This document shows, one piece after another, positions 1 through 64,000 of a DNA stretch of 64,000 bases. The number at the start of each line of letters is the position of its first letter. The stretch's first letter is position 1. A model generated the notes under the pieces. That model was not told the origin of the DNA. It did no database searches and worked only from the letters and a program-made list of their open reading frames with translations. This DNA comes from Mesorhizobium sp. ZC-5. Lineage in GTDB: Bacteria; Pseudomonadota; Alphaproteobacteria; Rhizobiales; Rhizobiaceae. The DNA is taken from assembly GCF_025753855.1 (NCBI RefSeq), contig NZ_JAOWPT010000002.1:496001-560000 (forward strand). Reading direction: 5' to 3'. The translations under genes were made by a program, and so were the position numbers.

Positions 1-192
1 GTTGAAGGCGCGCCGGTCTATTGCGACGGCGCCGCCTTCAAGAAGGGCGACGAGGCGCTGCGTGACGCGTTCGACGTGGAACTCGCCAAGCTGAAGGAAA
101 GCGGCGAGTTCGCCAAGATCATCGAGCCGTACGGCTTCTCGGCGCAGGCAGCGATGTCGACGACGCGCGAAAAGCTCTGCGCGGCGCAGTAA
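1..192 (+). CDS. ehuB: Ectoine/hydroxyectoine ABC transporter substrate-binding protein EhuB, C-terminal end (partial)
   Basis: The frame is open from the first base and stops at TAA 190-192, giving the last 63 residues of a periplasmic binding protein. The tail has the helical end typical of family-3 amino-acid binding proteins (FAKIIEPYGFSAQAAMS). It lies directly before two family-matched permeases and the complete hydroxyectoine/ectoine catabolic gene set, which is the published order ehuABCD-eutABCDE in rhizobia. It should deliver ectoine and 5-hydroxyectoine to EhuC/EhuD. The ATPase gene ehuA is not in the window and is probably upstream. The name rests mainly on context because only the C-terminus is visible. 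Confidence 0.75.
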   Translation, partial: VEGAPVYCDGAAFKKGDEALRDAFDVELAKLKESGEFAKIIEPYGFSAQAAMSTTREKLCAAQ

Positions 193-204
193 TCAGCGCG
201 ATTG

Positions 205-336
205 CCTTCTCCCCTTGTGGGAGAAGGTGTCGCCGCAGGCGACGGATGAGGGGTATTCATCAAGCTGGACACCCCTCATCCGACCTCCCCTTCGACAAGC
301 TCAGGGTCGGCCATCTTCTCCCACAAGGGGAGAAGG
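205..336. repeat. Palindromic intergenic element between ehuB and ehuC
   Basis: A perfect 22-bp inverted repeat bounds the element: 205-226 pairs with 315-336. Each arm is itself nearly palindromic (CTTCTCCCC...). A second inner pair, GGATGAGGGGT at 244-254 and ACCCCTCATCC at 271-281, extends the stem. The transcript would fold into a long cruciform-like structure between the binding-protein and permease genes. That is a common place for elements which let the upstream binding protein be made in excess. Related elements recur at 10504, 12719, 38521 and 55366. Confidence 0.8.
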
Positions 337-382
337 TGGCCGACAGGACCGGAGCACAAGTTAACCGGGAACATCCAACTCC

Positions 383-1045
383 ATGACCGACTGGTCCGGC
401 TACATAGGTCTGATCCTGCAGGGCGCCCTGGTGACCATCGAGCTCACCATACTGGGGTCGGCGCTGGCGCTGGTCATGGCCTTCCTGGCAGGCATGGGGA
501 GGCTGTCACGGTTCTTCGCGGTGCGCGCGCTGGCAACGGCCTACATCGAATTCTTCCGCGGCACCTCAATCTTCGTCCAGCTTTTCTGGGCCTATTTCGT
601 GCTGCCCTTCTTCGGCGTTTCGCTGACGCCGCTGCAGGCGGGCGTGCTGGCGCTCGGCCTCAATGTCGGCGCCTACGGCGCCGAAGTGGTGCGCGGCGCG
701 ATCAAGTCGGTCGGCAAGGAACAGTATGAAGCCTGTGTGGCGCTCAACCTCGGCCGCTGGCAGACGATGCGCCACATCGTCCTGCCGCAGGCGCTGCTGG
801 TGATGCTGCCGACCTTCGGCAACAACGCCATCGAACTACTGAAGGCGACCGCCGTGGTGTCGCTGATATCGCTCACCGACATGACCTTCCAGGCGCAGGT
901 GGTGCGGGCCCAGACCGGCAACACGCTGGTGCCGTTCTCCACCATCCTATTCCTTTATTTCATCATGGCGCTGGCGATCTCCTACGGCATGCGCGCCCTG
1001 GAGCGCCGCATGGCGCGCGGGCTCGACGGCGTGAGGACCGCCTGA
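383..1045 (+). CDS. ehuC: Ectoine/hydroxyectoine ABC transporter permease EhuC
   Basis: A 220-residue inner-membrane permease of the polar-amino-acid (HisM/GlnP) family with about five hydrophobic segments. The EAA loop that docks the ATPase is seen as EACVALNLGRWQTMRHIVLP near residues 118-137. The stop codon overlaps the next permease start by one base (TGATGG), so the two are translationally coupled and presumably form the heterodimeric channel. Substrate assignment comes from the adjacent eut/doe genes rather than from the permease itself. A strong Shine-Dalgarno is not obvious before the ATG, but no better start exists upstream because the palindromic element ends shortly before. Confidence 0.88.
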   Translation: MTDWSGYIGLILQGALVTIELTILGSALALVMAFLAGMGRLSRFFAVRALATAYIEFFRGTSIFVQLFWAYFVLPFFGVSLTPLQAGVLALGLNVGAYGAEVVRGAIKSVGKEQYEACVALNLGRWQTMRHIVLPQALLVMLPTFGNNAIELLKATAVVSLISLTDMTFQAQVVRAQTGNTLVPFSTILFLYFIMALAISYGMRALERRMARGLDGVRTA

Positions 1046-1704
1046 TGGAATGGGATTGGGAATTCGTCCGCCAGATCTTTCCGACGCTGCTGCAGGGCGT
1101 CAAGATCACCATTCTCGCCACCATACTCGGCTCGGTGCTGGCGGCGGTGGTTGGTCTCGGCATAGCGCTGCTCAGGCGCTCGCCGAGCCGGTGGATTTCG
1201 CGCACGACCGGCTTTATCGCCGAGTTCATCCGCGGCACGCCGCTTCTGGTGCAGCTCTATTTCATCTTCTACGTGCTGCCCGACATCGGCATCCTTTTGC
1301 CGCCGCTGGTGGCGGGCGTTATCGGGCTTGGCCTGCACTACGGCACCTACACGGCCGAGGTCTACCGCGCCGGCATCGACAATGTGGCGCGCGGCCAGTG
1401 GGAGGCGGCGAAGGCCTGCAACCTCAATCCGCGCCAGACCTGGACGCACATCATCCTGCCGCAGGCATTGCCGCCGATGATCCCGGCGCTCGCCAACTAC
1501 TTCATCGCCATGTTCAAGGAAACGCCGCTGCTGTCGGCGATCACCGTGCTGGAGTTGATGAACCAGGCCAAGAGCGTGGCGAATTCGAGCTATCGCTACA
1601 TCGAGCCGATGACGCTTGTCGGCGCCTTCTTCCTCGTCATCAGCCTGTTCTCCGTTGTCCTGCTGCGCTGGTTGGAACGCCGCTACGGCCGCATCGAGCA
1701 GTAG
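1045..1704 (+). CDS. ehuD: Ectoine/hydroxyectoine ABC transporter permease EhuD
   Basis: A 219-residue partner permease of EhuC with the same fold. The EAA loop is visible as EAAKACNLNPRQTWTHIILP, followed by an alanine/proline-rich stretch and the final membrane helix ending RWLERRYGR. The start ATG shares its first base with the EhuC stop. A longer frame-shifted open frame covering this gene and the next is a G+C artefact: the permease frame carries the family motifs. The importer genes feed straight into the catabolic genes after an 8-bp gap. Confidence 0.88.
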   Translation: MEWDWEFVRQIFPTLLQGVKITILATILGSVLAAVVGLGIALLRRSPSRWISRTTGFIAEFIRGTPLLVQLYFIFYVLPDIGILLPPLVAGVIGLGLHYGTYTAEVYRAGIDNVARGQWEAAKACNLNPRQTWTHIILPQALPPMIPALANYFIAMFKETPLLSAITVLELMNQAKSVANSSYRYIEPMTLVGAFFLVISLFSVVLLRWLERRYGRIEQ

Positions 1705-1712
1705 TGGTTCCG

Positions 1713-2552
1713 ATGTCAGTGCCTGAAATATATTCGAGGCAAGGCGAGGATCGGCCTGTGAGCATTCCCATTGATATCCGCCTTCGCGCTGAGCGTCCGG
1801 AGCTTGATGACCGCCCGCTGAAAAAGTGCGTCGGGCTGATCATCCTGGCGACCGACCACACGACCGAGCCGGACTACCAGCGCATGGTGGCAGGCCCGGA
1901 TATCGGCGTCTATGTCGCGCGGATCCCGTTCGCCAACCCGGTGACGCCTGACAATCTGCGCGCCATGCAGCCGTCGCTGACCGAGGCGGCAAAGCTGATC
2001 CTGCCGGACGAAGAACTCGACGCGATCTGCTATTCCTGCACCTCGGCCTCGGTGGTCATCGGCGACGACGAGATCACCGCGGCAATCCGCACGGCCAAGC
2101 CGGGAGTGCCCGTGGTGACGCCGCCGCTGGCCGGCGTTCTGGGGCTGAAGGCGCTTGGCGCTCGCCGCATCAGCGTGCTCACGCCCTACACCGTCGAGAC
2201 CAGCCGTCCGATGGCCGAATATTTTGCCCGACATGGCTTCGATATCGCCAGCTTCTCTTGTCTTGGGCTGGAAGACGACCGCGAGATGGCGCGCATTTCG
2301 CACGAGGCGCTGATCGACCTCGCCGCGGAAAGCATCGCGCCCGACGCGGAAGCCCTGTTCGTCTCCTGCACTGCGGTGCGCGCGGCTGAGATCGCCGCCA
2401 GGGTTGAGACAAGGACCGGCCGCCCGCTGGTATCGAGCAATCTCGCCTCGGCATGGCAATGCCTGCGGCTTTGCGGCGACGACATTGCGCGGCCTGAGCT
2501 TGGGCGGCTGATGACGGTGGAGTTGCCGGTGAGCGGCAAGGAGGTGGCGTGA
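1713..2552 (+). CDS. eutA: EutA, Asp/Glu-racemase-fold enzyme of hydroxyectoine utilisation
   Basis: A 279-residue protein of the aspartate/glutamate racemase, maleate isomerase and arylmalonate decarboxylase superfamily. The two family cysteines are present, C109 in SCTSAS and C219 in SCTAVR. In rhizobia and marine Rhodobacterales eutABC are proposed to convert 5-hydroxyectoine to ectoine before hydrolysis; the exact EutA reaction is not settled. The ATG at 1713 is chosen because it follows the EhuD stop by 8 bp and precedes all conserved sequence. A later GTG at 1758 is also possible. The stop TGA (2550-2552) shares its last base with the eutB ATG. Confidence 0.85.
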   Translation: MSVPEIYSRQGEDRPVSIPIDIRLRAERPELDDRPLKKCVGLIILATDHTTEPDYQRMVAGPDIGVYVARIPFANPVTPDNLRAMQPSLTEAAKLILPDEELDAICYSCTSASVVIGDDEITAAIRTAKPGVPVVTPPLAGVLGLKALGARRISVLTPYTVETSRPMAEYFARHGFDIASFSCLGLEDDREMARISHEALIDLAAESIAPDAEALFVSCTAVRAAEIAARVETRTGRPLVSSNLASAWQCLRLCGDDIARPELGRLMTVELPVSGKEVA

Positions 2553-3553
2553 TGCCGTCGCGTTCGTCCGTCACCCTCGCAGACATCGAAGCCGCGCGCG
2601 ACCGTATAGCCGGCAAGGTGGTGCGAACGCCGGTCGTCCCGTCGCGGTTGCTGTCCGAGCTGGCCGGCGTGCCGGTGCACCTGAAGCTCGAACACCGTCA
2701 GACCACCGGCAGCTTCAAGTTGCGCGGCGCGTCCAATGCCGTCGCTTCGCTGTCTCCCGAGGAGAAGCGCCGAGGAGTGGTCGCCGCCTCGACCGGCAAT
2801 CATGGCCGTGCGCTCGCGCATGCAGCGAAACTCGAGGGTATCCGCGCGGTGATCTGTATGTCGAAGCTGGTGCCGGAGAACAAGGTTTCGGAAATCCGCA
2901 GGCTTGGCGCCGAAGTGCACATCGTCGGCAAGAGCCAGGACGATGCTCAACAAGAAGTTGAACGCCTCGTCGCTCATGAGGGATTGCTAATGTTGCCGCC
3001 TTTTGATCATATGGCGGTTATCGCGGGCCAGGGGACCATCGGGCTGGAAATGCTCGAAGAAGTACCGGAAACCGCGACAGTGGCGGTGCCGGTATCGGGC
3101 GGGGGGCTCGCAGCCGGCATCGCCACAGCCGTCAAGGCGCTCAAGCCATCCATCAAGGTCATCGGTATCTCCATGGCGCGTGGCGCCGCCATGAGGGCGA
3201 GCTTCGATGCCGGCCGGCCCGTTGCGGTGGAGGAACTGCCGACGCTGGCGGATTCGCTTGGCGGCGGCATCGGCCTCGACAACCGGCTGACATTCGCGAT
3301 CTGCCGCGACCTGCTCGACGACATCGTGCTGCTTTCCGAAGACGAAATCGCCGCCGGCATAAATCACGCCTACGAGACGGAGCGCGAGATCGTCGAGGGT
3401 GCCGGCGCGGTGGGGATGGCGGCTGTACTTGCCGGCAAGATCGAGACGAGCGGGCCGCTGCTGCTGCTGCTCTCCGGCCGGAACATCGACATGGGGCTGC
3501 ATCGCAACATCGTGTGCGGCACCTGGCGCGACGGGCAGGAGGCGGCGGCGTGA
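2552..3553 (+). CDS. eutB: EutB, PLP-dependent hydroxyectoine utilisation dehydratase
   Basis: A 333-residue fold-type II PLP enzyme of the threonine dehydratase/serine racemase group. The PLP lysine is K56 in TTGSFKLRG and the phosphate-binding glycine loop is SGGGLAAG. Length matches single-domain catabolic dehydratases with no ACT domain. In the eut set it is thought to eliminate water from the hydroxylated ectoine-derived intermediate. The ATG overlaps the eutA stop, and a GTG one codon upstream is an alternative start. A 73-bp gap follows before eutC. Confidence 0.86.
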   Translation: MPSRSSVTLADIEAARDRIAGKVVRTPVVPSRLLSELAGVPVHLKLEHRQTTGSFKLRGASNAVASLSPEEKRRGVVAASTGNHGRALAHAAKLEGIRAVICMSKLVPENKVSEIRRLGAEVHIVGKSQDDAQQEVERLVAHEGLLMLPPFDHMAVIAGQGTIGLEMLEEVPETATVAVPVSGGGLAAGIATAVKALKPSIKVIGISMARGAAMRASFDAGRPVAVEELPTLADSLGGGIGLDNRLTFAICRDLLDDIVLLSEDEIAAGINHAYETEREIVEGAGAVGMAAVLAGKIETSGPLLLLLSGRNIDMGLHRNIVCGTWRDGQEAAA

Positions 3554-3626
3554 GCGAACACCTCTTGAGCCGCGTTCCTTCGCGCTGTCGTACCCCCGAC
3601 GGCACCGCGCTTCCGGGGAGGACGCA

Positions 3627-4619
3627 ATGCCGAAAATGACCATCCTCACCGAGGCCGAGCTGCGCAAGATCGTCCGGCTCGATCTCGATGCCGTCGCCTG
3701 CGTCGAGAACGCTTTTCATGCGCTGGCAACCAAGCCGGTTGCGATGCCGCCGATCCTGCGTCTCGACATTCCGGAACATCGCGGCGAGGTCGACGTGAAG
3801 ACCGCCTATGTGCCGGGCATTGACGGTTTCGCCATAAAGATCAGCCCCGGCTTCTTCGACAATCCGAAGCTCGGCCTGCCCTCGGTCAACGGCATGATGG
3901 TGCTGCTGTCGGCCAGGACCGGCCTGGTCGAGGCGCTGCTGCTCGACAATGGCTACCTGACCGACGTGCGCACCGCGGCGGCGGGCGCGGTGGCGGCAAA
4001 ACACCTGTCGCGTCCGGATTCGGCGGTCGCGACGATCTTCGGCGCCGGCGTACAGGCACAGTTGCAGCTCGAGGCGCTGATGCTGGTGCGGCCGATCCGC
4101 GAGGCGCGGATATGGGCGCGCGATGCCGTCAAGGCGGAAGCGGCGGCGAAGCAGCTGCGCGAAAAGCTCGGCATCACCGTGCGCGCCGAGGCGGACGGAG
4201 AAAAAGCGGTTGCCGGCGCCGATGTCATCGTCGCCACGACGCCGTCGGAGACGCCGATCGTCAAGGCCGGATGGCTGCGGGCGGGGCAGCATGTGACCGC
4301 CATGGGTTCGGACGCGGAGCACAAGAACGAGCTCGACCCGGCCGCGATCGGAACGGCCGGCCTCTACGTCGCCGACAGCTTGAAGCAGACGCGGCGGCTT
4401 GGCGAACTGCACCACGCCATTGCGGCCGGGCTGGTCGCGGCGGATGCGGATTTCGCCGAACTTGGCCAGGTGATCGCCGGGCTGAAGCCCGGACGTGCGG
4501 GAGCCGAACAGATCACCATCGCCGACCTTACCGGCACCGGCGTGCAGGACACGGCGATCGCCACGCTCGCGCGAGACAGGGCGCGGACCGCCAGCGCCGG
4601 GGCGATTTTCGAAAGCTGA
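3627..4619 (+). CDS. eutC: EutC, ornithine-cyclodeaminase-family protein of hydroxyectoine utilisation
   Basis: A 330-residue member of the ornithine cyclodeaminase/mu-crystallin family with the Rossmann dinucleotide loop IFGAGVQAQ and the conserved DVRTAAAGAVAA segment before it. In the hydroxyectoine pathway it is proposed to close the ring or reduce the imine formed after EutB acts. The ATG at 3627 has GGGGAGG about 6 bp upstream. In-frame codons upstream of this start show no conserved sequence. Confidence 0.86.
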   Translation: MPKMTILTEAELRKIVRLDLDAVACVENAFHALATKPVAMPPILRLDIPEHRGEVDVKTAYVPGIDGFAIKISPGFFDNPKLGLPSVNGMMVLLSARTGLVEALLLDNGYLTDVRTAAAGAVAAKHLSRPDSAVATIFGAGVQAQLQLEALMLVRPIREARIWARDAVKAEAAAKQLREKLGITVRAEADGEKAVAGADVIVATTPSETPIVKAGWLRAGQHVTAMGSDAEHKNELDPAAIGTAGLYVADSLKQTRRLGELHHAIAAGLVAADADFAELGQVIAGLKPGRAGAEQITIADLTGTGVQDTAIATLARDRARTASAGAIFES

Positions 4620-4632
4620 TGCCGGCCCAAAG

Positions 4633-4649
4633 CATGATCCCAGATCATG
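4633..4649. repeat. Small perfect inverted repeat between eutC and doeA
   Basis: CATGATC (4633-4639) and GATCATG (4643-4649) form a perfect 7-bp inverted repeat around CCA, in the 65-bp gap between eutC and doeA. It could be a regulator site for the second half of the operon or a fragment of a rhizobial intergenic repeat. Nothing in the sequence decides between these. Confidence 0.35.
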
Positions 4650-4684
4650 GTCCAAAAAGGCCAACAAACGAGGAAACGTTTTAG

Positions 4685-5866
4685 ATGACTGAGCCCAACC
4701 TGAAATTCTCGCGTGGCGAATATGCGGAACGCCTGGCGAAGACGCGCAAAGCGATGGAGGCGAAGGGCGTCGACGTTCTGATCGTCAGCGACCCGTCGAA
4801 CATGGCATGGCTGACCGGCTACGACGGCTGGTCGTTCTATGTGCACCAGGCGGTGATCGTGCCGCCTGACGGCGAGCCCGTCTGGTACGGCCGTGGCCAG
4901 GACGCCAACGGGGCCAAGCGCACCGCCTATTTGAAGCATGACAACATCGTTGGTTACGCCGACCACTACGTGCAATCGACCGAACGCCACCCGATGGACT
5001 TCCTTTCCCAGGTGATCGCCGAACGCGGCTGGGGATCGAAGCGGATCGGCGTCGAGATGGACAATTACTGGTTCTCCGCCGCCGCCTTCGCCTCGCTGCA
5101 GAAGCACCTGCCCAACGCGAAATTCAGCGACGCGACCGCACTGGTCAACTGGCAGCGCGCGGTGAAGAGCCCGCGGGAACTCGACTACATGCGCAATGCC
5201 GCGCGCATCGTCGAGGCGATGCACCAGCGCATCGTCGACAAGGTCGAGGTGGGCATGCGCAAATGCGACCTCGTCGCCGAAATCTATGACGCCGGTACGC
5301 GCGGCGTCGACGGCATCGGCGGCGACTATCCGGCGATCGTGCCGCTGCTGCCGTCGGGCGCCGACGCCTCGGCGCCGCACCTGACCTGGGACGACAAGCC
5401 GATGAAAAGCGGCGAGGGCACGTTCTTCGAAATCGCCGGCTGCTACAACCGCTACCACGTGCCGCTGTCGCGCACCGTCTTCCTCGGCAAGCCGACGCAG
5501 GAATTCCTCGATGCCGAGAAGGCGACGCTGGAGGGCATGGAGGCCGGCCTCGAGGCCGCCAAGCCGGGCAACACCTGCGAGGACATCGCCAAGGCCTTCT
5601 TCGCGGTGCTGAAGAAGTACGGCATCGTCAAGGACAACCGCACCGGCTATCCGATCGGGATTTCCTATCCGCCGGACTGGGGCGAGCGCACCATGAGCCT
5701 GCGCCCAGGCGACCGCACCGTCCTGAAGCCTGGCATGACCTTCCACTTCATGACCGGCCTTTGGCTGGAGACGATGGGGCTGGAGATCACGGAGAGCATT
5801 CTGATCACCGACAGCGGCGTCGAGTGCCTCGCCAGCGTACCGCGCAAGCTTTTCGTGAAGAGCTGA
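4685..5866 (+). CDS. doeA: DoeA/EutD, ectoine hydrolase (M24 creatinase-fold)
   Basis: A 393-residue pita-bread-fold protein of the M24 aminopeptidase P/creatinase family. The N-terminal creatinase-like domain (residues about 10-160) includes DPSNMAWLTGYDGWSFY. The catalytic domain carries the His segment NRYHVPLSRTV and the acidic segment EITESILI. The enzyme opens the ectoine ring to give N-acetyl-L-2,4-diaminobutyrate, and homologues act in complex with the deacetylase encoded next. Length fits the family. The start ATG lies just after AACGTTTTAG; no longer start is supported. The doeB ATG follows the stop by 2 bp. Confidence 0.9.
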   Translation: MTEPNLKFSRGEYAERLAKTRKAMEAKGVDVLIVSDPSNMAWLTGYDGWSFYVHQAVIVPPDGEPVWYGRGQDANGAKRTAYLKHDNIVGYADHYVQSTERHPMDFLSQVIAERGWGSKRIGVEMDNYWFSAAAFASLQKHLPNAKFSDATALVNWQRAVKSPRELDYMRNAARIVEAMHQRIVDKVEVGMRKCDLVAEIYDAGTRGVDGIGGDYPAIVPLLPSGADASAPHLTWDDKPMKSGEGTFFEIAGCYNRYHVPLSRTVFLGKPTQEFLDAEKATLEGMEAGLEAAKPGNTCEDIAKAFFAVLKKYGIVKDNRTGYPIGISYPPDWGERTMSLRPGDRTVLKPGMTFHFMTGLWLETMGLEITESILITDSGVECLASVPRKLFVKS

Positions 5867-5868
5867 GC

Positions 5869-6876
5869 ATGCTGATGAAAACACTTCGGCCCTCCCCGAT
5901 CTCCTCTACCGTCGATTTCGACAAGGATGGCGTCCAGCACGGGTTCCTGCGGCTGCCTTACAGCCGTGACGATTCGGCGTGGGGCTCGGTGATGATCCCG
6001 GTCTGCGTCGTCCGCAACGGAACGGGGCCGACGGCGCTGCTGACCGGCGGCAACCATGGCGACGAGTATGAAGGGCCGATTGCGCTCTACGACCTCGCCC
6101 GCTCGCTCGATGCAAAGAATGTCAGCGGCACCGTTATCATCGTGCCGGCGATGAATTACCCAGCATTCAGGGCCGGCACGCGCACCTCGCCCATCGACAA
6201 GGGCAACATGAACCGCAGCTTTCCGGGGCGGCCGGACGGCACGGTGACGGAAAAGATAGCCGACTACTTTCAGCGTGAGTTGCTGCCGCGCGCGGACATC
6301 GTTCTCGACTTCCATTCAGGCGGCCGGACGCTGGACTTCGTGCCGTTCTGCGCGGCGCATGTGCTGCCCGACAAGCAACAGGAGAAAAAAGCCTTCGACG
6401 CGGTCGAGGCGTTCGCAGCACCCTATTCGGTGCAGATGCTGGAGATCGACACCGTCGGCATGTACGACACGGCGGCCGAGGAGATGGGCAAGGTGTTCGT
6501 CACGACCGAGCTTGGCGGAGGAGGAACATCCCGTGCCGAAACGGTGCGCATCGCCAAGCGCGGCGTGCTGAATGTGCTGCGCCATTCCGGCATCGTCGCT
6601 GGCGCGGTCGAGAAGCAGCCGACCCGCTGGCTCGACATGCCGTCGGGCGATTGCTTCTGCTTTGCCGAGGACGAGGGCATGATCGAGCCGCTGGTCGATC
6701 TCGGCGAGCCCATGAAGGAGGGGCAGGTCGTGGCACGGATTTATCCAGTCGGCCGGACCGGCGCGGCTCCAGCCGAGATCGCGACAAAAATGTCCGGCAT
6801 TCTTGCCGCGCGGCATTTTCCGGGGCTGGTGAAGGCGGGCGACTGCGTGTCGGTGACGGCGGTAGTGGTGGATTGA
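5869..6876 (+). CDS. doeB: DoeB/EutE, N-acetyl-L-2,4-diaminobutyrate deacetylase
   Basis: A 335-residue zinc amidohydrolase of the succinylglutamate desuccinylase/aspartoacylase family. Zinc ligands are readable: H63 and E66 in GGNHGDEYEGP, and H149 in LDFHSGG. It removes acetate from the DoeA product to give L-2,4-diaminobutyrate, which enters aspartate metabolism through DoeD/DoeC; neither of those is visible here. The start at 5869 is 2 bp after the doeA stop. ATG 5875 (MKTLRPS) is an alternative. The gene ends tail-to-tail with the RAM-domain gene, 15 bp away. Confidence 0.9.
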   Translation: MLMKTLRPSPISSTVDFDKDGVQHGFLRLPYSRDDSAWGSVMIPVCVVRNGTGPTALLTGGNHGDEYEGPIALYDLARSLDAKNVSGTVIIVPAMNYPAFRAGTRTSPIDKGNMNRSFPGRPDGTVTEKIADYFQRELLPRADIVLDFHSGGRTLDFVPFCAAHVLPDKQQEKKAFDAVEAFAAPYSVQMLEIDTVGMYDTAAEEMGKVFVTTELGGGGTSRAETVRIAKRGVLNVLRHSGIVAGAVEKQPTRWLDMPSGDCFCFAEDEGMIEPLVDLGEPMKEGQVVARIYPVGRTGAAPAEIATKMSGILAARHFPGLVKAGDCVSVTAVVVD

Positions 6877-6891
6877 GCAGGAGCGGCCTGC

Positions 6892-7128
6892 TCAGAATGC
6901 CTTGAAGGTGAGCGTGGTCAGCGACCGTACGATGCCCGGCACGTTGGCGACGTTCTCGTTGATGAACTTGCCGATATCGACGTCTGGCTCGACGTAGATC
7001 TTCATCAGGAGATCGTATTCGCCGCTGGTCGAATAGAGCTCGGACGCCACCTCGCGTTCGAACAATTCGTCGGCGACCTGGTAGGTCGATCCGGGCTGGC
7101 ATTGCAGTTGGACAAAAACGGCTCTCAT
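6892..7128 (-). CDS. Stand-alone RAM-domain (Lrp/AsnC C-terminal type) protein
   Basis: A 78-residue protein matching only the ligand-binding/oligomerisation (RAM) half of Lrp/AsnC regulators: an N-terminal MRAVFVQLQCQPG strand, the GEYDLLMKIYV strand and a C-terminal LTTLTFKAF strand. The helix-turn-helix domain is absent. The start at 7128 is chosen because it begins the beta-strand directly; the 25 upstream in-frame residues are arginine-rich and unlike the family. Such proteins usually bind amino acids or form mixed multimers with full-length Lrp-type regulators. Ectoine clusters often carry a full AsnC-type regulator, so a modulatory role toward such a protein is an inference. Confidence 0.8.
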   Translation of the reverse strand: MRAVFVQLQCQPGSTYQVADELFEREVASELYSTSGEYDLLMKIYVEPDVDIGKFINENVANVPGIVRSLTTLTFKAF

Positions 7129-7207
7129 CGCATCTTTCCGTCGGATTTCATTGTGGCACAAGCATCGCGAGGCCGGTCGTGTTGCCGAAAGCTTTCGGCG
7201 CATAGGC

Positions 7208-8038
7208 CTAGGCTGTCAACAAGGTTCTGGTCAGCGGGTGCGCGGCGTCGGCGAGCCCGTCGACGATATTGAAATGATGACGGTCGGGTTCGACGACCGT
7301 GGCGACATGGGCGCCGAGCCCGGTCCATATGTTGGCAAGCAGCGCGTTCTGGCGGACGAACTCGGAACGCTCCGCCGAGCCGGCCCAGCAGGTGACGCGC
7401 GCACCCTCGGCCGGTCGCAGCAGCGCCGGGCTTTCGGCTTGCGCTTCCGCCTCGTCGATGCGCAGATCGGCGTTCATCGCTGTCTTCATCATCGGCCGCA
7501 GGTCGTGGACGCCGGCGATCGACACCGTGTTGCGGATGCGTGCAAGGACCGCGCCGGGCAGGGGCGAGGTCGCCGATATCATGCGGGTCGCCAGATGGCC
7601 GCCCGCCGAGTGGCCGGTCAGCATGAGCGGACCCTCGACCATCGCCGCCGCCTTGCTGACCGCCGCGCCGACCTCGCGGGTGATATCGGCAATGCGGGCT
7701 TCCGGGCACAGCGTGTACGAGGGCATCGCCACCGCATAGCCGCTGGCGATGCTGCCAGCTGCCAGATGCGACCAGTAGCTCTTGTCGAAGGCCCGCCAGA
7801 AGCCGCCGTGGATGAACACCACAAGACCCTTCGGCGCGCCGTCGGGCATGAACAGGTCGAGGCGGTTGCGCGGCCGCTCGCCATAGGCGATGTCGAGGTT
7901 CGCCTTGCCCGCCGCCTGCCGCTCGTCGCGAAAATTCTTCGCCGGTTCTACCCACGCTGCCGGCCAGCGGTCGCCGCCCGGAATGTTGACGCCATTGGCG
8001 TAGGCGTCGTCCCAGTTGGTGATGTGATGATGGATCAT
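7208..8038 (-). CDS. Alpha/beta hydrolase, probable kynurenine formamidase
   Basis: A 276-residue alpha/beta hydrolase with the oxyanion-hole motif HGGFWR and nucleophile elbow GHSAGG. The catalytic acid/histidine region lies near the C-terminus (PDRHHFNIVDGL). The HGGxW motif is characteristic of the eukaryotic-type arylformamidase family, as opposed to the bacterial KynB metal-dependent cyclase family. It is divergent from an operon with tryptophan 2,3-dioxygenase and kynureninase but no other formamidase, so it is the natural candidate to hydrolyse N-formylkynurenine. The start at 8038 (MIHHHITN) is preferred over an upstream in-frame Met 20 codons earlier. Confidence 0.78.
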   Translation of the reverse strand: MIHHHITNWDDAYANGVNIPGGDRWPAAWVEPAKNFRDERQAAGKANLDIAYGERPRNRLDLFMPDGAPKGLVVFIHGGFWRAFDKSYWSHLAAGSIASGYAVAMPSYTLCPEARIADITREVGAAVSKAAAMVEGPLMLTGHSAGGHLATRMISATSPLPGAVLARIRNTVSIAGVHDLRPMMKTAMNADLRIDEAEAQAESPALLRPAEGARVTCWAGSAERSEFVRQNALLANIWTGLGAHVATVVEPDRHHFNIVDGLADAAHPLTRTLLTA

Positions 8039-8112
8039 GGGTGCCCGTGTCTGGTTGCGCCCGCAAAGCCACCTGAAATCGACCAGCCTGTCAATCATTG
8101 GCGCCGGTTTGC

Positions 8113-8156
8113 TGAAAATATTTCAACCTTGAAATTTCATACTTGAAATATTCCAA
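8113..8156. promoter_or_regulatory. Triple palindromic operator in the divergent promoter, probably for the MarR regulator
   Basis: Three copies of a TTGAAAT-type palindrome sit in the 164-bp gap between the divergent formamidase and monooxygenase/reductase genes: TGAAAATATTTCA (8113-8125), TGAAATTTCA (8130-8139) and TTGAAATATTCCAA (8143-8156). Their centres are about 15 bp apart. The block is strikingly A/T-rich against its surroundings. MarR-family repressors of aromatic-CoA pathways bind this kind of short palindrome, and a MarR gene lies in the operon at 11413. The pairing of regulator and site is inference. Confidence 0.65.
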
Positions 8157-8202
8157 AGCCAATGCAATCCTGAGGCTTCGTGAACAGGGAGGAGATCGCA
8201 CG

Positions 8203-10494
8203 ATGAAGGTTGCGGTTCTCGGCGGCGGGCCCGCCGGTCTCTATTTCGCGATCTCGATGAAGCTGCGCGATGCCGCCCATGACGTCACCGTCATCGAGCG
8301 CAACAAGCCCGACGACACGTTCGGCTGGGGCGTGGTGCTTTCCGACGAAACGCTCGACAATCTCGCCGCCAACGACCCGGTGAGCGCGGCCTGGATCCGC
8401 GAGCATTTCGCCTATTGGGACGACATAGCGGTCGTCCACAAGGGCGTGCGCACCGTCTCCTCCGGCCACGGTTTCTGCGGCATCGGCCGCAAGCAGTTGC
8501 TGGTGCTGCTCCAAAAGCGCGCCCGCGAACTCGGCGTCGAGCTGGCCTTCGAGACGGAAGCGCGCGAGCCGCAGTTCTACATGGATGCGTACGACCTGGT
8601 GGTTGCGTCCGACGGCGTCAATTCGAAGGCGCGAACCGCACTTGCCGACATTTTCAAGCCGGACATCGACATAAGGAAATGCAAGTTCGTCTGGCTCGGC
8701 ACCCACCAGAAATTCGACGACGCCTTCACCTTCATCTTCGAGGAAACCGAGCACGGCTGGCTGTGGGCGCATGCCTACCAGTTCGACCCCGACACCGCGA
8801 CCTTCATCGTCGAATGTTCGGAAACGACGTGGGAAAAATTCGGCTTCGGCGCCATGACGCAGCAGGAATCGATCGCCACCTGCGAGCGCATCTTCCGGAA
8901 ACATCTCGGCGGCCATGCGCTGATGTCGAACGCCGCGCATGTTCGCGGCTCGGCCTGGATCAGCTTTCCGCGTGTACTGTGCGAGCGCTGGTCCTACAGG
9001 AACCTGGCGCTGATGGGCGACGCCGCCGCATCCGCGCATTTCTCCATCGGCTCGGGCACCAAGCTGGCGCTTGAAAGCGCCGTGGCGCTGGCCGAATATG
9101 TGCATTCCGAAGCCGATCTCGACGCCGCCTTCAGGAAATACGAGGACGCGCGGCGCACCGAGGTGCTGCGGCTGCAATCGGCGGCGCGCAATTCGCTGGA
9201 ATGGTTCGAGGATGTCGAGCGCTATTTCAATCTCGACCCGGTGCAGTTCAACTATTCGCTGCTCACCCGCTCGCAGCGCATCAGCCACGAGAATTTGCGG
9301 CTGCGCGACAAGGAATGGCTGGACGGCGCCGAAGCCTGGTTCCAGCGCCAGGCCGGCAGCAATGTAAACGGCGCGCGGGCGCCGATGTTCGCGCCGTTCA
9401 GGCTGCGCGACCTGCATCTGAACAACCGCGTCGTGGTATCGCCGATGGCGCAGTACAAGGCGGTCGACGGCTGCCCGACCGACTGGCATTTCGCGCATTA
9501 CGCCGAACGCGCCAAGGGCGGCGCCGGGCTGGTCTACATCGAGATGACCTGCGTCAGCCCGGAAGGCCGCATCACGCCGGGCTGCACCGGTTTCTATGCG
9601 CCCGAACACGAGGCGGCCTGGAAGCGGTTGGTCGATTTCGTGCATGCCGAGACCGAGGCGAAGATCTGTGCGCAGATCGGCCATTCCGGGCCGAAAGGCT
9701 CGACGCAATTGGGCTGGGAAGACAGCGACGCGCCGCTCAAGCAAGGCAACTGGCCGGTGATGGCGGCGTCCGACGTCGCCTGGTCGCCGCAGAACCAGAC
9801 GCCGAGGCCGATGACCAGAGCCGACATGGAGCGGGTGCGCGACGAGTTCGTGGCGGCGGCCGAGATGGCCGAGCGCTGCGGCTTCGACATCCTGGAAATC
9901 CACGCCGCGCACGGCTATCTCTTGTCCTCCTTCATCACCCCGCTGACCAATAGACGCACCGACGAATACGGCGGTTCATTGGAGAACCGCATGCGCTATC
10001 CGCTGGAGGTCTTCCACGCGGTGCGTGCGGTGTGGCCGGCGGGAAAGCCGATCTCGATGCGCATCTCGGCGCATGACTGGGTCGAGGAAAACGGCGTCGA
10101 CCCGCTGGAAGCCGTCGAAATCGCGCGGCTGCTGCAGGCGGCCGGCGTCGACATCTGCGATGTCTCGGCGGGCCAGACCTCTATCCACGCCAAGCCGGTC
10201 TATGGCCGCATGTTCCAGACGCCGTTTTCGGACCGCATCCGAAACGAGACTGGCATCGCAACGATGGCGGTCGGCAACATCTATGAGCCCGACCACGTCA
10301 ATTCGATCCTGATGGCGGGCCGCGCCGACCTTGTCTGCCTCGCCCGCCCGCATCTCGCCGATCCTTACTGGACACTGCATGCGGCGGCCAAGCTCGGCGA
10401 CCGCCATGTAAAATGGCCCGATCCCTATCTGCCCGGACGCGACCAACTCTACCGGCTGGCCGAGCGGCAGGACGTCATGACGGGAAAGGTGTGA
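8203..10494 (+). CDS. Fused FAD monooxygenase/old-yellow-enzyme protein, 2-aminobenzoyl-CoA monooxygenase/reductase type
   Basis: A 763-residue two-domain flavoprotein. Residues 1-390 are an aromatic FAD monooxygenase: N-terminal [12 protein letters not shown] and the later [18 protein letters not shown] flavin segment. Residues from about 395 are an old-yellow-enzyme barrel with [11 protein letters not shown] and the [14 protein letters not shown] signature. This fusion is the known architecture of anthraniloyl-CoA (2-aminobenzoyl-CoA) monooxygenase/reductase and of salicylyl-CoA 5-hydroxylase. With kynureninase and an aryl-CoA ligase in the same operon, aminobenzoyl-CoA is the better substrate guess. 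The enzyme dearomatises the ring by combined hydroxylation and reduction. The ATG at 8203 has GGGAGGAGA upstream. Confidence 0.88.
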
Positions 10495-10503
10495 GCATGG
10501 TTA

Positions 10504-10643
10504 GCCTGCCAGCACAGCGCCGCCCCTCACCCTTACCCTCTCCCCGTGCAGGACGGGGAGAGGGGGGCGTCGACGTTGGAGCCAGATCTCCTCTCCCCGT
10601 GCTTGCGGGGAGAGGATGCCGGCAGGCAGGTGAGGGGCGGCGC
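10504..10643. repeat. Palindromic element between the monooxygenase/reductase and SDR genes
   Basis: Outer arms are GCCTGCC/GGCAGGC (10504-10510, 10621-10627) and GCGCCGCCCCTCACC/GGTGAGGGGCGGCGC (10517-10531, 10629-10643). The interior holds two further CTCTCCCCGTGC-type hairpins. The element fills nearly the whole 169-bp gap between two operon genes, so it is transcribed and would fold strongly. Confidence 0.78.
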
Positions 10644-10663
10644 CCCGATTCCGGAGATAAATC

Positions 10664-11419
10664 ATGACCGCATGCCACGCCCTCGTCACCGGCGGAGGCT
10701 CCGGCGTTGGCCGGACGATCGCGCTGGCGTTGGCTGGAGCCGGCGTCGAGGTGACGATCTGTGGCCGCCGCGAGGCGCAGCTTGCAGCAGTGGCCGCTGA
10801 GAACGAGCGGGTCCACGGTATCGTTGCCGATGTGACCGACGAAGCTTCGATGACCAAACTTTACGAAACGGCCGAGGCGGCGCGCGGCCCATTCGGCATC
10901 GTCGTCGCCAATGCCGGCATGGCCGGCAGCGCCCCGGCGGCGAAGACGACGCTGGCCGACTGGCGACGGACGCTCGACGTCAACCTGACCGGCTCGTTCC
11001 TGACGGTGAAACCGGCGCTCGCCGCTATGGCGGCGCGAAAGAGCGGACGCATCGTCTTTATCGCCTCGGTGGCCGGGCTGAAGGGTTTTGGCTACGTCGC
11101 GCCCTATGTGGCGGCCAAGCACGGTGTTGTCGGATTGATGCGGGCGCTGGCCGTCGAACTGGTGAAGACGGGCGTCACGGTCAATGCAGTCTGCCCGAGC
11201 TTCGTCGAAACCGACATGCTGGAGGAATCGATAGGCCGTATCGTCGAAAAGACCGGCCGCAGGGTGGAGGAGGCCCGCGCGAGCCTGATGGCCAGCAATC
11301 CGCAAGGCCGCTTCGTGCAGCCCGACGAGATTGCCGCCACCGTGCTCTGGCTGTGCAGCGAGGGCGCGGCCTCCGTCACCGGACAGGCGATCTCGGTGTC
11401 GGGAGGCGAGACATGGTGA
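10664..11419 (+). CDS. SDR-family oxidoreductase of the aminobenzoyl-CoA operon
   Basis: A 251-residue classical short-chain dehydrogenase with the nucleotide loop TGGGSGVGR near the N-terminus, NAG in VVANAGMAG, and catalytic Ser plus YxxxK (PYVAAKHG). The C-terminus has the usual SGGETW ending. By position it probably performs a 3-hydroxyacyl-CoA dehydrogenase-like step on the dearomatised ring. Its last 7 bases overlap the MarR start, so the regulator is co-translated. Confidence 0.85.
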   Translation: MTACHALVTGGGSGVGRTIALALAGAGVEVTICGRREAQLAAVAAENERVHGIVADVTDEASMTKLYETAEAARGPFGIVVANAGMAGSAPAAKTTLADWRRTLDVNLTGSFLTVKPALAAMAARKSGRIVFIASVAGLKGFGYVAPYVAAKHGVVGLMRALAVELVKTGVTVNAVCPSFVETDMLEESIGRIVEKTGRRVEEARASLMASNPQGRFVQPDEIAATVLWLCSEGAASVTGQAISVSGGETW

Positions 11420-11889
11420 GCGCGCCGCTCTCCTCGGCCGTCATCGGCAACGGAGCCAAGGAACGGCTGCGGCTGTGGATCCGCCTTTTGCGTGCATCGC
11501 GCGTCGTCGAGAGCGAGTTGCGCGAGCGGCTGAAGCGCGAGTTCAATTCAACGCTGCCGCGCTTCGACGTGATGGCGGCGCTCTACCGCGAGCCCGGCGG
11601 CATGCTGATGAGCGACCTGTCGCGGTTCCTGCTGGTTTCCAACGGCAACGTCACCGGCATCGTCGACCGGCTGGTCTCGGACGGCTTTGTCGTGCGCGCC
11701 CAGCGCGAGGGCGACCGCCGCACCTCGATCGTGCGGCTGACGGCGCGCGGCGAGGAGGAGTTCCGCTCGATGGCGGCGATCCACGAAGGCTGGATCGGCG
11801 AACTTCTGGGCGATGTCGGCGAGGATGACGCGCGGCGGCTTTCGGCCATGCTGAAATCGTTCCGCAGCAATTGGGAGGGCGAGGCGTGA
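11413..11889 (+). CDS. MarR-family transcriptional regulator
   Basis: A 158-residue winged-helix regulator. The recognition region reads [21 protein letters not shown] and the wing is [16 protein letters not shown]. It is embedded in the operon it probably controls, overlapping the SDR stop (ATG 11413) and the hydratase start (GTGA at 11886). MarR repressors in aromatic acyl-CoA pathways generally release DNA on binding a CoA-thioester, so 2-aminobenzoyl-CoA is the likely effector here. The triple palindrome at 8113-8156 is the obvious candidate target. Confidence 0.88.
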
Positions 11890-12704
11890 AGGGCATCAAA
11901 CTGGCCGGCTTCAAGCCGAAACATTTTCTCTGGACGGTCGAGGGCCGCATCGCGCGGGTGAAACTCGACCGGCCGGAACGCAAGAACCCGCTGACCTTCG
12001 AATCCTATGCCGAGCTGCGCGACACCTTCCGCGACCTCGTCTACGCCGACGATGTCGATGCCGTGGTGTTCCTGCCGAACGGCGGCAATTTCTGCTCGGG
12101 CGGCGACGTGCACGACATCATCGGCCCGCTGGTCGACATGGACATGAAAGGCCTGCTCGCCTTCACCCGCATGACCGGCGACCTAGTGAAGGCGATGCTG
12201 AACTGCGGCAAGCCGATCATCACCGCCGTAGACGGCGTTGCGGTCGGCGCCGGCGCCATCGTCACCATGGCATCCGACATCAGGCTGGCGACACCGGAGG
12301 CGAAGACGGCATTCCTGTTCACCCGCGTTGGGCTGGCCGGCTGCGACATGGGCGCCTGCGCGATCCTGCCGCGCATCATCGGCCAGGGCCGCGCCGCCGA
12401 GCTGCTCTATACCGGCCGCACCATGAGCGCCGAGGAAGGCGATCGCTGGGGTTTCTACAACCGGCTGGTGCCGGCGGAGAAGCTGGAGGAAGAGGCGCTC
12501 GACCTCGCCGCGCGCATCGTTTCGGGCCCGACCTTCGCCCATGGCATCACCAAGACGCAGCTCAACCAGGAATGGTCGATGGGGCTCGACCAGGCGATCG
12601 AGGCGGAAGCACAGGCGCAGGCGATCTGCATGAAGACCAGGGATTTCGAGCGGGCGTACAGGGCTTTCGTCGAGAAGAAGAAGCCGGTGTTCGAGGGGAA
12701 TTGA
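11886..12704 (+). CDS. Enoyl-CoA hydratase/isomerase-family protein
   Basis: A 272-residue crotonase-fold protein. The oxyanion-hole segment [13 protein letters not shown] and the second segment [22 protein letters not shown] are both present. The GTG start at 11886 is chosen because it overlaps the MarR stop in the usual GTGA arrangement. It should hydrate or hydrolyse a cyclic enoyl-CoA intermediate downstream of the aminobenzoyl-CoA monooxygenase/reductase. The C-terminus (SKTQ-like [10 protein letters not shown]) is family-typical. Confidence 0.86.
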
Positions 12705-12718
12705 GATGGAACGCTTCG

Positions 12719-12792
12719 TGCCCCCTCCACCGCCTTCGGCGGTTCCCCTCCCCCGCTTCGCAGGGGAGGATCCAAGCATGGTGGAGGGGGCA
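12719..12792. repeat. Palindromic element whose right arm supplies the ribosome-binding site of the next gene
   Basis: TGCCCCCTCCACC (12719-12731) and GGTGGAGGGGGCA (12780-12792) are perfect 13-bp inverted arms. The right arm ends one base before the ATG at 12794, and its GGAGGGGG is the only plausible Shine-Dalgarno for the acyl-CoA dehydrogenase. An inner CCGCCTTCGGCGG hairpin lies at 12730-12742. Folding of the element would sequester that ribosome-binding site. Confidence 0.75.
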
Positions 12793-12793
12793 G

Positions 12794-13951
12794 ATGCCTG
12801 ACCGCTCCTTCCTTGCCTGGCCGTTCTTCGAAGACCGCCATCGCGACCTGGCGGAGCGGCTGGAGACATGGTGCGCCAAAAATCTGCCGGTCGCGCATGA
12901 CGACATCGACGCCGCATGCCGCGAACTGGTGACGATGCTCGGCCGTGACGGCTGGCTGAAGCCGACGGCGGTCGACCCGGCAAACCCGCAGCCGCTCGAC
13001 GTGCGCACGCTGTGCATCACCCGCGAGACGCTGGCGCGCCACGACGGGCTCGCCGACTTTGCCTTCGCCATGCAGGGGCTCGGCACCGGCGCAATCAGCC
13101 TGTTCGGCGACGCCGCGCAGAAGAAATGGTTGGAAAAAACCCGCGCCGGCAAGGCGATCTCGGCCTTTGCGCTGTCGGAACCGCGCTCCGGCTCCGATGT
13201 CGCCAACATGGATATGGAAGCCCGGAGGATCGGCGACAACTATGTCCTTGCCGGCGAAAAGACCTGGATATCGAACGGCGGCATCGCGGATTTCTACGTG
13301 GTTTTCGCCAGGACCGGTGAGGCGCCCGGCGCCAAGGGCCTTTCGGCATTCCTGGTGCCGGCCGACACACCGGGCCTGACGGTCGCCGAACGGCTGGAGG
13401 TGATAGCGCCGCATCCGCTCGCGCGGCTGAAATTCGATCATGTCGAGGTGCCGGCCGCGGCGCTGATCGGCAAGGCCGGCGACGGTTTCCGCATCGCAAT
13501 GTCGGTGCTCGACGTCTTCCGCTCGACGGTTGGGGCCGCCGCACTCGGGTTTGCCCGGCGGGCGCTGGACGAAAGCATCAAGCGCGCCTCGGGGCGCGAA
13601 CTGTTCGGCGCGCCGATGGCCGACCTGCAGATGGTGCAGGGGCACATCGCCGACATGGCGCTGGATGTCGATGCGGCGGCGCTTCTGATCTATCGTGCCG
13701 CCTGGACCAAGGATATGGGCGCGGCGCGGGTGACGCGGGAGGCGGCGATGGCCAAGCTTTACGCAACCGACCGGGCACAGGCGGTCATCGACAGGGCGGT
13801 GCAATTGCATGGCGGCGACGGTGTGCGGCGTGGCCATATCGTCGAAAGCCTTTACCGCGAGATCCGCGCGCTGCGCATCTACGAAGGCGCATCCGATGTC
13901 CAGAAGGTGGTGATCGCGCGGCAGGTACTCTCTGAGTTCAAACAATCATAA
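12794..13951 (+). CDS. Acyl-CoA dehydrogenase-family protein
   Basis: A 385-residue flavoenzyme of the acyl-CoA dehydrogenase family. The substrate/flavin segments [16 protein letters not shown] and [15 protein letters not shown] are clear. The C-terminal helices include [15 protein letters not shown] and the ending [19 protein letters not shown]. It should desaturate a CoA-bound ring or ring-opened intermediate of the anthranilate pathway. Start 12794 is fixed by the palindrome-derived ribosome-binding site. A much longer in-frame extension upstream is a shadow of the hydratase gene. Confidence 0.87.
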
Positions 13952-13969
13952 CAGGGGAAGGACAGGAAA

Positions 13970-14422
13970 ATGGCGAAGGATCTTGCAAAGGGCATTACCG
14001 CGAACGGCGCCGGCATCGACGGCTTGGAATGGAACATTCTCGGTCAGACCTATTTCCCGAAGGCGGTGTGCGAGAGCACCTTCGCGTTCGAGACGAACAG
14101 CGCGCCCGGACAGTTCGTGCCAGTCCACATCCATCCCGACCAGGAGGAATTCATCCTTGTCCAGGAGGGTGAGCTCGACCTGAAGCTCGACGGCGTGTGG
14201 AGCAAGGCCAGGGCCGGCGACCTGGTGCGCATGCCGCGCGGCGTACCGCATGGCTACTTCAACAAATCCGACAAGCCGTGCCGCGCCCTGTTCTGGGTGT
14301 CTCCGGCGGGCCGGCTGAAGGAGCTCTTCGAGCAACTACACGACAAATCGGACATCCCGACAATCATAAAATTGTCGGCGGAGCATGATGTGGACTTCCT
14401 CCCGGAAGAAGCGAACGCCTGA
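13970..14422 (+). CDS. Cupin-domain protein
   Basis: A 150-residue single-domain cupin with both canonical motifs. Motif 1 gives metal ligands H53, H55 and E60 (PVHIHPDQEEF) and motif 2 reads GDLVRMPRGVPHGYFN. Its role in the pathway is not known to me; it could be a small dioxygenase, an isomerase or a sensor. It is too short and too different for 3-hydroxyanthranilate dioxygenase. It starts 18 bp after the dehydrogenase with AGGGGAAGGA upstream, and its stop is one base before the CoA-ligase ATG, so it belongs to the operon. Confidence 0.8.
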   Translation: MAKDLAKGITANGAGIDGLEWNILGQTYFPKAVCESTFAFETNSAPGQFVPVHIHPDQEEFILVQEGELDLKLDGVWSKARAGDLVRMPRGVPHGYFNKSDKPCRALFWVSPAGRLKELFEQLHDKSDIPTIIKLSAEHDVDFLPEEANA

Positions 14423-14423
14423 C

Positions 14424-16046
14424 ATGCTCGGCCCCTCCGCCCACGTCGACACATTTTCGCGTGACAACCTGCCGCCCTTCGAAGAGTGGCCGGAAATGCC
14501 GCTCGAGGGTTTCGACTATCCGGACTATCTGAACGCCGGCGTCGAACTGACCGACCGGTTGGTGGAAAAGGGTTTTGGAGACAATACCGCGCTGATCGGC
14601 AACGGGCGGCGGCGTACCTACAAGGAACTGTCGGACTGGACCAACCGGCTTGCGCATGCGCTGGTCGAAAATTACGGCGTCAAGCCGGGACACCGGGTTC
14701 TGATCCGCTCCGCCAACAACCCGGCGATGGTCGCCTGCTGGCTGGCCGCCACCAAGGCCGGCGCGGTTGTGGTCAACACGATGCCGATGCTGCGCGCCGG
14801 AGAGCTTGCCAAGATCGTCGACAAGGCTGAAGTAAGCTTGGCGCTGTGCGACACGCGTATTAAGGACGAACTGGTTGCCTGCGCCAAGGACAGCAAATTC
14901 CTGAAGCAGGTGATCGGCTTCGACGGCACCGCCAATCACGATGCCGAACTGGACCGCGTCGCGCTCAACAAGCCGGTGCGCTTCGAGGCGGTGAAAACCG
15001 GCCGCGACGACGTCGCACTGCTTGGTTTCACATCCGGAACGACCGGTGTGCCGAAAGCCACCATGCACTTCCATCGTGATCTGCTGATCATCGCTGACGG
15101 CTACGCCAAAGAAGTGCTGAACGTGCAGCCGGACGACATCTTCGTCGGCTCGCCGCCGCTCGCCTTCACTTTCGGGCTGGGCGGGCTGGCAATCTTCCCG
15201 CTGCGTTTCGGTGCTGCCGCGACGCTGCTTGAAAACGCCTCGCCGCCGAACATGATCGAGATCATCGAGACCTACAAGGCAACGATCAGCTTCACCGCGC
15301 CGACCGCCTACCGCGCCATGCTGACGGCGATGGAGGAAGGCGCCGACCTGTCGTCGCTGCGCATCGCCGTGTCGGCCGGCGAAACGCTGCCGGCGCCGGT
15401 GTTCGAGGACTGGACCAGGAAAACCGGCAAGCCGATCCTCGACGGCATCGGCGCCACCGAGATGCTGCATATCTTCATCTCCAACCGGCTGGACGATATG
15501 GCGCCGGCCAGCACCGGCCGCCCGGTGACGGGCTACCAGGCGATCATCGTCGACGACAACATGAACGAACTGCCGCGCGGCGAGATCGGCAAGCTCGCGG
15601 TGCGCGGCCCGACCGGCTGCCGCTACCTCGCCGACGACCGGCAGAAGAACTATGTCCGCGACGGCTGGAACCTGACCGGCGATTCCTTCGTCCAGGATGG
15701 CGAGGGCCGCTTCCATTTCGCCGCGCGCTCCGACGACATGATCATTTCGGCCGGCTACAACATCGCCGGGCCGGAGGTGGAGGCAGCACTGCTGTCGCAT
15801 CCCGACGTCAGGGAATGCGCGGTCATCGGCCTCTCCGACGCCAACCGCGGCCAGATCGTCGAGGCGCATGTCGTGCTGGTGGAGACGGCGGCGCCCGACG
15901 AACTGACGAAAAAGCGCCTGCAGGACCATGTGAAGGCGACGATCGCGCCGTACAAATATCCGCGCTCGGTGAAATTCATCGACGCGCTGCCGAAGACGCA
16001 GACGGGGAAGATACAGCGATTCCGGTTGCGCGAGGGCGGGGAATGA
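14424..16046 (+). CDS. 2-aminobenzoate(anthranilate)-CoA ligase-type AMP-forming synthetase
   Basis: A 540-residue ANL-superfamily ligase. The AMP-binding loop is [15 protein letters not shown], the hinge region [12 protein letters not shown], and the catalytic lysine near the C-terminus [11 protein letters not shown]. Sequence is of the benzoate/2-aminobenzoate-CoA ligase type. With kynureninase next in the operon and the aminobenzoyl-CoA monooxygenase/reductase upstream, activation of anthranilate is the coherent assignment, though benzoate or salicylate cannot be excluded from motifs. The stop overlaps the kynU ATG by four bases. Confidence 0.85.
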
Positions 16047-17239
16047 CGACCGATTTCTCCCGGACCAAAAAACTCTTCCACATGCCGCAAGGCATGATCT
16101 ATCTCGACGGCAATTCGCTGGGGCCGCTGCCGCTGGCGGCGAAGGCGCGGGTCGCCGGGATGCTGACCGCCGAGTGGGGCGACCAGCTCATCAAGGGCTG
16201 GAATTCCGCTGGTTGGATGATGCAGCCGCGCCGCATCGGCGACCGCATAGGCAAGCTGATCGGCGCCGCCGAGGGCACCATCGTCATGGGCGACACGCTG
16301 TCGATCAAGGTGCACCAGGCGCTGGCGTCGGCGCTGGAACTCAAACCGAAGCGCCGCGTCGTGCTTTCCGACAACGGCAATTTTCCCTCCGACCTCTACA
16401 TCGCGCGGGGCCTGCTGAAATCGCTCGACCGCGGCTACACGCTGGAGATCGTCGAGCCGGAGGAGGTCGAAGCCGCGATCGGCGATCATGTCGCCGTGCT
16501 GATGCTGACCGAGGTCGACTACCGCACCGGCCGCCTGCACGACATGAAGGCGCTGACCGAAAAGGCACATGCCGCCGGCGTGCTGACGGTCTGGGATCTC
16601 GCCCACTCGGCTGGCGCCATCCCCGTCGATCTTACCGGTGCAAAAGCCGACTTCGCGGTCGGCTGCACTTACAAATATCTGAACGGCGGACCCGGAGCGC
16701 CGGCCTTCATCTATGTCGCGCCGAAGCACCAGGACAGCGCGCGCCCGGCCCTGTCGGGCTGGCTCGGCCACGAGGCGCCCTTCGCCTTCGACCTCGACTA
16801 CCGGCCCGGCGCCGGCATCGATCGCATGCGGGTCGGCACGCCGCCGATCATCGCGCTGGCCGCACTCGACGCCGCGCTCGATGCGTGGGACGGCGTCGAC
16901 ATGGCCGATCTGCGCAGGGTATCGGTCGCGCTCACAACCCTGTTCATCGACGAGATCGAAAAGCGCTGTCCGGAACTGGTGCTGAATTCGCCGCGCGACG
17001 CCGCGAAGCGCGGCAGCCAGGTGTCGTTTCGCCATCCACAGGGCTACGCGGTCATGCAGGCGCTGATCGCGCGCGGCTTGATCGGCGATTTCCGCGCGCC
17101 CGATTCCATCCGCTTCGGCTTTACCCCGCTCTATATCGGCGAGGCCGAGGTGCGCGCCGCCGTCGGCATCATCGAGGATGTCCTGACCCGGCGCCTGTGG
17201 GATGCGCCCGAATACCACAGGAAGGCGCTGGTAACATGA
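16043..17239 (+). CDS. kynU: Kynureninase
   Basis: A 398-residue fold-type I PLP enzyme. The PLP lysine is K211 in [14 protein letters not shown], and the N-terminal [12 protein letters not shown] and [13 protein letters not shown] segments are family signatures. It splits kynurenine into anthranilate and alanine. ATGA overlaps at both ends couple it to the CoA ligase upstream and the dioxygenase downstream, so the product can pass straight to thioesterification. Length matches bacterial KynU. Confidence 0.93.
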
Positions 17240-18069
17240 GCGGTTACGATCCAGGCAGCGAAGGCGCGCAGATGTCGTTCCGGGAAAAGATGTCCTACAG
17301 CGACTATCTGCACCTGGAAAAGATCCTCGACGCGCAGGCGCCGCTGTCGGCGGCGCATGACGAGCTTCTGTTCATCATCCAGCACCAGACCTCGGAACTG
17401 TGGATGAAGCTCGCCATCCACGAGATACGCTCGGCCAAGGCGGCGATCCGCGACAACCAGCTGCAGCCGGCCTTCAAGATGCTCTCCCGGGTGGCGCGCA
17501 TCTTCGAGCAGCTGAACAATGCGTGGGATGTGCTGCGCACGATGACGCCGAGCGAATACACGCAGTTCCGCGATTCGCTCGGCCAGTCGTCAGGCTTCCA
17601 GTCGTGGCAGTACCGGGCGATCGAATTCCTCGCCGGCAATCGCAACGAAGCGATGCTGAAGCCCCATGCGCATCGCGAGGAGGTGGTGGCCGAACTGGAA
17701 AAGATCCTCGCCGAACCAAGCCTGTACGACGAGGCGCTGTTGCTGCTTGCCCGCGAAGGTTTCGATATCGGACCCGAGGCGAAACGAACTGATTGGCGCC
17801 AGAGCCGGCAACCCAGCGACGAGGTGATGGCGGCGTGGAAAAAGATCTACCAGGCGCCGGGCGAACACTGGGCGCTTTATGAACTGGCCGAAAAGCTGGT
17901 CGACTTCGAGGATTATTTCCGCCGCTGGCGCTTCAACCACGTCACAACGGTGGAGCGCATCATCGGGCTGAAGCGCGGCACCGGCGGCACCGCCGGCGTA
18001 TCGTATTTGCGCAAGATGCTGGAGGTGGAGCTGTTTCCGGAATTATGGAAACTGCGTACAGAGCTTTGA
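17236..18069 (+). CDS. kynA: Tryptophan 2,3-dioxygenase
   Basis: A 277-residue haem dioxygenase. Family signatures include [43 protein letters not shown] and the C-terminal haem-ligand region [16 protein letters not shown], then [11 protein letters not shown]. It opens the indole ring to N-formylkynurenine, the first step of the pathway. Its start overlaps the kynU stop. A strong stem-loop and the transporter binding-protein gene follow. Length is typical for bacterial TDO. Confidence 0.95.
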
Positions 18070-18095
18070 GGCCGCAAAAAGCGGCTCGACGAAGA

Positions 18096-18123
18096 CATGC
18101 CGGAACGAGGACGTTCCGGCATG
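18096..18123 (+). other. Strong stem-loop between kynA and the binding-protein gene
   Basis: CATGCCGGAACG (18096-18107) and CGTTCCGGCATG (18112-18123) form a perfect 12-bp stem with an AGGA loop, 40 bp before the binding-protein ATG. A smaller GCCGC-AAAAA-GCGGC hairpin lies just upstream (18071-18085). No T-run follows, so it looks more like an RNA-processing or stabilising structure, or an attenuator, than a plain terminator. Confidence 0.6.
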
Positions 18124-18163
18124 GTGAAAAAACGGGAACGACAATGAAAAGGGAGACCAGAAA

Positions 18164-19306
18164 ATGAGGAACATTCTTGCAGCGGGCCTGTTCGGACTTG
18201 CACTCGGCGTATCGGGCCTGGCCTTTGCCGAACCGGTGAAGGTCGGCATGATCACCACGCTTTCGGGCGGCGGCGCCGGGCTCGGCATCGACGCGCGCGA
18301 CGGCTTCATGCTGGCACTGACGCTTTCCGGCAACAAGGACATCGAGGTCGTCACCGAGGACGACGCGATGAAACCGGAACTGGCGGTGCAGATCGCCGAC
18401 AAGATGATCCAGAGCGACAAGGTCGACGTTCTGACCGGCATCATCTGGTCGAACCTCGCGATGGCGGTGGTGCCGAACGCTGTCGCGCAGGGCAAGTTCT
18501 ACCTGTCGGTCAATGCCGGGCCGTCGCCGCTGGCCGGCGCCAAGTGCGACCAGAACTATTTCAACGTCGCCTACCAGAACGACAATTTCCATGAGGCGAT
18601 GGGCAACTATGCGCAGCAGGAGGGCATCAAGAAGATGTTCATCCTGGCGCCGAACTACCCGGCCGGCACCGACTCGCTGAACGGCTTCAAGCGCTTCTAC
18701 AAGGGTGAACTGGCCGGCGAGGTCTACACCAAACTCGGCCAGACCGATTATGCGGCCGAGATCGCGCAGATCCGCGATTCGGGCGCCGACTCCGTGTTCT
18801 TCTTCCTGCCCGGCGGCATGGGCATCGCCTTCGTCAAGCAGTACGCGCAATCGGGCGTCGAAATCCCGCTGATGGGACCGGGCTTCTCGTTCAGTCAGGA
18901 CGTGCTTGGCGCCATCGGCGACGCCGCCGTGGGCGCCAAGAACTCAGCCTCGTGGTCGAAGGATCTCGACAATGCCGCCAACAAGAAGTTCGTCGAGGAA
19001 TTCCAGAAGGCGTACAACCGCCTGCCTTCGATCTATGCGGCGCAGGCTTACGACACCGCCAACCTGATCATTGCCGCTTCCGGCAAGGCCAGCGTCAAGG
19101 ATGCCGACGCCTTCCGCGCGGCGCTCAAGGCCGCGGAGTTTGAATCGGTGCGTGGCAAGTTCAAGTTCAACACCAACAACCACCCGATCCAGGACATCTA
19201 TGTGCGCGAAGTGGTGAAGGAAGGCGACGTGCTGACCAACAAGATCATCGGCACCAGCTTCACCGACCATGCCGACGCCTATGCGAAGGACTGCGCATTG
19301 CAATAG
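18164..19306 (+). CDS. ABC transporter substrate-binding protein (branched-chain amino-acid family)
   Basis: A 380-residue periplasmic binding protein. The Sec signal peptide covers about residues 1-22 (LGVSGLAFA then EPVKVGM). The mature protein begins with the family strand VKVGMITTLSGGGAGLG. It belongs to the Leu/Ile/Val (type I) family, which in catabolic clusters often binds aromatic acids or tryptophan-like compounds. It follows kynA, and its permease and ATPase genes resume at 19963 after an interruption. Start ATG has AAAGGGAGA upstream. The ligand, tryptophan, kynurenine or anthranilate, is inferred from context only. Confidence 0.87.
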   Translation: MRNILAAGLFGLALGVSGLAFAEPVKVGMITTLSGGGAGLGIDARDGFMLALTLSGNKDIEVVTEDDAMKPELAVQIADKMIQSDKVDVLTGIIWSNLAMAVVPNAVAQGKFYLSVNAGPSPLAGAKCDQNYFNVAYQNDNFHEAMGNYAQQEGIKKMFILAPNYPAGTDSLNGFKRFYKGELAGEVYTKLGQTDYAAEIAQIRDSGADSVFFFLPGGMGIAFVKQYAQSGVEIPLMGPGFSFSQDVLGAIGDAAVGAKNSASWSKDLDNAANKKFVEEFQKAYNRLPSIYAAQAYDTANLIIAASGKASVKDADAFRAALKAAEFESVRGKFKFNTNNHPIQDIYVREVVKEGDVLTNKIIGTSFTDHADAYAKDCALQ

Positions 19307-19317
19307 CAGCGATCTTC

Positions 19318-19353
19318 ATGTCATCGGCCTCCCTTGCACGAGGCCGATGACAT
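19318..19353. terminator. Terminator-like hairpin between convergent genes
   Basis: ATGTCATCGGCCTC (19318-19331) pairs perfectly with GAGGCCGATGACAT (19340-19353) over 14 bp with an 8-base loop. It lies between the binding-protein stop and the stop of the reverse-strand DUF892 gene, where a bidirectional terminator is expected. There is no clear U-tract on either strand. Confidence 0.65.
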
Positions 19354-19364
19354 CGACAAACCGG

Positions 19365-19838
19365 CTATTTCTTGTTGATTCCGCCGACAGCCAGGTCGGT
19401 CAGCTTACTGTTCGCGGCCTTCTCCTCGTCGAGAATCTTACTCAGCAGCTTGTGCGCTTCGTCATGACCCAGCACCTTCGCCCATTCCCGCAGAGAGCCG
19501 TAACGCGAGATCTCGTAGTGCTCGACGGACTGCGCGGCCGCCAGAAGACCGGCGTTGAGGGCCTTTCCGGAGGCTTCCTTGATGATGCCGTCGGTTTCCT
19601 TGATCAGGCCCTCGATCGCGTCGCACTTCTCGCCCTTGGCCGGCACGTTCAGCGACGCAAACACCTTCTTCAAGGTCTGGATATGGCCCCGGGTCTGCTT
19701 GAGGTGATCTTCCACCGCCTGCTTCAACTTAGCGTCGCCGGCGGCTTTGGCGACCTTTGGAAGCGCTTTCGTCAATGCGTTTTCGGCGTAATAGACATCC
19801 TGCAGGGTGTGTTCGAACAGCTCAGCCAGGGTTTTCAT
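19365..19838 (-). CDS. DUF892 (YciE/YciF-type) ferritin-like protein
   Basis: A 157-residue all-helical protein of the YciE/YciF ferritin-like family: N-terminal MKTLAELFEHTLQDVYYAENA, the HLKQTRGHIQTL helix and the late SVEHYEISRYGSL and EEKAANSKLTDLA helices carrying the expected Glu/His carboxylate ligands. Family members are associated with stress responses; the biochemical role is unclear. ATG 19838 is preceded by AGGAGAGGA. It is on the opposite strand, inside a transporter gene set, so it is probably a separate insertion with its own promoter in the 124 bp before 19963. Confidence 0.88.
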   Translation of the reverse strand: MKTLAELFEHTLQDVYYAENALTKALPKVAKAAGDAKLKQAVEDHLKQTRGHIQTLKKVFASLNVPAKGEKCDAIEGLIKETDGIIKEASGKALNAGLLAAAQSVEHYEISRYGSLREWAKVLGHDEAHKLLSKILDEEKAANSKLTDLAVGGINKK

Positions 19839-19962
19839 AGTCGGCTTCCTCTCCTGTTGTTGTATCGACCAGCAATCGCCCTGCGCGCTTTTGGTTCCGC
19901 CGAGCCGATAAAAGGATGCAGAGGCGTCCGTCACAGTCGCTCGAACAAGGCGTGCGTATCCG

Positions 19963-20883
19963 ATGTCTAGCGCCCTTCTCATCGAGCAGATCCTGAACGG
20001 CCTGCAATTCGGCGTCATGCTGTTCCTGATGGCGGCTGGGCTGACGCTCATCTTCGGCGTCATGGGCCTGATCAACCTGGCGCACGGCTCGTTCTACATG
20101 GTCGGCGCCTTCGCCTGCGCGGCGGTTGCGGCGGCGACCGGCTCGTTCTGGCTCGGGCTCGCGGCAAGCCTTGCCGCGGCGGCCGCGGCAGGTGCCATCG
20201 TCGAGCTGCTGGTTGTCCGGCGCCTCTATGATCGCGACCATCTCGACCAGGTGCTGGCGACGTTCGCGCTGATCCTGATCTTTTCCGAAGGCACCCGCTG
20301 GCTGTTCGGGTCGTTCCCGCTCTATCTCGACATTCCGCCCGTGCTTTCAGGCGCGGTCGACCTGCCCGGCGGCGCCCGCTACCAGCTATACCGGCTGGCG
20401 ATCATCGGCGTCGGCATTCTGGTGGCAGTCGGCCTCTACCTGCTGATCTCGAAAACCAGGCTCGGCATGCAGATCCGCGCCGGCCAGTCCGACCGCGAGA
20501 TGATCGGCGCGCTCGGCGTCGACATCCGCACCCTCTACACCGTGGTGTTCGCGCTCGGCGCAGCATTGGCCGGTCTCGCAGGCGCCCTTGTCGGCGCTTT
20601 GCAATCGGTGCAGGTCGGCATGGGCGAGCCGGTGCTGATTCTCGCCTTCGTCGTCATCGTCATCGGCGGCATCGGATCGATCAAGGGTGCGCTGGTCGGC
20701 GCGATCCTGGTCGGGCTGGTCGACACGCTCGGCCGCTTCCTGCTGCCGAAGGCTTTTGCGCTGGCAATGGGTGCGTCGCAAGGCGCCACCGTCGGCGCTG
20801 CGCTCGCCTCGATGCTGATCTACATCGTCATGGCGCTGATTCTGGCATTCCGGCCGCAAGGCCTGTTCGCGGCGAACAGCTGA
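19963..20883 (+). CDS. Branched-chain-type ABC transporter permease (LivH family)
   Basis: A 306-residue permease with about eight hydrophobic segments. The LivH start reads LLIEQILNGLQFGVMLFLMA and the end reads LALILAFRPQGLF. It is the first of four tightly packed transporter genes. It presumably works with the binding protein encoded at 18164, from which it is separated by the reversed ferritin-like gene. It lacks an obvious Shine-Dalgarno, and the gap from 19838 must hold both divergent promoters. Confidence 0.87.
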   Translation: MSSALLIEQILNGLQFGVMLFLMAAGLTLIFGVMGLINLAHGSFYMVGAFACAAVAAATGSFWLGLAASLAAAAAAGAIVELLVVRRLYDRDHLDQVLATFALILIFSEGTRWLFGSFPLYLDIPPVLSGAVDLPGGARYQLYRLAIIGVGILVAVGLYLLISKTRLGMQIRAGQSDREMIGALGVDIRTLYTVVFALGAALAGLAGALVGALQSVQVGMGEPVLILAFVVIVIGGIGSIKGALVGAILVGLVDTLGRFLLPKAFALAMGASQGATVGAALASMLIYIVMALILAFRPQGLFAANS

Positions 20884-21869
20884 TGAAATTCACGCGCGAA
20901 ATCCTCATCAATACCGTACTCGCGGCGCTCCTGTTGGCCATGCCGTTTGCGGCGCTGGCGATGGACGAGCCGTTCTACGTTACGCTGGCGACGCGCATGG
21001 CAATCCTGGCGCTGGCGGCGGTGGGGCTCAACCTGGCGCTCGGGCTCGGCGGGCTGGTCTCGTTCGGCCATGCCGCCTTCTTCGGCATCGGCGGCTATGC
21101 AGCGGGCATCCTGTCGACGCATGCGCTGAACATGCAGCCGCTGCTCACCTGGCCTTTCGAGATCGAAAGCTCGGAACAGATGCTGGTCGCCTGGTTCGTC
21201 GCGGTGGCCGTCTCCGGGCCGGTAGCGCTCGCCATCGGCGCGATCAGCCTCAGAACCTCAGGCGTCTATTTCATCATGATCACCCTGGCGTTCGCCCAGA
21301 TGATCTATTATTTCGCCATCTCCTGGCCGGCCTATGGCGGCGAGGACGGCCTGTCGATTGCCATGCGCGGCACATTCCCGGGCGTCAACACGGCGGTGCC
21401 GTTGAGCTTTTTCCTCATCTGCTACGGCGTCCTCATGGTCGCATTGCTGCTGTTTGCCTGCGTCCGCGCTTCGCGCTTCGGCGCCGCGTTGCAGGCGGCG
21501 CGGCAGAACGAGACGCGGCTTGCCGCCGTCGGCATCGGGCCGTTTCCGGTGCGGCTTGTCGCCTTCGTCATCTCGGCGATGGTCGCTGCACTTGCCGGCT
21601 CGCTTTATGCCGACCTCAACCGCTTCGCCAGCCCGTCAATGCTGTCGTGGCAGATGTCGGGCGAACTGATCGTGCTGATCATCCTCGGCGGCACCGGGCG
21701 CCTGTTCGGACCGGTCGCCGGCGCCATGCTGTTCGTGCTGATCGAATCGGTGCTCGGCGGCCTGACCGAGCGCTGGCAGCTCTTCCTCGGGCTGATCCTG
21801 CTCGGTGTCGTTCTGTTTGCGCGGGGCGGCCTTATCGGTCTCGTTGCCGGAAAATCGCGCCATGGCTGA
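20883..21869 (+). CDS. Branched-chain-type ABC transporter permease (LivM family)
   Basis: A 328-residue LivM-type permease. GLGGLVSFGHAAFFGIGGYAAG, spread over the second to third membrane segments, is the usual family landmark, and RTSGVYFIMITLAFAQMIYY follows. Its ATG overlaps the LivH stop by one base and its stop lies within the start of the ATPase gene, indicating one translational unit. It forms the second half of the membrane channel. Confidence 0.87.
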   Translation: MKFTREILINTVLAALLLAMPFAALAMDEPFYVTLATRMAILALAAVGLNLALGLGGLVSFGHAAFFGIGGYAAGILSTHALNMQPLLTWPFEIESSEQMLVAWFVAVAVSGPVALAIGAISLRTSGVYFIMITLAFAQMIYYFAISWPAYGGEDGLSIAMRGTFPGVNTAVPLSFFLICYGVLMVALLLFACVRASRFGAALQAARQNETRLAAVGIGPFPVRLVAFVISAMVAALAGSLYADLNRFASPSMLSWQMSGELIVLIILGGTGRLFGPVAGAMLFVLIESVLGGLTERWQLFLGLILLGVVLFARGGLIGLVAGKSRHG

Positions 21870-22611
21870 ACCGGTCCTCTCCATCCGCGAACTGCGCAAG
21901 AACTTCGGTGCGCTAAAGGCGACCGACAATGTCAGCCTCGACCTGAAGCCGGGCGAGATCCACGCGCTGATCGGCCCCAACGGCGCCGGCAAAACGACGC
22001 TGATTCACCAGATATCGGGATCGATCCGGCAGGACAGCGGCGCGATCGAATTCCTCGGCGAGGATGTCGGCGGGCTCGGCATGGCGGCGCGGGCGAGGAA
22101 GGGGCTCGGCCGCTCGTTCCAGATCTCGTCGCTGGCGCCGGAATTTTCGGCACTGCGCAACGTCATGCTGGCGCAGCAGGCCGCGCAGGGATCGAGCTTC
22201 CGCTTCTTTCGCCCGGTGATGCGCGACAGGTCGCTGACCGACCCGGCCATGTCGATGCTGGAGCGGGTGGGACTTGCCGGCCGCGCCCGGTTGCCGGCGG
22301 CGGAGCTGTCGCATGGCGAGCGCCGCAAGCTGGAGATTGCCATTGCCCTCGCCTTGGGGCCAAAGGCTTTCCTGTTCGACGAGCCGATGGCCGGCATGGG
22401 TCCCGAAGGCGCGAAGGACCTGACCGGCTTCCTCGACGGGCTTCGCCGCGAAGCGCCGATCCTGCTGGTCGAGCACGACATGGATGCCGTGTTCGCGCTG
22501 GCCGACCGCATCTCGGTGCTGGTCTATGGCCGCGTCATCGCGACGGGTTCGGTCGACGAGATCCGCCGCGACCCGGAGGTACGGCGCGCCTATCTGGGAG
22601 AGCACACATGA
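21862..22611 (+). CDS. ABC transporter ATP-binding protein (LivG family)
   Basis: A 249-residue ABC ATPase. Walker A is GPNGAGKTT, the signature motif LSHGERRKLEIA and Walker B FLFDEPMAGM. LivG-type features include GLGRSFQISSLAPEFSAL and the C-terminal RRAYLGEHT ending. The start overlaps the LivM stop by 8 bp, and the stop overlaps the LivF start by 4 bp. One of the two motor subunits of the putative tryptophan/kynurenine importer. Confidence 0.89.
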   Translation: MAEPVLSIRELRKNFGALKATDNVSLDLKPGEIHALIGPNGAGKTTLIHQISGSIRQDSGAIEFLGEDVGGLGMAARARKGLGRSFQISSLAPEFSALRNVMLAQQAAQGSSFRFFRPVMRDRSLTDPAMSMLERVGLAGRARLPAAELSHGERRKLEIAIALALGPKAFLFDEPMAGMGPEGAKDLTGFLDGLRREAPILLVEHDMDAVFALADRISVLVYGRVIATGSVDEIRRDPEVRRAYLGEHT

Positions 22612-23294
22612 CCCTGCTCGAAGTCTCCGGCCTGGAAACCTTCTACGGCGCCTCGCAGGCACTGTTCGGCGTCGAGCTTGCCGTTGGCGAGGGCGAGGTG
22701 GTGGCGCTGATGGGCCGCAACGGCATGGGCAAGACGACGACGATTTCGTCGATCCTCGGGCTGTTGCGCGGGCGGGCAGGTACGATCCGGCTGGGCGGCA
22801 GGACGATCACCGGCATGAGCGCCCACCGCATCGCCCGGCTCGGCATCGGGCTGGTGCCGGAAGGCCGCCGCTGCTTCCCCAACCTGACCGTTCGCGAAAA
22901 CCTGATCGCGGCGGCCCGCGAGGGCGACTGGACCATTGCCCGGGTGAATGCCTTGTTTCCGCGCCTTGCCGAGCGGCGCGACCAGTATGCCAACACGCTG
23001 TCCGGCGGCGAGCAGCAGATGCTGGCGATCGGCCGCGCGCTGATGACCAACCCCAGGCTGCTGATCCTCGACGAGGCCACGGAAGGTCTGGCGCCGGTGA
23101 TCCGCCAGGACATCTGGGCGGCGATCCGCACGCTGAAGGCCGACGGCCAGTCGATCCTGGTGGTCGACAAGACGCTGTCGGAACTGCTGCCGGTCGCCGA
23201 CCGCGCCTTCGTGCTCGAAAAGGGCCAGACCGTCTGGAGCGGCCTGCCTGGCGAGCTGACGGCCGAATTGCAGGACCGCTACCTCGGCGTCTGA
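22608..23294 (+). CDS. ABC transporter ATP-binding protein (LivF family)
   Basis: A 228-residue ABC ATPase. Walker A is GRNGMGKTT, the signature LSGGEQQMLAIGRAL and Walker B LLILDEATEGL. The LivF landmark GLVPEGRRCFPNLTVRENL is clear. It ends the transporter set and is followed 25 bp later by ridA. The C-terminus has the short family ending LQDRYLGV. Confidence 0.89.
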   Translation: MTLLEVSGLETFYGASQALFGVELAVGEGEVVALMGRNGMGKTTTISSILGLLRGRAGTIRLGGRTITGMSAHRIARLGIGLVPEGRRCFPNLTVRENLIAAAREGDWTIARVNALFPRLAERRDQYANTLSGGEQQMLAIGRALMTNPRLLILDEATEGLAPVIRQDIWAAIRTLKADGQSILVVDKTLSELLPVADRAFVLEKGQTVWSGLPGELTAELQDRYLGV

Positions 23295-23319
23295 ACTTAT
23301 GTCACGATCGGAGAAAATC

Positions 23320-23727
23320 ATGTCGCAGCCCGCCCATCAGGCACTTCATCCGGCCAACTGGAAAGCCGCGAAGGGTTACGCCAACGGCATCGTCACGGAA
23401 GGTCGCACCGTGTTCCTCGGCGGCCAGATCGGCTGGAACGCCGACCAGGTCTTCGAGACCGACGATTTCATCGAGCAGACGCGCCAGGTTCTGAAAAACA
23501 TCGTGGCCGTACTTGCGGAAGCGGGCGGCAAGCCGGAGCACATCGTGCGGCTGACCTGGTTCGTCACCAGCAAAAAGGAATATCTCGCCCGGCTGAAGGA
23601 ACTCGGTGAAGCCTACAAGAGCGTCATGGGCCGGCACTATCCGACCATGAGCGCGGTGCAGGTGGTGGCGCTGATGGAGGACCGCGCCAAGGTCGAGATC
23701 GAGGCGACGGCGGTGCTGCCAGCCTGA
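23320..23727 (+). CDS. RidA-family enamine/imine deaminase
   Basis: A 135-residue YjgF/YER057c/UK114-family protein with the RidA strand GGQIGWNAD and the C-terminal VVALMEDRAKVEIEATAV. The start 23320 is preferred because CGGAG sits 7 bp upstream; an ATG 21 bp earlier is less well placed. RidA proteins hydrolyse reactive enamines and imines. The monooxygenase/reductase product in this operon is an amino-cyclohexene (enamine) CoA ester, so release of its ammonia by this protein is an attractive inference. The divergent RidA subfamily was not resolved. Confidence 0.85.
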   Translation: MSQPAHQALHPANWKAAKGYANGIVTEGRTVFLGGQIGWNADQVFETDDFIEQTRQVLKNIVAVLAEAGGKPEHIVRLTWFVTSKKEYLARLKELGEAYKSVMGRHYPTMSAVQVVALMEDRAKVEIEATAVLPA

Positions 23728-23740
23728 GAAGACCCGGAAC

Positions 23741-24214
23741 TTACCGGTACTTCATGTAGCCGACGAAGCCGCTGATTTTCCAGCGACCGTCGACCTTGCG
23801 GCAGAAATACAGCGTCTGCCAGTTGAGCACGTCGAAGCTGCCGTCGGCCTTGGCGATCCTGCCGTCGAACTTCTTGCGCGCCAGTGCGACGTCGCCGGTG
23901 ATGTCGATTTCGGTGAGGCTGGTGGCGCGGTGAATGCCGGCAGCCAGCGGTTCGGCGAATTTTACCGCCGCGGTTTCATGCGCCTGCCGCAGCCACTCCG
24001 CTTTGTACTCGGCGAGTGTCGGGAAGGCGGCGTTCCATTCGTCCGGGTTGGGCGAATTGTGGGCGTGGATGCCGAGAAAGCGCGGCTCGTCGAAATCGCC
24101 GGCGACCATCGACCAGTCGGCTGTGACGAAAGCGGCGATGTCGCGAGTCACCAGCATGTCCCAGATGGCGTAGCGGTCGGCGTCGTTGCCGAACGGATTT
24201 TCAGCGTGGCTCAT
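23741..24214 (-). CDS. SnoaL-like/NTF2-fold protein
   Basis: A 157-residue protein with the alpha+beta cone pattern of the SnoaL/NTF2 superfamily: an N-terminal helix with ADRYAIWDMLVTRDIAAF, strands around GDVALARKKFDGRI, and the closing WKISGFVGYMKYR. No catalytic function is evident. It is 20 bp downstream of the D-threonine-aldolase-like gene on the same strand and is probably co-transcribed. It ends 13 bp from the convergent ridA gene. Confidence 0.75.
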   Translation of the reverse strand: MSHAENPFGNDADRYAIWDMLVTRDIAAFVTADWSMVAGDFDEPRFLGIHAHNSPNPDEWNAAFPTLAEYKAEWLRQAHETAAVKFAEPLAAGIHRATSLTEIDITGDVALARKKFDGRIAKADGSFDVLNWQTLYFCRKVDGRWKISGFVGYMKYR

Positions 24215-24234
24215 GGTTGGCTCCGGTTCAAGGA

Positions 24235-25314
24235 TCAGGTGAGGCGGCCGCGCGCCGCTACGGGCAGGATGTCGACGACCGTTTCGCCCGAAATCAGATG
24301 CACCGTGTCGAAGAGGTTGGTGACCACGCAGACGTGGTCGGGCAGTACCCGCACGCGTTGGCCGATCGACAGTTTCGCGTCGCCAGAAAGCGTGACGGTG
24401 CCGTGCTCTTCGCTGAGGCCGGTCACCAGCGCGCCGGGGATGCTGACCAGCTCGCCGAAATCCGGCAGGCCCAGCGTGTCGCTGGACATCGCCTTCGAAC
24501 CGGCGTCGAGGATGGCGCGCGTCGGGGTCGGATGGCTGACGACGGTCGACAGCACGGTCAGCGCGCAGTCGTCGATGCCGCCGACGCCTTTGGCGACCTG
24601 GTAGCGGTCGAGATAGATGTAGGTGCCGGGGCGGTATTCGGTGACGACTTTCGTGTCGCCGGAACGCCAGATGTCGGGCGTGCCGCCGCTCGAAACCGTC
24701 TGGCAGTCGAGCCCGGCGTCTTTCAGCATGTCGCGCGCTTCGAAGAGCCAGGTGTCGGCTTCCGCGGCGCGGCCGGCGGCCGGGTAGGTCATCAGCCCGC
24801 CGAACGAGAGACCTGCGGCGCGGTCGATCCCCTTGGCCAGTTCAAGCGCTTCCGCCGCCGTTTGCACGCCGCAGCGGCCCATGCCGGTGTCGCATTCGAC
24901 CAGCACCTTCAACCGGTGCCCGGCGTCGGTGAAGGTCGCCGCAAGTCCGGCCAGAGTCTCCGCGCTGTCGGTGGTGACGGAGAGCGTTATTTTGCCGTGC
25001 AAGGCGTGCAGCCGCTCCAGCTTGACCCGCCCGAGGATATTGTAGGGTAGGAAGATATCGGCGAGCCCGGCCTCGGCCATCACTTCCACCTCGCCGATCT
25101 TCTGGCAGGTGATGCCGACGGCGCCGGCATCCACCTGCTGCCTGGCGAAATAGGGCAGCTTGTGGGTCTTGATGTGGGGGCGAAGCTTCAGCCTGTGCTT
25201 GTCGGCATTGGCCTGAGCGCGGGCGATGTTGGCGGTGGCGCGGTCGATGTCGATCAGCACGGCCGGCGTTTCGATGTCGTGGATGGTGCGGGGGTTCGGC
25301 AAGTCAATCACCAA
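24235..25314 (-). CDS. D-threonine aldolase/D-serine dehydratase-type PLP enzyme
   Basis: A 359-residue fold-type III PLP protein. The N-terminal alanine-racemase-like barrel carries the PLP lysine in LRPHIKTHKLPYFARQQ. The C-terminal metal-binding region typical of DSD1/D-threonine aldolase reads LPDHVCVVTNLF. It cleaves or dehydrates a 3-hydroxy-D-amino acid; the substrate cannot be named. Its start overlaps the stop of the RpiR regulator by 11 bp, a strong sign of one transcript with that regulator. Confidence 0.85.
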   Translation of the reverse strand: MVIDLPNPRTIHDIETPAVLIDIDRATANIARAQANADKHRLKLRPHIKTHKLPYFARQQVDAGAVGITCQKIGEVEVMAEAGLADIFLPYNILGRVKLERLHALHGKITLSVTTDSAETLAGLAATFTDAGHRLKVLVECDTGMGRCGVQTAAEALELAKGIDRAAGLSFGGLMTYPAAGRAAEADTWLFEARDMLKDAGLDCQTVSSGGTPDIWRSGDTKVVTEYRPGTYIYLDRYQVAKGVGGIDDCALTVLSTVVSHPTPTRAILDAGSKAMSSDTLGLPDFGELVSIPGALVTGLSEEHGTVTLSGDAKLSIGQRVRVLPDHVCVVTNLFDTVHLISGETVVDILPVAARGRLT

Positions 25315-26185
25315 TCGGCAGGCGGGGATCGTCTATCTTCCATGTGTTCAGGCTCTGCTTGATGCGGCGCAGACCTTCCAAGACTTTCGTGTCGCAGCTT
25401 TCCGCGGTCGCGGTGGCGATCATGTCGAGGATCGCCAGCAGCGCGAAACGCGACGAGGTGGGCTTGTAGATATTGCCGTCCTCGATCGGCTGGAAAGCGA
25501 TCAGCGTTTCCGCGGCAGTAGCGAGCGCCGAGCCCGGCGCGGTAATCGCGACGGTGTGGGCGCCGTACTGTCGCGCCAGGTTGACGGCATCGATGACCGA
25601 GCGCGCAAAGCCCGACGTCGAGAAGGCGATCACTGTGGTTTCCGGGCTGGCCACGGCGGCATACATGCGCTGCAACTCGCCGTCGACCTGCGAGGTCACC
25701 GACAGGCCGAGGCGGAACAGCCGGTTCTGCAATTCGGTCGCCAGCATGGAGGAGGTACCGCCGGAGCCGATGCAGAGGATCTGCGCCGAGGCAGCAAGCC
25801 GTTCGCCGACCTCAAGCAGCGTGCTCATATCGAGACCGGCGCTGGCGCGCTGTATGGCCGCGATGGCCGCTTCGGTCACCGCCGACACGACCCGCTGTTC
25901 GCGGACGTCGCGGTTGAGCGGTTCAGGATTCAGGTAGACGCCGCCGACGGCGAGCGCCTGCGCCAGCCAGAACTTGAAATCGCGCACGCCTTCGCAGCCG
26001 AGGCTGCGGCAGAAGCGGGTCACGGTCGGCTCGCTGACCGAGGCGCGGGCGGCGATGTCGGAGATCGCCGCCTTGGAGGCGAAGTCGAGGTCCGACAGGA
26101 CGAGTGCGGCGAGCCGACGGTCGGATTTCGACCCTTTCCGGGTCATCGCCTGCAGGCGCGTGATGATGTCGGCGACATGCTGCAT
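25304..26185 (-). CDS. RpiR/MurR-family transcriptional regulator with SIS domain
   Basis: A 293-residue regulator. The N-terminal RpiR helix-turn-helix is seen in ASVSEPTVTRFCRSLGCEG. The C-terminal sugar-isomerase (SIS) domain follows, with the ligand loop CIGSGGTSSMLATELQ and the second half STSGFARSVIDAVNLA. Such proteins sense phosphorylated sugars or, in some clusters, amino-acid-like metabolites. It sits between the SDR and aldolase genes and probably controls this island and the divergent ridA-M81 pair. Confidence 0.88.
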   Translation of the reverse strand: MQHVADIITRLQAMTRKGSKSDRRLAALVLSDLDFASKAAISDIAARASVSEPTVTRFCRSLGCEGVRDFKFWLAQALAVGGVYLNPEPLNRDVREQRVVSAVTEAAIAAIQRASAGLDMSTLLEVGERLAASAQILCIGSGGTSSMLATELQNRLFRLGLSVTSQVDGELQRMYAAVASPETTVIAFSTSGFARSVIDAVNLARQYGAHTVAITAPGSALATAAETLIAFQPIEDGNIYKPTSSRFALLAILDMIATATAESCDTKVLEGLRRIKQSLNTWKIDDPRLPIGD

Positions 26186-26188
26186 GGC

Positions 26189-26992
26189 TCAGCCGCCCAA
26201 TATGTCGTCGATGAAGGGCAGGCAGCCGGCGGTGAGCCCGGCATCGACCGGCAGCACGGCGCCGGTGATGCCCGATGCGCGGTTGGAGGCGAGAAAAGCT
26301 ACGGCCTCGGCCACCTCGGTCGCGTTGACGATGCGCCCGAGCGGATAGAGCCGCTGCAGCTTGCCGGGAATGCTGGCGTCCTTGGCGATGCGGTGATCCC
26401 AGGCGGGCGTGCGGATCGAGCCGGGACAGACGACGTTGGCCCTGATGCCGCGCCTGCCATATTCCACGGCGATGGCCCTTGCGTAGGCGTTGATGCCTGA
26501 CTTGGCGGCGGCGTAGGCCGGGTTGCCGAAATGCGAAATCGCGTTCACCGAGGAGATGAACACGAAGGCGCCCTTGGCGTCCGCACCCATCGCTTCCAGC
26601 ATCGCATTGGTGAAGGCCATGACGCCGGTGAGGTTGAGATCGACCTCGCGCTCGATGCTGTCGAGCGACAGCGCAGCCATGGTCTCGGCGCGGGTCCAGC
26701 CGGCATTGTTGACGACGACGTCCGGCAGGCCGTCCTGTTCGACGATCGCCTTCACTGCGTCCGGCATGACAGCGCGGTCGAGCAGATCGAAGACGTGGGT
26801 CGAGGCGGCCGGCAGGCCAACCATCGCGTCCCTGGACTGGTCGCAGGCGATGACACGCGCACCACGCGTGCTGAAGATGTCCACCAGCGCCCGGCCGAGC
26901 CCGCCGCCGGCGCCGGTGACGAGAACCGATTTCCCGCTGAACTCGCCCTCAAGCGTCAACCGTCCGCTCCAAACAGCCAAATCCTTGACCAC
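26189..26992 (-). CDS. SDR-family oxidoreductase
   Basis: A short-chain dehydrogenase of about 267 residues. The nucleotide loop is VTGAGGGLGRAL, the NAG motif VVNNAGWTR, the active-site serine FISSVNAIS and the YxxxK motif NPAYAAAKSG. The start is uncertain. GTG 26992 is used here because further upstream codes for hydrophobic residues atypical of the family and runs into a likely promoter; an even later start within LTLEGEFSGK is possible. It heads a minus-strand operon with the RpiR regulator and aldolase and may oxidise a hydroxy-amino acid or its product. Confidence 0.78.
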   Translation of the reverse strand: MVKDLAVWSGRLTLEGEFSGKSVLVTGAGGGLGRALVDIFSTRGARVIACDQSRDAMVGLPAASTHVFDLLDRAVMPDAVKAIVEQDGLPDVVVNNAGWTRAETMAALSLDSIEREVDLNLTGVMAFTNAMLEAMGADAKGAFVFISSVNAISHFGNPAYAAAKSGINAYARAIAVEYGRRGIRANVVCPGSIRTPAWDHRIAKDASIPGKLQRLYPLGRIVNATEVAEAVAFLASNRASGITGAVLPVDAGLTAGCLPFIDDILGG

Positions 26993-27031
26993 GGTGCTAC
27001 GCCGAAAAATGTAAATAAACAACAGAATAGG

Positions 27032-27060
27032 TGCTTGTATGGGCCAGTTTTGCATATAAT
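27032..27060 (+). promoter_or_regulatory. Possible sigma-70 promoter for the ridA-M81 pair
   Basis: A perfect TATAAT at 27055-27060 lies in an A/T-rich patch (TTTTGCATATAATGTA) of the 283-bp divergent gap. A weak -35 candidate TGCTTG at 27032-27037 is 17 bp upstream. The -10 match is strong; the -35 is poor, so activation or leader control may be needed. Confidence 0.4.
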
Positions 27061-27166
27061 GTAGGAAAGTCACGTTGTGGCGGATGTATCAAGTGATCAC
27101 GGCATCCGGAAGGGCCTCTGGAGAAGCGAGGATCGTCCTTGCCCCGGAAAGATCCGGATGACGTGC

Positions 27167-27205
27167 CGGCGGCGCATCCAAATCTTCCTCCCGGATGCGC
27201 CGCCG
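27167..27205 (+). other. Strong hairpin in the leader of the ridA-M81 transcript
   Basis: CGGCGGCGCATCC (27167-27179) and GGATGCGCCGCCG (27193-27205) form a perfect 13-bp G/C-rich stem with a 13-base loop. It lies about 70 bp upstream of the ridA ATG and roughly 100 bp downstream of the likely -10. No T-run follows. It may be an attenuator-like or stability structure in the 5' leader. Confidence 0.6.
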
Positions 27206-27275
27206 CAACAATCGCCTGTGCGGGCGCTCAAGCCGGCGCGGGGGAACCACCCCAATTTCAACGGAGCATCGGTAA

Positions 27276-27644
27276 ATGTCGCGCAAGCAAACCTTCGGAG
27301 CCTCCCATGTGCCGCTGTCGCCGGCGGTGCGGGCTGGCGACTTCGTCTACGTTTCCGGCCAGGTGCCGGTGCGCGATGGTTCCGTGGTGGACGGCGGGAT
27401 CGAGCCGCAGACTAGGCAGGTGCTCGACAATGTGAAGGCGGCACTGGCATTGGCGGGCGCGACCATGGAGGATGTGGTCAAGACCACGGTGTGGATCGAG
27501 GATGCGCGCGATTTCGGCGGCATGAACAAGGTCTATGCGACCTACTTCCCGAAGGAGCCGCCCGCGCGCACCACGGTGGAATCCCGGCTGATGATCGACA
27601 TCAAGGTCGAGATCGAGGCGGTTGCCTACGCACCGCAGAAATAA
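27276..27644 (+). CDS. RidA-family protein (second copy in the window)
   Basis: A 122-residue RidA-family protein with FVYVSGQVPVRDG near the N-terminus and the expected ATMEDVVKTTVWIED and PARTTVESRLMIDIKVEIEAVAY segments. The C-terminal arginine and glutamate used for imine hydrolysis in archetypal RidA are in the right region. The ATG has CGGAGC upstream. It is 19 bp from the M81 gene and probably clears enamines formed by the PLP enzyme of the divergent operon. Confidence 0.87.
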   Translation: MSRKQTFGASHVPLSPAVRAGDFVYVSGQVPVRDGSVVDGGIEPQTRQVLDNVKAALALAGATMEDVVKTTVWIEDARDFGGMNKVYATYFPKEPPARTTVESRLMIDIKVEIEAVAYAPQK

Positions 27645-27663
27645 GCCAAGGCCACGCCGCATC

Positions 27664-29133
27664 ATGCGCATCTTCACAGCCTCGCTGGCGACGGAAACCA
27701 ATACGTTCTCGCCGGTGCCCACCGACCGCGCCTCGTTCGAGATGGCCTTCTATGCCACTCCGGGCAAGCACCCGGAAACGCCGACGCTGTGCTCGTCGCC
27801 AATGGTCGCCCTGCGCCGGCGCGCGGCGGAAGGATTGACGGTGATCGAGGGCACGGCCACCTGGGCCGAGCCCGGTGGCCTCGTCCAGCGCAAGGCCTAC
27901 GAAGACCTGCGCGACGAAATTCTCGGCCAGCTTTCCGCCGCGCTGCCGGTCGACGCGGTGATCCTCGGCCTGCACGGCGCCATGGTGGCGCAAGGCTATG
28001 ACGATTGCGAAGGCGATCTCCTGTCGCGCGTCCGGGAAGTCGTCGGGCCTGATGTCGTCGTCGCCTCGGAACTCGACCCGCACAGCCATTTGACGGCGAA
28101 GCGGGTCGCGGCGGCGGACATCCTGGCCGCGTTCCTCGAATTCCCGCATACCGATTTCTACGAGCGCGGCGAGCATGTGGTCGAACTCGGACTCGCCGCG
28201 GCGCGCGGCGACATAAGGCCGGTGATCTCGACCTTCGACTGCCGGATGATCGCCGTGCTGCCGACCAGCCGCGAGCCGATGCGGTCGTTCGTCGACCGGC
28301 TGAAGGCATTGCAAGGCAAGGACGGCGTGCTCTCGGTTTCGGTCATACACGGTTTCATGGCGGCCGACGTGCCGGAGATGGGTACGAGGATCATCGTCGT
28401 CACCGACAACGATCGGGCCAAGGGCGATGCGCTGGCCGAAAGGCTCGGTATGGAGCTTTTTGCCATGCGCGAAAAGACCGTGATGACGATGGTCAACGCC
28501 GACGACGGCATCGACCGGGCTTTCGCGGTGCGCAAGGCCGATCCGGCAAAACCGGCGGTCATCGCCGATGTCTGGGACAATCCGGGCGGCGGCGTTCCAG
28601 GCGACGGCACCTTCGTCCTGAAGAAGCTGATCGAACGCGGCCACGGCAGAATTGGCGTTGCCACCATCTGGGACCCGATCGCCGTGACCTTCTGTCATGC
28701 GGCAGGCGAAGGCGCCACGATCCAATTGCGTTTCGGCGGCAAGGCCGGACCGCAGGCCGGCGAGCCGGTCGATGCGAAAGTGCGGGTGCTGAAGGCCGTC
28801 GCGGAAGGCTGGCAGAGTTTTGGGCCGAGCCGGGTGACACTCGGCGCGACGGCGCTGATCCATATCGAGGGCACCGAGATCGACGTCATCCTCAACACCA
28901 ACCGGACGCAGACCTTCGAGCCGGACATCTTCTCCAATCTCGGCATCGACCCGCTGTCGAAAGATATCCTGCTGGTCAAGTCGACCAATCATTTCTACGC
29001 CGGCTTCCAGCCGATCGCGGCGGAGATCATCTATGTGAATGCGCCTAGTTCTTATCCGAGCGACCCGCGCACCACGAACTACACCAAGCTCGACCGGCCG
29101 ATCTGGCCGCGTGTCGAGAACCCGTTCGCCTGA
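27664..29133 (+). CDS. M81-family metallopeptidase (MlrC/microcystinase C-like)
   Basis: A 489-residue M81 protein. The N-terminal domain opens with RIFTASLATETNTFSP and carries metal-binding ELDPHSHLT and FPHTDFYERG. The conserved VWDNPGGGVPGDGTF segment lies near residue 305. The family is named after MlrC, which hydrolyses linear microcystin peptides, but most members occur in amino-acid or hydantoin catabolic clusters and act on unknown amides. Pairing with RidA, a D-threonine-aldolase-like enzyme and an RpiR regulator suggests a small unusual amino acid or peptide as substrate. Confidence 0.86.
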   Translation: MRIFTASLATETNTFSPVPTDRASFEMAFYATPGKHPETPTLCSSPMVALRRRAAEGLTVIEGTATWAEPGGLVQRKAYEDLRDEILGQLSAALPVDAVILGLHGAMVAQGYDDCEGDLLSRVREVVGPDVVVASELDPHSHLTAKRVAAADILAAFLEFPHTDFYERGEHVVELGLAAARGDIRPVISTFDCRMIAVLPTSREPMRSFVDRLKALQGKDGVLSVSVIHGFMAADVPEMGTRIIVVTDNDRAKGDALAERLGMELFAMREKTVMTMVNADDGIDRAFAVRKADPAKPAVIADVWDNPGGGVPGDGTFVLKKLIERGHGRIGVATIWDPIAVTFCHAAGEGATIQLRFGGKAGPQAGEPVDAKVRVLKAVAEGWQSFGPSRVTLGATALIHIEGTEIDVILNTNRTQTFEPDIFSNLGIDPLSKDILLVKSTNHFYAGFQPIAAEIIYVNAPSSYPSDPRTTNYTKLDRPIWPRVENPFA

Positions 29134-29302
29134 ACCGCGGCTTCCACCGCAGGCTGCACCAATCGAAAACGCCCGCCGCGGCTTGCCATGACGCGCCGTT
29201 TCGTTCAGAAATTCGCCATGTATTGCCGAGATTAGCGGATTTCGGCGAAAGAATCAGCGGTAACTGGCGAATTGGCCCTGCCGCCACCGGAAAGACCTGA
29301 AA

Positions 29303-30703
29303 ATGTCCTCGATAGAAGCCGGCGTGAGGGCGCCGGAAAGCCTCTGGCGCGGCGAGATTCGCGCGATGCTTGCGCTCTCCTGGCCTATGGTTCTGACCAA
29401 TCTCGCCCAGGTGGCGATGACCGCGACCGACGTCATGATGATCGGGCGGCTGGGCGCCGACATGCTTGCGGCCGGCGCACTCGGCTCTAACCTCTATTTC
29501 GCACCGTTGATCCTCGGGCTCGGCCTGGTCTATGCCGCCTCGCCGATGATGGCGACCGAACTTGGCCGCAGGCGCCATTCGGTGCGCGACATCAGGCGCA
29601 CGGTCCGGCAGGGTCTGTGGCTGGCGATCCTCGGCGCCATTCCGATCTGGATCATCCTGTGGAATGGCGAAGCCATTCTGCTGGCGATGGGGCAGGAGCC
29701 GGCGCTGGCGGAACAGGCCGGCATCTACCTGCGCTGGCTGCAATGGGCGATCCTGCCTTTCTACGGCTACATCGTCCTGCGCTCGTTCATCTCGGCACTG
29801 GAGCGGCCGGGCTGGGCGCTGGTCATCATGTTCATTGCGGTCGCCTTCAATGCGCTCGGCAACTGGCTGCTCATCTTCGGCAATTTGGGCTTTCCCAAGA
29901 TGGGCATCGCCGGCTCGGGTCTGGCGACAAGCCTCTCCAGCGCCTTCATGTTCGGCGGCCTTGCCATGGTCGTCTCGTTCGAGCGGCAGTTCCGCCGCTA
30001 CCATCTGTTCGGGCGTTTCTGGCGCTCCGATTGGCCGCGCTTTGCAGTAATGCTGAGGCTCGGCCTGCCGATCGCTGGCATTCTGGCCTTTGAGGTGACC
30101 ATCTTCAACGCGGCGGCATTCCTGATGGGACTGATCAATTCGGCGTCGCTGGCGGCGCACGCCATCGCCATCCAGATCGCGTCGGTCACCTTCATGGTGC
30201 CGCTCGGCATCAACCAGGCGGTCACCGTGCGGGTCGGCCTGGCCTACGGCGCGAGGAATCCGGACGGCATCAGCCGCGCCGGCTGGACCGCCTACGCGAT
30301 CGGGGTCGGCTTCATGGCGCTGATGGCGCTGGTGATGCTTTTGTGGCCGCGCGTGCTGATCGGCGCCTTCATCAACCTCGACGATCCGGCCAACACGGTG
30401 GTGATCGGGCTGGCTGTCACCTTCCTGTCCTTCGCCGCGCTGTTCCAGATATTCGACGGCGCGCAGGCGGTGGCCGCCGGTATGCTGCGCGGGCTGCACG
30501 ACACCAAGGTGCCGATGATCCTGGCTGCGATCGGCTACTGGGGCGTCGGCCTGCCGCTCGGCGTGCTGCTCGCCTTCCATTTCGGCTTCGAAGGCAACGG
30601 CATCTGGATTGGCCTTTCCTCCGGTCTCGCGGTGGTGGCGGTGCTGCTGCTGGTGCGCTGGTTGCGCCGCGACCAGCTCGGATTGACCACCGATAGGCTC
30701 TAG
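29303..30703 (+). CDS. MATE-family multidrug/metabolite efflux transporter
   Basis: A 466-residue membrane protein with about twelve hydrophobic segments in two MatE halves. Landmarks are [21 protein letters not shown] in the first half and [17 protein letters not shown] in the second. It is a probable cation-coupled exporter of the inner membrane. It stands alone after a 169-bp gap in which I see no gene, and is followed by a hairpin before the ureohydrolase. Substrate unknown. Confidence 0.9.
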
Positions 30704-30719
30704 CGCCGCAATTTGTGTC

Positions 30720-30745
30720 CCGGGAGCACCCCGCGGTGTTCCCGG
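30720..30745 (+). terminator. Terminator-like hairpin after the MATE gene
   Basis: CCGGGAGCACC (30720-30730) pairs with GGTGTTCCCGG (30735-30745) around a CCGC loop, with a single G-U pair. CTTTTCG follows within ten bases. It sits 17 bp after the MATE stop and 50 bp before the ureohydrolase ATG, so it may separate the two transcripts. Confidence 0.5.
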
Positions 30746-30795
30746 CAAACGCTTTTCGTGCGAAGCAGAACGAACAAAATCCGTAGGGGCGGAAC

Positions 30796-31746
30796 ATGAC
30801 GCGTGTGCATCCGGGCGATCAGGCGTTCGACTACGACTCGCTGATGGGAACCGAGACGGAGATGCCGTTTTCGGGCACCCGCAGCTTCATGCGGCGGCGG
30901 CTGACGCGTGATCTCGCCGGTGTCGACTATGCCGTCATGGGCATCCCCTACGATCTCTCGACCTCGGGGCGCCCCGGCACGCGCCTGGGTCCGGAGGCGC
31001 TGCGGCGGGCGACCACGCAACTGTCGTGGGGCGAAGTCTGGCCCTGGGGGTTCGACCCGTTCGACCGGCTGGCGGTGGTGGATTATGGCGATGTCTTCTA
31101 CCAGCGCGGCCAGCCGCAGGAGATGCTGGAGAACGCCTATCACCAGGCGCTGCATGTGCTGAAATCCGGAAGCCGGCTGATCGGACTCGGCGGCGACCAC
31201 CTGACGACCTACCCGCTTCTGAAGGCGCATGCTGAGGTGCAAGGGCCGCTGGCGCTGATCCAGTTCGACGCGCATCGCGACACCGCGAAATCGGGTTTCC
31301 TCGACCATGGCTCCTTTGTCCGCTTCGCTATGAATGAACGGCTGATCGATCCGGCGAAATCGATCCAGATCGGCATCCGCACGCATTACGACCTCGACGA
31401 CCCGATCACCGTGCTGCACCGGCCCTGGGTTCGCGACAACGGCGTCAAGGCGCTGGTCGCCGAGATCGAGCGGGTAACCGACGGCATGCCGTGCTACCTC
31501 ACCTTCGACATCGACAGCATCGATCCTGCCTTTGCACCGGGCACCGGCACACCGGTGGTCGACGGGCTGTTGCCGCACGAGGCGATAGACACGATCCGCG
31601 CGCTGACGAAACCGAACATCGTCGGCATGGATGTCGTCGAGGTGTCGCCGCCCTACGACCCGACCGAGATCACTGCGCTGCTCGGCGCCTCGGTGATCCT
31701 CGAACATCTGTGCGCGCAGGCCTCCGTCCTGCCGGCGAAGAGCTGA
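30796..31746 (+). CDS. Agmatinase/guanidino-acid ureohydrolase
   Basis: A 316-residue manganese ureohydrolase with all metal-binding motifs: GLGGDHLTTY, QFDAHRDT and TFDIDSIDPAFAPGTGT. It removes urea from a guanidino substrate such as agmatine, guanidinobutyrate or guanidinopropionate; the motifs do not separate these. It lies 3 bp before a PLP racemase-like gene whose C-terminus is a degenerate member of this same superfamily. A second ureohydrolase occurs at 39810. A guanidinobutyrase role fits the adjacent D-arginine-dehydrogenase-like gene. Confidence 0.88.
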   Translation: MTRVHPGDQAFDYDSLMGTETEMPFSGTRSFMRRRLTRDLAGVDYAVMGIPYDLSTSGRPGTRLGPEALRRATTQLSWGEVWPWGFDPFDRLAVVDYGDVFYQRGQPQEMLENAYHQALHVLKSGSRLIGLGGDHLTTYPLLKAHAEVQGPLALIQFDAHRDTAKSGFLDHGSFVRFAMNERLIDPAKSIQIGIRTHYDLDDPITVLHRPWVRDNGVKALVAEIERVTDGMPCYLTFDIDSIDPAFAPGTGTPVVDGLLPHEAIDTIRALTKPNIVGMDVVEVSPPYDPTEITALLGASVILEHLCAQASVLPAKS

Positions 31747-31749
31747 AAA

Positions 31750-33486
31750 ATGCCGGCGCCTTCCGTCATCATCGACCTGGATATCATCGCCGAAAACACG
31801 CGGCGCGTGGCCGACACGCTGAAGCCGCAGGGTATCGGCATGTTCGGCGTCACCAAGGCGGCCTGCGGCTCGCCGCTGGTGGCGCGCGCCATGCTGCGCG
31901 GCGGCGTCTTCGGCCTGGCGGATTCGCGGCTCGACAATGTCCGGCGCCTGCGCCATGCGGGCATCTCGGCGCCGATCATGATGCTGCGCATCCCGTCCGT
32001 CACCGAGGCGCCGGACGTGGTGCGGCACTGCGATCTCAGCCTGAATTCCGAAGCCGCGGTGCTCGACGCCTTGGCGGAGGCCGCGCAGGAGCAGGGTGTC
32101 GTCCACGACGTCATCCTGATGCTCGAAATGGGCGACCGCCGCGAAGGCGTCTCGCCGGAAGATTTGATCCCGCTCGCTCAGACGGCGATGGCCGAGCCGT
32201 CGCTGCGCCTTGCCGGCATCGGCGCCAACTTCATGTGTGCCAGCGGCGTCCTGCCGACGGTAGAGAAGCTCGAGCGGCTGGCGCGGCTCGCCGACGATGT
32301 CGAGCAGCGTTTCGGTACCAGGCTCGACTATGTCTCCGGCGGCAATTCGGCCAACCTTGCGTTGATGGAAACCGAAGGCGTGAAGATGCCGGCGCGCATC
32401 AACAATCTGCGCATCGGCTCGACTATCCTGCGCGGCGAGAACAGCTTCACCGGAGGCACGTTGCCCGGCTATGACGACGGCGCCTTCACGCTGGAGGCCG
32501 AACTGGTCGAGATGAAGACCAAGCAGTCCCTGCCGGACGGCGAAACCGGCCCCGACGCCTTCGGCAATCGACTGACCTTCAAGGACCGCGGCGCCCGATT
32601 GCGCGGCATCGTCAATCTCGGCCGTGTCGATATCCGGCCGGAAGGGCTGAAAGCACGGCATCGCAACATCGAGATCGTCACCGCCTCCAGCGACCATCTG
32701 ATCGTCGACATCACCGAGGCGAAGAAATTCGCGGTCGGCGACCCGATCCGCTTCGAGATGGATTACGGCGCGCTGGTGCAGGCGATGCTGTCGCCCTATA
32801 TCGAAAAGCACCTCGCCGGCCGCGAGAACATCGCGCCGCGGCCGAGTGCGATCCGGCTGATCGCCGATGCTTCGGTGCATGACCTGGAGGAGACGCGCCA
32901 GTTCCTGCTCGGCGCGACCGCGCTCGGCTTCGAGATCAAGCGCGACGGCGCGCCGGAACCTGCCGACCTGCCGCTGTGGATCATTCCGGGACGCAACGGC
33001 ATCCACGAATTGATTGCCACCGCCGATGTCGAAGCGGTCGAGTCCGGGCTGCTCTGGATGGACTCCGATCCCGGCGACATCGGTGCCGTGGTCACGCCGG
33101 AGGCTGCCGCTCTGCTTGGCATCCGCACCGCCACCAGGGAGCAGGCGGCGATCATCGGCGAGCGCGACATCGTGGCTTTCACCATGGAGGATGTCGATCT
33201 GGTCGGCATCCGCGAAGCGACGCGACGCGCCATCAAGCGCGTCACCGAGACGACCGACGGTTTCGCGCTGGTGCTGCATGCGTCGGTGGCTCGCGGCATG
33301 GATGCCGATCCGCGCGAGGCTGGATTGAGCTACCGCGAATGCTCGACGGTGATGGAGCGAGTGGCCGCCAGCGAGGAACTGCGCGCCATCGTTCTGGCGG
33401 GGCTCGGCGCCGAGCCGGACCCGGCCGCGCTGGAATCCGCCTATGGCTATCTGCTCAGCGCGCTGGGCAAGCGGATTCTGGCGTAG
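31750..33486 (+). CDS. Ornithine-racemase-type PLP enzyme fused to a degenerate arginase domain
   Basis: A 578-residue two-part protein. Residues 1 to about 350 match the alanine/ornithine racemase (fold III) family: PLP lysine K36 in GVTKAACG, then GLADSRLDN, GDRREG, YVSGGNSANL and NNLRIGSTILRGE. Residues about 380-578 align with arginases. The segment from E460 to I473, FTMEDVDLVGI, matches arginase FSMxEVDRLGI, and AGLSYREC matches GGLTYREG. Metal sites are lost: GGDHS became PGRNG (413-417), the Asp-His pair became D438-S-D440, and FDVD became LHAS (509-512). It probably racemises a basic amino acid, with the pseudo-arginase part as a binding or regulatory domain. The gap to the upstream ureohydrolase is 3 bp. 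Confidence 0.8.
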   Translation: MPAPSVIIDLDIIAENTRRVADTLKPQGIGMFGVTKAACGSPLVARAMLRGGVFGLADSRLDNVRRLRHAGISAPIMMLRIPSVTEAPDVVRHCDLSLNSEAAVLDALAEAAQEQGVVHDVILMLEMGDRREGVSPEDLIPLAQTAMAEPSLRLAGIGANFMCASGVLPTVEKLERLARLADDVEQRFGTRLDYVSGGNSANLALMETEGVKMPARINNLRIGSTILRGENSFTGGTLPGYDDGAFTLEAELVEMKTKQSLPDGETGPDAFGNRLTFKDRGARLRGIVNLGRVDIRPEGLKARHRNIEIVTASSDHLIVDITEAKKFAVGDPIRFEMDYGALVQAMLSPYIEKHLAGRENIAPRPSAIRLIADASVHDLEETRQFLLGATALGFEIKRDGAPEPADLPLWIIPGRNGIHELIATADVEAVESGLLWMDSDPGDIGAVVTPEAAALLGIRTATREQAAIIGERDIVAFTMEDVDLVGIREATRRAIKRVTETTDGFALVLHASVARGMDADPREAGLSYRECSTVMERVAASEELRAIVLAGLGAEPDPAALESAYGYLLSALGKRILA

Positions 33487-33548
33487 CGGAGTTTGAAACC
33501 GGGACGCCGAAAGGCTAGTCTCGCGGCCTGGAAAGTGGGGGAGTACGC

Positions 33549-34676
33549 GTGGCTGAAGCGGTCGACGTTGCTGTCATCGGTGGTGGCATCGCCGGCATCT
33601 CGCTGGCCTATTTCCTCTCCCCGCATCGTTCCGTCACCGTGCTCGAGCGCGAGACTGCGCTCGGCTACCATTCGAGCGGGCGCTCGGCGGCGGAGTTTGC
33701 ATTCCGCTTCCACTCGGCGATTGTCGGCAGACTGGCGAAGGTCAGCTATCCGTTTCTCACCAATCCGCCGGCGGGGTTCACCGAAACCGAGCTTTTGAAA
33801 CGCCGCGGCAATCTGTTGATCGCCGATGCCGAAAAGGCGGAACGGTTGGCGCAGGTGTTCGCCGAGGAAGGTGCTGCCGGGCCCGGGCTCGAACGGCTGA
33901 CGGTCGACCAGGCGATCGAACGGGCACCAATCCTAAATCCTGCGTATGTCGTCGACGCCTTCTACGATCCGGATTGCTGGGACATCGAGGCGGAGAACCT
34001 GTTGCAAGGCTGCGCAAAAGGGGCGCGCGGCAACGAGGCGACGATCGTCAACAAGGCGGAAGTGCTGGCGGCGCGTCGCGAGGTGGACGTCTGGATACTC
34101 GAAACGACGGCCGGCGAGGTCAGGGCGAAAACGGTGGTCAACGCCGCCGGCGCCTGGGCCGACAGGACCGCCACGCTGTTTGGCCTGAAGCCGCTTGGCA
34201 TCGTGCCCTACCGGCGCACCGCGATCACCGTCGATTTGCCGGCCGGCATCGATGTCGGCGCGCTGCCGGAAATCTGCGAGATCGACGAGGTGTTTTACAT
34301 GAAGCCGGAGGCCGGCCGGCTGCTGGTGTCACCCGCCGACGCTACCGAGAGCGAGCCCTGCGACGCGCAGCCGGAAGAACTCGATATCGCTTACGCCGCC
34401 TGGTACCTCGAACAGGCGACGACGGTCGCCGTCAGCCATGTCGCGCACCGCTGGGCTGGACTGCGCACCTTCGCCAGCGACCGGGTGCCGGTGGTCGGCT
34501 ATTCCGGCGAGAAAGAAGGCTTCTTCTGGCTCGCCGGACAGGGTGGCTTCGGCATCCAGACCGCGCCGGCAATGGGACGGCTCGCGGCCGATCTGGTGCT
34601 CGGCAATACACTTGCAGCGGATTTCGGCGAGCAGGGGCTGACCGCGGCGATGTTTGCGCCAGGAAGGTTTGAGTAG
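33549..34676 (+). CDS. D-arginine-dehydrogenase-like (DauA-type) FAD oxidoreductase
   Basis: A 375-residue flavoprotein of the D-amino-acid oxidase family. The dinucleotide loop is VIGGGIAGISLAYFLS, then GYHSSGRSAAEF, FYDPDCWDIEAENL, FYMKPEAGRLLVSPAD and FFWLAGQGGFGIQT. These segments closely resemble those I recall in Pseudomonas DauA, which oxidises D-arginine and D-lysine to the 2-oxo acid. A GTG start at 33549 with GGGGGAG upstream is used. Being directly after a racemase-type enzyme, it could consume the D-isomer that enzyme makes. Substrate remains inference. Confidence 0.85.
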   Translation: MAEAVDVAVIGGGIAGISLAYFLSPHRSVTVLERETALGYHSSGRSAAEFAFRFHSAIVGRLAKVSYPFLTNPPAGFTETELLKRRGNLLIADAEKAERLAQVFAEEGAAGPGLERLTVDQAIERAPILNPAYVVDAFYDPDCWDIEAENLLQGCAKGARGNEATIVNKAEVLAARREVDVWILETTAGEVRAKTVVNAAGAWADRTATLFGLKPLGIVPYRRTAITVDLPAGIDVGALPEICEIDEVFYMKPEAGRLLVSPADATESEPCDAQPEELDIAYAAWYLEQATTVAVSHVAHRWAGLRTFASDRVPVVGYSGEKEGFFWLAGQGGFGIQTAPAMGRLAADLVLGNTLAADFGEQGLTAAMFAPGRFE

Positions 34677-34688
34677 GGGTGTTTCAGC

Positions 34689-34965
34689 GCGTCCTTCGAG
34701 GCTCGCCCAACAAAGTTTTGCTCCTCAATTTCGGCTGTCGAAGAGGGCTCGCACCTCAGGATGAGGACTGTTGGCGCAACACCGCCAACCGCAGATGAAG
34801 GCGCGCTTCATCTGGCGTCGTATCGCCAATCGTAGGCGTCTCGGAGATTAAGCATCGACGTCTCAGAACTGGCGGCCAGCACCACGGTCCTCATTCTGAG
34901 GTGCGAGCCCTCTTGGCGTGAGAAAACTTGGCGCGAAAGTTCGAGGGGCGAGCCTCGAAGGACGC
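34689..34965. repeat. 277-bp palindromic MITE-like element
   Basis: The 302-bp gap between two convergent genes contains no gene but a long inverted repeat. Perfect 20-bp ends lie at 34689-34708 and 34946-34965. A 25-bp inner pair, 34743-34767 with 34888-34912, has one mismatch. The two halves are separated by about 120 bp of non-palindromic DNA. No transposase is present. It resembles rhizobial intergenic MITE-like repeats, and no target-site duplication is obvious. Confidence 0.8.
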
Positions 34966-34978
34966 ACCGCAATCCCCA

Positions 34979-35752
34979 CTAAACCCGCAAATCGGCCAGG
35001 TAGGTGTTCTCCGCCGCCGATGCAGCGAAATCGTCCGGCTTGAGGTCGGCGAACAGCAGTTCCTCGCCGGTTTCGCTGGCTTCTGCAAGCATAGAACCAT
35101 CGGGGGCGGCTATGCCGGTGAGGCCGGCATAGGCAAAGCGCCTGTCGGCGCCGCAGTGGTTCACATAGGCGACGAAGATCTGGTTCTCGAAGGCGCGCAC
35201 CGCGATGAGCTTGCGGGCGATCAGCGCTGCGTGGTCACTCGCCGGCAGCGCTGTCGGCACCAGTACGGCTTGCGCGCCAGCAAGGGCGAGGCGGCGGACA
35301 TTTTCCGGGAACTCGACATCGTAGCAGATCAGCATGCCGAGCTTGATGCCGCGGAATTCGACGATGCCGGCGGAAGGTTTTTCCGGCGTGAAGAGGTCGC
35401 GCTCGTAGGGGCCGTAGAGATGCGATTTGCGGTAGACTTCCAGCACGCCGCGCCGGTCGACCAGCATGGCGCTGTTGTAGACGGTGTCGCCATCGCGCTC
35501 GGCGAAACCCGCGATGACCGCGACGCCGGTTTCCAGCGAAACGCCGTGCAGCCGCGTCGCGATCTCGCCGTCGGGTTTCTCGGCAAGCTCTTTGATGACG
35601 TCGCCGGCCCCATAACCGGTGACCGCCAGTTCCGGCGTCACCAAGAGGTCGGCATCTTGTTTGCCGGCTTCGCGCATGGCCTGCTCGATGCGGGCGAGGT
35701 TGGCGGCGGTATCGCCCGGCATCGCCTGCATCTGGAGAACAGCGAGCTTCAT
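34979..35752 (-). CDS. Nitrilase-superfamily carbon-nitrogen hydrolase (amidase)
   Basis: A 257-residue amidase with the full catalytic triad: E41 in TPELAVTGY, K109 in YRKSHLYGPYE and C143 in LICYDVEFPE. The family includes N-carbamoylputrescine amidase, omega-amidase and R-stereoselective amidases. Being the last gene of a polyamine-type importer operon with a ureohydrolase at its head, it may hydrolyse an amide such as N-carbamoylputrescine or 4-guanidinobutyramide. Its ATG overlaps the permease stop by one base. Confidence 0.87.
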   Translation of the reverse strand: MKLAVLQMQAMPGDTAANLARIEQAMREAGKQDADLLVTPELAVTGYGAGDVIKELAEKPDGEIATRLHGVSLETGVAVIAGFAERDGDTVYNSAMLVDRRGVLEVYRKSHLYGPYERDLFTPEKPSAGIVEFRGIKLGMLICYDVEFPENVRRLALAGAQAVLVPTALPASDHAALIARKLIAVRAFENQIFVAYVNHCGADRRFAYAGLTGIAAPDGSMLAEASETGEELLFADLKPDDFAASAAENTYLADLRV

Positions 35753-36555
35753 CAGTTGGAATCCGAGGACATGGCGCCGAGCAGCCGCCTGATGTCGCCG
35801 AACCGCGCGATCAGTCCGAACACCAGTGCCGCGATGGCGACAAAGAACACGGACACCGACGCCATGGTGGGCGTGTAGCCGTAGCGCAGCGCATTGAATA
35901 TCTTGATCGGCAGCGTTTCCATGGTGAACCCGACGGTCATGTAAGCGACGATATATTCGTTGAGCGACAGAACGAAGGCGAAGGCATATCCCGAGACGAG
36001 ATAGGGCAGGATGAGGGGCAGCACCACGGTCTTGAGCACCGTGCGGTCGTCGGCACCCATGGTCGAAGCCGCCTCGACCAGCGAGCGGTCGATGGAAGCG
36101 AAGCCGAGCGACAGCGTCACCAGTGGCAGCGTGACGAAGAAGATGGCGTGGCTGATCGCCGCCGTCCACGGCTGGCCGTAGAAACCGGCATTGGCCCAGA
36201 AGGTGAGGAAGCCGAGCGCGGTGATGACCGGCGGCAGGATGAACGGCGCGACGCCGAGCAGCTGGAAGATGTTGGCCCATGGAGCGATGCGCCGCCACAG
36301 GAACCAGGCCAGCGGCAGCGCGATCGCCACGGCGATGGCGGCGGCGCTCAAGGCAAGCAGGATCGAGGCGACTAGCGCCTTGCGCCATTCCGGATTGACG
36401 AAGATCTCGGCGTACCAGTCGAGCGAAAAGCCTTTCGGCGGGAAGGCGAGGTCCTGCTTCTCGTTGACCGAGACGCCGGCCACCACGATCAGCGGCGCGG
36501 CGAGGAACAGTCCGACAAGGAAGAAATAGAAACGGCGCAGCAATCGTTCGGTCAT
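35752..36555 (-). CDS. Spermidine/putrescine-type ABC transporter permease (PotC family)
   Basis: A 267-residue permease with six hydrophobic segments. The EAA loop reads EAASTMGADDRTVLKTVVLP, followed by LILPYLVSGYAFAFVLSLNE as in PotC/PotI proteins. The start overlaps the neighbouring permease stop by 4 bp, and its stop overlaps the amidase start. It forms the channel with the next gene product; the imported cation could be a polyamine, agmatine or guanidinobutyrate. Confidence 0.88.
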   Translation of the reverse strand: MTERLLRRFYFFLVGLFLAAPLIVVAGVSVNEKQDLAFPPKGFSLDWYAEIFVNPEWRKALVASILLALSAAAIAVAIALPLAWFLWRRIAPWANIFQLLGVAPFILPPVITALGFLTFWANAGFYGQPWTAAISHAIFFVTLPLVTLSLGFASIDRSLVEAASTMGADDRTVLKTVVLPLILPYLVSGYAFAFVLSLNEYIVAYMTVGFTMETLPIKIFNALRYGYTPTMASVSVFFVAIAALVFGLIARFGDIRRLLGAMSSDSN

Positions 36556-37406
36556 CCCGCGTTCTCCCTGCGTCCGACCAGCAGCGTCAGGCCGACCAGC
36601 GCCAGCGACATCAGCACCAGGAACACCGCCATCGCCGCCGCGAACGGGATGTTCGACTGGTAGATAGCCTGGTCGGTGATCAGCACCGATAGCGTCCAGT
36701 GCTGCGGTCGCCCGAGGATCTGCGGCAGGAGGTAGGAACCCAGCGCGAAGACGAACACCATGATCAGCGTCGCCACAATGGTGTTGCGCAGCGCCGGCAC
36801 GACGACATTGAGGAAGGCGCGGATGGGCGAGGCGCCGAGCGTGCGCGCCGCTTCGAGCAAGGTCGGATCGAGGCGCACGAGCGCCGGGTAGAGCACCAGG
36901 ATGGTATAGGGCAGCGCCTGGTAGACCATGCCGGTGAGCACGGCGCCGAAACCGGGCAGCAGCGCCTGGGGCTCGGTCATCAGGCCAAGCCAGACAAAGA
37001 GGTTGGTGATGCCGGCGGTGCGCGAGAACAGCGTCGACCAGGCGAAGCCGATGATGACTTCCGACAACGACAGCACGGACAGGAGGCAGACCAGCCAGAC
37101 GGTCTGCACCTTCCGCGACTGCTTGGTCAGGAGATAGGTGAACGGAAAGGCGATGGCGACGCAGCAAAGCGCGACGATGATGGCGAGCATCAGCGAAAAG
37201 CCGAGCACGTTGCCGAAGAACAGCGAGAGGAAGCGCGCATAATTGTCGACGACGAAGTCCGGCTTGAAGAAGCCGGCCGGATCGCGCCTGAAGAACGAGA
37301 CCATGATCATCGTCGAGAACGGGATGACGAAGAACACGGTCAGCATCAGCGCCGGAAATACCAGCGGCGTGTAATCGGCGAGCGACCGCGGCGGCTCCCG
37401 TCTCAT
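36552..37406 (-). CDS. Spermidine/putrescine-type ABC transporter permease (PotB family)
   Basis: A 284-residue permease. The EAA loop is EAARTLGASPIRAFLNVVVP and the preceding PYTILVLYPALVRLDPTLL is PotB-like. Six hydrophobic segments are seen. The stop and start overlap both neighbours by 4 bp (ATGA), placing it in the same translational unit as the ATPase upstream and the PotC-type permease downstream. Confidence 0.88.
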   Translation of the reverse strand: MRREPPRSLADYTPLVFPALMLTVFFVIPFSTMIMVSFFRRDPAGFFKPDFVVDNYARFLSLFFGNVLGFSLMLAIIVALCCVAIAFPFTYLLTKQSRKVQTVWLVCLLSVLSLSEVIIGFAWSTLFSRTAGITNLFVWLGLMTEPQALLPGFGAVLTGMVYQALPYTILVLYPALVRLDPTLLEAARTLGASPIRAFLNVVVPALRNTIVATLIMVFVFALGSYLLPQILGRPQHWTLSVLITDQAIYQSNIPFAAAMAVFLVLMSLALVGLTLLVGRRENAG

Positions 37407-38440
37407 AGGGCAAGCACCACGCAGCTTTCGGGCGGCAGCACGACGCCGACTTTCTGGCCCTGCTTGACGTTGGGCCGTTCGCGCGGCGTCGCCACCGAGA
37501 CAATGTTGGCGCCGCCGGCTTCGACGAAGGTTTCGATGGTGCCGCCGAGATCGCGCACGAAGATGACGGTGCCGTCGATGGCGTCCTTGCCCGGTTTGTC
37601 GAGATGCACGTCCTCGGGGCGGATCGACAGCGAGGCCTTGCCGACGCCGCCCGGCAGCTTGAGGCCGGCGATGGCCTGTCCGAGCACGATGGCGCGGCCG
37701 GCACTGTCGGCCGTGACCTCGAGCAGGTTGGTCGAGCCGATGAAATCGGCGACGAAGGCATCGGCCGGCCTGCGGTAGATCTCGATCGGCGGAGCGGCCT
37801 GGCGGATCTTGCCATTGCCCATGACGACGACGAGGTCGGCCATGGTCATTGCCTCGCGCTGGTCGTGGGTGACGACGATGGTGGTGATGCCGAGTTTCTG
37901 CTGCAGTTGCCTGAGTTCGACCTGCATCGCCTCGCGCAGCTTGGCATCGAGCGCCGACAGCGGCTCGTCAAGCAGGAAGAGTTTCGGCGAGATGGCGAGA
38001 GCGCGGGCAATCGCCACACGCTGCCGCTGGCCGCCGGACAGTTTTGCCACCGGCCGGTCGGCATAACCGGAGAGGTGGATGAGGGTGAGCAGTTCCTCGG
38101 TGCGCTTGTTCTGTTCGTTGCGCGAAGCGCCGCGAATGCGCAGCGGATAGGAAATGTTGTCGCCGACAGAAAGATGCGGGAACAGCGCCAACGACTGGAA
38201 CACCATGCCGAGATCGCGCTTGTGGGTAGGGACCGCCGTGATGTCCTTCCCGTCGAGCACGACGGCGCCGGCGGTCGGTTCCTCCAGCCCGGCGATCATC
38301 CGGAGCAGCGTGGTCTTGCCGCAGCCGGACGGACCAAGCAGGCAGACAAAAGTGCCATGCGGCACGTCGAGGCGCACATCGTCGACGGCGGTGAAGTCGC
38401 CGAACTGCTTGGTGATGTCGTTCAGGGAGAGGCCAGACAT
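37403..38440 (-). CDS. Spermidine/putrescine-type ABC transporter ATP-binding protein (PotA family)
   Basis: A 345-residue ABC ATPase. Walker A is GPSGCGKTT, the signature LSGGQRQRVAIARAL and Walker B LFLLDEPLSALD. A C-terminal TOBE-like extension (residues about 245-345, LSIRPEDVHLDKPG) is characteristic of PotA/FbpC-type motors. It starts about 213 bp after the binding-protein gene, with a palindromic element in between. Confidence 0.9.
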   Translation of the reverse strand: MSGLSLNDITKQFGDFTAVDDVRLDVPHGTFVCLLGPSGCGKTTLLRMIAGLEEPTAGAVVLDGKDITAVPTHKRDLGMVFQSLALFPHLSVGDNISYPLRIRGASRNEQNKRTEELLTLIHLSGYADRPVAKLSGGQRQRVAIARALAISPKLFLLDEPLSALDAKLREAMQVELRQLQQKLGITTIVVTHDQREAMTMADLVVVMGNGKIRQAAPPIEIYRRPADAFVADFIGSTNLLEVTADSAGRAIVLGQAIAGLKLPGGVGKASLSIRPEDVHLDKPGKDAIDGTVIFVRDLGGTIETFVEAGGANIVSVATPRERPNVKQGQKVGVVLPPESCVVLAL

Positions 38441-38520
38441 GCGTGTTGCCCTACTCTGCGATTATCCAACACGGTAATGGGAAGGCGAAGCGATTGCCAT
38501 CTCGGTCTTTTCTTAGCAAA

Positions 38521-38642
38521 GGGAGAAGATGCCGCCCTTCGACCGGCTCAGGAGGCAGACGAGGGGCAGCGAAATCCCTGGGGTTAACATTCCCCCTCAT
38601 CCGGCCCTTCGGGCCACCTTCTCCCCGCGACCGGGGAGAAGG
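38521..38642. repeat. Palindromic element between binding-protein and ATPase genes
   Basis: The clearest part is CCTTCTCCCC...GGGGAGAAGG at 38617-38642, a hairpin with CCTTCTCCCC arms, preceded by GGCCCTTCGGGCC (38603-38615). A partial, diverged counterpart GGGAGAAGATG lies at 38521. It belongs to the same family as the element at 205-336 and occupies the equivalent place, between a highly expressed binding protein and its transporter genes. Confidence 0.65.
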
Positions 38643-38653
38643 TAAGAAAAGCA

Positions 38654-39742
38654 TCAGCTGACGATCAGCTCGGTCCACTTCTGGTTGATCCAGTCGGCCT
38701 TGGTCGTATAGAGATCGTAGCGCGGGATGATCGGCTCGATCTCCGACGCCACCGCCGCGAACTCTTCCGGCGTCAGGTCGAGCACGTCCTTCTTCAGCGT
38801 CGGCGCGGTGCCGACCTTGCGCGACATCAAGCCCTGGATCGCCGGCTGGCTCATGTAGTCGATGAACACATGCGCTTCGTCGACCTTTTTCGAGGCGCGC
38901 GACAGCACCCAGTTGCCCGAATCCTGGATGCCGCCTTCCTTCGGGAAGGTCGAGCGAACCGGATGGCCGTCTGCGGCGGCAAGGCCGGTGACGTCGTGGT
39001 AATACTGGCCCATCGGGATTTCACCGGATTTCAGCGCCTGTTCGAACTGCGCCTCGTCGCGGTACCACAGCCGCACGTTCGGCTTGACCTCGGCAAGCTT
39101 GGTAAACGCCTTCTCCAGCCCCTCGTCTGTGTCGAGCGCATTGGTGCCGCCCATGAAGGTTTTGGCCGTCACTTCAAGCAGGAAGGAGTTCGAGGCGAGC
39201 GCCAGCAGCCCAAGCTTGTCGGCATTGGCCGGTTCCCAGAGCGCCGCCCACGAGGTCGGCGCTTCCTTGAACACGTCGGTGTTGCTGACCAGCGTGATGT
39301 ACCAGGCCACCGCGCCAATACCGGCGACGCGGCCGTCCTGGTATTTGTTGATGAAGTGCGGCAGCAGGCTGTCGTAGTTCTTGATCTTGGCCGGATCGAT
39401 CGGCGTCCACAATTCGGTCGATTGGCCCTTCAGCGTCGAGGTCTGCGACATCATCGAGACATCCGCCGGCGCCTGGCCGGCCTTTGCCGCCTGCTCGAGC
39501 TGCACCAGCCAGGCTTCGCCGGTCGGCTCGGCGACGGATTCGACGGCGATGCCGCTCGCCTTGGTGAATTCCGGGAAGATGTTCTTGTCGAAACTGTCCT
39601 TGAAGTAGCCGCCATAGACGCCGACCTTCAGCGACTTGTCCTGCGCGCGAAGCACGGCAGGCATTGCCAGCACGCCGGCGGCAGCGAGACCGGTGCCGAG
39701 CACCGCGCGGCGTGTCAGATTGCGATCCAGAAACTTGCTCAT
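38654..39742 (-). CDS. Extracellular solute-binding protein (PotD/PotF-type), Tat-exported
   Basis: A 362-residue binding protein of the polyamine-type family 1 group. The N-terminus has a twin-arginine signal (NLTRRAVLGTGLAAAGVLAM, cleavage near AVLRAQ). The mature start is KSLKVGVYGGYFKDSFDKN. Start 39742 is chosen for its GAGGAGTACTGAG leader. Ligand is unknown; the operon context suggests a cationic guanidino compound or polyamine. Confidence 0.87.
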   Translation of the reverse strand: MSKFLDRNLTRRAVLGTGLAAAGVLAMPAVLRAQDKSLKVGVYGGYFKDSFDKNIFPEFTKASGIAVESVAEPTGEAWLVQLEQAAKAGQAPADVSMMSQTSTLKGQSTELWTPIDPAKIKNYDSLLPHFINKYQDGRVAGIGAVAWYITLVSNTDVFKEAPTSWAALWEPANADKLGLLALASNSFLLEVTAKTFMGGTNALDTDEGLEKAFTKLAEVKPNVRLWYRDEAQFEQALKSGEIPMGQYYHDVTGLAAADGHPVRSTFPKEGGIQDSGNWVLSRASKKVDEAHVFIDYMSQPAIQGLMSRKVGTAPTLKKDVLDLTPEEFAAVASEIEPIIPRYDLYTTKADWINQKWTELIVS

Positions 39743-39809
39743 CTCAGTACTCCTCTTGTGAAGCCGGATTCCCGGCATGTTCCCGTCTTGTTGTCGACTT
39801 TATTCCCGC

Positions 39810-40871
39810 TCAGCCCTTCCGGCCAGTGACGAAGGGGCTGAAAACCATCAGGCTCAGAATCTCGAACAGCACCTGTGCGCCGGCATGCGCGGTGTTGGTG
39901 GTGGAATCGTATTGCGGCGCCACTTCGACGACATCGCCGCCGACCAGGTTGACGCCCTTCAGGCCTCTGATGATTTCGAGCACTTCCCGCGTGGTCAGGC
40001 CGCCGACTTCCGGCGTGCCGGTACCGGGTGCGAAGGCCGGGTCGAGGCTGTCGACGTCGAAGGACAGGTAGGTCGGCCCGTCGCCGACGATCTTCTTCGC
40101 CCGCTCGATGACGGCCGGGATGCCAAGCCCCGGAACCTCCTCGGCGTGGATGACTGTCATGCCGGATTCGTAGGTGAACTCCCACAGATATTCGGCCGAG
40201 CCGCGGATGCCGATCTGGATGGTGCGCGTCGGGTCGAGCACGCCGTCGAGCACAGCGTTGCGGAACGGCCCGCCGTGATGGAACTTGGTCTGGTCGAAGG
40301 CGCCGCCGGTGTCGCAATGCGCATCGATGTGGATCAAGCCGACCGGGCCGTTCTTGCCGACCGCCTTGAGGATGGGATGGGTGATCGAATGGTCGCCGCC
40401 GACCGAGAGCGGCACCACGCCGGCATCGACGATCTGGTTGATGCGGCGCTCGATGTCGTCATGGCTGAGTTCCAGCCGGTAGCGGCTCTGGAACGATACG
40501 TCGCCGATATCGGCGACCCGCAGGTCCTGCACCGGCGCGCAGTCCAGCACGTGGTTGTAGGGGCCGATGCGCTCGATGGTGCGCAATGCGCGCGGGCCGA
40601 AACGCGAGCCCGGCCGGTTGGTGACGCCGAGATCCATTGGTACGCCGACCATCGCCACCTGCAGGTCCCCGAAATCCGGCGTGTCGTTGTCGACGGGGAG
40701 GTACGGCGCGGTGAGGAAGGTCGGAATGCCGGAATAGGGCGCCAGCCGGGTACCGCTTTCGGAGAATATCTTGTCGGCGACGCGCCGGAATTGAGGATTG
40801 AACAGCTCGCCGCCGTGGCTCTCGCCGTACTTCTTCTGCAACGCGTCGAGCTTGCTGCGATCCCATGCCAT
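39810..40871 (-). CDS. Agmatinase-family ureohydrolase (second copy)
   Basis: A 353-residue ureohydrolase with intact metal motifs SVGGDHSITHP, HIDAHCDT and SFDVDSLDPAFAPGTGT. It has a longer N-terminus (about 75 residues before the conserved core) than the copy at 30796, as seen in guanidinobutyrase and guanidinopropionase. ATG 40871 follows AGGAGGAATTT. It heads the minus-strand operon with the PotD-type binding protein and is divergent from a LysR gene, so import and urea release from the same compound is the likely theme. Confidence 0.88.
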   Translation of the reverse strand: MAWDRSKLDALQKKYGESHGGELFNPQFRRVADKIFSESGTRLAPYSGIPTFLTAPYLPVDNDTPDFGDLQVAMVGVPMDLGVTNRPGSRFGPRALRTIERIGPYNHVLDCAPVQDLRVADIGDVSFQSRYRLELSHDDIERRINQIVDAGVVPLSVGGDHSITHPILKAVGKNGPVGLIHIDAHCDTGGAFDQTKFHHGGPFRNAVLDGVLDPTRTIQIGIRGSAEYLWEFTYESGMTVIHAEEVPGLGIPAVIERAKKIVGDGPTYLSFDVDSLDPAFAPGTGTPEVGGLTTREVLEIIRGLKGVNLVGGDVVEVAPQYDSTTNTAHAGAQVLFEILSLMVFSPFVTGRKG

Positions 40872-41028
40872 GCCGAAATTCCTCCTGAAGCGCTGGAAAC
40901 CTTTGGTCCCGCTGTTTCCGGATTGTCGCGCTATCCACCCGCGAGATTATTCCTCGCGAACGCCGCCGACATTCCGCCAAGCCTTGATGATGCGCTGCTC
41001 CTGATTGTCGCGGCGCAGCGTTGAAAAG

Positions 41029-41042
41029 ACAATTGATATTGT
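41029..41042. promoter_or_regulatory. Candidate LysR-type operator in the divergent gap
   Basis: ACAATTGATATTGT is a short inverted repeat (5-bp arms around TGAT) in the A/T-rich 40-bp patch before the LysR gene. It contains the T-N11-A spacing expected for LysR boxes. It lies between the LysR start and the divergent ureohydrolase operon, a normal arrangement for autoregulated LysR systems. Confidence 0.45.
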
Positions 41043-41081
41043 TATAGGGTTTGGCGTGAGATTTTTTCACATGAGCCTGCC

Positions 41082-42044
41082 ATGCCGAGGCGCCTTCCAC
41101 CGCTGAACCCGCTGCGCGCCTTTGAGGCGACGGCCCGCCATGGCTCGTTGACCAAGGCGGCGGCCGAACTGCACGTGACCCACGGCGCCATCAGCCACCA
41201 GATCAAGGCGCTGGAAGCTTCGCTCAAGGTGCGGCTTTTCGAGCGCGCCGGGCAGCGGCTGAAACTCACCTCGCAAGGCGCGGAGCTGCTGCCGGCCGTC
41301 TCCAATGCCTTCGAAGGCATCGCGGCTGCGACGGCACGCATGACCCGCCCGACCAGTTCGGGTGCGCTGACCGTCAGTTGCGTGCCGGCGCTGCTGTCGT
41401 TCTGGCTGATACCGCGGCTGGGCAGCTTCACCGCGCAATATCCCGGCATCCGGCTGACGCTCAATGCGTCCAACAACCCCGGCAACATCCATTCGGCCGA
41501 CGTCGACGTCTGTCTTCTTTATGGCGACGGCAACTGGAGCGACTGCTGGCTGAAGCTCTGGTCGCGGCTGGAACTGTTTCCCGTGGCGAGCCCGACCTTG
41601 ATCAACAACAAGGCGATCCGGACCGTCCGCGACCTTGCCGATCATGTCATGCTGCATGCCGACGACGGCCGCGAATGGCATACATGGCTGACCGCCGCCG
41701 ATGCGCTCGACCTGGCGCGCGGGCCGCAGCACCTGATGAGCGACGCCCGGCTGTCGGTCGAAGCCGCGGTTCACGGCCATGGCGTGGCGCTCGGCGATAC
41801 GGTCACAGCCAGCGGCTTGCTGGCGAAGGGCCAGCTTGTTTCGCCCTTCAACCTGTCGGTGCCGGCGGTCGATGCCTTCTATGTCGCATGCCGCAACGAC
41901 CTGAAGTCGGCGCCGATCGTCAAGGTCTTCATCGACTGGATCTATGCGGAGAAGGAAGAAACCGCCGGCCTGAGCGACTTGCCATTGCCGGGCCAGAAAA
42001 GTATCCGAAAACGCAAGCGCGCTACCGTGCCTGGGCTTGCATAG
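41082..42044 (+). CDS. LysR-family transcriptional regulator (GcvA/AmpR-like)
   Basis: A 320-residue LysR protein. The N-terminal helix-turn-helix (LNPLRAFEATARHGSLTKAA and HVTHGAISHQIKALE) is of the GcvA/AmpR subgroup. An effector domain follows from about residue 95. It is divergent from the ureohydrolase/Pot-type importer operon and presumably activates it in response to the guanidino substrate. An ATG 11 bp earlier is out of frame, so 41082 stands. Confidence 0.9.
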   Translation: MPRRLPPLNPLRAFEATARHGSLTKAAAELHVTHGAISHQIKALEASLKVRLFERAGQRLKLTSQGAELLPAVSNAFEGIAAATARMTRPTSSGALTVSCVPALLSFWLIPRLGSFTAQYPGIRLTLNASNNPGNIHSADVDVCLLYGDGNWSDCWLKLWSRLELFPVASPTLINNKAIRTVRDLADHVMLHADDGREWHTWLTAADALDLARGPQHLMSDARLSVEAAVHGHGVALGDTVTASGLLAKGQLVSPFNLSVPAVDAFYVACRNDLKSAPIVKVFIDWIYAEKEETAGLSDLPLPGQKSIRKRKRATVPGLA

Positions 42045-42093
42045 GCGACCAGCCACCGCGCGCCGATCGATCAGGCAGGGAATTGCAGGAGCC

Positions 42094-43257
42094 ATGATGA
42101 ACCCTTTCACCTTCAACACCACCGCTTCGATCGTGTTGGAGCCCGGTTCATCGCGCCGTCTCGGAGAGATCGCCGGCAGGAAGATCGGCAAGAATGTGCT
42201 GTTCGTCACCGATCCGGGCTTGCGCCGCCTTGGCCTCTGCGATCCCGTGCTGGCCTCGCTGGGAGAAGCGGGCCACGACGTTGCCGTCTTCGATACAGTG
42301 GAAGCCGACCCCTCTCTCGCCACCCTGATGAAAGCCGTCGAGACGGGCCGTTCAGCCGGGGCCACCGGCGTGGTGGGTTTCGGGGGCGGCTCGTCGCTCG
42401 ATGTGGCGAAGCTGGCGGCGCTGCTACTCGGCTCCGGCGAGGATCTCGAAGGCGCATGGGGCGTCGCCAATGCGAAGGGGCCGCGCCTGCCGCTGGTGCT
42501 GGTGCCGACGACCGCCGGTACCGGCTCCGAGGTCACCCCGGTGTCGATCATCACAGTCGGCGAGGAGGAAAAGCGCGGCGTCTCCTCGGCGGTGATCCTG
42601 CCGGACGTCGCCCTGCTGGACCCGGAGTTGACGCTCGGCCTGCCGCCGGCGATCACCGCGGCGACCGGCGTGGACGCGATGGTGCATGCTATCGAGGCCT
42701 ACGCCTCGAAAAGCGCCAACAACAATCCGCTATCGAAGATGCTGGCAAAGCAGGCGCTCAGCCTGCTCGGCGCCAACATCGAGACCGCCGTTTTCGACGG
42801 CAGGAACATCGAGGCGCGGGGCGCCATGCTGCTCGGCTCGATGCTGGCCGGCCAGGCGTTCGCCAACTCGCCGGTCGCCGCCGTCCATGCGCTGGCCTAT
42901 CCGATCGGCGGCACGTTCCATGTGCCGCACGGGCTTTCCAACGCGCTGGTGCTGCAGCACGTGCTGCGCTTCAACATGCCGGAGGCGGCACATCTTTATG
43001 CCGAAATCGCCGCCGACGCGTTTCCGGCCCTGGCGCGCGAGGAAGGCACGCAAGGCCGCTGCGCGGCCTTTATCGAGGAACTTGCCGACCTGTCGAAGAA
43101 ACTCGGCCTGCAGACGCGGTTGCGCGACGTGAAAATCGGCGAGGAGCATCTGCCGAAGATGGCGGCCGACGCGATGAAGCAGACGCGGCTTCTGGTCAAC
43201 AATCCGCGTACCGTTTCCGAGGCCGATGCGCTCGCCATCTATCGCGCGGCCTGGTGA
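42094..43257 (+). CDS. Iron-containing alcohol dehydrogenase
   Basis: A 387-residue group III (iron-type) dehydrogenase. The nucleotide segment is GVVGFGGGSSLDVAKL. Metal ligands lie in GVDAMVHAIEAYAS and HALAYPIGGTFHVPHG. Length is normal. Two adjacent ATGs exist; 42097 is better spaced from AGGAG (42087-42091), but 42094 keeps the longer frame. It is 50 bp after lysR on the same strand. It could reduce or oxidise an amino- or guanidino-aldehyde, but no substrate can be assigned. Confidence 0.87.
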   Translation: MMNPFTFNTTASIVLEPGSSRRLGEIAGRKIGKNVLFVTDPGLRRLGLCDPVLASLGEAGHDVAVFDTVEADPSLATLMKAVETGRSAGATGVVGFGGGSSLDVAKLAALLLGSGEDLEGAWGVANAKGPRLPLVLVPTTAGTGSEVTPVSIITVGEEEKRGVSSAVILPDVALLDPELTLGLPPAITAATGVDAMVHAIEAYASKSANNNPLSKMLAKQALSLLGANIETAVFDGRNIEARGAMLLGSMLAGQAFANSPVAAVHALAYPIGGTFHVPHGLSNALVLQHVLRFNMPEAAHLYAEIAADAFPALAREEGTQGRCAAFIEELADLSKKLGLQTRLRDVKIGEEHLPKMAADAMKQTRLLVNNPRTVSEADALAIYRAAW

Positions 43258-43273
43258 ATCCACGCCATGGACG

Positions 43274-43304
43274 CCATCTGGCATGCTAATCTGCGGCCAG
43301 ATGG
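43274..43304 (+). terminator. Hairpin after the iron alcohol dehydrogenase gene
   Basis: CCATCTGGC (43274-43282) and GCCAGATGG (43296-43304) form a perfect 9-bp stem 16 bp after the stop codon. CTTTTGG appears about 16 bases later. Weak evidence for a factor-independent terminator. Confidence 0.4.
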
Positions 43305-43413
43305 AGATTGCAACGCCCGCCTTTTGGGTTAAATGCACTCTCTTCGCCGTCGGGAGGCCAAGAATCCTCCCCTGGAACGGCCATTTGAATTTCTGAACGC
43401 AAGGATGGACGCG

Positions 43414-44949
43414 ATGAACATTGCAGCAAAGCCGGTGGACGTTGTGAAGGAAACCCGCTCCCTGTTGTCCAAGCTCGGGGTCGCGGAGAATGTTTTCAAG
43501 GCGGGCGGCATGGCGGCCTTCAGCCCGGTGACGGGCGAGAAGATCGCCGAGGTGGCTGAGACATCGGCGACCGGGGCGGCGAAGGCCATCGAGGAAGCCG
43601 ACGAGGTGTTCCGCGCCTGGCGGCTGGTGCCGGCGCCGAAGCGCGGCGAACTGGTGCGGCTGCTCGGCGAGGAATTGCGCGCCCACAAGGCGGATCTCGG
43701 CCGCCTGGTGTCGATCGAGGCCGGTAAGATCCCCTCCGAGGGGCTTGGCGAAGTGCAGGAGATGATCGACATCTGTGATTTCGCGGTCGGCCTTTCGCGT
43801 CAATTGTACGGCCTGACCATTGCCACCGAGCGCCCCGGCCATCGCATGATGGAAACCTGGCATCCGCTCGGAGTCATCGGCGTCATCTCGGCCTTCAACT
43901 TCCCGGTCGCCGTGTGGTCGTGGAATGCGGCGCTGGCGCTGGTCTGCGGCAATTCGGTTGTGTGGAAGCCGTCGGAGAAGACCACGCTGACCGCGCTTGC
44001 CTGCGATGCGATCTTCAAGAAGGCTGCCAAGCGGTTTGGAGCCGACGCGCCGGACGGGCTGGTGAAGGTGCTGATCGGCGACCGCGCCGTCGGCGAGGTG
44101 CTGGTCGATCACCCGAAGGTGCCGCTGGTTTCGGCCACCGGTTCGACCCGCATGGGCCGCGATGTCGGCCCGCGGCTCGCCAAGCGTTTTGCCCGCGCTA
44201 TCCTCGAACTCGGCGGCAACAATGCCGGCATCGTCACGCCATCGGCCGATCTCGACATGGCTGTGCGGGCGATCGCCTTCGGCGCCATGGGCACCGCCGG
44301 CCAGCGCTGCACGACCTTGCGCCGGCTGTTTGTGCATGAGAGCGTCTACGACACCATCGTGCCACGCCTGAAGAAGGCTTACGAGAGCGTCTCGGTCGGC
44401 AGCCCGCTGGAGACTTCCGCGCTGGTCGGCCCGCTGATCGACAAGGCGGCGTTCGACGGCATGCAGAAGGCACTCGGCGAAGCCGAGAAGCATGGCGGCA
44501 AGGTCACCGGCGGCAAGCGCGTGGAAAACGGCCATCCCGCCGCCTACTACGTCAAACCGGCGCTGGTCGAGATGCCGAAGCAGGCCGGACCGGTGAGTGA
44601 GGAGACCTTCGCGCCGATCCTCTACGTCATGAAATACAGGGATTTGGATGCGGCCATCGCCGACCACAACGCGGTCGGCGCCGGGCTGTCGTCGTCGATC
44701 TTCACGCTCGATCTGCAGGAGGCCGAGCGTTTCCTGTCGGTCGATGGCTCCGACTGCGGTATCGCCAACGTCAACATAGGCACCTCCGGGGCTGAGATCG
44801 GCGGTGCCTTCGGCGGCGAGAAGGAGACCGGCGGCGGCCGCGAGAGCGGTTCGGACGCCTGGAAGGCCTATATGCGCCGCGCCACCAACACCGTGAACTA
44901 TTCCAAGGCATTGCCTCTGGCGCAGGGCGTCTCGTTCGACATCGATTGA
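43414..44949 (+). CDS. ALDH7-family aldehyde dehydrogenase, L-aminoadipate-semialdehyde dehydrogenase type
   Basis: A 511-residue aldehyde dehydrogenase of the antiquitin (ALDH7) family. Catalytic C299 lies in TAGQRCTTLRRLFVHES and general base E265 in LELGGNNAG. The nucleotide-binding and N-terminal segments are family-typical. ALDH7 enzymes oxidise alpha-aminoadipate semialdehyde (piperideine-6-carboxylate) in lysine catabolism and some aminoaldehydes. Start 43414 is favoured by AAGGATGGA upstream; 43405 is an alternative ATG. Proximity to a DauA-like enzyme, which also takes D-lysine in relatives, makes a lysine or arginine side-chain aldehyde plausible. Confidence 0.85.
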   Translation: MNIAAKPVDVVKETRSLLSKLGVAENVFKAGGMAAFSPVTGEKIAEVAETSATGAAKAIEEADEVFRAWRLVPAPKRGELVRLLGEELRAHKADLGRLVSIEAGKIPSEGLGEVQEMIDICDFAVGLSRQLYGLTIATERPGHRMMETWHPLGVIGVISAFNFPVAVWSWNAALALVCGNSVVWKPSEKTTLTALACDAIFKKAAKRFGADAPDGLVKVLIGDRAVGEVLVDHPKVPLVSATGSTRMGRDVGPRLAKRFARAILELGGNNAGIVTPSADLDMAVRAIAFGAMGTAGQRCTTLRRLFVHESVYDTIVPRLKKAYESVSVGSPLETSALVGPLIDKAAFDGMQKALGEAEKHGGKVTGGKRVENGHPAAYYVKPALVEMPKQAGPVSEETFAPILYVMKYRDLDAAIADHNAVGAGLSSSIFTLDLQEAERFLSVDGSDCGIANVNIGTSGAEIGGAFGGEKETGGGRESGSDAWKAYMRRATNTVNYSKALPLAQGVSFDID

Positions 44950-45126
44950 ACGGCCTGGTGAACCGTCCTGCCGGGAACGCGATCCGGTGGGGTGAGTCAT
45001 CTGGTCGAAAATCGGTCATGCCAGGCGTCGCAAACGGGAGCGCCATCCCGATTTCGATGCTATACGCCGAATGGGAGGCGGCGTGACGCCTGCCGCAAAC
45101 GTGGTTTCGGGAGACGGAAAGTCGAC

Positions 45127-46434
45127 ATGGCAAAGACCGACATCGCGCGGCGCGTCTACAACCACACCTGGAAGCTCGATCCGATCGTGCGCTCCCTGCT
45201 CGACACGGATTTCTACAAGCTTTTGATGCTGCAGATGATCTGGGGCATGTACCCCAAGGTCGACGCCACGTTTTCCCTCATTAATCGCGCCACCTCCGTG
45301 CGGCTCGCCGACGAGATCGATGAACAGGAGCTGCGTGACCAGCTCGATCATGCTCGCACGCTGCGCTTTTCCAAGAAAGAGATGATCTGGCTGGGCGGCA
45401 ACACCTTCTACGGCCGCAAGCAGATTTTCGAGCCGGAATTCCTTGCCTGGCTGGCCGACTTCCGGCTGCCGGAATACGAGCTGCACAAGCGCAATGGCCA
45501 GTACGAGCTCGAGTTTCCCGGCCCTTGGATGTACACGTCCATGTGGGAAATCCCGGCGCTGGCAATCATCAACGAGTTGCGCTCGCGCGCCGCGATGAAA
45601 AGTTTCGGCCCGTTCGGCCTCGACGTTCTTTATGCGCGCGCCAAAGCCAAGATGTGGGCGAAAACCGAAAGGTTGCGCGCCCTGCCCGATATCCGCATTT
45701 CCGATTTCGGTACAAGGCGGCGGCATTCCTTCCTCTGGCAGCGCTGGTGCGTCGAGGCGCTGAAGGAAGGCATCGGCGACGCGTTCACGGGTACCTCGAA
45801 CGTGAAACTCGCAATGGACACCGACCTCGAAGCGCTTGGCACCAACGCGCATGAGCTGCCGATGGTGCTGGCCGCGTTGTCGAAGACCGACGACGAATTG
45901 CTGCGCTCGCCCTACAAGGTGTTGCAGGACTGGCAGCGCTATTATGGCGGCAACCTCCTGATCGTGCTGCCCGATGCCTTCGGCACTGCGTCCTTCCTGC
46001 GCGACGCGCCGGACTGGGTGGCCGACTGGACCGGCTTCAGGCCGGATAGCGCACCGCCGATCGAGGGTGGCGAACGCATCATCAAATGGTGGCGCGACAA
46101 GGGCAAGAACCCCAAGGACAAGCTGCTGATCTTCTCGGACGGGCTCGACGTTGACACCATCGAGGAAACCTACCGCCACTTCCGCGGCAAGGTGCGCATG
46201 GCCTTCGGCTGGGGCACCAACCTGACCAATGATTTCGAGGATTGCGCGCCGGTCGAGACCGACGACCTGAACGCCATCTCGCTGGTCTGCAAGGTGACCG
46301 AGGCGAATGGCCGTCCGGCCGTGAAGCTCTCGGACAATCCGGCCAAGGCGACGGGCGACAAACGCGAGATCGAGCGCTATCTGAAGCTTTTCGGCGAAGC
46401 GGATGCGCGCGTCGAGCAGCCCGTCCTTGTCTGA
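45127..46434 (+). CDS. pncB: Nicotinate phosphoribosyltransferase
   Basis: A 435-residue enzyme of NAD salvage that joins nicotinate to phosphoribosyl pyrophosphate. Segments include [53 protein letters not shown], with the phosphorylated His expected in that region, and [11 protein letters not shown] near the C-terminus. The ATG at 45127 is 7 bp after a GGAAAG. It sits at the border of a nicotinate-related block, with nicotinamidase at 53241, which supports co-location of salvage and catabolism. Confidence 0.93.
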
Positions 46435-46457
46435 ACGCGCCAGGAAGTAGCCGGCAG

Positions 46458-47864
46458 ATGAAGTTCCCGGCGCTGCCCCTCGCCTTCGCCTTGTTGGCGG
46501 TGTCGGCCGGCGAGGCGCTGGCCCATGCGTCCGACCGCGGCCACGTGCTTTTGCTGCCGACGGGCTATTATCTGACCGGCGGCGCCATCGCGGTGGCCGT
46601 AAGTTTCCTGGTGCTGGCGGTGTTACCGGACAACCTGCTCGGCCGCCTGGCGGCGCAACGCATCCCGCTGTTTCGCATTGGTACCGGCGCGCGCGCAGCG
46701 GTCAGTCTGGCGTCGTTCCTGTTTCTCGCCGTGCTCGTCGCGGCCGGATTTCTAGGCAGCCGCGACCCGCTTTCCAACCCGCTGCCGCTGACGGTGTGGA
46801 CGCTGCTATGGGTCGGGCTGACATTGATGCAGGGCCTGTTCGGCAATCTCTGGGCCTGGATCAACCCGTGGCATGGACCGATGTGGTTGATCGAGAGAGC
46901 TGCTGGAGCACAAAACAGAGAACTGCCGGCAGCCATCGGTTACTGGCCGGCGGGGGTTCTGTTCTTCGGCTTTGCCTGGTTCGAACTGATCTATCCCGCG
47001 CCTGACGATCCGGCGCGCCTCGCATGGGCGGTTGCCCTGTACTGGCTGTTCAACTTCCTTTGCATGCTGGTGTTCGGTTACGAAAGTTGGAGCCGGCGCG
47101 GCGAATGCCTGTCGGTGTTTTTCGGCATGATCGCGCGTCTCGGTATCGTCGAACTGGCACCGGCCGCAGGCTCATCCCGGCGGCTCAGCCTTTGCTGGCC
47201 GGGTGCGAAACTGCAGAAGGCCGCGCCGCTCCCGCTGAGCGGCGTGCTGTTTCTGCTGCTGGCGCTTGCCTCGGTTTCCTTCGACGGCCTGTCGAAGACG
47301 TTTTTCTGGCTCGGGACGAACGGAATCAACCCGCTCGAGTTTCCCGGCCGGTCGGCACTGATCGGGATCAACACGACGGGGTTGCTCTCGACCTTCGTCG
47401 TCTTGTCGGCGGCGTTCCTGCTGTCGGTTTATGTGGGCGAGCGGCTGGCGAGTGGTAGAGGCAAGTTTTTGGCGTCAGCCGGCCTGCTGGTCTGGTCGAT
47501 CGTGCCCATCGCACTCGCCTATCACTTCTCGCACTACCTGACGGCGCTGGTCGTCAACGGGCAATACGCACTCGTCGCGCTCTCCGATCCTTTCTCCCTC
47601 GGCTGGAACCTGTTCGGCACCGCCTACATGCCGGTGGCGCCCGGCGTTGTCGCGGGCGCGGGCTCGGCTCGGGTGCTGTGGAACCTGCAGGCCGGCGCGA
47701 TCATCGCCGGACACGTGCTTGCCGTGCTGATCGCGCATCTGCTCGCGGCACGGTTGCATCCGTCGTCCAGGCAAGCGGCGCTGAGCCAGGCGCCGCTGAC
47801 GCTGCTGATGGTCATCTACACGGTTTTCGGCCTCTGGCTGCTGTCCACGCCAACCGCCGGATGA
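46458..47864 (+). CDS. Multi-pass membrane protein of unknown function
   Basis: A 468-residue integral membrane protein. A signal-like first segment ends in GEALAHASDRGHVLLLPTG, followed by roughly ten further hydrophobic segments. Aromatic/proline landmarks are NLWAWINPWHGP and LGTNGINPLEFPGRS. I do not recognise it with confidence. It starts 23 bp after pncB and 132 bp before a binding-protein gene, so it may be a transporter or membrane enzyme tied to nicotinate metabolism. The conserved-looking HASDRGH motif near the N-terminus faces the periplasm if the first segment is cleaved. Confidence 0.7.
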   Translation: MKFPALPLAFALLAVSAGEALAHASDRGHVLLLPTGYYLTGGAIAVAVSFLVLAVLPDNLLGRLAAQRIPLFRIGTGARAAVSLASFLFLAVLVAAGFLGSRDPLSNPLPLTVWTLLWVGLTLMQGLFGNLWAWINPWHGPMWLIERAAGAQNRELPAAIGYWPAGVLFFGFAWFELIYPAPDDPARLAWAVALYWLFNFLCMLVFGYESWSRRGECLSVFFGMIARLGIVELAPAAGSSRRLSLCWPGAKLQKAAPLPLSGVLFLLLALASVSFDGLSKTFFWLGTNGINPLEFPGRSALIGINTTGLLSTFVVLSAAFLLSVYVGERLASGRGKFLASAGLLVWSIVPIALAYHFSHYLTALVVNGQYALVALSDPFSLGWNLFGTAYMPVAPGVVAGAGSARVLWNLQAGAIIAGHVLAVLIAHLLAARLHPSSRQAALSQAPLTLLMVIYTVFGLWLLSTPTAG

Positions 47865-47996
47865 CGTTGCGGGAGTTTCTGTTGCCACAGGTTTTGATTG
47901 ATGATTTAGTTTGTACACATGCAATTTTTCGACCGCCTGCCAAGCAGGCGCCATACGCAGAAAATTCGGTCAGATCGCTAAAAGAGGGGAACCGGC

Positions 47997-49301
47997 ATGA
48001 CTGGAAATCGCGACAGCAAAGGCTTTCTCAACGGAAAGATTTCACGCCGGACGGCCATCAAGGGTCTTGGCGCCGCCACCGGCCTGGCGCTCGCACCGGG
48101 CTACGTGCGTTACGCGCAGGCGCAGTCTTCCGCGCCGATCAAGATCGGCTTCCAGGCGCACCGCACCGGCATCGGTGCCGCCTATGGCCGCTGGTACGAG
48201 AAGACAACCAACGCGGCGGTGAAGGCGATCAACGATGCCGGCGGCATCGCCGGCCGGCCGATCGAGATCGTCGTCGAGGATGATGGCACCGACCCGAAGC
48301 GCGGCGCCGAGGTGGTCGGCAAGTTCGCCACCCAGCACAAGACCGACATTGTCTTCGGCACGCTGTTCTCGCATGTGGTGATCGGCTCGGCGCCGACAGC
48401 CGGCGAGCTGAAAATCCCGTACTACGTCGTCAGCGAAGGCCACCACGTCGCCTCCACCAAGCTCAACCGTTATGTCTTCCAGCCCGGCATCACCGACGTG
48501 AAGAGCCAGATCCAGGCGATGGCGCCGTGGGTCGCCGGCAATGTCGGCAAGAAGGTCACCATGATCTTCCCCGATTTTGCCTTCGGCCACGACCATCGCG
48601 ATTACCTGCCGCCGGCATTGAAGGCGCAGGGCGCCGAGGTGATCGCGCAGATCGCCATTCCGCCGACGGAAAGCTCGTTCACCAAATATTTTCCGCAGAT
48701 CCCGGCGGAAACCGAGGTCATCTATCATGTGATGGTGGGGCCGGCCGTGCTGACCTTCGTCAAGGAACTGGGTGAATTCTACGGCTCCAGCCGGCCGCAG
48801 CTTTTTGGCTTCATCGATTCGCTGGAGGCTGTCGACATCAACAGCCCGGGCCTCGAATTCCTCGACGGCAGCCATTTCTGGGAAGGTTCGCCGCGCTACG
48901 CCCAGGCTGACGACAGCGAGGCCCAGAAAGCCTACCGCGCCGCCGTCGGCATTGACGAGAATGGTGCGGCAGTCGGCGACCCGAAGGACGTCTCCACCGC
49001 CGCCCATATGTTCGGCTGCTGGGAAACGCTCTACGTCGTCAAGAAGGCGATGGAGGATGCCGGCTATAAGGGGCCGGAGGACCGCGCCAAGCTGGTCGAG
49101 GCGACGGAAGCGCTGACCGAATTCGCCGAAGGCCCAGAACACCCCCAGGGCGCCAAGACCTTCAATGGCAAAATCCACCAGTGCTTCGGCATCCAGAACA
49201 TATCGAAGGTGGAAGGCGGCAAGCTGAAGGTGGTGCACAAGACCAAGATCGAAGACGGTCTCTACGAGCCCGAGGGCGACTACACGACGATGGCGCTGTG
49301 A
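47997..49301 (+). CDS. ABC transporter substrate-binding protein (branched-chain family), Tat-exported
   Basis: A 434-residue type I binding protein. The twin-arginine signal is SRRTAIKGLGAATGLALAPG with mature start near SSAPIKIGFQAHRTG. Tat export suggests folding, or ligand loading, before secretion. It belongs to the HAAT (Leu/Ile/Val) family whose members often bind aromatic acids and amides. Its permease genes follow at 49948, after a toxin-antitoxin pair. Nicotinate or nicotinamide as ligand is inferred from pncA and the downstream hydroxylase operon. Confidence 0.87.
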   Translation: MTGNRDSKGFLNGKISRRTAIKGLGAATGLALAPGYVRYAQAQSSAPIKIGFQAHRTGIGAAYGRWYEKTTNAAVKAINDAGGIAGRPIEIVVEDDGTDPKRGAEVVGKFATQHKTDIVFGTLFSHVVIGSAPTAGELKIPYYVVSEGHHVASTKLNRYVFQPGITDVKSQIQAMAPWVAGNVGKKVTMIFPDFAFGHDHRDYLPPALKAQGAEVIAQIAIPPTESSFTKYFPQIPAETEVIYHVMVGPAVLTFVKELGEFYGSSRPQLFGFIDSLEAVDINSPGLEFLDGSHFWEGSPRYAQADDSEAQKAYRAAVGIDENGAAVGDPKDVSTAAHMFGCWETLYVVKKAMEDAGYKGPEDRAKLVEATEALTEFAEGPEHPQGAKTFNGKIHQCFGIQNISKVEGGKLKVVHKTKIEDGLYEPEGDYTTMAL

Positions 49302-49322
49302 GGGCATGTCGCTTGGTAGAAA

Positions 49323-49354
49323 GGTAATGACGTGATATATACCACGTCATTACC
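49323..49354. promoter_or_regulatory. Operator/promoter of the parDE pair
   Basis: GGTAATGACGTG (49323-49334) and CACGTCATTACC (49343-49354) are perfect 12-bp inverted arms around ATATATAC, 15 bp before the antitoxin ATG. The A/T-rich centre may serve as the -10 region. This is the usual form of a site bound by a ribbon-helix-helix antitoxin for autoregulation. Confidence 0.75.
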
Positions 49355-49369
49355 AACAAGGGTGATGCC

Positions 49370-49654
49370 ATGTCCAAGGAAGCTGTCTTCACGATGAAAC
49401 TCGAGCCTGAGTTGCGTGATGCCTTCATGGCGGCGGCCAAAGCAGAAGATCGCCCGGCCTCGCAGATCGTCCGTGAATTCATGCGGGACTACGTTCAGCA
49501 GGACCGCGAATATGTTGAGTGGCTGCGCAGGAAGGTGGAGAAATCCCGTGCGCAAATCGAGGCTGGGCAGGTCTCCTCCAACGAACAGGTCGAGGCCGAG
49601 ATGGATCAGCTCCTCGCGGAACTGGAAGCCAAGGGCCGCGAGGCTGCTGAGTGA
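49370..49654 (+). CDS. parD: Ribbon-helix-helix antitoxin (ParD/CopG type)
   Basis: A 94-residue protein. An N-terminal ribbon-helix-helix (FTMKLEPELRDAFMAAAKAE and SQIVREFMRDYV) is followed by a charged helical tail with GQVSSNEQVEAEMDQLLAEL. That is the arrangement of ParD-like antitoxins that bind DNA through the N-terminus and wrap the toxin with the tail. Its stop overlaps the toxin GTG start. The upstream 12-bp inverted repeat is the likely operator. Confidence 0.88.
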   Translation: MSKEAVFTMKLEPELRDAFMAAAKAEDRPASQIVREFMRDYVQQDREYVEWLRRKVEKSRAQIEAGQVSSNEQVEAEMDQLLAELEAKGREAAE

Positions 49655-49947
49655 GGCTCGATTGGACCGATGATGCAAAACGAGATCGCAAAATCATTGT
49701 CAGTTACATCGGATTGGACAATCCCAAAGCTGCACGCCAGATGGACCTTCGTTTTCGAGCCGTGGCGAGGCTGCTGACGCAATCTCCCTACTCTGGCAGG
49801 TCCAGCGTGATCGCGGGCTTTCGCGAGTTTACCGTCCATCCAAGCTATCGAATGGTATACGAGATTAGAGGCGAGAAAATTTCGATTGTCGCGCTCGTCC
49901 ACACCTCCCGCCAGTGGCCTCCCGTCGACGACGAGAGCGGCTCCTGA
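49651..49947 (+). CDS. parE: RelE/ParE-family toxin
   Basis: A 98-residue basic protein. RLDWTDDAKRDRKIIVSYI at the N-terminus, FREFTVHPSYRMVYEIRG in the middle and IVALVHTSRQWPP at the end are the standard ParE/RelE fold markers. It starts at GTG 49651 inside the antitoxin stop, giving coupled translation with more antitoxin. The stop abuts the ATG of a LivH-type permease, so toxin and transporter transcripts may be joined. Confidence 0.88.
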   Translation: MRLDWTDDAKRDRKIIVSYIGLDNPKAARQMDLRFRAVARLLTQSPYSGRSSVIAGFREFTVHPSYRMVYEIRGEKISIVALVHTSRQWPPVDDESGS

Positions 49948-50829
49948 ATGTCTTTCGGACCCCACCTCCTGCTGGCCACGCTTGAAGGCCTCGTCACTGC
50001 GGCGGTGCTGGCGCTGACGGCGCTTGGCTTGTCGCTGGTGTTCGGCGTCATGCGCGTTGTCAACGTCGCGCATGGCGAGTTCTTCATGCTTGGCGCTGTG
50101 CTTGCCTGGGCCGTCACGACGGCCCTCGGCGGCCATCCCGCAATCGGCTTCCTGTTGGCGCTGGTGGTCAGCCCGCTGATCGTCGGCGGCATCGCGCTGG
50201 TCGCCGAGCGGCTGGTGCTGCGCCGGCTCAATTACAATCCCGAGGCCACCATCGTCGCCACCATCGGCATGCTGTACATCCTCCAGCAGGCGGCGCTCAC
50301 CTTCTACGGGCCGGAAGCGCGGCCTGTGGAGCCGCCGTTCAACTATCGCATCCTTTTGCCGTGGTTCGGCTATTCCGGCTACAAGCTGTCGATCGTAGGT
50401 GCCTCGATCCTGCTGATGATCGCCGCCTGGTTCGTGCTGACTAAGACCAGGATCGGCCTGGTCATGCGCGCCACGCAATACGACCGCGAGACCGCGCAGG
50501 CCTTCGGCATTCCGGTCGACCGCGTCTATGCCGGCGTGTTCGCGCTGGGCGCGATGCTGGCTGCGGTCGCCGCCGTGCTCGTCGTGCCGATCCAGCAAGC
50601 GCACTACCTGATGGGCCTCGACCCGCTGCTTTTGTCCTTCATCGTCGTCATCATCGGCGGATTGGGGTCGTTGCGCGGCACCGTGGTCGCGGCGGTGCTG
50701 ATCGGTTTGTCGGACGGCATCATTTCCGTCTTCTTCTCGCCGACGCTAGCCAAGATGATCGCCACCCTGCTTGTCGCCCTGGTGCTGGTGTTCCGGCCGC
50801 AGGGCCTGTTCGGAACAGTGGCGCGATGA
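49948..50829 (+). CDS. Branched-chain-type ABC transporter permease (LivH family)
   Basis: A 293-residue LivH-type permease: LTALGLSLVFGVMRVVNVAH near the N-terminus and ALVLVFRPQGLFGTVAR at the end. Its ATG directly follows the toxin stop (TGAATG), and no separate promoter space exists. It should therefore be transcribed either from the parDE promoter or by read-through from the binding-protein gene. It overlaps the LivM start by 4 bp. Confidence 0.88.
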   Translation: MSFGPHLLLATLEGLVTAAVLALTALGLSLVFGVMRVVNVAHGEFFMLGAVLAWAVTTALGGHPAIGFLLALVVSPLIVGGIALVAERLVLRRLNYNPEATIVATIGMLYILQQAALTFYGPEARPVEPPFNYRILLPWFGYSGYKLSIVGASILLMIAAWFVLTKTRIGLVMRATQYDRETAQAFGIPVDRVYAGVFALGAMLAAVAAVLVVPIQQAHYLMGLDPLLLSFIVVIIGGLGSLRGTVVAAVLIGLSDGIISVFFSPTLAKMIATLLVALVLVFRPQGLFGTVAR

Positions 50830-51791
50830 GCCGGGACCGCGCCACCTTGCCGACCTATGCGCTGCACGCCGCGGTCATCCTCGGGCTATTCCTGCTGCAG
50901 TTCGTGCTGCCGGAATATCATCATGGCGTGCTGGCGCGGGTCATGGTGCTCGCCGTCTTCGCCATGGGCTACAATCTGCTGTTCGGCTACACCGGGCTTT
51001 TGTCGCTCGGCCACGCGATGTTCTTTTCCGCCGGGCTATACGGCGCCGGGCTTGCGATAGAGCATCTCGGCTGGAGCATGCTGCCGGCCTTCGGCGCCGG
51101 CCTCGCCGTGGGCGCGCTGCTCGGCCTCGTCATCGGGCTTTTGGCGCTGCGCACGACCGGCGTCGCCTTCATGATCGTCACCATGATGTTTGCCCAGGTG
51201 TTTTATCTCGTCACGCTCTATTTCGCCGACTGGACGCATGGCGACGAGGGTTTTGTGATCGCCCAGCCGCTCCGGCAGGTCAGCATCGGCAATCTGTATT
51301 TCGACCTGACCCAGCCGGCGACGCGCTACACGGCCGCATGGTTGCTGTTTTCGATCGTGCTGATCGTCACCTTGCTGATCGTGCGCTCCGCGCATGGCCG
51401 GGTGCTGATCGCCATTCGCGAGAACGAGGAGCGCACGCGCATGCTCGGCTACGACGCCTTCGCCAACAAGCTCGTCGCCGTCGTCGTCTCGGCAATCATC
51501 TGCGCCGCCGCGGGAGCTGCCTACGCCATCTTGTTCGGCTATGTCGGCTCCACCTTCGCCTCGGTGCAGTATTCCATCCTGCCGCTGCTCTGGGTGCTGC
51601 TTGGCGGCGGCGCCACCACGCTCGGGCCTATCCTTGGCACGCTGTTTATGTATTATATCGTCGACATCACCAGCGCGTTCACTTCGGCCTATCTGTTCAT
51701 CGTCGGACTCGCGCTCATCCTGCTGGTACTGTTCTTTCCGAAGGGCGTGCTGGGCACGATCCGCGACCGCTGGCTCGGATGGCTGCCATGA
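50826..51791 (+). CDS. Branched-chain-type ABC transporter permease (LivM family)
   Basis: A 321-residue LivM-type permease with NLLFGYTGLLSLGHAMFFSA and GVAFMIVTMMFAQVFYL as landmarks. The cytoplasmic loop RENEERTRMLGYDAF contacts the ATPases. ATGA overlaps on both sides keep it in the five-part transporter unit. Length and membrane pattern are family-typical. Confidence 0.88.
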   Translation: MSRDRATLPTYALHAAVILGLFLLQFVLPEYHHGVLARVMVLAVFAMGYNLLFGYTGLLSLGHAMFFSAGLYGAGLAIEHLGWSMLPAFGAGLAVGALLGLVIGLLALRTTGVAFMIVTMMFAQVFYLVTLYFADWTHGDEGFVIAQPLRQVSIGNLYFDLTQPATRYTAAWLLFSIVLIVTLLIVRSAHGRVLIAIRENEERTRMLGYDAFANKLVAVVVSAIICAAAGAAYAILFGYVGSTFASVQYSILPLLWVLLGGGATTLGPILGTLFMYYIVDITSAFTSAYLFIVGLALILLVLFFPKGVLGTIRDRWLGWLP

Positions 51792-52540
51792 CGCCGTTGC
51801 TGACGACGACGAAACTCAGCCGCAGTTTCGGCGGCCTGCATGCCGTGCGGGACGTCGATTTCCAGGTCGTGCCTGGCGAAATACGCGCCATCATCGGCCC
51901 CAACGGTGCCGGCAAGACGACCTTCGTCAGCCTGGTCTGCGGTCGTATCGAGCCATCGGGCGGAGCGATCGTCTTCGACGGCGACGACATCACCGGTCTG
52001 CCGGCGTTTCAGCGCGTTCGCCGCGGCATCGCTTACACGTTCCAGATCACCAGCATCTTCGCCAACCTGACCGCCTACGAGAATGTTGCGCTGTCGGTCC
52101 AGCGCGCGCTGATCGACCGGCATCAGGACCGCGCTCCGCAAAAACGCGCCACCGCCCTGCATCGCGGCGTGCTGGAGGCGCTCGAACGCACCGGGCTCGC
52201 CGACCGGCGGAACGTGCTGGCAGGTAATCTGTCCTACGGACACCAGCGGCTTCTCGAGGTTGCCATGGGGCTGGCGCTGAAGCCGCGCCTGCTGATCCTC
52301 GACGAACCGACGCAAGGGCTTTCGGACGGCGAGATCGACGGTTTCGTGGCGCTGGTGCGCGGCATCGCCGACGAGACGACGATATTGCTGATCGAACACA
52401 ACATGCAGGTGGTCATGGCGGTTGCCGACCGCATCACGGTCTTCAATGCCGGCCGCATCCTGGCGGAAGGGGGACCCGAAGAGATCCGCGCCAATGCCGA
52501 CGTGCAACACGCCTATCTGGGGACGCCGGCCGATGCGTAA
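51788..52540 (+). CDS. ABC transporter ATP-binding protein (LivG family)
   Basis: A 250-residue ABC ATPase. Walker A is GPNGAGKTT, the signature motif LSYGHQRLLEVA (an atypical LSYGH form found in some LivG proteins) and Walker B LLILDEPTQGL. The LivG landmark GIAYTFQITSIFANLT is present. The start overlaps LivM by 4 bp and the stop overlaps LivF by 8 bp. Confidence 0.89.
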   Translation: MTPLLTTTKLSRSFGGLHAVRDVDFQVVPGEIRAIIGPNGAGKTTFVSLVCGRIEPSGGAIVFDGDDITGLPAFQRVRRGIAYTFQITSIFANLTAYENVALSVQRALIDRHQDRAPQKRATALHRGVLEALERTGLADRRNVLAGNLSYGHQRLLEVAMGLALKPRLLILDEPTQGLSDGEIDGFVALVRGIADETTILLIEHNMQVVMAVADRITVFNAGRILAEGGPEEIRANADVQHAYLGTPADA

Positions 52541-53240
52541 CGCGCTCACCATCGCCGGCCTCGACTGTTCCTACGGCGAAGTTCCGGTGCTGCATGGCAT
52601 CGGGCTTGAGCTTCGCGACGGCGAGGTCCTGTGCCTGCTCGGCCGCAACGGCGCCGGCAAGACGACGCTCCTGAAAGCGATCATGGGTCTGGTCCCGGCG
52701 CGCGCGGGCTCGATCATGCTCGGCGATCGCGATCTCACCAGGCTGCCCGCGCACGAGGTGCCGAAGGCAGGCGTCGCCTATGTGCCGCAGGGCCGGCGGC
52801 TTTTCGCCGAACTCACGGTCGCCGAGAACATCGAGATCGGGCTGATGACGCGCAACAAGGGCGCGCAGACCCGCGATAGCGTGCTCGACCTTTTCCCGGT
52901 TCTGCGCGAACGGCTGAAGCAGCGGTCGGGCACGCTGTCCGGCGGCGAGCAGCAGATGCTCGCCATGGCACGGGCGCTTTGTCTCGAGCCGGAAGTACTG
53001 CTTCTCGACGAACCCACCGAAGGCCTGATGCCGTCGATGATCGCGAAGATCCGCGAGACTGTCGGCCAACTGCGCGAGCGCGGCGTCTCCACCATCCTGG
53101 TCGAGCAGCGTGTCGACGCGGTGCTTTCGGTTGCCGACCGCGTCACCTTCATCGAGAACGGCCGCAATCGCGAGACCGTGGATATCGAGAAACTCCGCGC
53201 CGATCCGGGGCTGGTGAAGCGCTATGTCGGGGTGGGATAG
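52533..53240 (+). CDS. ABC transporter ATP-binding protein (LivF family)
   Basis: A 235-residue ABC ATPase. Walker A is GRNGAGKTT, the signature LSGGEQQMLAMARAL and Walker B VLLLDEPTEGL, with the LivF landmark GVAYVPQGRRLFAELTVAEN. It completes the second HAAT transporter. Its stop codon is immediately followed by the stop codon of the convergent nicotinamidase gene, with no bases between. Confidence 0.89.
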   Translation: MRNALTIAGLDCSYGEVPVLHGIGLELRDGEVLCLLGRNGAGKTTLLKAIMGLVPARAGSIMLGDRDLTRLPAHEVPKAGVAYVPQGRRLFAELTVAENIEIGLMTRNKGAQTRDSVLDLFPVLRERLKQRSGTLSGGEQQMLAMARALCLEPEVLLLDEPTEGLMPSMIAKIRETVGQLRERGVSTILVEQRVDAVLSVADRVTFIENGRNRETVDIEKLRADPGLVKRYVGVG

Positions 53241-53840
53241 TCACACCAGCCGCACGCCTGCTTCTTTCATTCTGCCGAGCATCGTTTCCAGCGAACCGCC
53301 GAGGTCGATGGCGCGGCAGGCATCGAGCCGCACCGTCGTCTTGAAGCCGAGCCGCGCTGCATCGAGCGCCGAATAGGCGACACAATAATCGGTCGCCAGC
53401 CCGGCCAGCGTGATCTCCTTGATCCCCCGCTCGCCGAGATAGCCGGAAAGTCCGGTGGGCGTCGTGTGGTCATTCTCGAAAAATGCCGAGTAGCTGTCGA
53501 TCGCGGGACGGAAGCCCTTGCGGATGATCAACTCGCATTTCGTGCGGCTGAGATGCGGGTGAAACGCGGCCCCACCGGAGCCCTGGATGCAATGGTCGGG
53601 CCACAGCGTCTGCTCGCCGTAAGGCATGGTCACCGTCTCGAAAGCCTGCTTGCCCGGATGGCTGGATGCGAAGCTGGAATGGTGCTGCGGGTGCCAGTCC
53701 TGGGTCAGGACGACGTGCTCGAAATCCTGCTCGAGCGCGTTGATGACCGGCACCACCTCGTCGCCGCCGGTAACAGCCAGCGCGCCGCCCGGACAGAAAT
53801 CGTTCTGCACGTCGATGACGATCAGTGCCTTGGCGGACAT
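53241..53840 (-). CDS. pncA: Nicotinamidase
   Basis: A 199-residue isochorismatase-fold amidase. Catalytic Asp lies in IVIDVQNDFCPGGAL, the metal-binding group in LTQDWHPQHHSSF, the lysine in LIIRKGFRP and the nucleophilic Cys in LATDYCVAYSALDA. It converts nicotinamide to nicotinate, which can go either to PncB for NAD salvage or to the hydroxylase encoded divergently. The start MSAKALIV is chosen because upstream in-frame residues do not match the family; AGGAAGAAC lies before it. Confidence 0.92.
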   Translation of the reverse strand: MSAKALIVIDVQNDFCPGGALAVTGGDEVVPVINALEQDFEHVVLTQDWHPQHHSSFASSHPGKQAFETVTMPYGEQTLWPDHCIQGSGGAAFHPHLSRTKCELIIRKGFRPAIDSYSAFFENDHTTPTGLSGYLGERGIKEITLAGLATDYCVAYSALDAARLGFKTTVRLDACRAIDLGGSLETMLGRMKEAGVRLV

Positions 53841-53959
53841 GGTTCTTCCTCGTTGGTGCCAGCGCACGTCGCGCCCGGGAAAAGCACACCGAAAAAGCCT
53901 CGTGCCGTCAACAGCTTTCGCTCGGCAAGCTCCGTTCCACGGAAATCGAAAAGACGGCT

Positions 53960-53987
53960 TTGACAAGCCGGGCGGCGCTGATATCAT
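53960..53987 (+). promoter_or_regulatory. Sigma-70-type promoter of the nicotinate hydroxylase operon
   Basis: TTGACA at 53960-53965 and TATCAT at 53982-53987 are spaced by 16 bp, close to consensus, and lie 46 bp upstream of the GTG start at 54034. This is the best-looking promoter in the window. It drives the eight-kilobase operon that ends in a MarR gene. Confidence 0.65.
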
Positions 53988-54002
53988 TTGCATACGAACG
54001 AT
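53983..54002. promoter_or_regulatory. Imperfect palindrome overlapping the -10 of the hydroxylase promoter
   Basis: ATCATTTGCATACGAACGAT reads the same on the opposite strand at 14 of 20 positions, and every mismatch is a transition. It overlaps the -10 box and probable transcription start, the position where a repressor would block initiation. The MarR protein encoded at the operon end is the natural candidate. Confidence 0.45.
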
Positions 54003-54033
54003 TTCGGCAGGATGTCGTTGCCGGAGGCATTGC

Positions 54034-54903
54034 GTGATCCGTTACGCGAAACCCACGACGGTGAACGAAGCGCTCGCCCTTCTCGGCGAGGGGCAGTGGC
54101 GCTTGCTCGCCGGCGGCACCGACTTCTATCCGGCGCTCGGCAACCGGCCGCTGCGGGAAAACGTGCTCGACATCAACGGCCTCGACGAATTGCGCGACGT
54201 TTCGGAAACCGCGGCTCACATCATTGTCGGCGCCCGCACCACCTGGAGCGACATCGTCGCGCGGGAACTGCCGCCGGCCTTCGATGCGTTGAAAGAGGCG
54301 GCGCGCGAGGTCGGTTCCATCCAGATCCAGAACACCGGCACCGTCGTCGGCAATCTGTGCAACGCCTCGCCGGCTGCCGACGGCGTACCGGCGCTGATGA
54401 TCCTCGACGCCGAGGTCGAAGTCAGCTCGCATGACAGCGTGCGTCATCTGCCGCTGCGGCAATTCATTCTCGGCAACCGTCGCACTGCGCTGCGGCCAGC
54501 CGAGATGGTCACGGCGATCCGCGTGCCGAAAGTTTCGACCGCCGGGTCGTCGTCCTTCTTCAAGCTTGGTGCGCGCCGGTATCTGGTCATTTCCATCGCC
54601 ATGGCCGCGGCGCGGATCGTCGTGCGCGACGGCGTGATCGAGGATGCCGCGATTTCAGTCGGTGCATGTTCTGAGGTGGCGCAACGCCTCGATGCACTGG
54701 AATCGGCACTGCGCGGCAGATCGGCGCAAAGTGCGCCTGATATCGTCGAAGACCGGCATCTGGGTGGGTTGCAGCCGATCGACGATGTCCGCGGCAGCAC
54801 CGAATACCGCCGCGCTGCGGCGCGGGAGATCGTGGTCCGGGTGATAGAGGCCGCGCTGGAGAAGGCCGTTCCGGCCGGCCAACCGGCAACGGTGGCGGCA
54901 TGA
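54034..54903 (+). CDS. FAD-binding subunit of a molybdenum hydroxylase (probable nicotinate dehydrogenase)
   Basis: A 289-residue FAD subunit of the xanthine dehydrogenase/CoxM family. The FAD motifs are LLAGGTDFYPAL near residue 30 and QIQNTGTVVGNLCNASPAAD near residue 100. It passes electrons from the Fe-S clusters of the next subunit to an acceptor. The GTG start has GGAGG 7 bp upstream. The stop overlaps the following ATG. In relatives this subunit with a fused or split Mo partner performs hydroxylation of N-heterocycles; nicotinate is inferred from the neighbours. Confidence 0.87.
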   Translation: MIRYAKPTTVNEALALLGEGQWRLLAGGTDFYPALGNRPLRENVLDINGLDELRDVSETAAHIIVGARTTWSDIVARELPPAFDALKEAAREVGSIQIQNTGTVVGNLCNASPAADGVPALMILDAEVEVSSHDSVRHLPLRQFILGNRRTALRPAEMVTAIRVPKVSTAGSSSFFKLGARRYLVISIAMAAARIVVRDGVIEDAAISVGACSEVAQRLDALESALRGRSAQSAPDIVEDRHLGGLQPIDDVRGSTEYRRAAAREIVVRVIEAALEKAVPAGQPATVAA

Positions 54904-57728
54904 CGACCGCCACGATCAGCTTCGAGGTCAACGGCAACCCGGTGTCGGTCTCGGTTCCGCCGGTGGCGCGGCTGAGTTCGGTGCTGCGCGACGAACTCCG
55001 GCTGACCGGAACCAAGGTCGGCTGCGACGCCGGCGACTGCGGCGCCTGCACGGTGCTGATCGACGGCGAGGCGGTGTGCGGTTGCCTGGTTCCGGCGGGC
55101 TCGGCCGCCGGCAAGAAGATCCGGACGGTGGAAGGCCTCGCCAATGGCAGCCTGTCCGCGTTGCAGGCCTCTTTCCTCGAACATGGTGCCGCGCAATGCG
55201 GCATCTGCACCCCCGGCCTGCTGGTTGCGGCGACGGCGCTGCTCGAACGCGACCCACAACCCGACGAAGCGGCGGTGCAGGATGCGCTGGGCGGTGTGCT
55301 TTGCCGCTGCACCGGGTATCGCAAGATCGTACAGGCGGTGATGGGCGCGCATGCATTTGCCTCCACCTCCCCCTTGTGGGGAGGTCGCGCCGAAGGCGCG
55401 GGTGGGGGTAACAGCCCCTTAGTACCCCCACCCCTAACCCCTCCCCACAAGGGGGAGGGGGACACGCTCCCCATCCCCACCGTCGGCGCCCGCATTATCC
55501 GGCTCGACGGGGTGCCGAAAGTTACCGGCACCGACATGTTCGGCGCCGACACGTTTCCTGCCGATGCCTTGGCCGTGCTGGTGGTGCGGTCTCCCCACTG
55601 GCACGCCGCGTTCACCTTCGGCGACCTAGATGGTTTTGTCGCCGCGCATCCGGGCCTCGTCGCGGTCTACACCGCCAAGGACATTCCGGGCCGCAACTGC
55701 TTCGGCGTCATCCCGCCTTTCGCCGACCAGCCGGCACTGGCGGAAGGCGTCGCCCGCTTCCGCGGCGAGGCGGTGGCGGTGATCGCCGGCGAGCGCGACG
55801 TGGTCGCCGGCTTCGACCTTTCGGATTTTCCGATCGCCTGGACCGAACTGCCACACGCGTTGTTGGCCGCCGAGGCGCGTGCCAAGACGGCCCACCTCAT
55901 CCACGCCAGCCGTCCCGGCAACATCCTCACCCAGGGTTTCGTCGAGTGCGGCGATCCGGAAGAGGCCTTGCGTCATGCCGCTCATTCCGTATCCGGTACG
56001 ATCGAAACGGTCTATGTCGAGCACGCTTATATTGAGCCGGAGGCAGGCTGGGCGGAGATGGACGGCGACACGCTTGTCATCCGCGCCTGCACCCAGGCGC
56101 CATACATGGATCGCGACGACGTAGCGGTGCTGCTCGGATTGACGCCGGAAAAGGTGCGCATCGTGCCGACCGCGACCGGCGGGGGGTTTGGGTCCAAGCT
56201 CGACATCTCGCTGCAGCCCTATATCGGGCTTGTCGCGCTGAAGACCGGCCGTCCCGCCGCACTCGCCTATACGCGCGGTGAATCGATGATGTCGACGACC
56301 AAGCGCCATCCGGCGGTGATGACGGCGACGATCGGCGCCGACGCAAACGGCCGCGTCACCGGTATGGTGTTCGAGGGAGACTTCAACACAGGCGCCTATG
56401 CGAGTTGGGGACCGACCGTCGCCAACCGCGTTCCGGTGCATGCCTCCGGGCCGTATGTCACGCCCAACTATCGCGCGACCGGGCGGGCGATCCACACCAA
56501 CGGGCCGATTTCCGGCGCCTTCCGCGGCTTCGGCGTGCCGCAGGCGACCATCATGCAGGAAACGCTGTATGACGAACTGGCCGAAAGCCTCGGCATCGAC
56601 CGCCTTGAGTTTCGCATGGAGAATTCACTTCGGAACGGCTCCGAAACGGTGACCGGCCACCTTCTGGAAAGCGGCGTCGGCATTGCCGACTGCCTTGACG
56701 CACTGAAGCCGCATTGGGATCGGGCACTGGCCGACGCAGTGGCCTTCAATTCCACGAATGAAGATCGGCGACGCGGCATCGGCGTTGCCTCCTGCTGGTA
56801 TGGCTGTGGCAACACCTCGCTGCCCAATCCATCGACCATCAAGATTGGCATCGCAGCCGACGCCACGGTGATCCTGCACCAGGGCGCCGTCGACATCGGC
56901 CAGGGCTCGAACACCGTGATCAGCCAGATCGCTTCCGAGGCGCTCGGCCTGCCGCTGGCAAGCTTCAGGCTGCGTGGCGCCGACACCGGCATCACGCCAG
57001 ACGCCGGCAAGACCTCTGCGTCGCGGCAGACCTTCGTTTCCGGCAAGGCCGCGGAAAAGGCAGGACATGCACTGCGCGAACAGATTCTTCGTTTTGCCAA
57101 CGTCTCGGATAGGGCGACGCTTTCACTGGAAGCCGGCGCCTTGACGATCCGCGAGGGCGACGCGGTGCGCCGTGTCGACCTGGCGGCGATGGCTGCTGAC
57201 AGCGACGGCTTTGTCTTTGCCGCGCAGGAAACCTACGATCCACCGACCACGCCGCTCGACGCCAAGGGCCAGGGCAAGCCTTATGCGGTCTATGGTTATG
57301 GCGCGCAGATCGCCGAACTCGAAGTCGACATGAAGCTGGGCACCGTGAAGCTGGTCAAGATCACCGCCGCCCACGACGTCGGCAAGGCGATCAACCCGAT
57401 GCTGGTGGAGGGCCAGATCGAGGGCGGCATCGCGCAAGGCATCGGCATGGCGCTGATGGAAGAATATGTGCCGGGCCGCACCGAGAATCTGCACGACTAC
57501 CTGATCCCGACGATCGGCGACGTGCCGCCGATCGAAACCATCCTGATCGAGGTTGCCGACCCGGAAGGGCCGTTCGGTGCCAAGGGGCTTGGCGAACATG
57601 TGTTGATCCCGACCGCGCCGGCGATCCTCAACGCCATCCGCCACGCCACCGGCGTGCTGGTGCGGAAAATTCCGGCGACCCCGTCGCGCGTGCTGGCGGC
57701 GATCAGGGCGGCGGAGAAAATGCCATGA
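54900..57728 (+). CDS. Fused 2Fe-2S/molybdopterin subunit of a molybdenum hydroxylase (probable nicotinate dehydrogenase)
   Basis: A 942-residue fusion. Residues 1-155 are the two-cluster 2Fe-2S domain (GCDAGDCGACTVLIDGE, then CGICTPGLL and LCRCTGYRKI). Residues 156-187 are encoded by an inserted palindromic repeat. From about 195 the Mo-binding part follows, with GGGFGSKLDISLQP, GAFRGFGVPQATI, QGSNTVISQI and the catalytic glutamate in AKGLGEHVLIPTAPA. It hydroxylates a heteroaromatic carbon using water. Most family members keep the 2Fe-2S and Mo parts as separate genes. Conversion of nicotinate to 6-hydroxynicotinate is the expected reaction given the next gene. Confidence 0.87.
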   Translation: MTTATISFEVNGNPVSVSVPPVARLSSVLRDELRLTGTKVGCDAGDCGACTVLIDGEAVCGCLVPAGSAAGKKIRTVEGLANGSLSALQASFLEHGAAQCGICTPGLLVAATALLERDPQPDEAAVQDALGGVLCRCTGYRKIVQAVMGAHAFASTSPLWGGRAEGAGGGNSPLVPPPLTPPHKGEGDTLPIPTVGARIIRLDGVPKVTGTDMFGADTFPADALAVLVVRSPHWHAAFTFGDLDGFVAAHPGLVAVYTAKDIPGRNCFGVIPPFADQPALAEGVARFRGEAVAVIAGERDVVAGFDLSDFPIAWTELPHALLAAEARAKTAHLIHASRPGNILTQGFVECGDPEEALRHAAHSVSGTIETVYVEHAYIEPEAGWAEMDGDTLVIRACTQAPYMDRDDVAVLLGLTPEKVRIVPTATGGGFGSKLDISLQPYIGLVALKTGRPAALAYTRGESMMSTTKRHPAVMTATIGADANGRVTGMVFEGDFNTGAYASWGPTVANRVPVHASGPYVTPNYRATGRAIHTNGPISGAFRGFGVPQATIMQETLYDELAESLGIDRLEFRMENSLRNGSETVTGHLLESGVGIADCLDALKPHWDRALADAVAFNSTNEDRRRGIGVASCWYGCGNTSLPNPSTIKIGIAADATVILHQGAVDIGQGSNTVISQIASEALGLPLASFRLRGADTGITPDAGKTSASRQTFVSGKAAEKAGHALREQILRFANVSDRATLSLEAGALTIREGDAVRRVDLAAMAADSDGFVFAAQETYDPPTTPLDAKGQGKPYAVYGYGAQIAELEVDMKLGTVKLVKITAAHDVGKAINPMLVEGQIEGGIAQGIGMALMEEYVPGRTENLHDYLIPTIGDVPPIETILIEVADPEGPFGAKGLGEHVLIPTAPAILNAIRHATGVLVRKIPATPSRVLAAIRAAEKMP
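55366..55458. repeat. Palindromic element inserted in frame in the molybdenum hydroxylase gene
   Basis: CCTCCCCCTTGTGGGGAGG (55366-55384) and its perfect reverse complement (55440-55458) bound 93 bp, exactly 31 codons. An inner pair GGGTGGGGGTA/TACCCCCACCC (55400-55410, 55423-55433) deepens the palindrome. It belongs to the same family as the intergenic elements elsewhere in the window but lies inside a coding frame, which it crosses without a stop. Confidence 0.85.
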
Positions 57729-59254
57729 GCGAGATCGCCGAACGCTTCGAGACGCATGAGGCTGGCGCCAGGCAGGTCGGTGAGAAAATCCGCTGCGATG
57801 CCTGCCCGGTCATGTGCTACATCGCCGATGGCCGCACCGGCGCCTGCGACCGCTACGGCAATGTCGACGGCCGCATTGTGCGTATGGACCCGCTGACCAT
57901 CCTGCACCAGGCGGAAGAAGCCGGCGGCGCGGTGGTGCCCTTCGACGCCGGCGAGGAATGGAGCGGCGAACTCGTCAACACCGGCCGCCGCTTCGTCACA
58001 GCCATCGGCGCCGGCACCACCTATCCCGACTACAAGCCGGCGCCGTTCATCGTCAGCCAGGAGGTCGAGGGCGTCGATCTGGTCACCGTTGTCACCGAGG
58101 GCATCTTCTCCTATTGCGGCGTCAAGGTGAAGATCGACACCGACCGGCATCTTGGGCCGGAGACCGCGACCGTGCGGGCGCAGGGCGAAGCGGTCGGCCA
58201 CGTCACCACCGCCGAATACGGCTCGCAGATGCTGTCGCTCGGCGGCGTCCATCATCTGACTGGCGGTTCGAAATCCGAAGGCCGCGTCACCTGCGACACC
58301 ATGCTCGAGCTTTGCAACCGCAAGCCGGTGGAACTCTCCATCGACGGCGGCGCGACGGTGATCGTGGAGGCCGGCAAGGCCCCGGTCATCGACGGCAAGC
58401 AGGAAGAGCGTATGCGGGTCGGCTGCGGCTCGGCCACCATCGGCATGTTCGCCACGCAATGGCGCGGGTTGGTCGACGAGGTGGTGGTGGTCGACGACCA
58501 CATCACCGGCGTCGTTTCGGAACACCAGGCCGGCAAGGTGCTGGGCTGGGAAGACACAGGCATAAAGATCATCGGCCGCCGCTCGACGCCAGGCCGCTAT
58601 TTCAAGGTGTCCGAACCAGGCCTCGGCTGGGGCGGCACCACGATCAGCGATCCATTGTCGATCCTCGGCGACTGGAATGCCAAGAAGGGCGCACGCCCCG
58701 GCCTGTCGCTGCTGATGGTCTCCACCACCGGCGAGCAGTTTGCCTATTACGAACTCGATGACGATCTGAAGCCGGTCGAAAAGCCGTTCCCCGAACGGCT
58801 CGTCAAGTCGGTCGGGCTGATAGAGGACAATTGCGAGCCGGCCCTCTGCACGGTGCTGTTCATGGGCGGCGCCGGCGGCTCGCTGCGCGCCGGGGTGGTC
58901 GAGAACCCGGTCAACCTGACGCGGTCGGTGCAGGGCTTGAGGACTTATGTGACGGTGGGCGGGGCGCCGGTTTATGTCTGGCCGGGCGGCGGCATCACGC
59001 TGATGGTCGACGTTATGCGTGTCCCCGAAAACGCCTTCGGTTATGTGCCGACGCCGGCGCTGGTCGCGCCGATCGAGTTCACGCTGAGGCGTGACGATTA
59101 CGAGCGGCTGGGCGGCCACGCCGCCGAGATACGCACGGTCGAGGATGTGCTGGCGCGCGGCGGCGAATATCTGAACGCACGCCGCGAAAGCACCGCGGCA
59201 TCGCGCAACCCGTGGCCGCCTTTGGCGCAGCTGCGGCGAGGCGGATCGCAATGA
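57725..59254 (+). CDS. 6-hydroxynicotinate reductase-like Fe-S protein
   Basis: A 509-residue protein. An N-terminal ferredoxin-like cysteine set (C24, C27, C31, C41; CDACPVMC then GACDRYGN) can hold one [4Fe-4S] cluster. Long conserved stretches follow, such as EGIFSYCGVKVKIDTDRHLG and GWEDTGIKIIGRRSTPGRYF. This matches the 6-hydroxynicotinate reductase family of nicotinate fermenters, also used by Azorhizobium, which reduces 6-hydroxynicotinate to 6-oxo-1,4,5,6-tetrahydronicotinate. The direct link to the hydroxylase subunit (ATGA overlap) strongly supports a reductive nicotinate route. Confidence 0.82.
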   Translation: MSEIAERFETHEAGARQVGEKIRCDACPVMCYIADGRTGACDRYGNVDGRIVRMDPLTILHQAEEAGGAVVPFDAGEEWSGELVNTGRRFVTAIGAGTTYPDYKPAPFIVSQEVEGVDLVTVVTEGIFSYCGVKVKIDTDRHLGPETATVRAQGEAVGHVTTAEYGSQMLSLGGVHHLTGGSKSEGRVTCDTMLELCNRKPVELSIDGGATVIVEAGKAPVIDGKQEERMRVGCGSATIGMFATQWRGLVDEVVVVDDHITGVVSEHQAGKVLGWEDTGIKIIGRRSTPGRYFKVSEPGLGWGGTTISDPLSILGDWNAKKGARPGLSLLMVSTTGEQFAYYELDDDLKPVEKPFPERLVKSVGLIEDNCEPALCTVLFMGGAGGSLRAGVVENPVNLTRSVQGLRTYVTVGGAPVYVWPGGGITLMVDVMRVPENAFGYVPTPALVAPIEFTLRRDDYERLGGHAAEIRTVEDVLARGGEYLNARRESTAASRNPWPPLAQLRRGGSQ

Positions 59255-60132
59255 TCGGCCCGCAAGCTTCATGGCTGCCGGATGGCCGCCGGCTGCATCT
59301 CAACCACGGGCCGATCGATCTGATCGTCGAAGCATTCGGTGCGGCGGAGGAGAAGCGCCTGGCTTACGCACAGGCGGTGGAGAGGTTCCAGACCATCCTG
59401 AGCGAACTGGTGGCGGAGCTTCCCGAACTGCGCAGCGCGGCGACGCGCATGCCGCGCAGCTTCGCCGGCCCGACCGCCAACCGCATGGAAAAGGCCGTCT
59501 CCCTCCATGTGCCGGCTTTCATCACGCCCATGGCAGCGGTGGCGGGTTCGGTCGCCGACGAAATCCTTTCGGCGCTGCTCGACGGGCACGTGCTGGACAA
59601 GGCCTATGTCAACAATGGTGGCGACATCGCTCTGCATCTCGCTGACGGCCAGTCCATGAGCGCGGCCGTTGCCGGCACCGGACATGGTTTTGCCGACCGG
59701 CTGACGATCCGCACCGCCGACCCGGTGCGCGGCATCGCCACCAGCGGCTGGCGCGGCCGCTCCTTTTCACTCGGCATCGCCGATGCGGTGACGGTGTTGG
59801 CGCGGACTGCTGCCGAGGCGGATGCCGCCGCGACGATCATCGCCAACGCCGTCGACCTGCCTGGCCACCCGGCGATCACGCGGGTGTCCGCTTCCAGCCT
59901 GGCGCCGGACAGCGATCTAGGCGAGCGGCTGGTGACGACCAATGTCGGGATCTTGACGGCTGATGAAATCGCCAGGGCGCTGGAGAGCGGCGTCACCGTT
60001 GCCGAGGCACTGCGCCGCGAAGGCAAAATTGCTGCTGCCGCGATTTTCCTGGCAGGGGAAAGCCGCGCCATTGGTCCGCTGGCGCCGTCAGCAACTGAAG
60101 AACAACCGACGAGGATACTCGCCCATGCCTGA
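59251..60132 (+). CDS. UPF0280-family (ApbE-like) protein
   Basis: A 293-residue protein of the UPF0280 family, distantly related to the FAD:protein FMN transferase ApbE. Readable segments are PTANRMEKAVSLHVPAFITP, YVNNGGDIALHLADGQ and GIATSGWRGRSFSLGIADAV. No function is proven. Since it lies between a flavo-Fe-S reductase gene and AA_synth, it may modify or load a flavin on the reductase. It overlaps the genes on both sides by 4 and 8 bp. Confidence 0.8.
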   Translation: MIGPQASWLPDGRRLHLNHGPIDLIVEAFGAAEEKRLAYAQAVERFQTILSELVAELPELRSAATRMPRSFAGPTANRMEKAVSLHVPAFITPMAAVAGSVADEILSALLDGHVLDKAYVNNGGDIALHLADGQSMSAAVAGTGHGFADRLTIRTADPVRGIATSGWRGRSFSLGIADAVTVLARTAAEADAAATIIANAVDLPGHPAITRVSASSLAPDSDLGERLVTTNVGILTADEIARALESGVTVAEALRREGKIAAAAIFLAGESRAIGPLAPSATEEQPTRILAHA

Positions 60133-60709
60133 TTTTCCGATCCGCAAGATCGCGTTGCTGACCGAAGAGATTTTCCACGAGGGCGGGCCTGTCGCCAAGC
60201 AGCCTCGCCGGCGCGCGGCGGCGGTGGCGGTCGTCAGGAACCCGTTCGCCGGCCACTATGTGGAGGAATTGCAGGCGGCGATGGAGGATCTGAAGCCGCT
60301 CGGTCTCCTGCTGACCGACCGGCTGATCGAGGCATTGGGCGCGGACCCCAAGGCAATCGACTCTTACGGCAAGGGCGCCATCGTCGGCATCGCGGGCGAG
60401 ATCGAGCATGCCGCGCTGTGGCATGTGCCGGGCGGTTATGCGATGCGCGAGCGGCTGGGCGGCGCCAAGGCGATCGTGCCGTCGGCGATGAAGGTCGGCG
60501 GCTTCGGCGCGTCGCTCGACGTGCCGCTCGGCCACACCAACGCCGCCTATGTGCGCAGTCATTTCGATGCCATGACAGTCTGCGCCGTTGACGGCCCACG
60601 CCCCGACGAGATCGTCTTTGCGCTCGCCATGGCGGTGGGCGGCCGGGTCCATGACCGCATGGGCGGACTGACGGCGGACGGCATCACGGCGTGGGACGGC
60701 CTCCGGTGA
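60125..60709 (+). CDS. AA_synth (DUF1185) family protein
   Basis: A 194-residue protein of the 'amino acid synthesis' family. Landmarks are KIALLTEEIFHEGG, GKGAIVGIAGEIEHAALWH and SHFDAMTVCAVDGPRPDEIVF. The biochemical role is unknown to me; despite its name no synthesis reaction is established. Overlap with both neighbours indicates it acts in the same process, perhaps as the ring-opening or isomerising step for the tetrahydro-6-oxonicotinate product, for which no classical hydrolase gene is seen here. Confidence 0.78.
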   Translation: MPDFPIRKIALLTEEIFHEGGPVAKQPRRRAAAVAVVRNPFAGHYVEELQAAMEDLKPLGLLLTDRLIEALGADPKAIDSYGKGAIVGIAGEIEHAALWHVPGGYAMRERLGGAKAIVPSAMKVGGFGASLDVPLGHTNAAYVRSHFDAMTVCAVDGPRPDEIVFALAMAVGGRVHDRMGGLTADGITAWDGLR

Positions 60710-61170
60710 GCGGCGAGGAAAACCTGCTGAAGCTGGTCGATGCCGAGGACGCACCGGAGGCCGGCGACTATCATCTGCAGGAACAGGTCGGCTTCGTGTT
60801 GCGCAAGGCGCATCAGCGCCACGTGTCCATCTTCGCCTCGCATATCGGCGATCTGACGCCACCGCAATTCGCCGCGCTCGCCAAGCTGCACGACATCGGC
60901 GAGACCTCGCAGAACCAGCTCGGCCAGTCGATCGCCATGGACGCGGCGACGGTGAAAGGGGTCATCGACCGGCTGAAGGCGCGCGGCCTCGTCACGCTCT
61001 CCAAACATGAAGGCGACAAGCGCCGCCTGATGGTGAGCCTGACCCCGCAGGGCCGCGATACGGTGCTCTCGCTGATCCCGAAGGCGCGGGCGATCACCGA
61101 CGAAACGCTGGCGCCGCTGTCCTCGAAGGAGGCGGCGACCATGCTCAAGCTTTTGGCGAAACTGTCCTGA
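60706..61170 (+). CDS. MarR-family transcriptional regulator of the nicotinate operon
   Basis: A 154-residue winged-helix protein. Helices include HRQ-like LRKAHQRHVSIFASHIGDL and DAATVKGVIDRLKARGLV; the wing is HEGDKRRLMVSLTPQG. GTG 60706 overlaps the AA_synth stop (GTGA) and is preferred to a GTG five codons earlier. Being the last gene of the operon it probably provides feedback control, with the palindrome at 53983-54002 as target. The ligand could be nicotinate or 6-hydroxynicotinate. Confidence 0.87.
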   Translation: MSGEENLLKLVDAEDAPEAGDYHLQEQVGFVLRKAHQRHVSIFASHIGDLTPPQFAALAKLHDIGETSQNQLGQSIAMDAATVKGVIDRLKARGLVTLSKHEGDKRRLMVSLTPQGRDTVLSLIPKARAITDETLAPLSSKEAATMLKLLAKLS

Positions 61171-61188
61171 AACCTGCCACGAGCCGGT

Positions 61189-62304
61189 TCAGGCGCGCAA
61201 CCTCGTGCCTTCCGGGTCGAGGAAAGGCATCGGCGACACCACCGCGCGAGTCGGCTGGCCGTCGATGTCGATCGTCAGCTCGGTGCCGAGTTCGGTGTAA
61301 GGCAGCTTCAGATGGGCGGTCGCCAGCACCTTGCCGAGCGAATAGCCATGGTCGCTGTAGGTGACGAAACCGGCATCCTCGCCATCCGCCATCACCCGCG
61401 CGTCGGTCGCGGCTGGCGTCTCGCCTTCAACCACCAGCCCGGTCCAGCACTCGTCGATACCGGCGTCGCGGATGCGCAGCAGCGCCTCGCGGCCGATGAA
61501 GTCGCCCTTGTCGAAACGGATCCAGCGGTCGAGCCCGACATGGAACGGCGTGCGGCTTTCATCCATGTCGACGCCATGCGCCGGATAGGCCTTTTCCAGG
61601 CCGAGCGTGAACATCGCCAGCACGCCATAAGGTTTGAGCCCGAAATCGCCGCCGGCCCGCATGATCGTCTGCCACACGGACGCCGCCTCGTCTGCCGGCA
61701 CGAACAGCTCAAAGCCGAGTTCGCCGGTCACGCCGGTGCGCGAGATCATCACCCGCGTCTCGCCGATCATGCCATGCGTGAAGGACCAGCGCTTCAGCGC
61801 GGCGAGGTCTGCCTCGGTCACGATCGATTGCAATAGTTGGCGCGAGCGCGGTCCCTGGATGGTGGGGAACGCGATCGCCGCGGTGATGTCCGTCACATAG
61901 GCCTTGCGCCCTTCGGCATGCTTCATCAGCCAGGGCCGCATCTTCAGCCGGTTGACCGAGCCGGTCACCATCAGGAAGTGTTCGTCGCCGAGCCGGAACA
62001 CGGTGAGGTCGTCCATGATGCCGCCGTCCTCGCGGCAGACCGTCGAATAGCGCACCTGCCCGGTGCGCATCGCCGCGGCGTCGTTGACGATGACATGGTT
62101 GACCAGCGCTTCGGCGTCCGGACCCTTGATGTCCATCTTGCCCATGGTGCTCAGGTCCTGCATGCCGACATGGCTGCGGGTGTTAAGATGCTCCTCCTCG
62201 ACGCCCGTGTAGAACTTCGCCGACACGAAATCGCCGCCGACCCGCCCCATCGTTGCGCCCGTGGCGACGATGCTGGCATAGAAGGGCGATCTGCGTTCCG
62301 GCAT
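61189..62304 (-). CDS. GcvT-like aminomethyltransferase-family protein
   Basis: A 371-residue folate-binding GcvT-fold protein. Signatures are DLSTMGKMDIKGPDAEALVN near the N-terminus, VMISRTGVTGELGFELFVP in the middle and LDRWIRFDKGDFIGREAL in the C-terminal half. Stand-alone copies usually demethylate N-methylated or glycine-like substrates, transferring C1 units to tetrahydrofolate. It is convergent with the MarR gene (18-bp gap) and belongs with the minus-strand binding protein and hydantoinase-type gene. Confidence 0.85.
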   Translation of the reverse strand: MPERRSPFYASIVATGATMGRVGGDFVSAKFYTGVEEEHLNTRSHVGMQDLSTMGKMDIKGPDAEALVNHVIVNDAAAMRTGQVRYSTVCREDGGIMDDLTVFRLGDEHFLMVTGSVNRLKMRPWLMKHAEGRKAYVTDITAAIAFPTIQGPRSRQLLQSIVTEADLAALKRWSFTHGMIGETRVMISRTGVTGELGFELFVPADEAASVWQTIMRAGGDFGLKPYGVLAMFTLGLEKAYPAHGVDMDESRTPFHVGLDRWIRFDKGDFIGREALLRIRDAGIDECWTGLVVEGETPAATDARVMADGEDAGFVTYSDHGYSLGKVLATAHLKLPYTELGTELTIDIDGQPTRAVVSPMPFLDPEGTRLRA

Positions 62305-62381
62305 TTTTTGGCCTCTCGGATTTCAAGCGGGTGAAGGTCCGCTCGGCGAGAGCGGACCGGATAGGATCGGCGTTGGCTTGG

Positions 62382-63164
62382 CTATTCGCCGTAGACGTCG
62401 AATGAGAAATATTTGTCGTTGATTTTCTTGTACTTGCCGTTGGCGCGCAGCGCGTCGATTGCCGCGTCGAGCTTGGCTGCCAGTTCGGTGTCGCCTTTCT
62501 GCAGCGCGATGCCGACGCCCGGACCATGAACGGCCGGATCGGCCTTCAGCGTGCCGAGCAGCTTGCAGCAGGCGCCGGCGTCGGTCTTCAGCCATTCGGT
62601 CAGGATCACCGAGCCGTCCATCATCGCATCGAGGCGGCCATTGGCCATGTCGGTGCGGGCGTCGTCGCCGGTCGGATAGGATTTGACCTCCGAGCTGCTG
62701 TATTTGTCCTCGGCGTAGTTGGCATGGATAGTGCTGGTCTGGACACCCAGCGTCTTGCCTTTCAGGTCTTCCGGCGAAGCGCCGGCAAGCGTCGAATCCT
62801 TCGGCACCGCGACGGCCGGCGGCGTCTGGTAATATTTATGGGTGAAGTCGACCTTCTCCGCCCGCTCCGGCGTGATGGTGATGTTGATGATGGCGTCGAA
62901 CTTGCCGGCCTGCAGCGCCGGGATCGAGCCGTCGAAATCCTGCACGATAAATTCGCATTCGGTCTTCATTTCGGCGCACAGCGCGTTGCCGATGTCGATG
63001 TCGAAGCCGGCGAGCTTGCCGTCGGGCGTTGCGTAGTTGAAGGGCGGATAGGCGCCCTCGGTCCCGAGCTTCAGTTTTTTCTCCTGAGCGGAAGCCGATC
63101 CGGCGGCGAGCGCCAGAAGGCCCGCGGCCGAAGCGGCGAGCGCGAGATAGCCGAGAATACGCAT
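62382..63164 (-). CDS. Polar-amino-acid-type ABC transporter substrate-binding protein
   Basis: A 260-residue family-3 binding protein. The Sec signal peptide reads LALAASAAGLLALAAGSASA followed by QEKKLKLG. The mature core has GTEGAYPPFNY, FDIDIGNALCAEM and PERAEKVDFTHKYYQ, typical of lysine/arginine/ornithine or octopine binding proteins. It lies between the hydantoinase-type and GcvT-like genes with no permease in view. A 123-bp gap before the next gene shows no clear feature. Ligand unknown. Confidence 0.87.
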   Translation of the reverse strand: MRILGYLALAASAAGLLALAAGSASAQEKKLKLGTEGAYPPFNYATPDGKLAGFDIDIGNALCAEMKTECEFIVQDFDGSIPALQAGKFDAIINITITPERAEKVDFTHKYYQTPPAVAVPKDSTLAGASPEDLKGKTLGVQTSTIHANYAEDKYSSSEVKSYPTGDDARTDMANGRLDAMMDGSVILTEWLKTDAGACCKLLGTLKADPAVHGPGVGIALQKGDTELAAKLDAAIDALRANGKYKKINDKYFSFDVYGE

Positions 63165-63287
63165 GCAGTGCCCCCTGTTGTTGTTGCATGATTTTCTGCC
63201 GCCGCGGTTTTCTTGGCCTGCAAAGATGCGACATCGGCAGGGAGTTTTATGACAGCGTTCACTATTGTGCGGCGCAGGGCTGGGCGG

Positions 63288-64000
63288 TCAGTCAGCCTTG
63301 AAGCCAAACAATTCGGCCGCCTGTTCGGCCGTGTAGTAACCCATCTGGATGTCGCGCCGCACCAGGTCCGGGTCACGGCGTCGCGGATCGCCATAGCCGC
63401 CGCCGCCTGGCGTGCGCACCCGAACCCGGTCTCCGGCCTGCAGCGGAATGTCCTGTTCCTTAGAGAGGTGCGGCGGCACATGCGCTTGGCCGTCGCGGAA
63501 CACGGTGACGGTATTCACCGCGCCGTCGGCGCCGCCGAGCACGCCTTGCGGGCCGAAACGGCCGTGGTCCATGACAAAGGAGGCACGGGCCTCGCCGCGC
63601 AGCAATTCCACCTCATAGGCCAGACCGAAGCCGCCGCGCCGTTCGCCGGCGCCGCCGGAACCTTCGCGCAGCGCGTAGTGGCGGTACAGCACCGGGTAGG
63701 CCTGCTCCATCACCTCGACCGGCGGCGATTTGGAGATACCGATGGTCGAGCAGCCGTTGGTCAGCCCGTCATGCGAAAAATTGCCGCCGTAGCCACCGCC
63801 GGAGATCTGGTACATGACGAAATCTCGCCCCCGTGCGGGATCATGGCCGCCAAGCGCGAAATTGCCGCTCGAGCCGGCGGGTGCCGCCGTCACCTTTTCC
63901 GGCAGCGCCTGCACCATGGCCGCGAACACCGCCTCGGCTATGCGCTGCGAGACTTCCGCCGCACAGCCTGAAACGGGCCGGGGATATTTGGCGTCGAGAA
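63288..64000 (-). CDS. Hydantoinase B/oxoprolinase-family protein, C-terminal part (partial)
   Basis: The frame stays open to the window edge, giving the last 237 residues of a HyuB-type subunit. Readable family segments are ALREGSGGAGERRGGFGLAY, DHGRFGPQGVLGG and VRVRTPGGGGYGDPRRRDPD near the C-terminus. HyuA/HyuB pairs hydrolyse N-methylhydantoin, 5-oxoproline or acetone-type substrates with ATP. The gene starts beyond the window. With a GcvT-like gene nearby, an N-methyl compound such as N-methylhydantoin is a possible substrate. Confidence 0.88.
   Translation of the reverse strand, partial: LDAKYPRPVSGCAAEVSQRIAEAVFAAMVQALPEKVTAAPAGSSGNFALGGHDPARGRDFVMYQISGGGYGGNFSHDGLTNGCSTIGISKSPPVEVMEQAYPVLYRHYALREGSGGAGERRGGFGLAYEVELLRGEARASFVMDHGRFGPQGVLGGADGAVNTVTVFRDGQAHVPPHLSKEQDIPLQAGDRVRVRTPGGGGYGDPRRRDPDLVRRDIQMGYYTAEQAAELFGFKAD

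Follow-up and report, generated by a model that had tools for sequence, protein, structure and literature searches.

The window analysed here, a 64,000-nucleotide stretch from Mesorhizobium sp. ZC-5, carries a gene in which a PLP-type racemase domain and a degenerate arginase domain share one reading frame (Table 1). The start codon of this fusion lies 3 bp past the stop codon of an intact ureohydrolase gene. Between that gene and the RidA-like gene further upstream are an MlrC-like M81-family gene and a MATE transporter gene (27622-30703, + strand); a MATE homologue (70-72%) is also found upstream of the fusion in L034 and L035, the loci of the nearest relatives. Downstream on the other strand (34979-40871, -) are a CN-hydrolase, ABC transporter genes and a second agmatinase-type ureohydrolase, which perhaps mark a wider guanidino/polyamine region; among the ABC genes the solute-binding protein was scanned and the others were named by eye.

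Table 1. Features of the racemase/pseudo-arginase locus (window coordinates)
Feature	Position	Strand	Basis
RidA-like protein, possible imine deaminase	27276..27644	+	named by eye
Intact agmatinase-type ureohydrolase directly upstream of the fusion; probable pathway partner	30796..31746	+	
Racemase/pseudo-arginase fusion gene, 578 aa	31750..33486	+	open reading frame and relatives
Orr-type PLP racemase domain, residues 1-355	31750..32814	+	
K36 codon, presumed PLP lysine	31855..31857	+	role inferred from family
Pseudo-arginase domain, residues 366-577	32845..33480	+	profile comparisons and predicted fold
PGRNG replacing arginase GGDHS	32986..33000	+	alignment with arginases
DSD replacing arginase DAH; first D is the sole metal ligand kept	33061..33069	+	alignment
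D483 codon (human ARG1 D204 position), kept oligomer-contact residue	33196..33198	+	25 of 25 fusions
LHAS replacing arginase DxD motif (such as FDVD)	33274..33285	+	alignment
R529-E530 codons (human ARG1 R255-E256 positions), kept oligomer-contact residues	33334..33339	+	25 of 25 fusions
FAD-dependent DAO-family oxidoreductase, 62 bp downstream; candidate D-amino-acid dehydrogenase	33549..34676	+	

A preliminary description of this DNA had read the N-terminal part as a racemase-type PLP domain, and profile comparisons bear this out. The domain matches Ala_racemase_N (E 3.9e-31) and covers positions 2-350 of the 351 in the Orr model (NF040742), which stops where the tail starts. Its score of 346.1 bits falls below the curated Orr cut-off of 480, as do those of six other fusions scanned (324 to 437 bits). 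K36 is invariant in 28 aligned fusions, and the domain has the alanine-racemase fold with its presumed PLP lysine; the VIA-align matches of the full-length structural model were alanine racemases and other proteins of that fold. Because that list is no test of the tail, the latter was folded alone. Some related fusions are found in ornithine-degradation operons, and the N-domain is likely a racemase of arginine or ornithine. In the two plasmid records that carry annotation, the fusion is labelled only 'alanine racemase'.

The C-terminal part alone barely reaches the Pfam arginase cut-off (22.3 versus 22 bits). Profiles built from relatives gave much clearer matches: arginase 1CEV was reached at E 3.2e-14 by a profile of seven rows and at E 9e-40 by one of 28 rows built on the full protein, and a profile-profile comparison of the tail with six arginases gave 98.9%. 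When folded alone by structure prediction, the tail adopted the arginase, or ureohydrolase, fold (PF00491/RocF). These profile matches and the predicted fold rule out a chance resemblance, and the arginase homology proposed at the outset thus holds. The tail shares with RocF-type arginase (TIGR01229, PF00491) its predicted fold, sequence homology and oligomer-contact positions, but its metal and substrate residues are gone and the domain is cut to about 210 residues, part of the arginase N-terminal half having been lost to a varying degree by lineage.

The preliminary description had also suggested a profile search for the fusion across genomes, and this revealed that racemase/pseudo-arginase fusions are a family that extends beyond one genome. 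In a pattern search of genome contigs, 120 of 207 matches were relatives and 80 were retained; both parts lie in one frame in 78 of these 80 scanned loci, the frames of the other two starting at a contig end. The racemase part of L050 is in frame over only some of its length. Within the family to which the window belongs, at least 15 of 298 genomes encode the fusion in one frame, one further genome has the halves on two contigs, and the two other genomes of the same genus in this 298-genome sample gave no match. At the level of the class, at least 8 of 289 genomes matched at E 1e-70, the sole fusion among them being the window's own; the family and class counts are lower bounds from whole-genome searches that scored the first few candidates per genome. 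All four genomes searched from the order of L052, a Zymogenaceae metagenome-assembled genome, contain the fusion. In the class of L054, one of eight genomes matched, namely L054's own. A plasmid search with the L052 fusion matched 347 records, the best 12 of which include three known Shinella-type fusions. A 684-aa arginase frame in L134, considered as a further fusion, reads by eye as an open upstream frame. In Vibrio lentus and Phaeobacter (L159 4992-6128 and L160 5001-6122), solo 'alanine/ornithine racemase' genes carried on plasmids directly follow a DUF1611 gene, a separate pairing.

To follow the fate of the arginase active site, we aligned 25 fusions (that of the window, those of L124, L125 and L033, and 21 more drawn for diversity from the 80 scanned loci) with nine stand-alone arginases and five other ureohydrolases; this set underlies the ligand table, the retention count and the arginase tree. 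The metal site of the window tail had been described as dead, and the comparison agrees: relative to the nine arginases, D124 is the only one of the six metal ligands still present and the four substrate residues are all missing, with PGRNG, DSD and LHAS standing in place of the arginase motifs. The tail thus lacks both the six-ligand binuclear manganese site and the arginine-binding and proton-shuttle residues N130, S137, H141 and E277, whose numbering and roles we take to be those of mammalian arginase. Judged by these residues, it would have lost the ability to bind the metal cluster and to recognise arginine via an arginase pocket. Across the family the loss is graded. All six metal ligands remain only in L052; L125 has five, L041 and L124 have four, L054 has two, and the remaining fusions have one or two. 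The D124 column, an active-site column, is retained in 24 of the 25. The substrate positions have fared worse, with N130, S137 and H141 lost in all 25 fusions and E277 in 24, the exception being L107. Because N130, S137 and H141 are absent even where six ligands persist, the loss of substrate recognition may have preceded that of the metal site, and the L052 tail may be no working arginase despite its intact metal site. A Trypanosoma brucei arginase-like protein, cited in PMC8503589 and PMC11271267, reportedly evolved without a manganese cluster, to go by the title of the study; it is not known to be fused to a PLP enzyme.

We placed the same 25 fusions in a tree with 15 solo racemases (40 rows; solo sequences of 353-378 aa as cut for the tree). 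The fusions and the solo racemase L126 form one group (96/92), a topology that fits a single fusion event and one later loss of the tail. L126 (L153:5974-7092, - strand; G346) is a solo Orr-type racemase that lies inside the fusion group next to L054, a fusion that has itself lost most arginase ligands. Since L126 is without the whole tail, the tail is dispensable in one lineage. It had been left open whether the tail might be a normal extension of such racemases; its absence from the 15 solo relatives dismisses this. On the racemase tree L052 is nested among relatives with a damaged metal site, so the site was damaged several times if it was never regained. In the arginase tree (39 rows) the fusions form one group, with weak support (83/57), near the nine stand-alone arginases; L137, a divergent ureohydrolase, attaches at that unresolved point too. 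Both window ureohydrolases are set apart with L138 and L139 (100/100). The tail therefore does not derive as a copy of the ureohydrolase upstream, and the gene-level relation that their adjacency had suggested falls away: the tail groups with stand-alone arginases and its neighbour with other ureohydrolases. From its position on the tree, this neighbour is more likely a pathway partner than the parent of the tail.

The surroundings of related fusions point to a pathway. L-Arginine can be degraded via D-arginine, 2-ketoarginine and guanidinobutyrate to GABA by the DauA and guanidinobutyrase routes. In Shinella, the fusion and RidA close a series of genes that runs from an agmatinase-like ureohydrolase (about 7 kb upstream of the fusion) through 5-guanidino-2-oxopentanoate decarboxylase, aldehyde dehydrogenase, biotin carboxylase and C45 peptidase to D-amino-acid dehydrogenase. 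Most genes of this cluster are also present in L036 and L037, from the window's wider clade; L036, like Shinella, has the decarboxylase, aldehyde dehydrogenase, RidA and ureohydrolase with the dehydrogenase. The gene sets of Shinella, L036 and L037 fit the route from L-arginine to GABA. We also counted homologues in a large alphaproteobacterial set of 70 loci, only some of which were placed in the tree (the 80 loci minus six window-clade loci, L041, L052, L054 and L107). The Shinella D-amino-acid dehydrogenase has a homologue in 64 of the 70, the biotin carboxylase and the C45 peptidase in 11 each, the ureohydrolase in at least two and the decarboxylase in at least one, the last two counts being lower bounds because only about 5.6 kb upstream was covered at most loci. 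Ureohydrolase homologues occur in four of the six window-clade loci. Annotated biotin carboxylase and C45 peptidase genes travel with the arginine cluster in L031 (5195-7672) and L033 (5214-7691).

The D-amino-acid dehydrogenase and the ketoarginine decarboxylase both stand beside the fusion in Shinella, L036, L037 and L055. Of these two kinds of gene, only a DAO-family one adjoins the fusion in the window, and the other homologues are far away: the best matches in the window genome to the ketoarginine decarboxylase (49%) and the Shinella dehydrogenase (43%) lie far off on the contig. The window DAO-family protein has a 53% homologue near the fusion in L038 and is only marginally similar to the Shinella dehydrogenase (41% over 51 aa), and the window ureohydrolase has 70-77% homologues upstream of the fusion in L038 and L039. 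The nearest relatives, L034 and L035, have no ureohydrolase or DAO neighbours within the stretch examined, and the genes scanned in L155 are unrelated (NAPRTase, a periplasmic binding protein and a LysR regulator); the small clade to which the window belongs thus shows no conserved context. The window RidA-like protein shows 34% identity over 76 aa to the annotated RidA that adjoins the Shinella fusion. According to PMC5619798, Rid2 and Rid3 proteins deaminate in vitro the iminoarginine made by DauA, and RidA and Rid1 subfamily proteins do not act on it.

Other lineages have different neighbours. In L151, from the order of L052, the genes grouped around the fusion encode OrtB, OraS (D-ornithine aminomutase alpha), OraE and an accessory protein of Or-4-like type, which scores 553 bits where the cut-off is 600; L152 and L154 show an order of gene lengths resembling that of L151, where the ornithine genes were scanned. 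In one Roseovarius, Ord and OrtB are beside the fusion. Given these ornithine-gene neighbours, the substrate in L151 and that Roseovarius should be ornithine.

We measured selection on the two parts of the protein in the window sequence and those of 76 of the 80 loci (77 in all); of 1044 close pairs, 1030 were used and the 14 whose dS fell out of range were dropped. Purifying selection acts on the tail: over 30 disjoint pairs its median dN/dS is 0.084 and that of the racemase part 0.051, and over the 1030 overlapping pairs the medians are 0.095 and 0.085; tail values exceeded 1 in six of the 1030. Pairs that include the window gave tail values of about 0.24-0.27 against L034 and L035 and of 0.43-0.45 against L036 and L037 (dS 0.8-0.9); across the wider clade of the window, the tail seems less tightly constrained.

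Fourteen positions are invariant in 28 tail sequences. Among 90 columns invariant in the nine arginases, 11 are kept in all 25 fusions; these include the positions of D204, R255 and E256 and none of the nine active-site columns. Glu256 and Asp204 are reportedly oligomer residues of arginase, being named as such in the title of a 2020 study by Lobos et al. that PMC11271267 cites, and R255 is presumably an oligomer-contact residue as well. The enrichment of contact positions, a post hoc comparison, has a P value of 0.0014, or of 0.0044 when the background is limited to the 62 columns at and after L129 position 125. D204 is absent from all five other ureohydrolases aligned and so is not required by the fold. 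R255 and E256 are weaker evidence, since the former is found in three and the latter in all five of these enzymes.

Taken together, we consider it rather probable that the fusion is a PLP-dependent basic-amino-acid racemase, most likely acting on arginine here and on ornithine in other lineages, that carries a pseudo-arginase oligomerisation scaffold of single origin. An Orr-type racemase and an arginase would have been joined once, after which the arginase part would have shed its catalytic residues while its fold and subunit-contact residues stayed, so that the tail would now serve as a scaffold. In the window genome, where we infer both substrate and pathway, the racemase would convert L-arginine to D-arginine, an FAD-dependent D-amino-acid dehydrogenase, assisted by a Rid protein, would yield iminoarginine/2-ketoarginine, and ureohydrolases would take on the guanidino products.

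Oligomerisation appears the best of several options for the tail. The preliminary description had suggested a sensor or specificity domain, and a tail that tunes the racemase allosterically on binding a ligand such as arginine or ornithine would fit the purifying selection and the location of the host enzyme beside arginine- or ornithine-pathway genes. With the arginine-binding residues gone, even from the metal-intact L052, the chief argument for a sensor falls away, and no active-site column is among the 11 kept in every fusion. Sensing through the arginase pocket is thus not sustained; a new, non-canonical ligand pocket in the tail is possible, and we regard an allosteric sensor of any kind as unlikely. 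Docking deserves comparison with a known case: MetCb, a metal-free subunit of metformin hydrolase, binds its active partner MetCa and is needed by it, as described in PMC11271267. Like the tail, MetCb is a pseudo-ureohydrolase, but there it is a separate subunit rather than being fused to a racemase. The tail could similarly form hetero-oligomers with the intact ureohydrolase or the dehydrogenase and pass intermediates between them, and the ureohydrolase directly upstream in the window, with homologues likewise placed in L038 and L039, would suit this arrangement. Such a partnership seems improbable, however, as ureohydrolase homologues accompany most window-clade loci but were counted in few of the large alphaproteobacterial set (at least 2 of 70), and the upstream enzyme comes from another ureohydrolase branch.

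The tail might also be a slowly decaying relic with no role beyond not harming the racemase, as the uneven loss of metal ligands, substrate residues and part of the N-terminal half among lineages, and its complete absence from L126, would allow. Median tail dN/dS values not far above those of the racemase part, and the 14 invariant positions, make this very unlikely. Starting from a scaffold, we can offer a broader and more tentative proposal, possible rather than probable: PLP enzymes of basic amino acids may have captured arginase domains repeatedly and made them assembly modules, shedding catalysis and recognition and keeping the D204/R255/E256 trimer contacts. A dimeric racemase joined to a trimeric pseudo-arginase would then build a larger particle that couples racemisation to partner enzymes, and the Zymogenaceae fusion, with its intact metal site, would be a living intermediate.

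The closest known parallel is the ODC/arginase (Oda) of Fusobacterium, a PLP enzyme with a conserved dead arginase domain (PMC8503589, PMC12826042). Both proteins combine a basic-amino-acid PLP enzyme with a C-terminal arginase-like domain that has lost its metal ligands, but the PLP part of Oda is described as an AAT-fold decarboxylase, whereas the N-domain here is of the alanine-racemase type. Because the PLP folds differ, the racemase version arose independently; ODC/arginase fusions are stated in PMC8503589 to be confined to the Fusobacteriaceae. The preliminary description knew of no protein with the racemase/pseudo-arginase architecture, and we likewise found no description of one among the titles and abstract openings returned by our searches of the open-licence PMC literature.

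The fusion points to a probable arginine racemase gene for the D-arginine/2-ketoarginine route. It also represents a second, independent family that bears on why a dead arginase domain is kept, which a passage of PMC12826042 poses as an open question for ODC/arginase. The family offers metal sites graded from intact to lost, one lineage that lacks the tail and a few defined residues as targets for mutation, and the scaffold idea is therefore directly testable.
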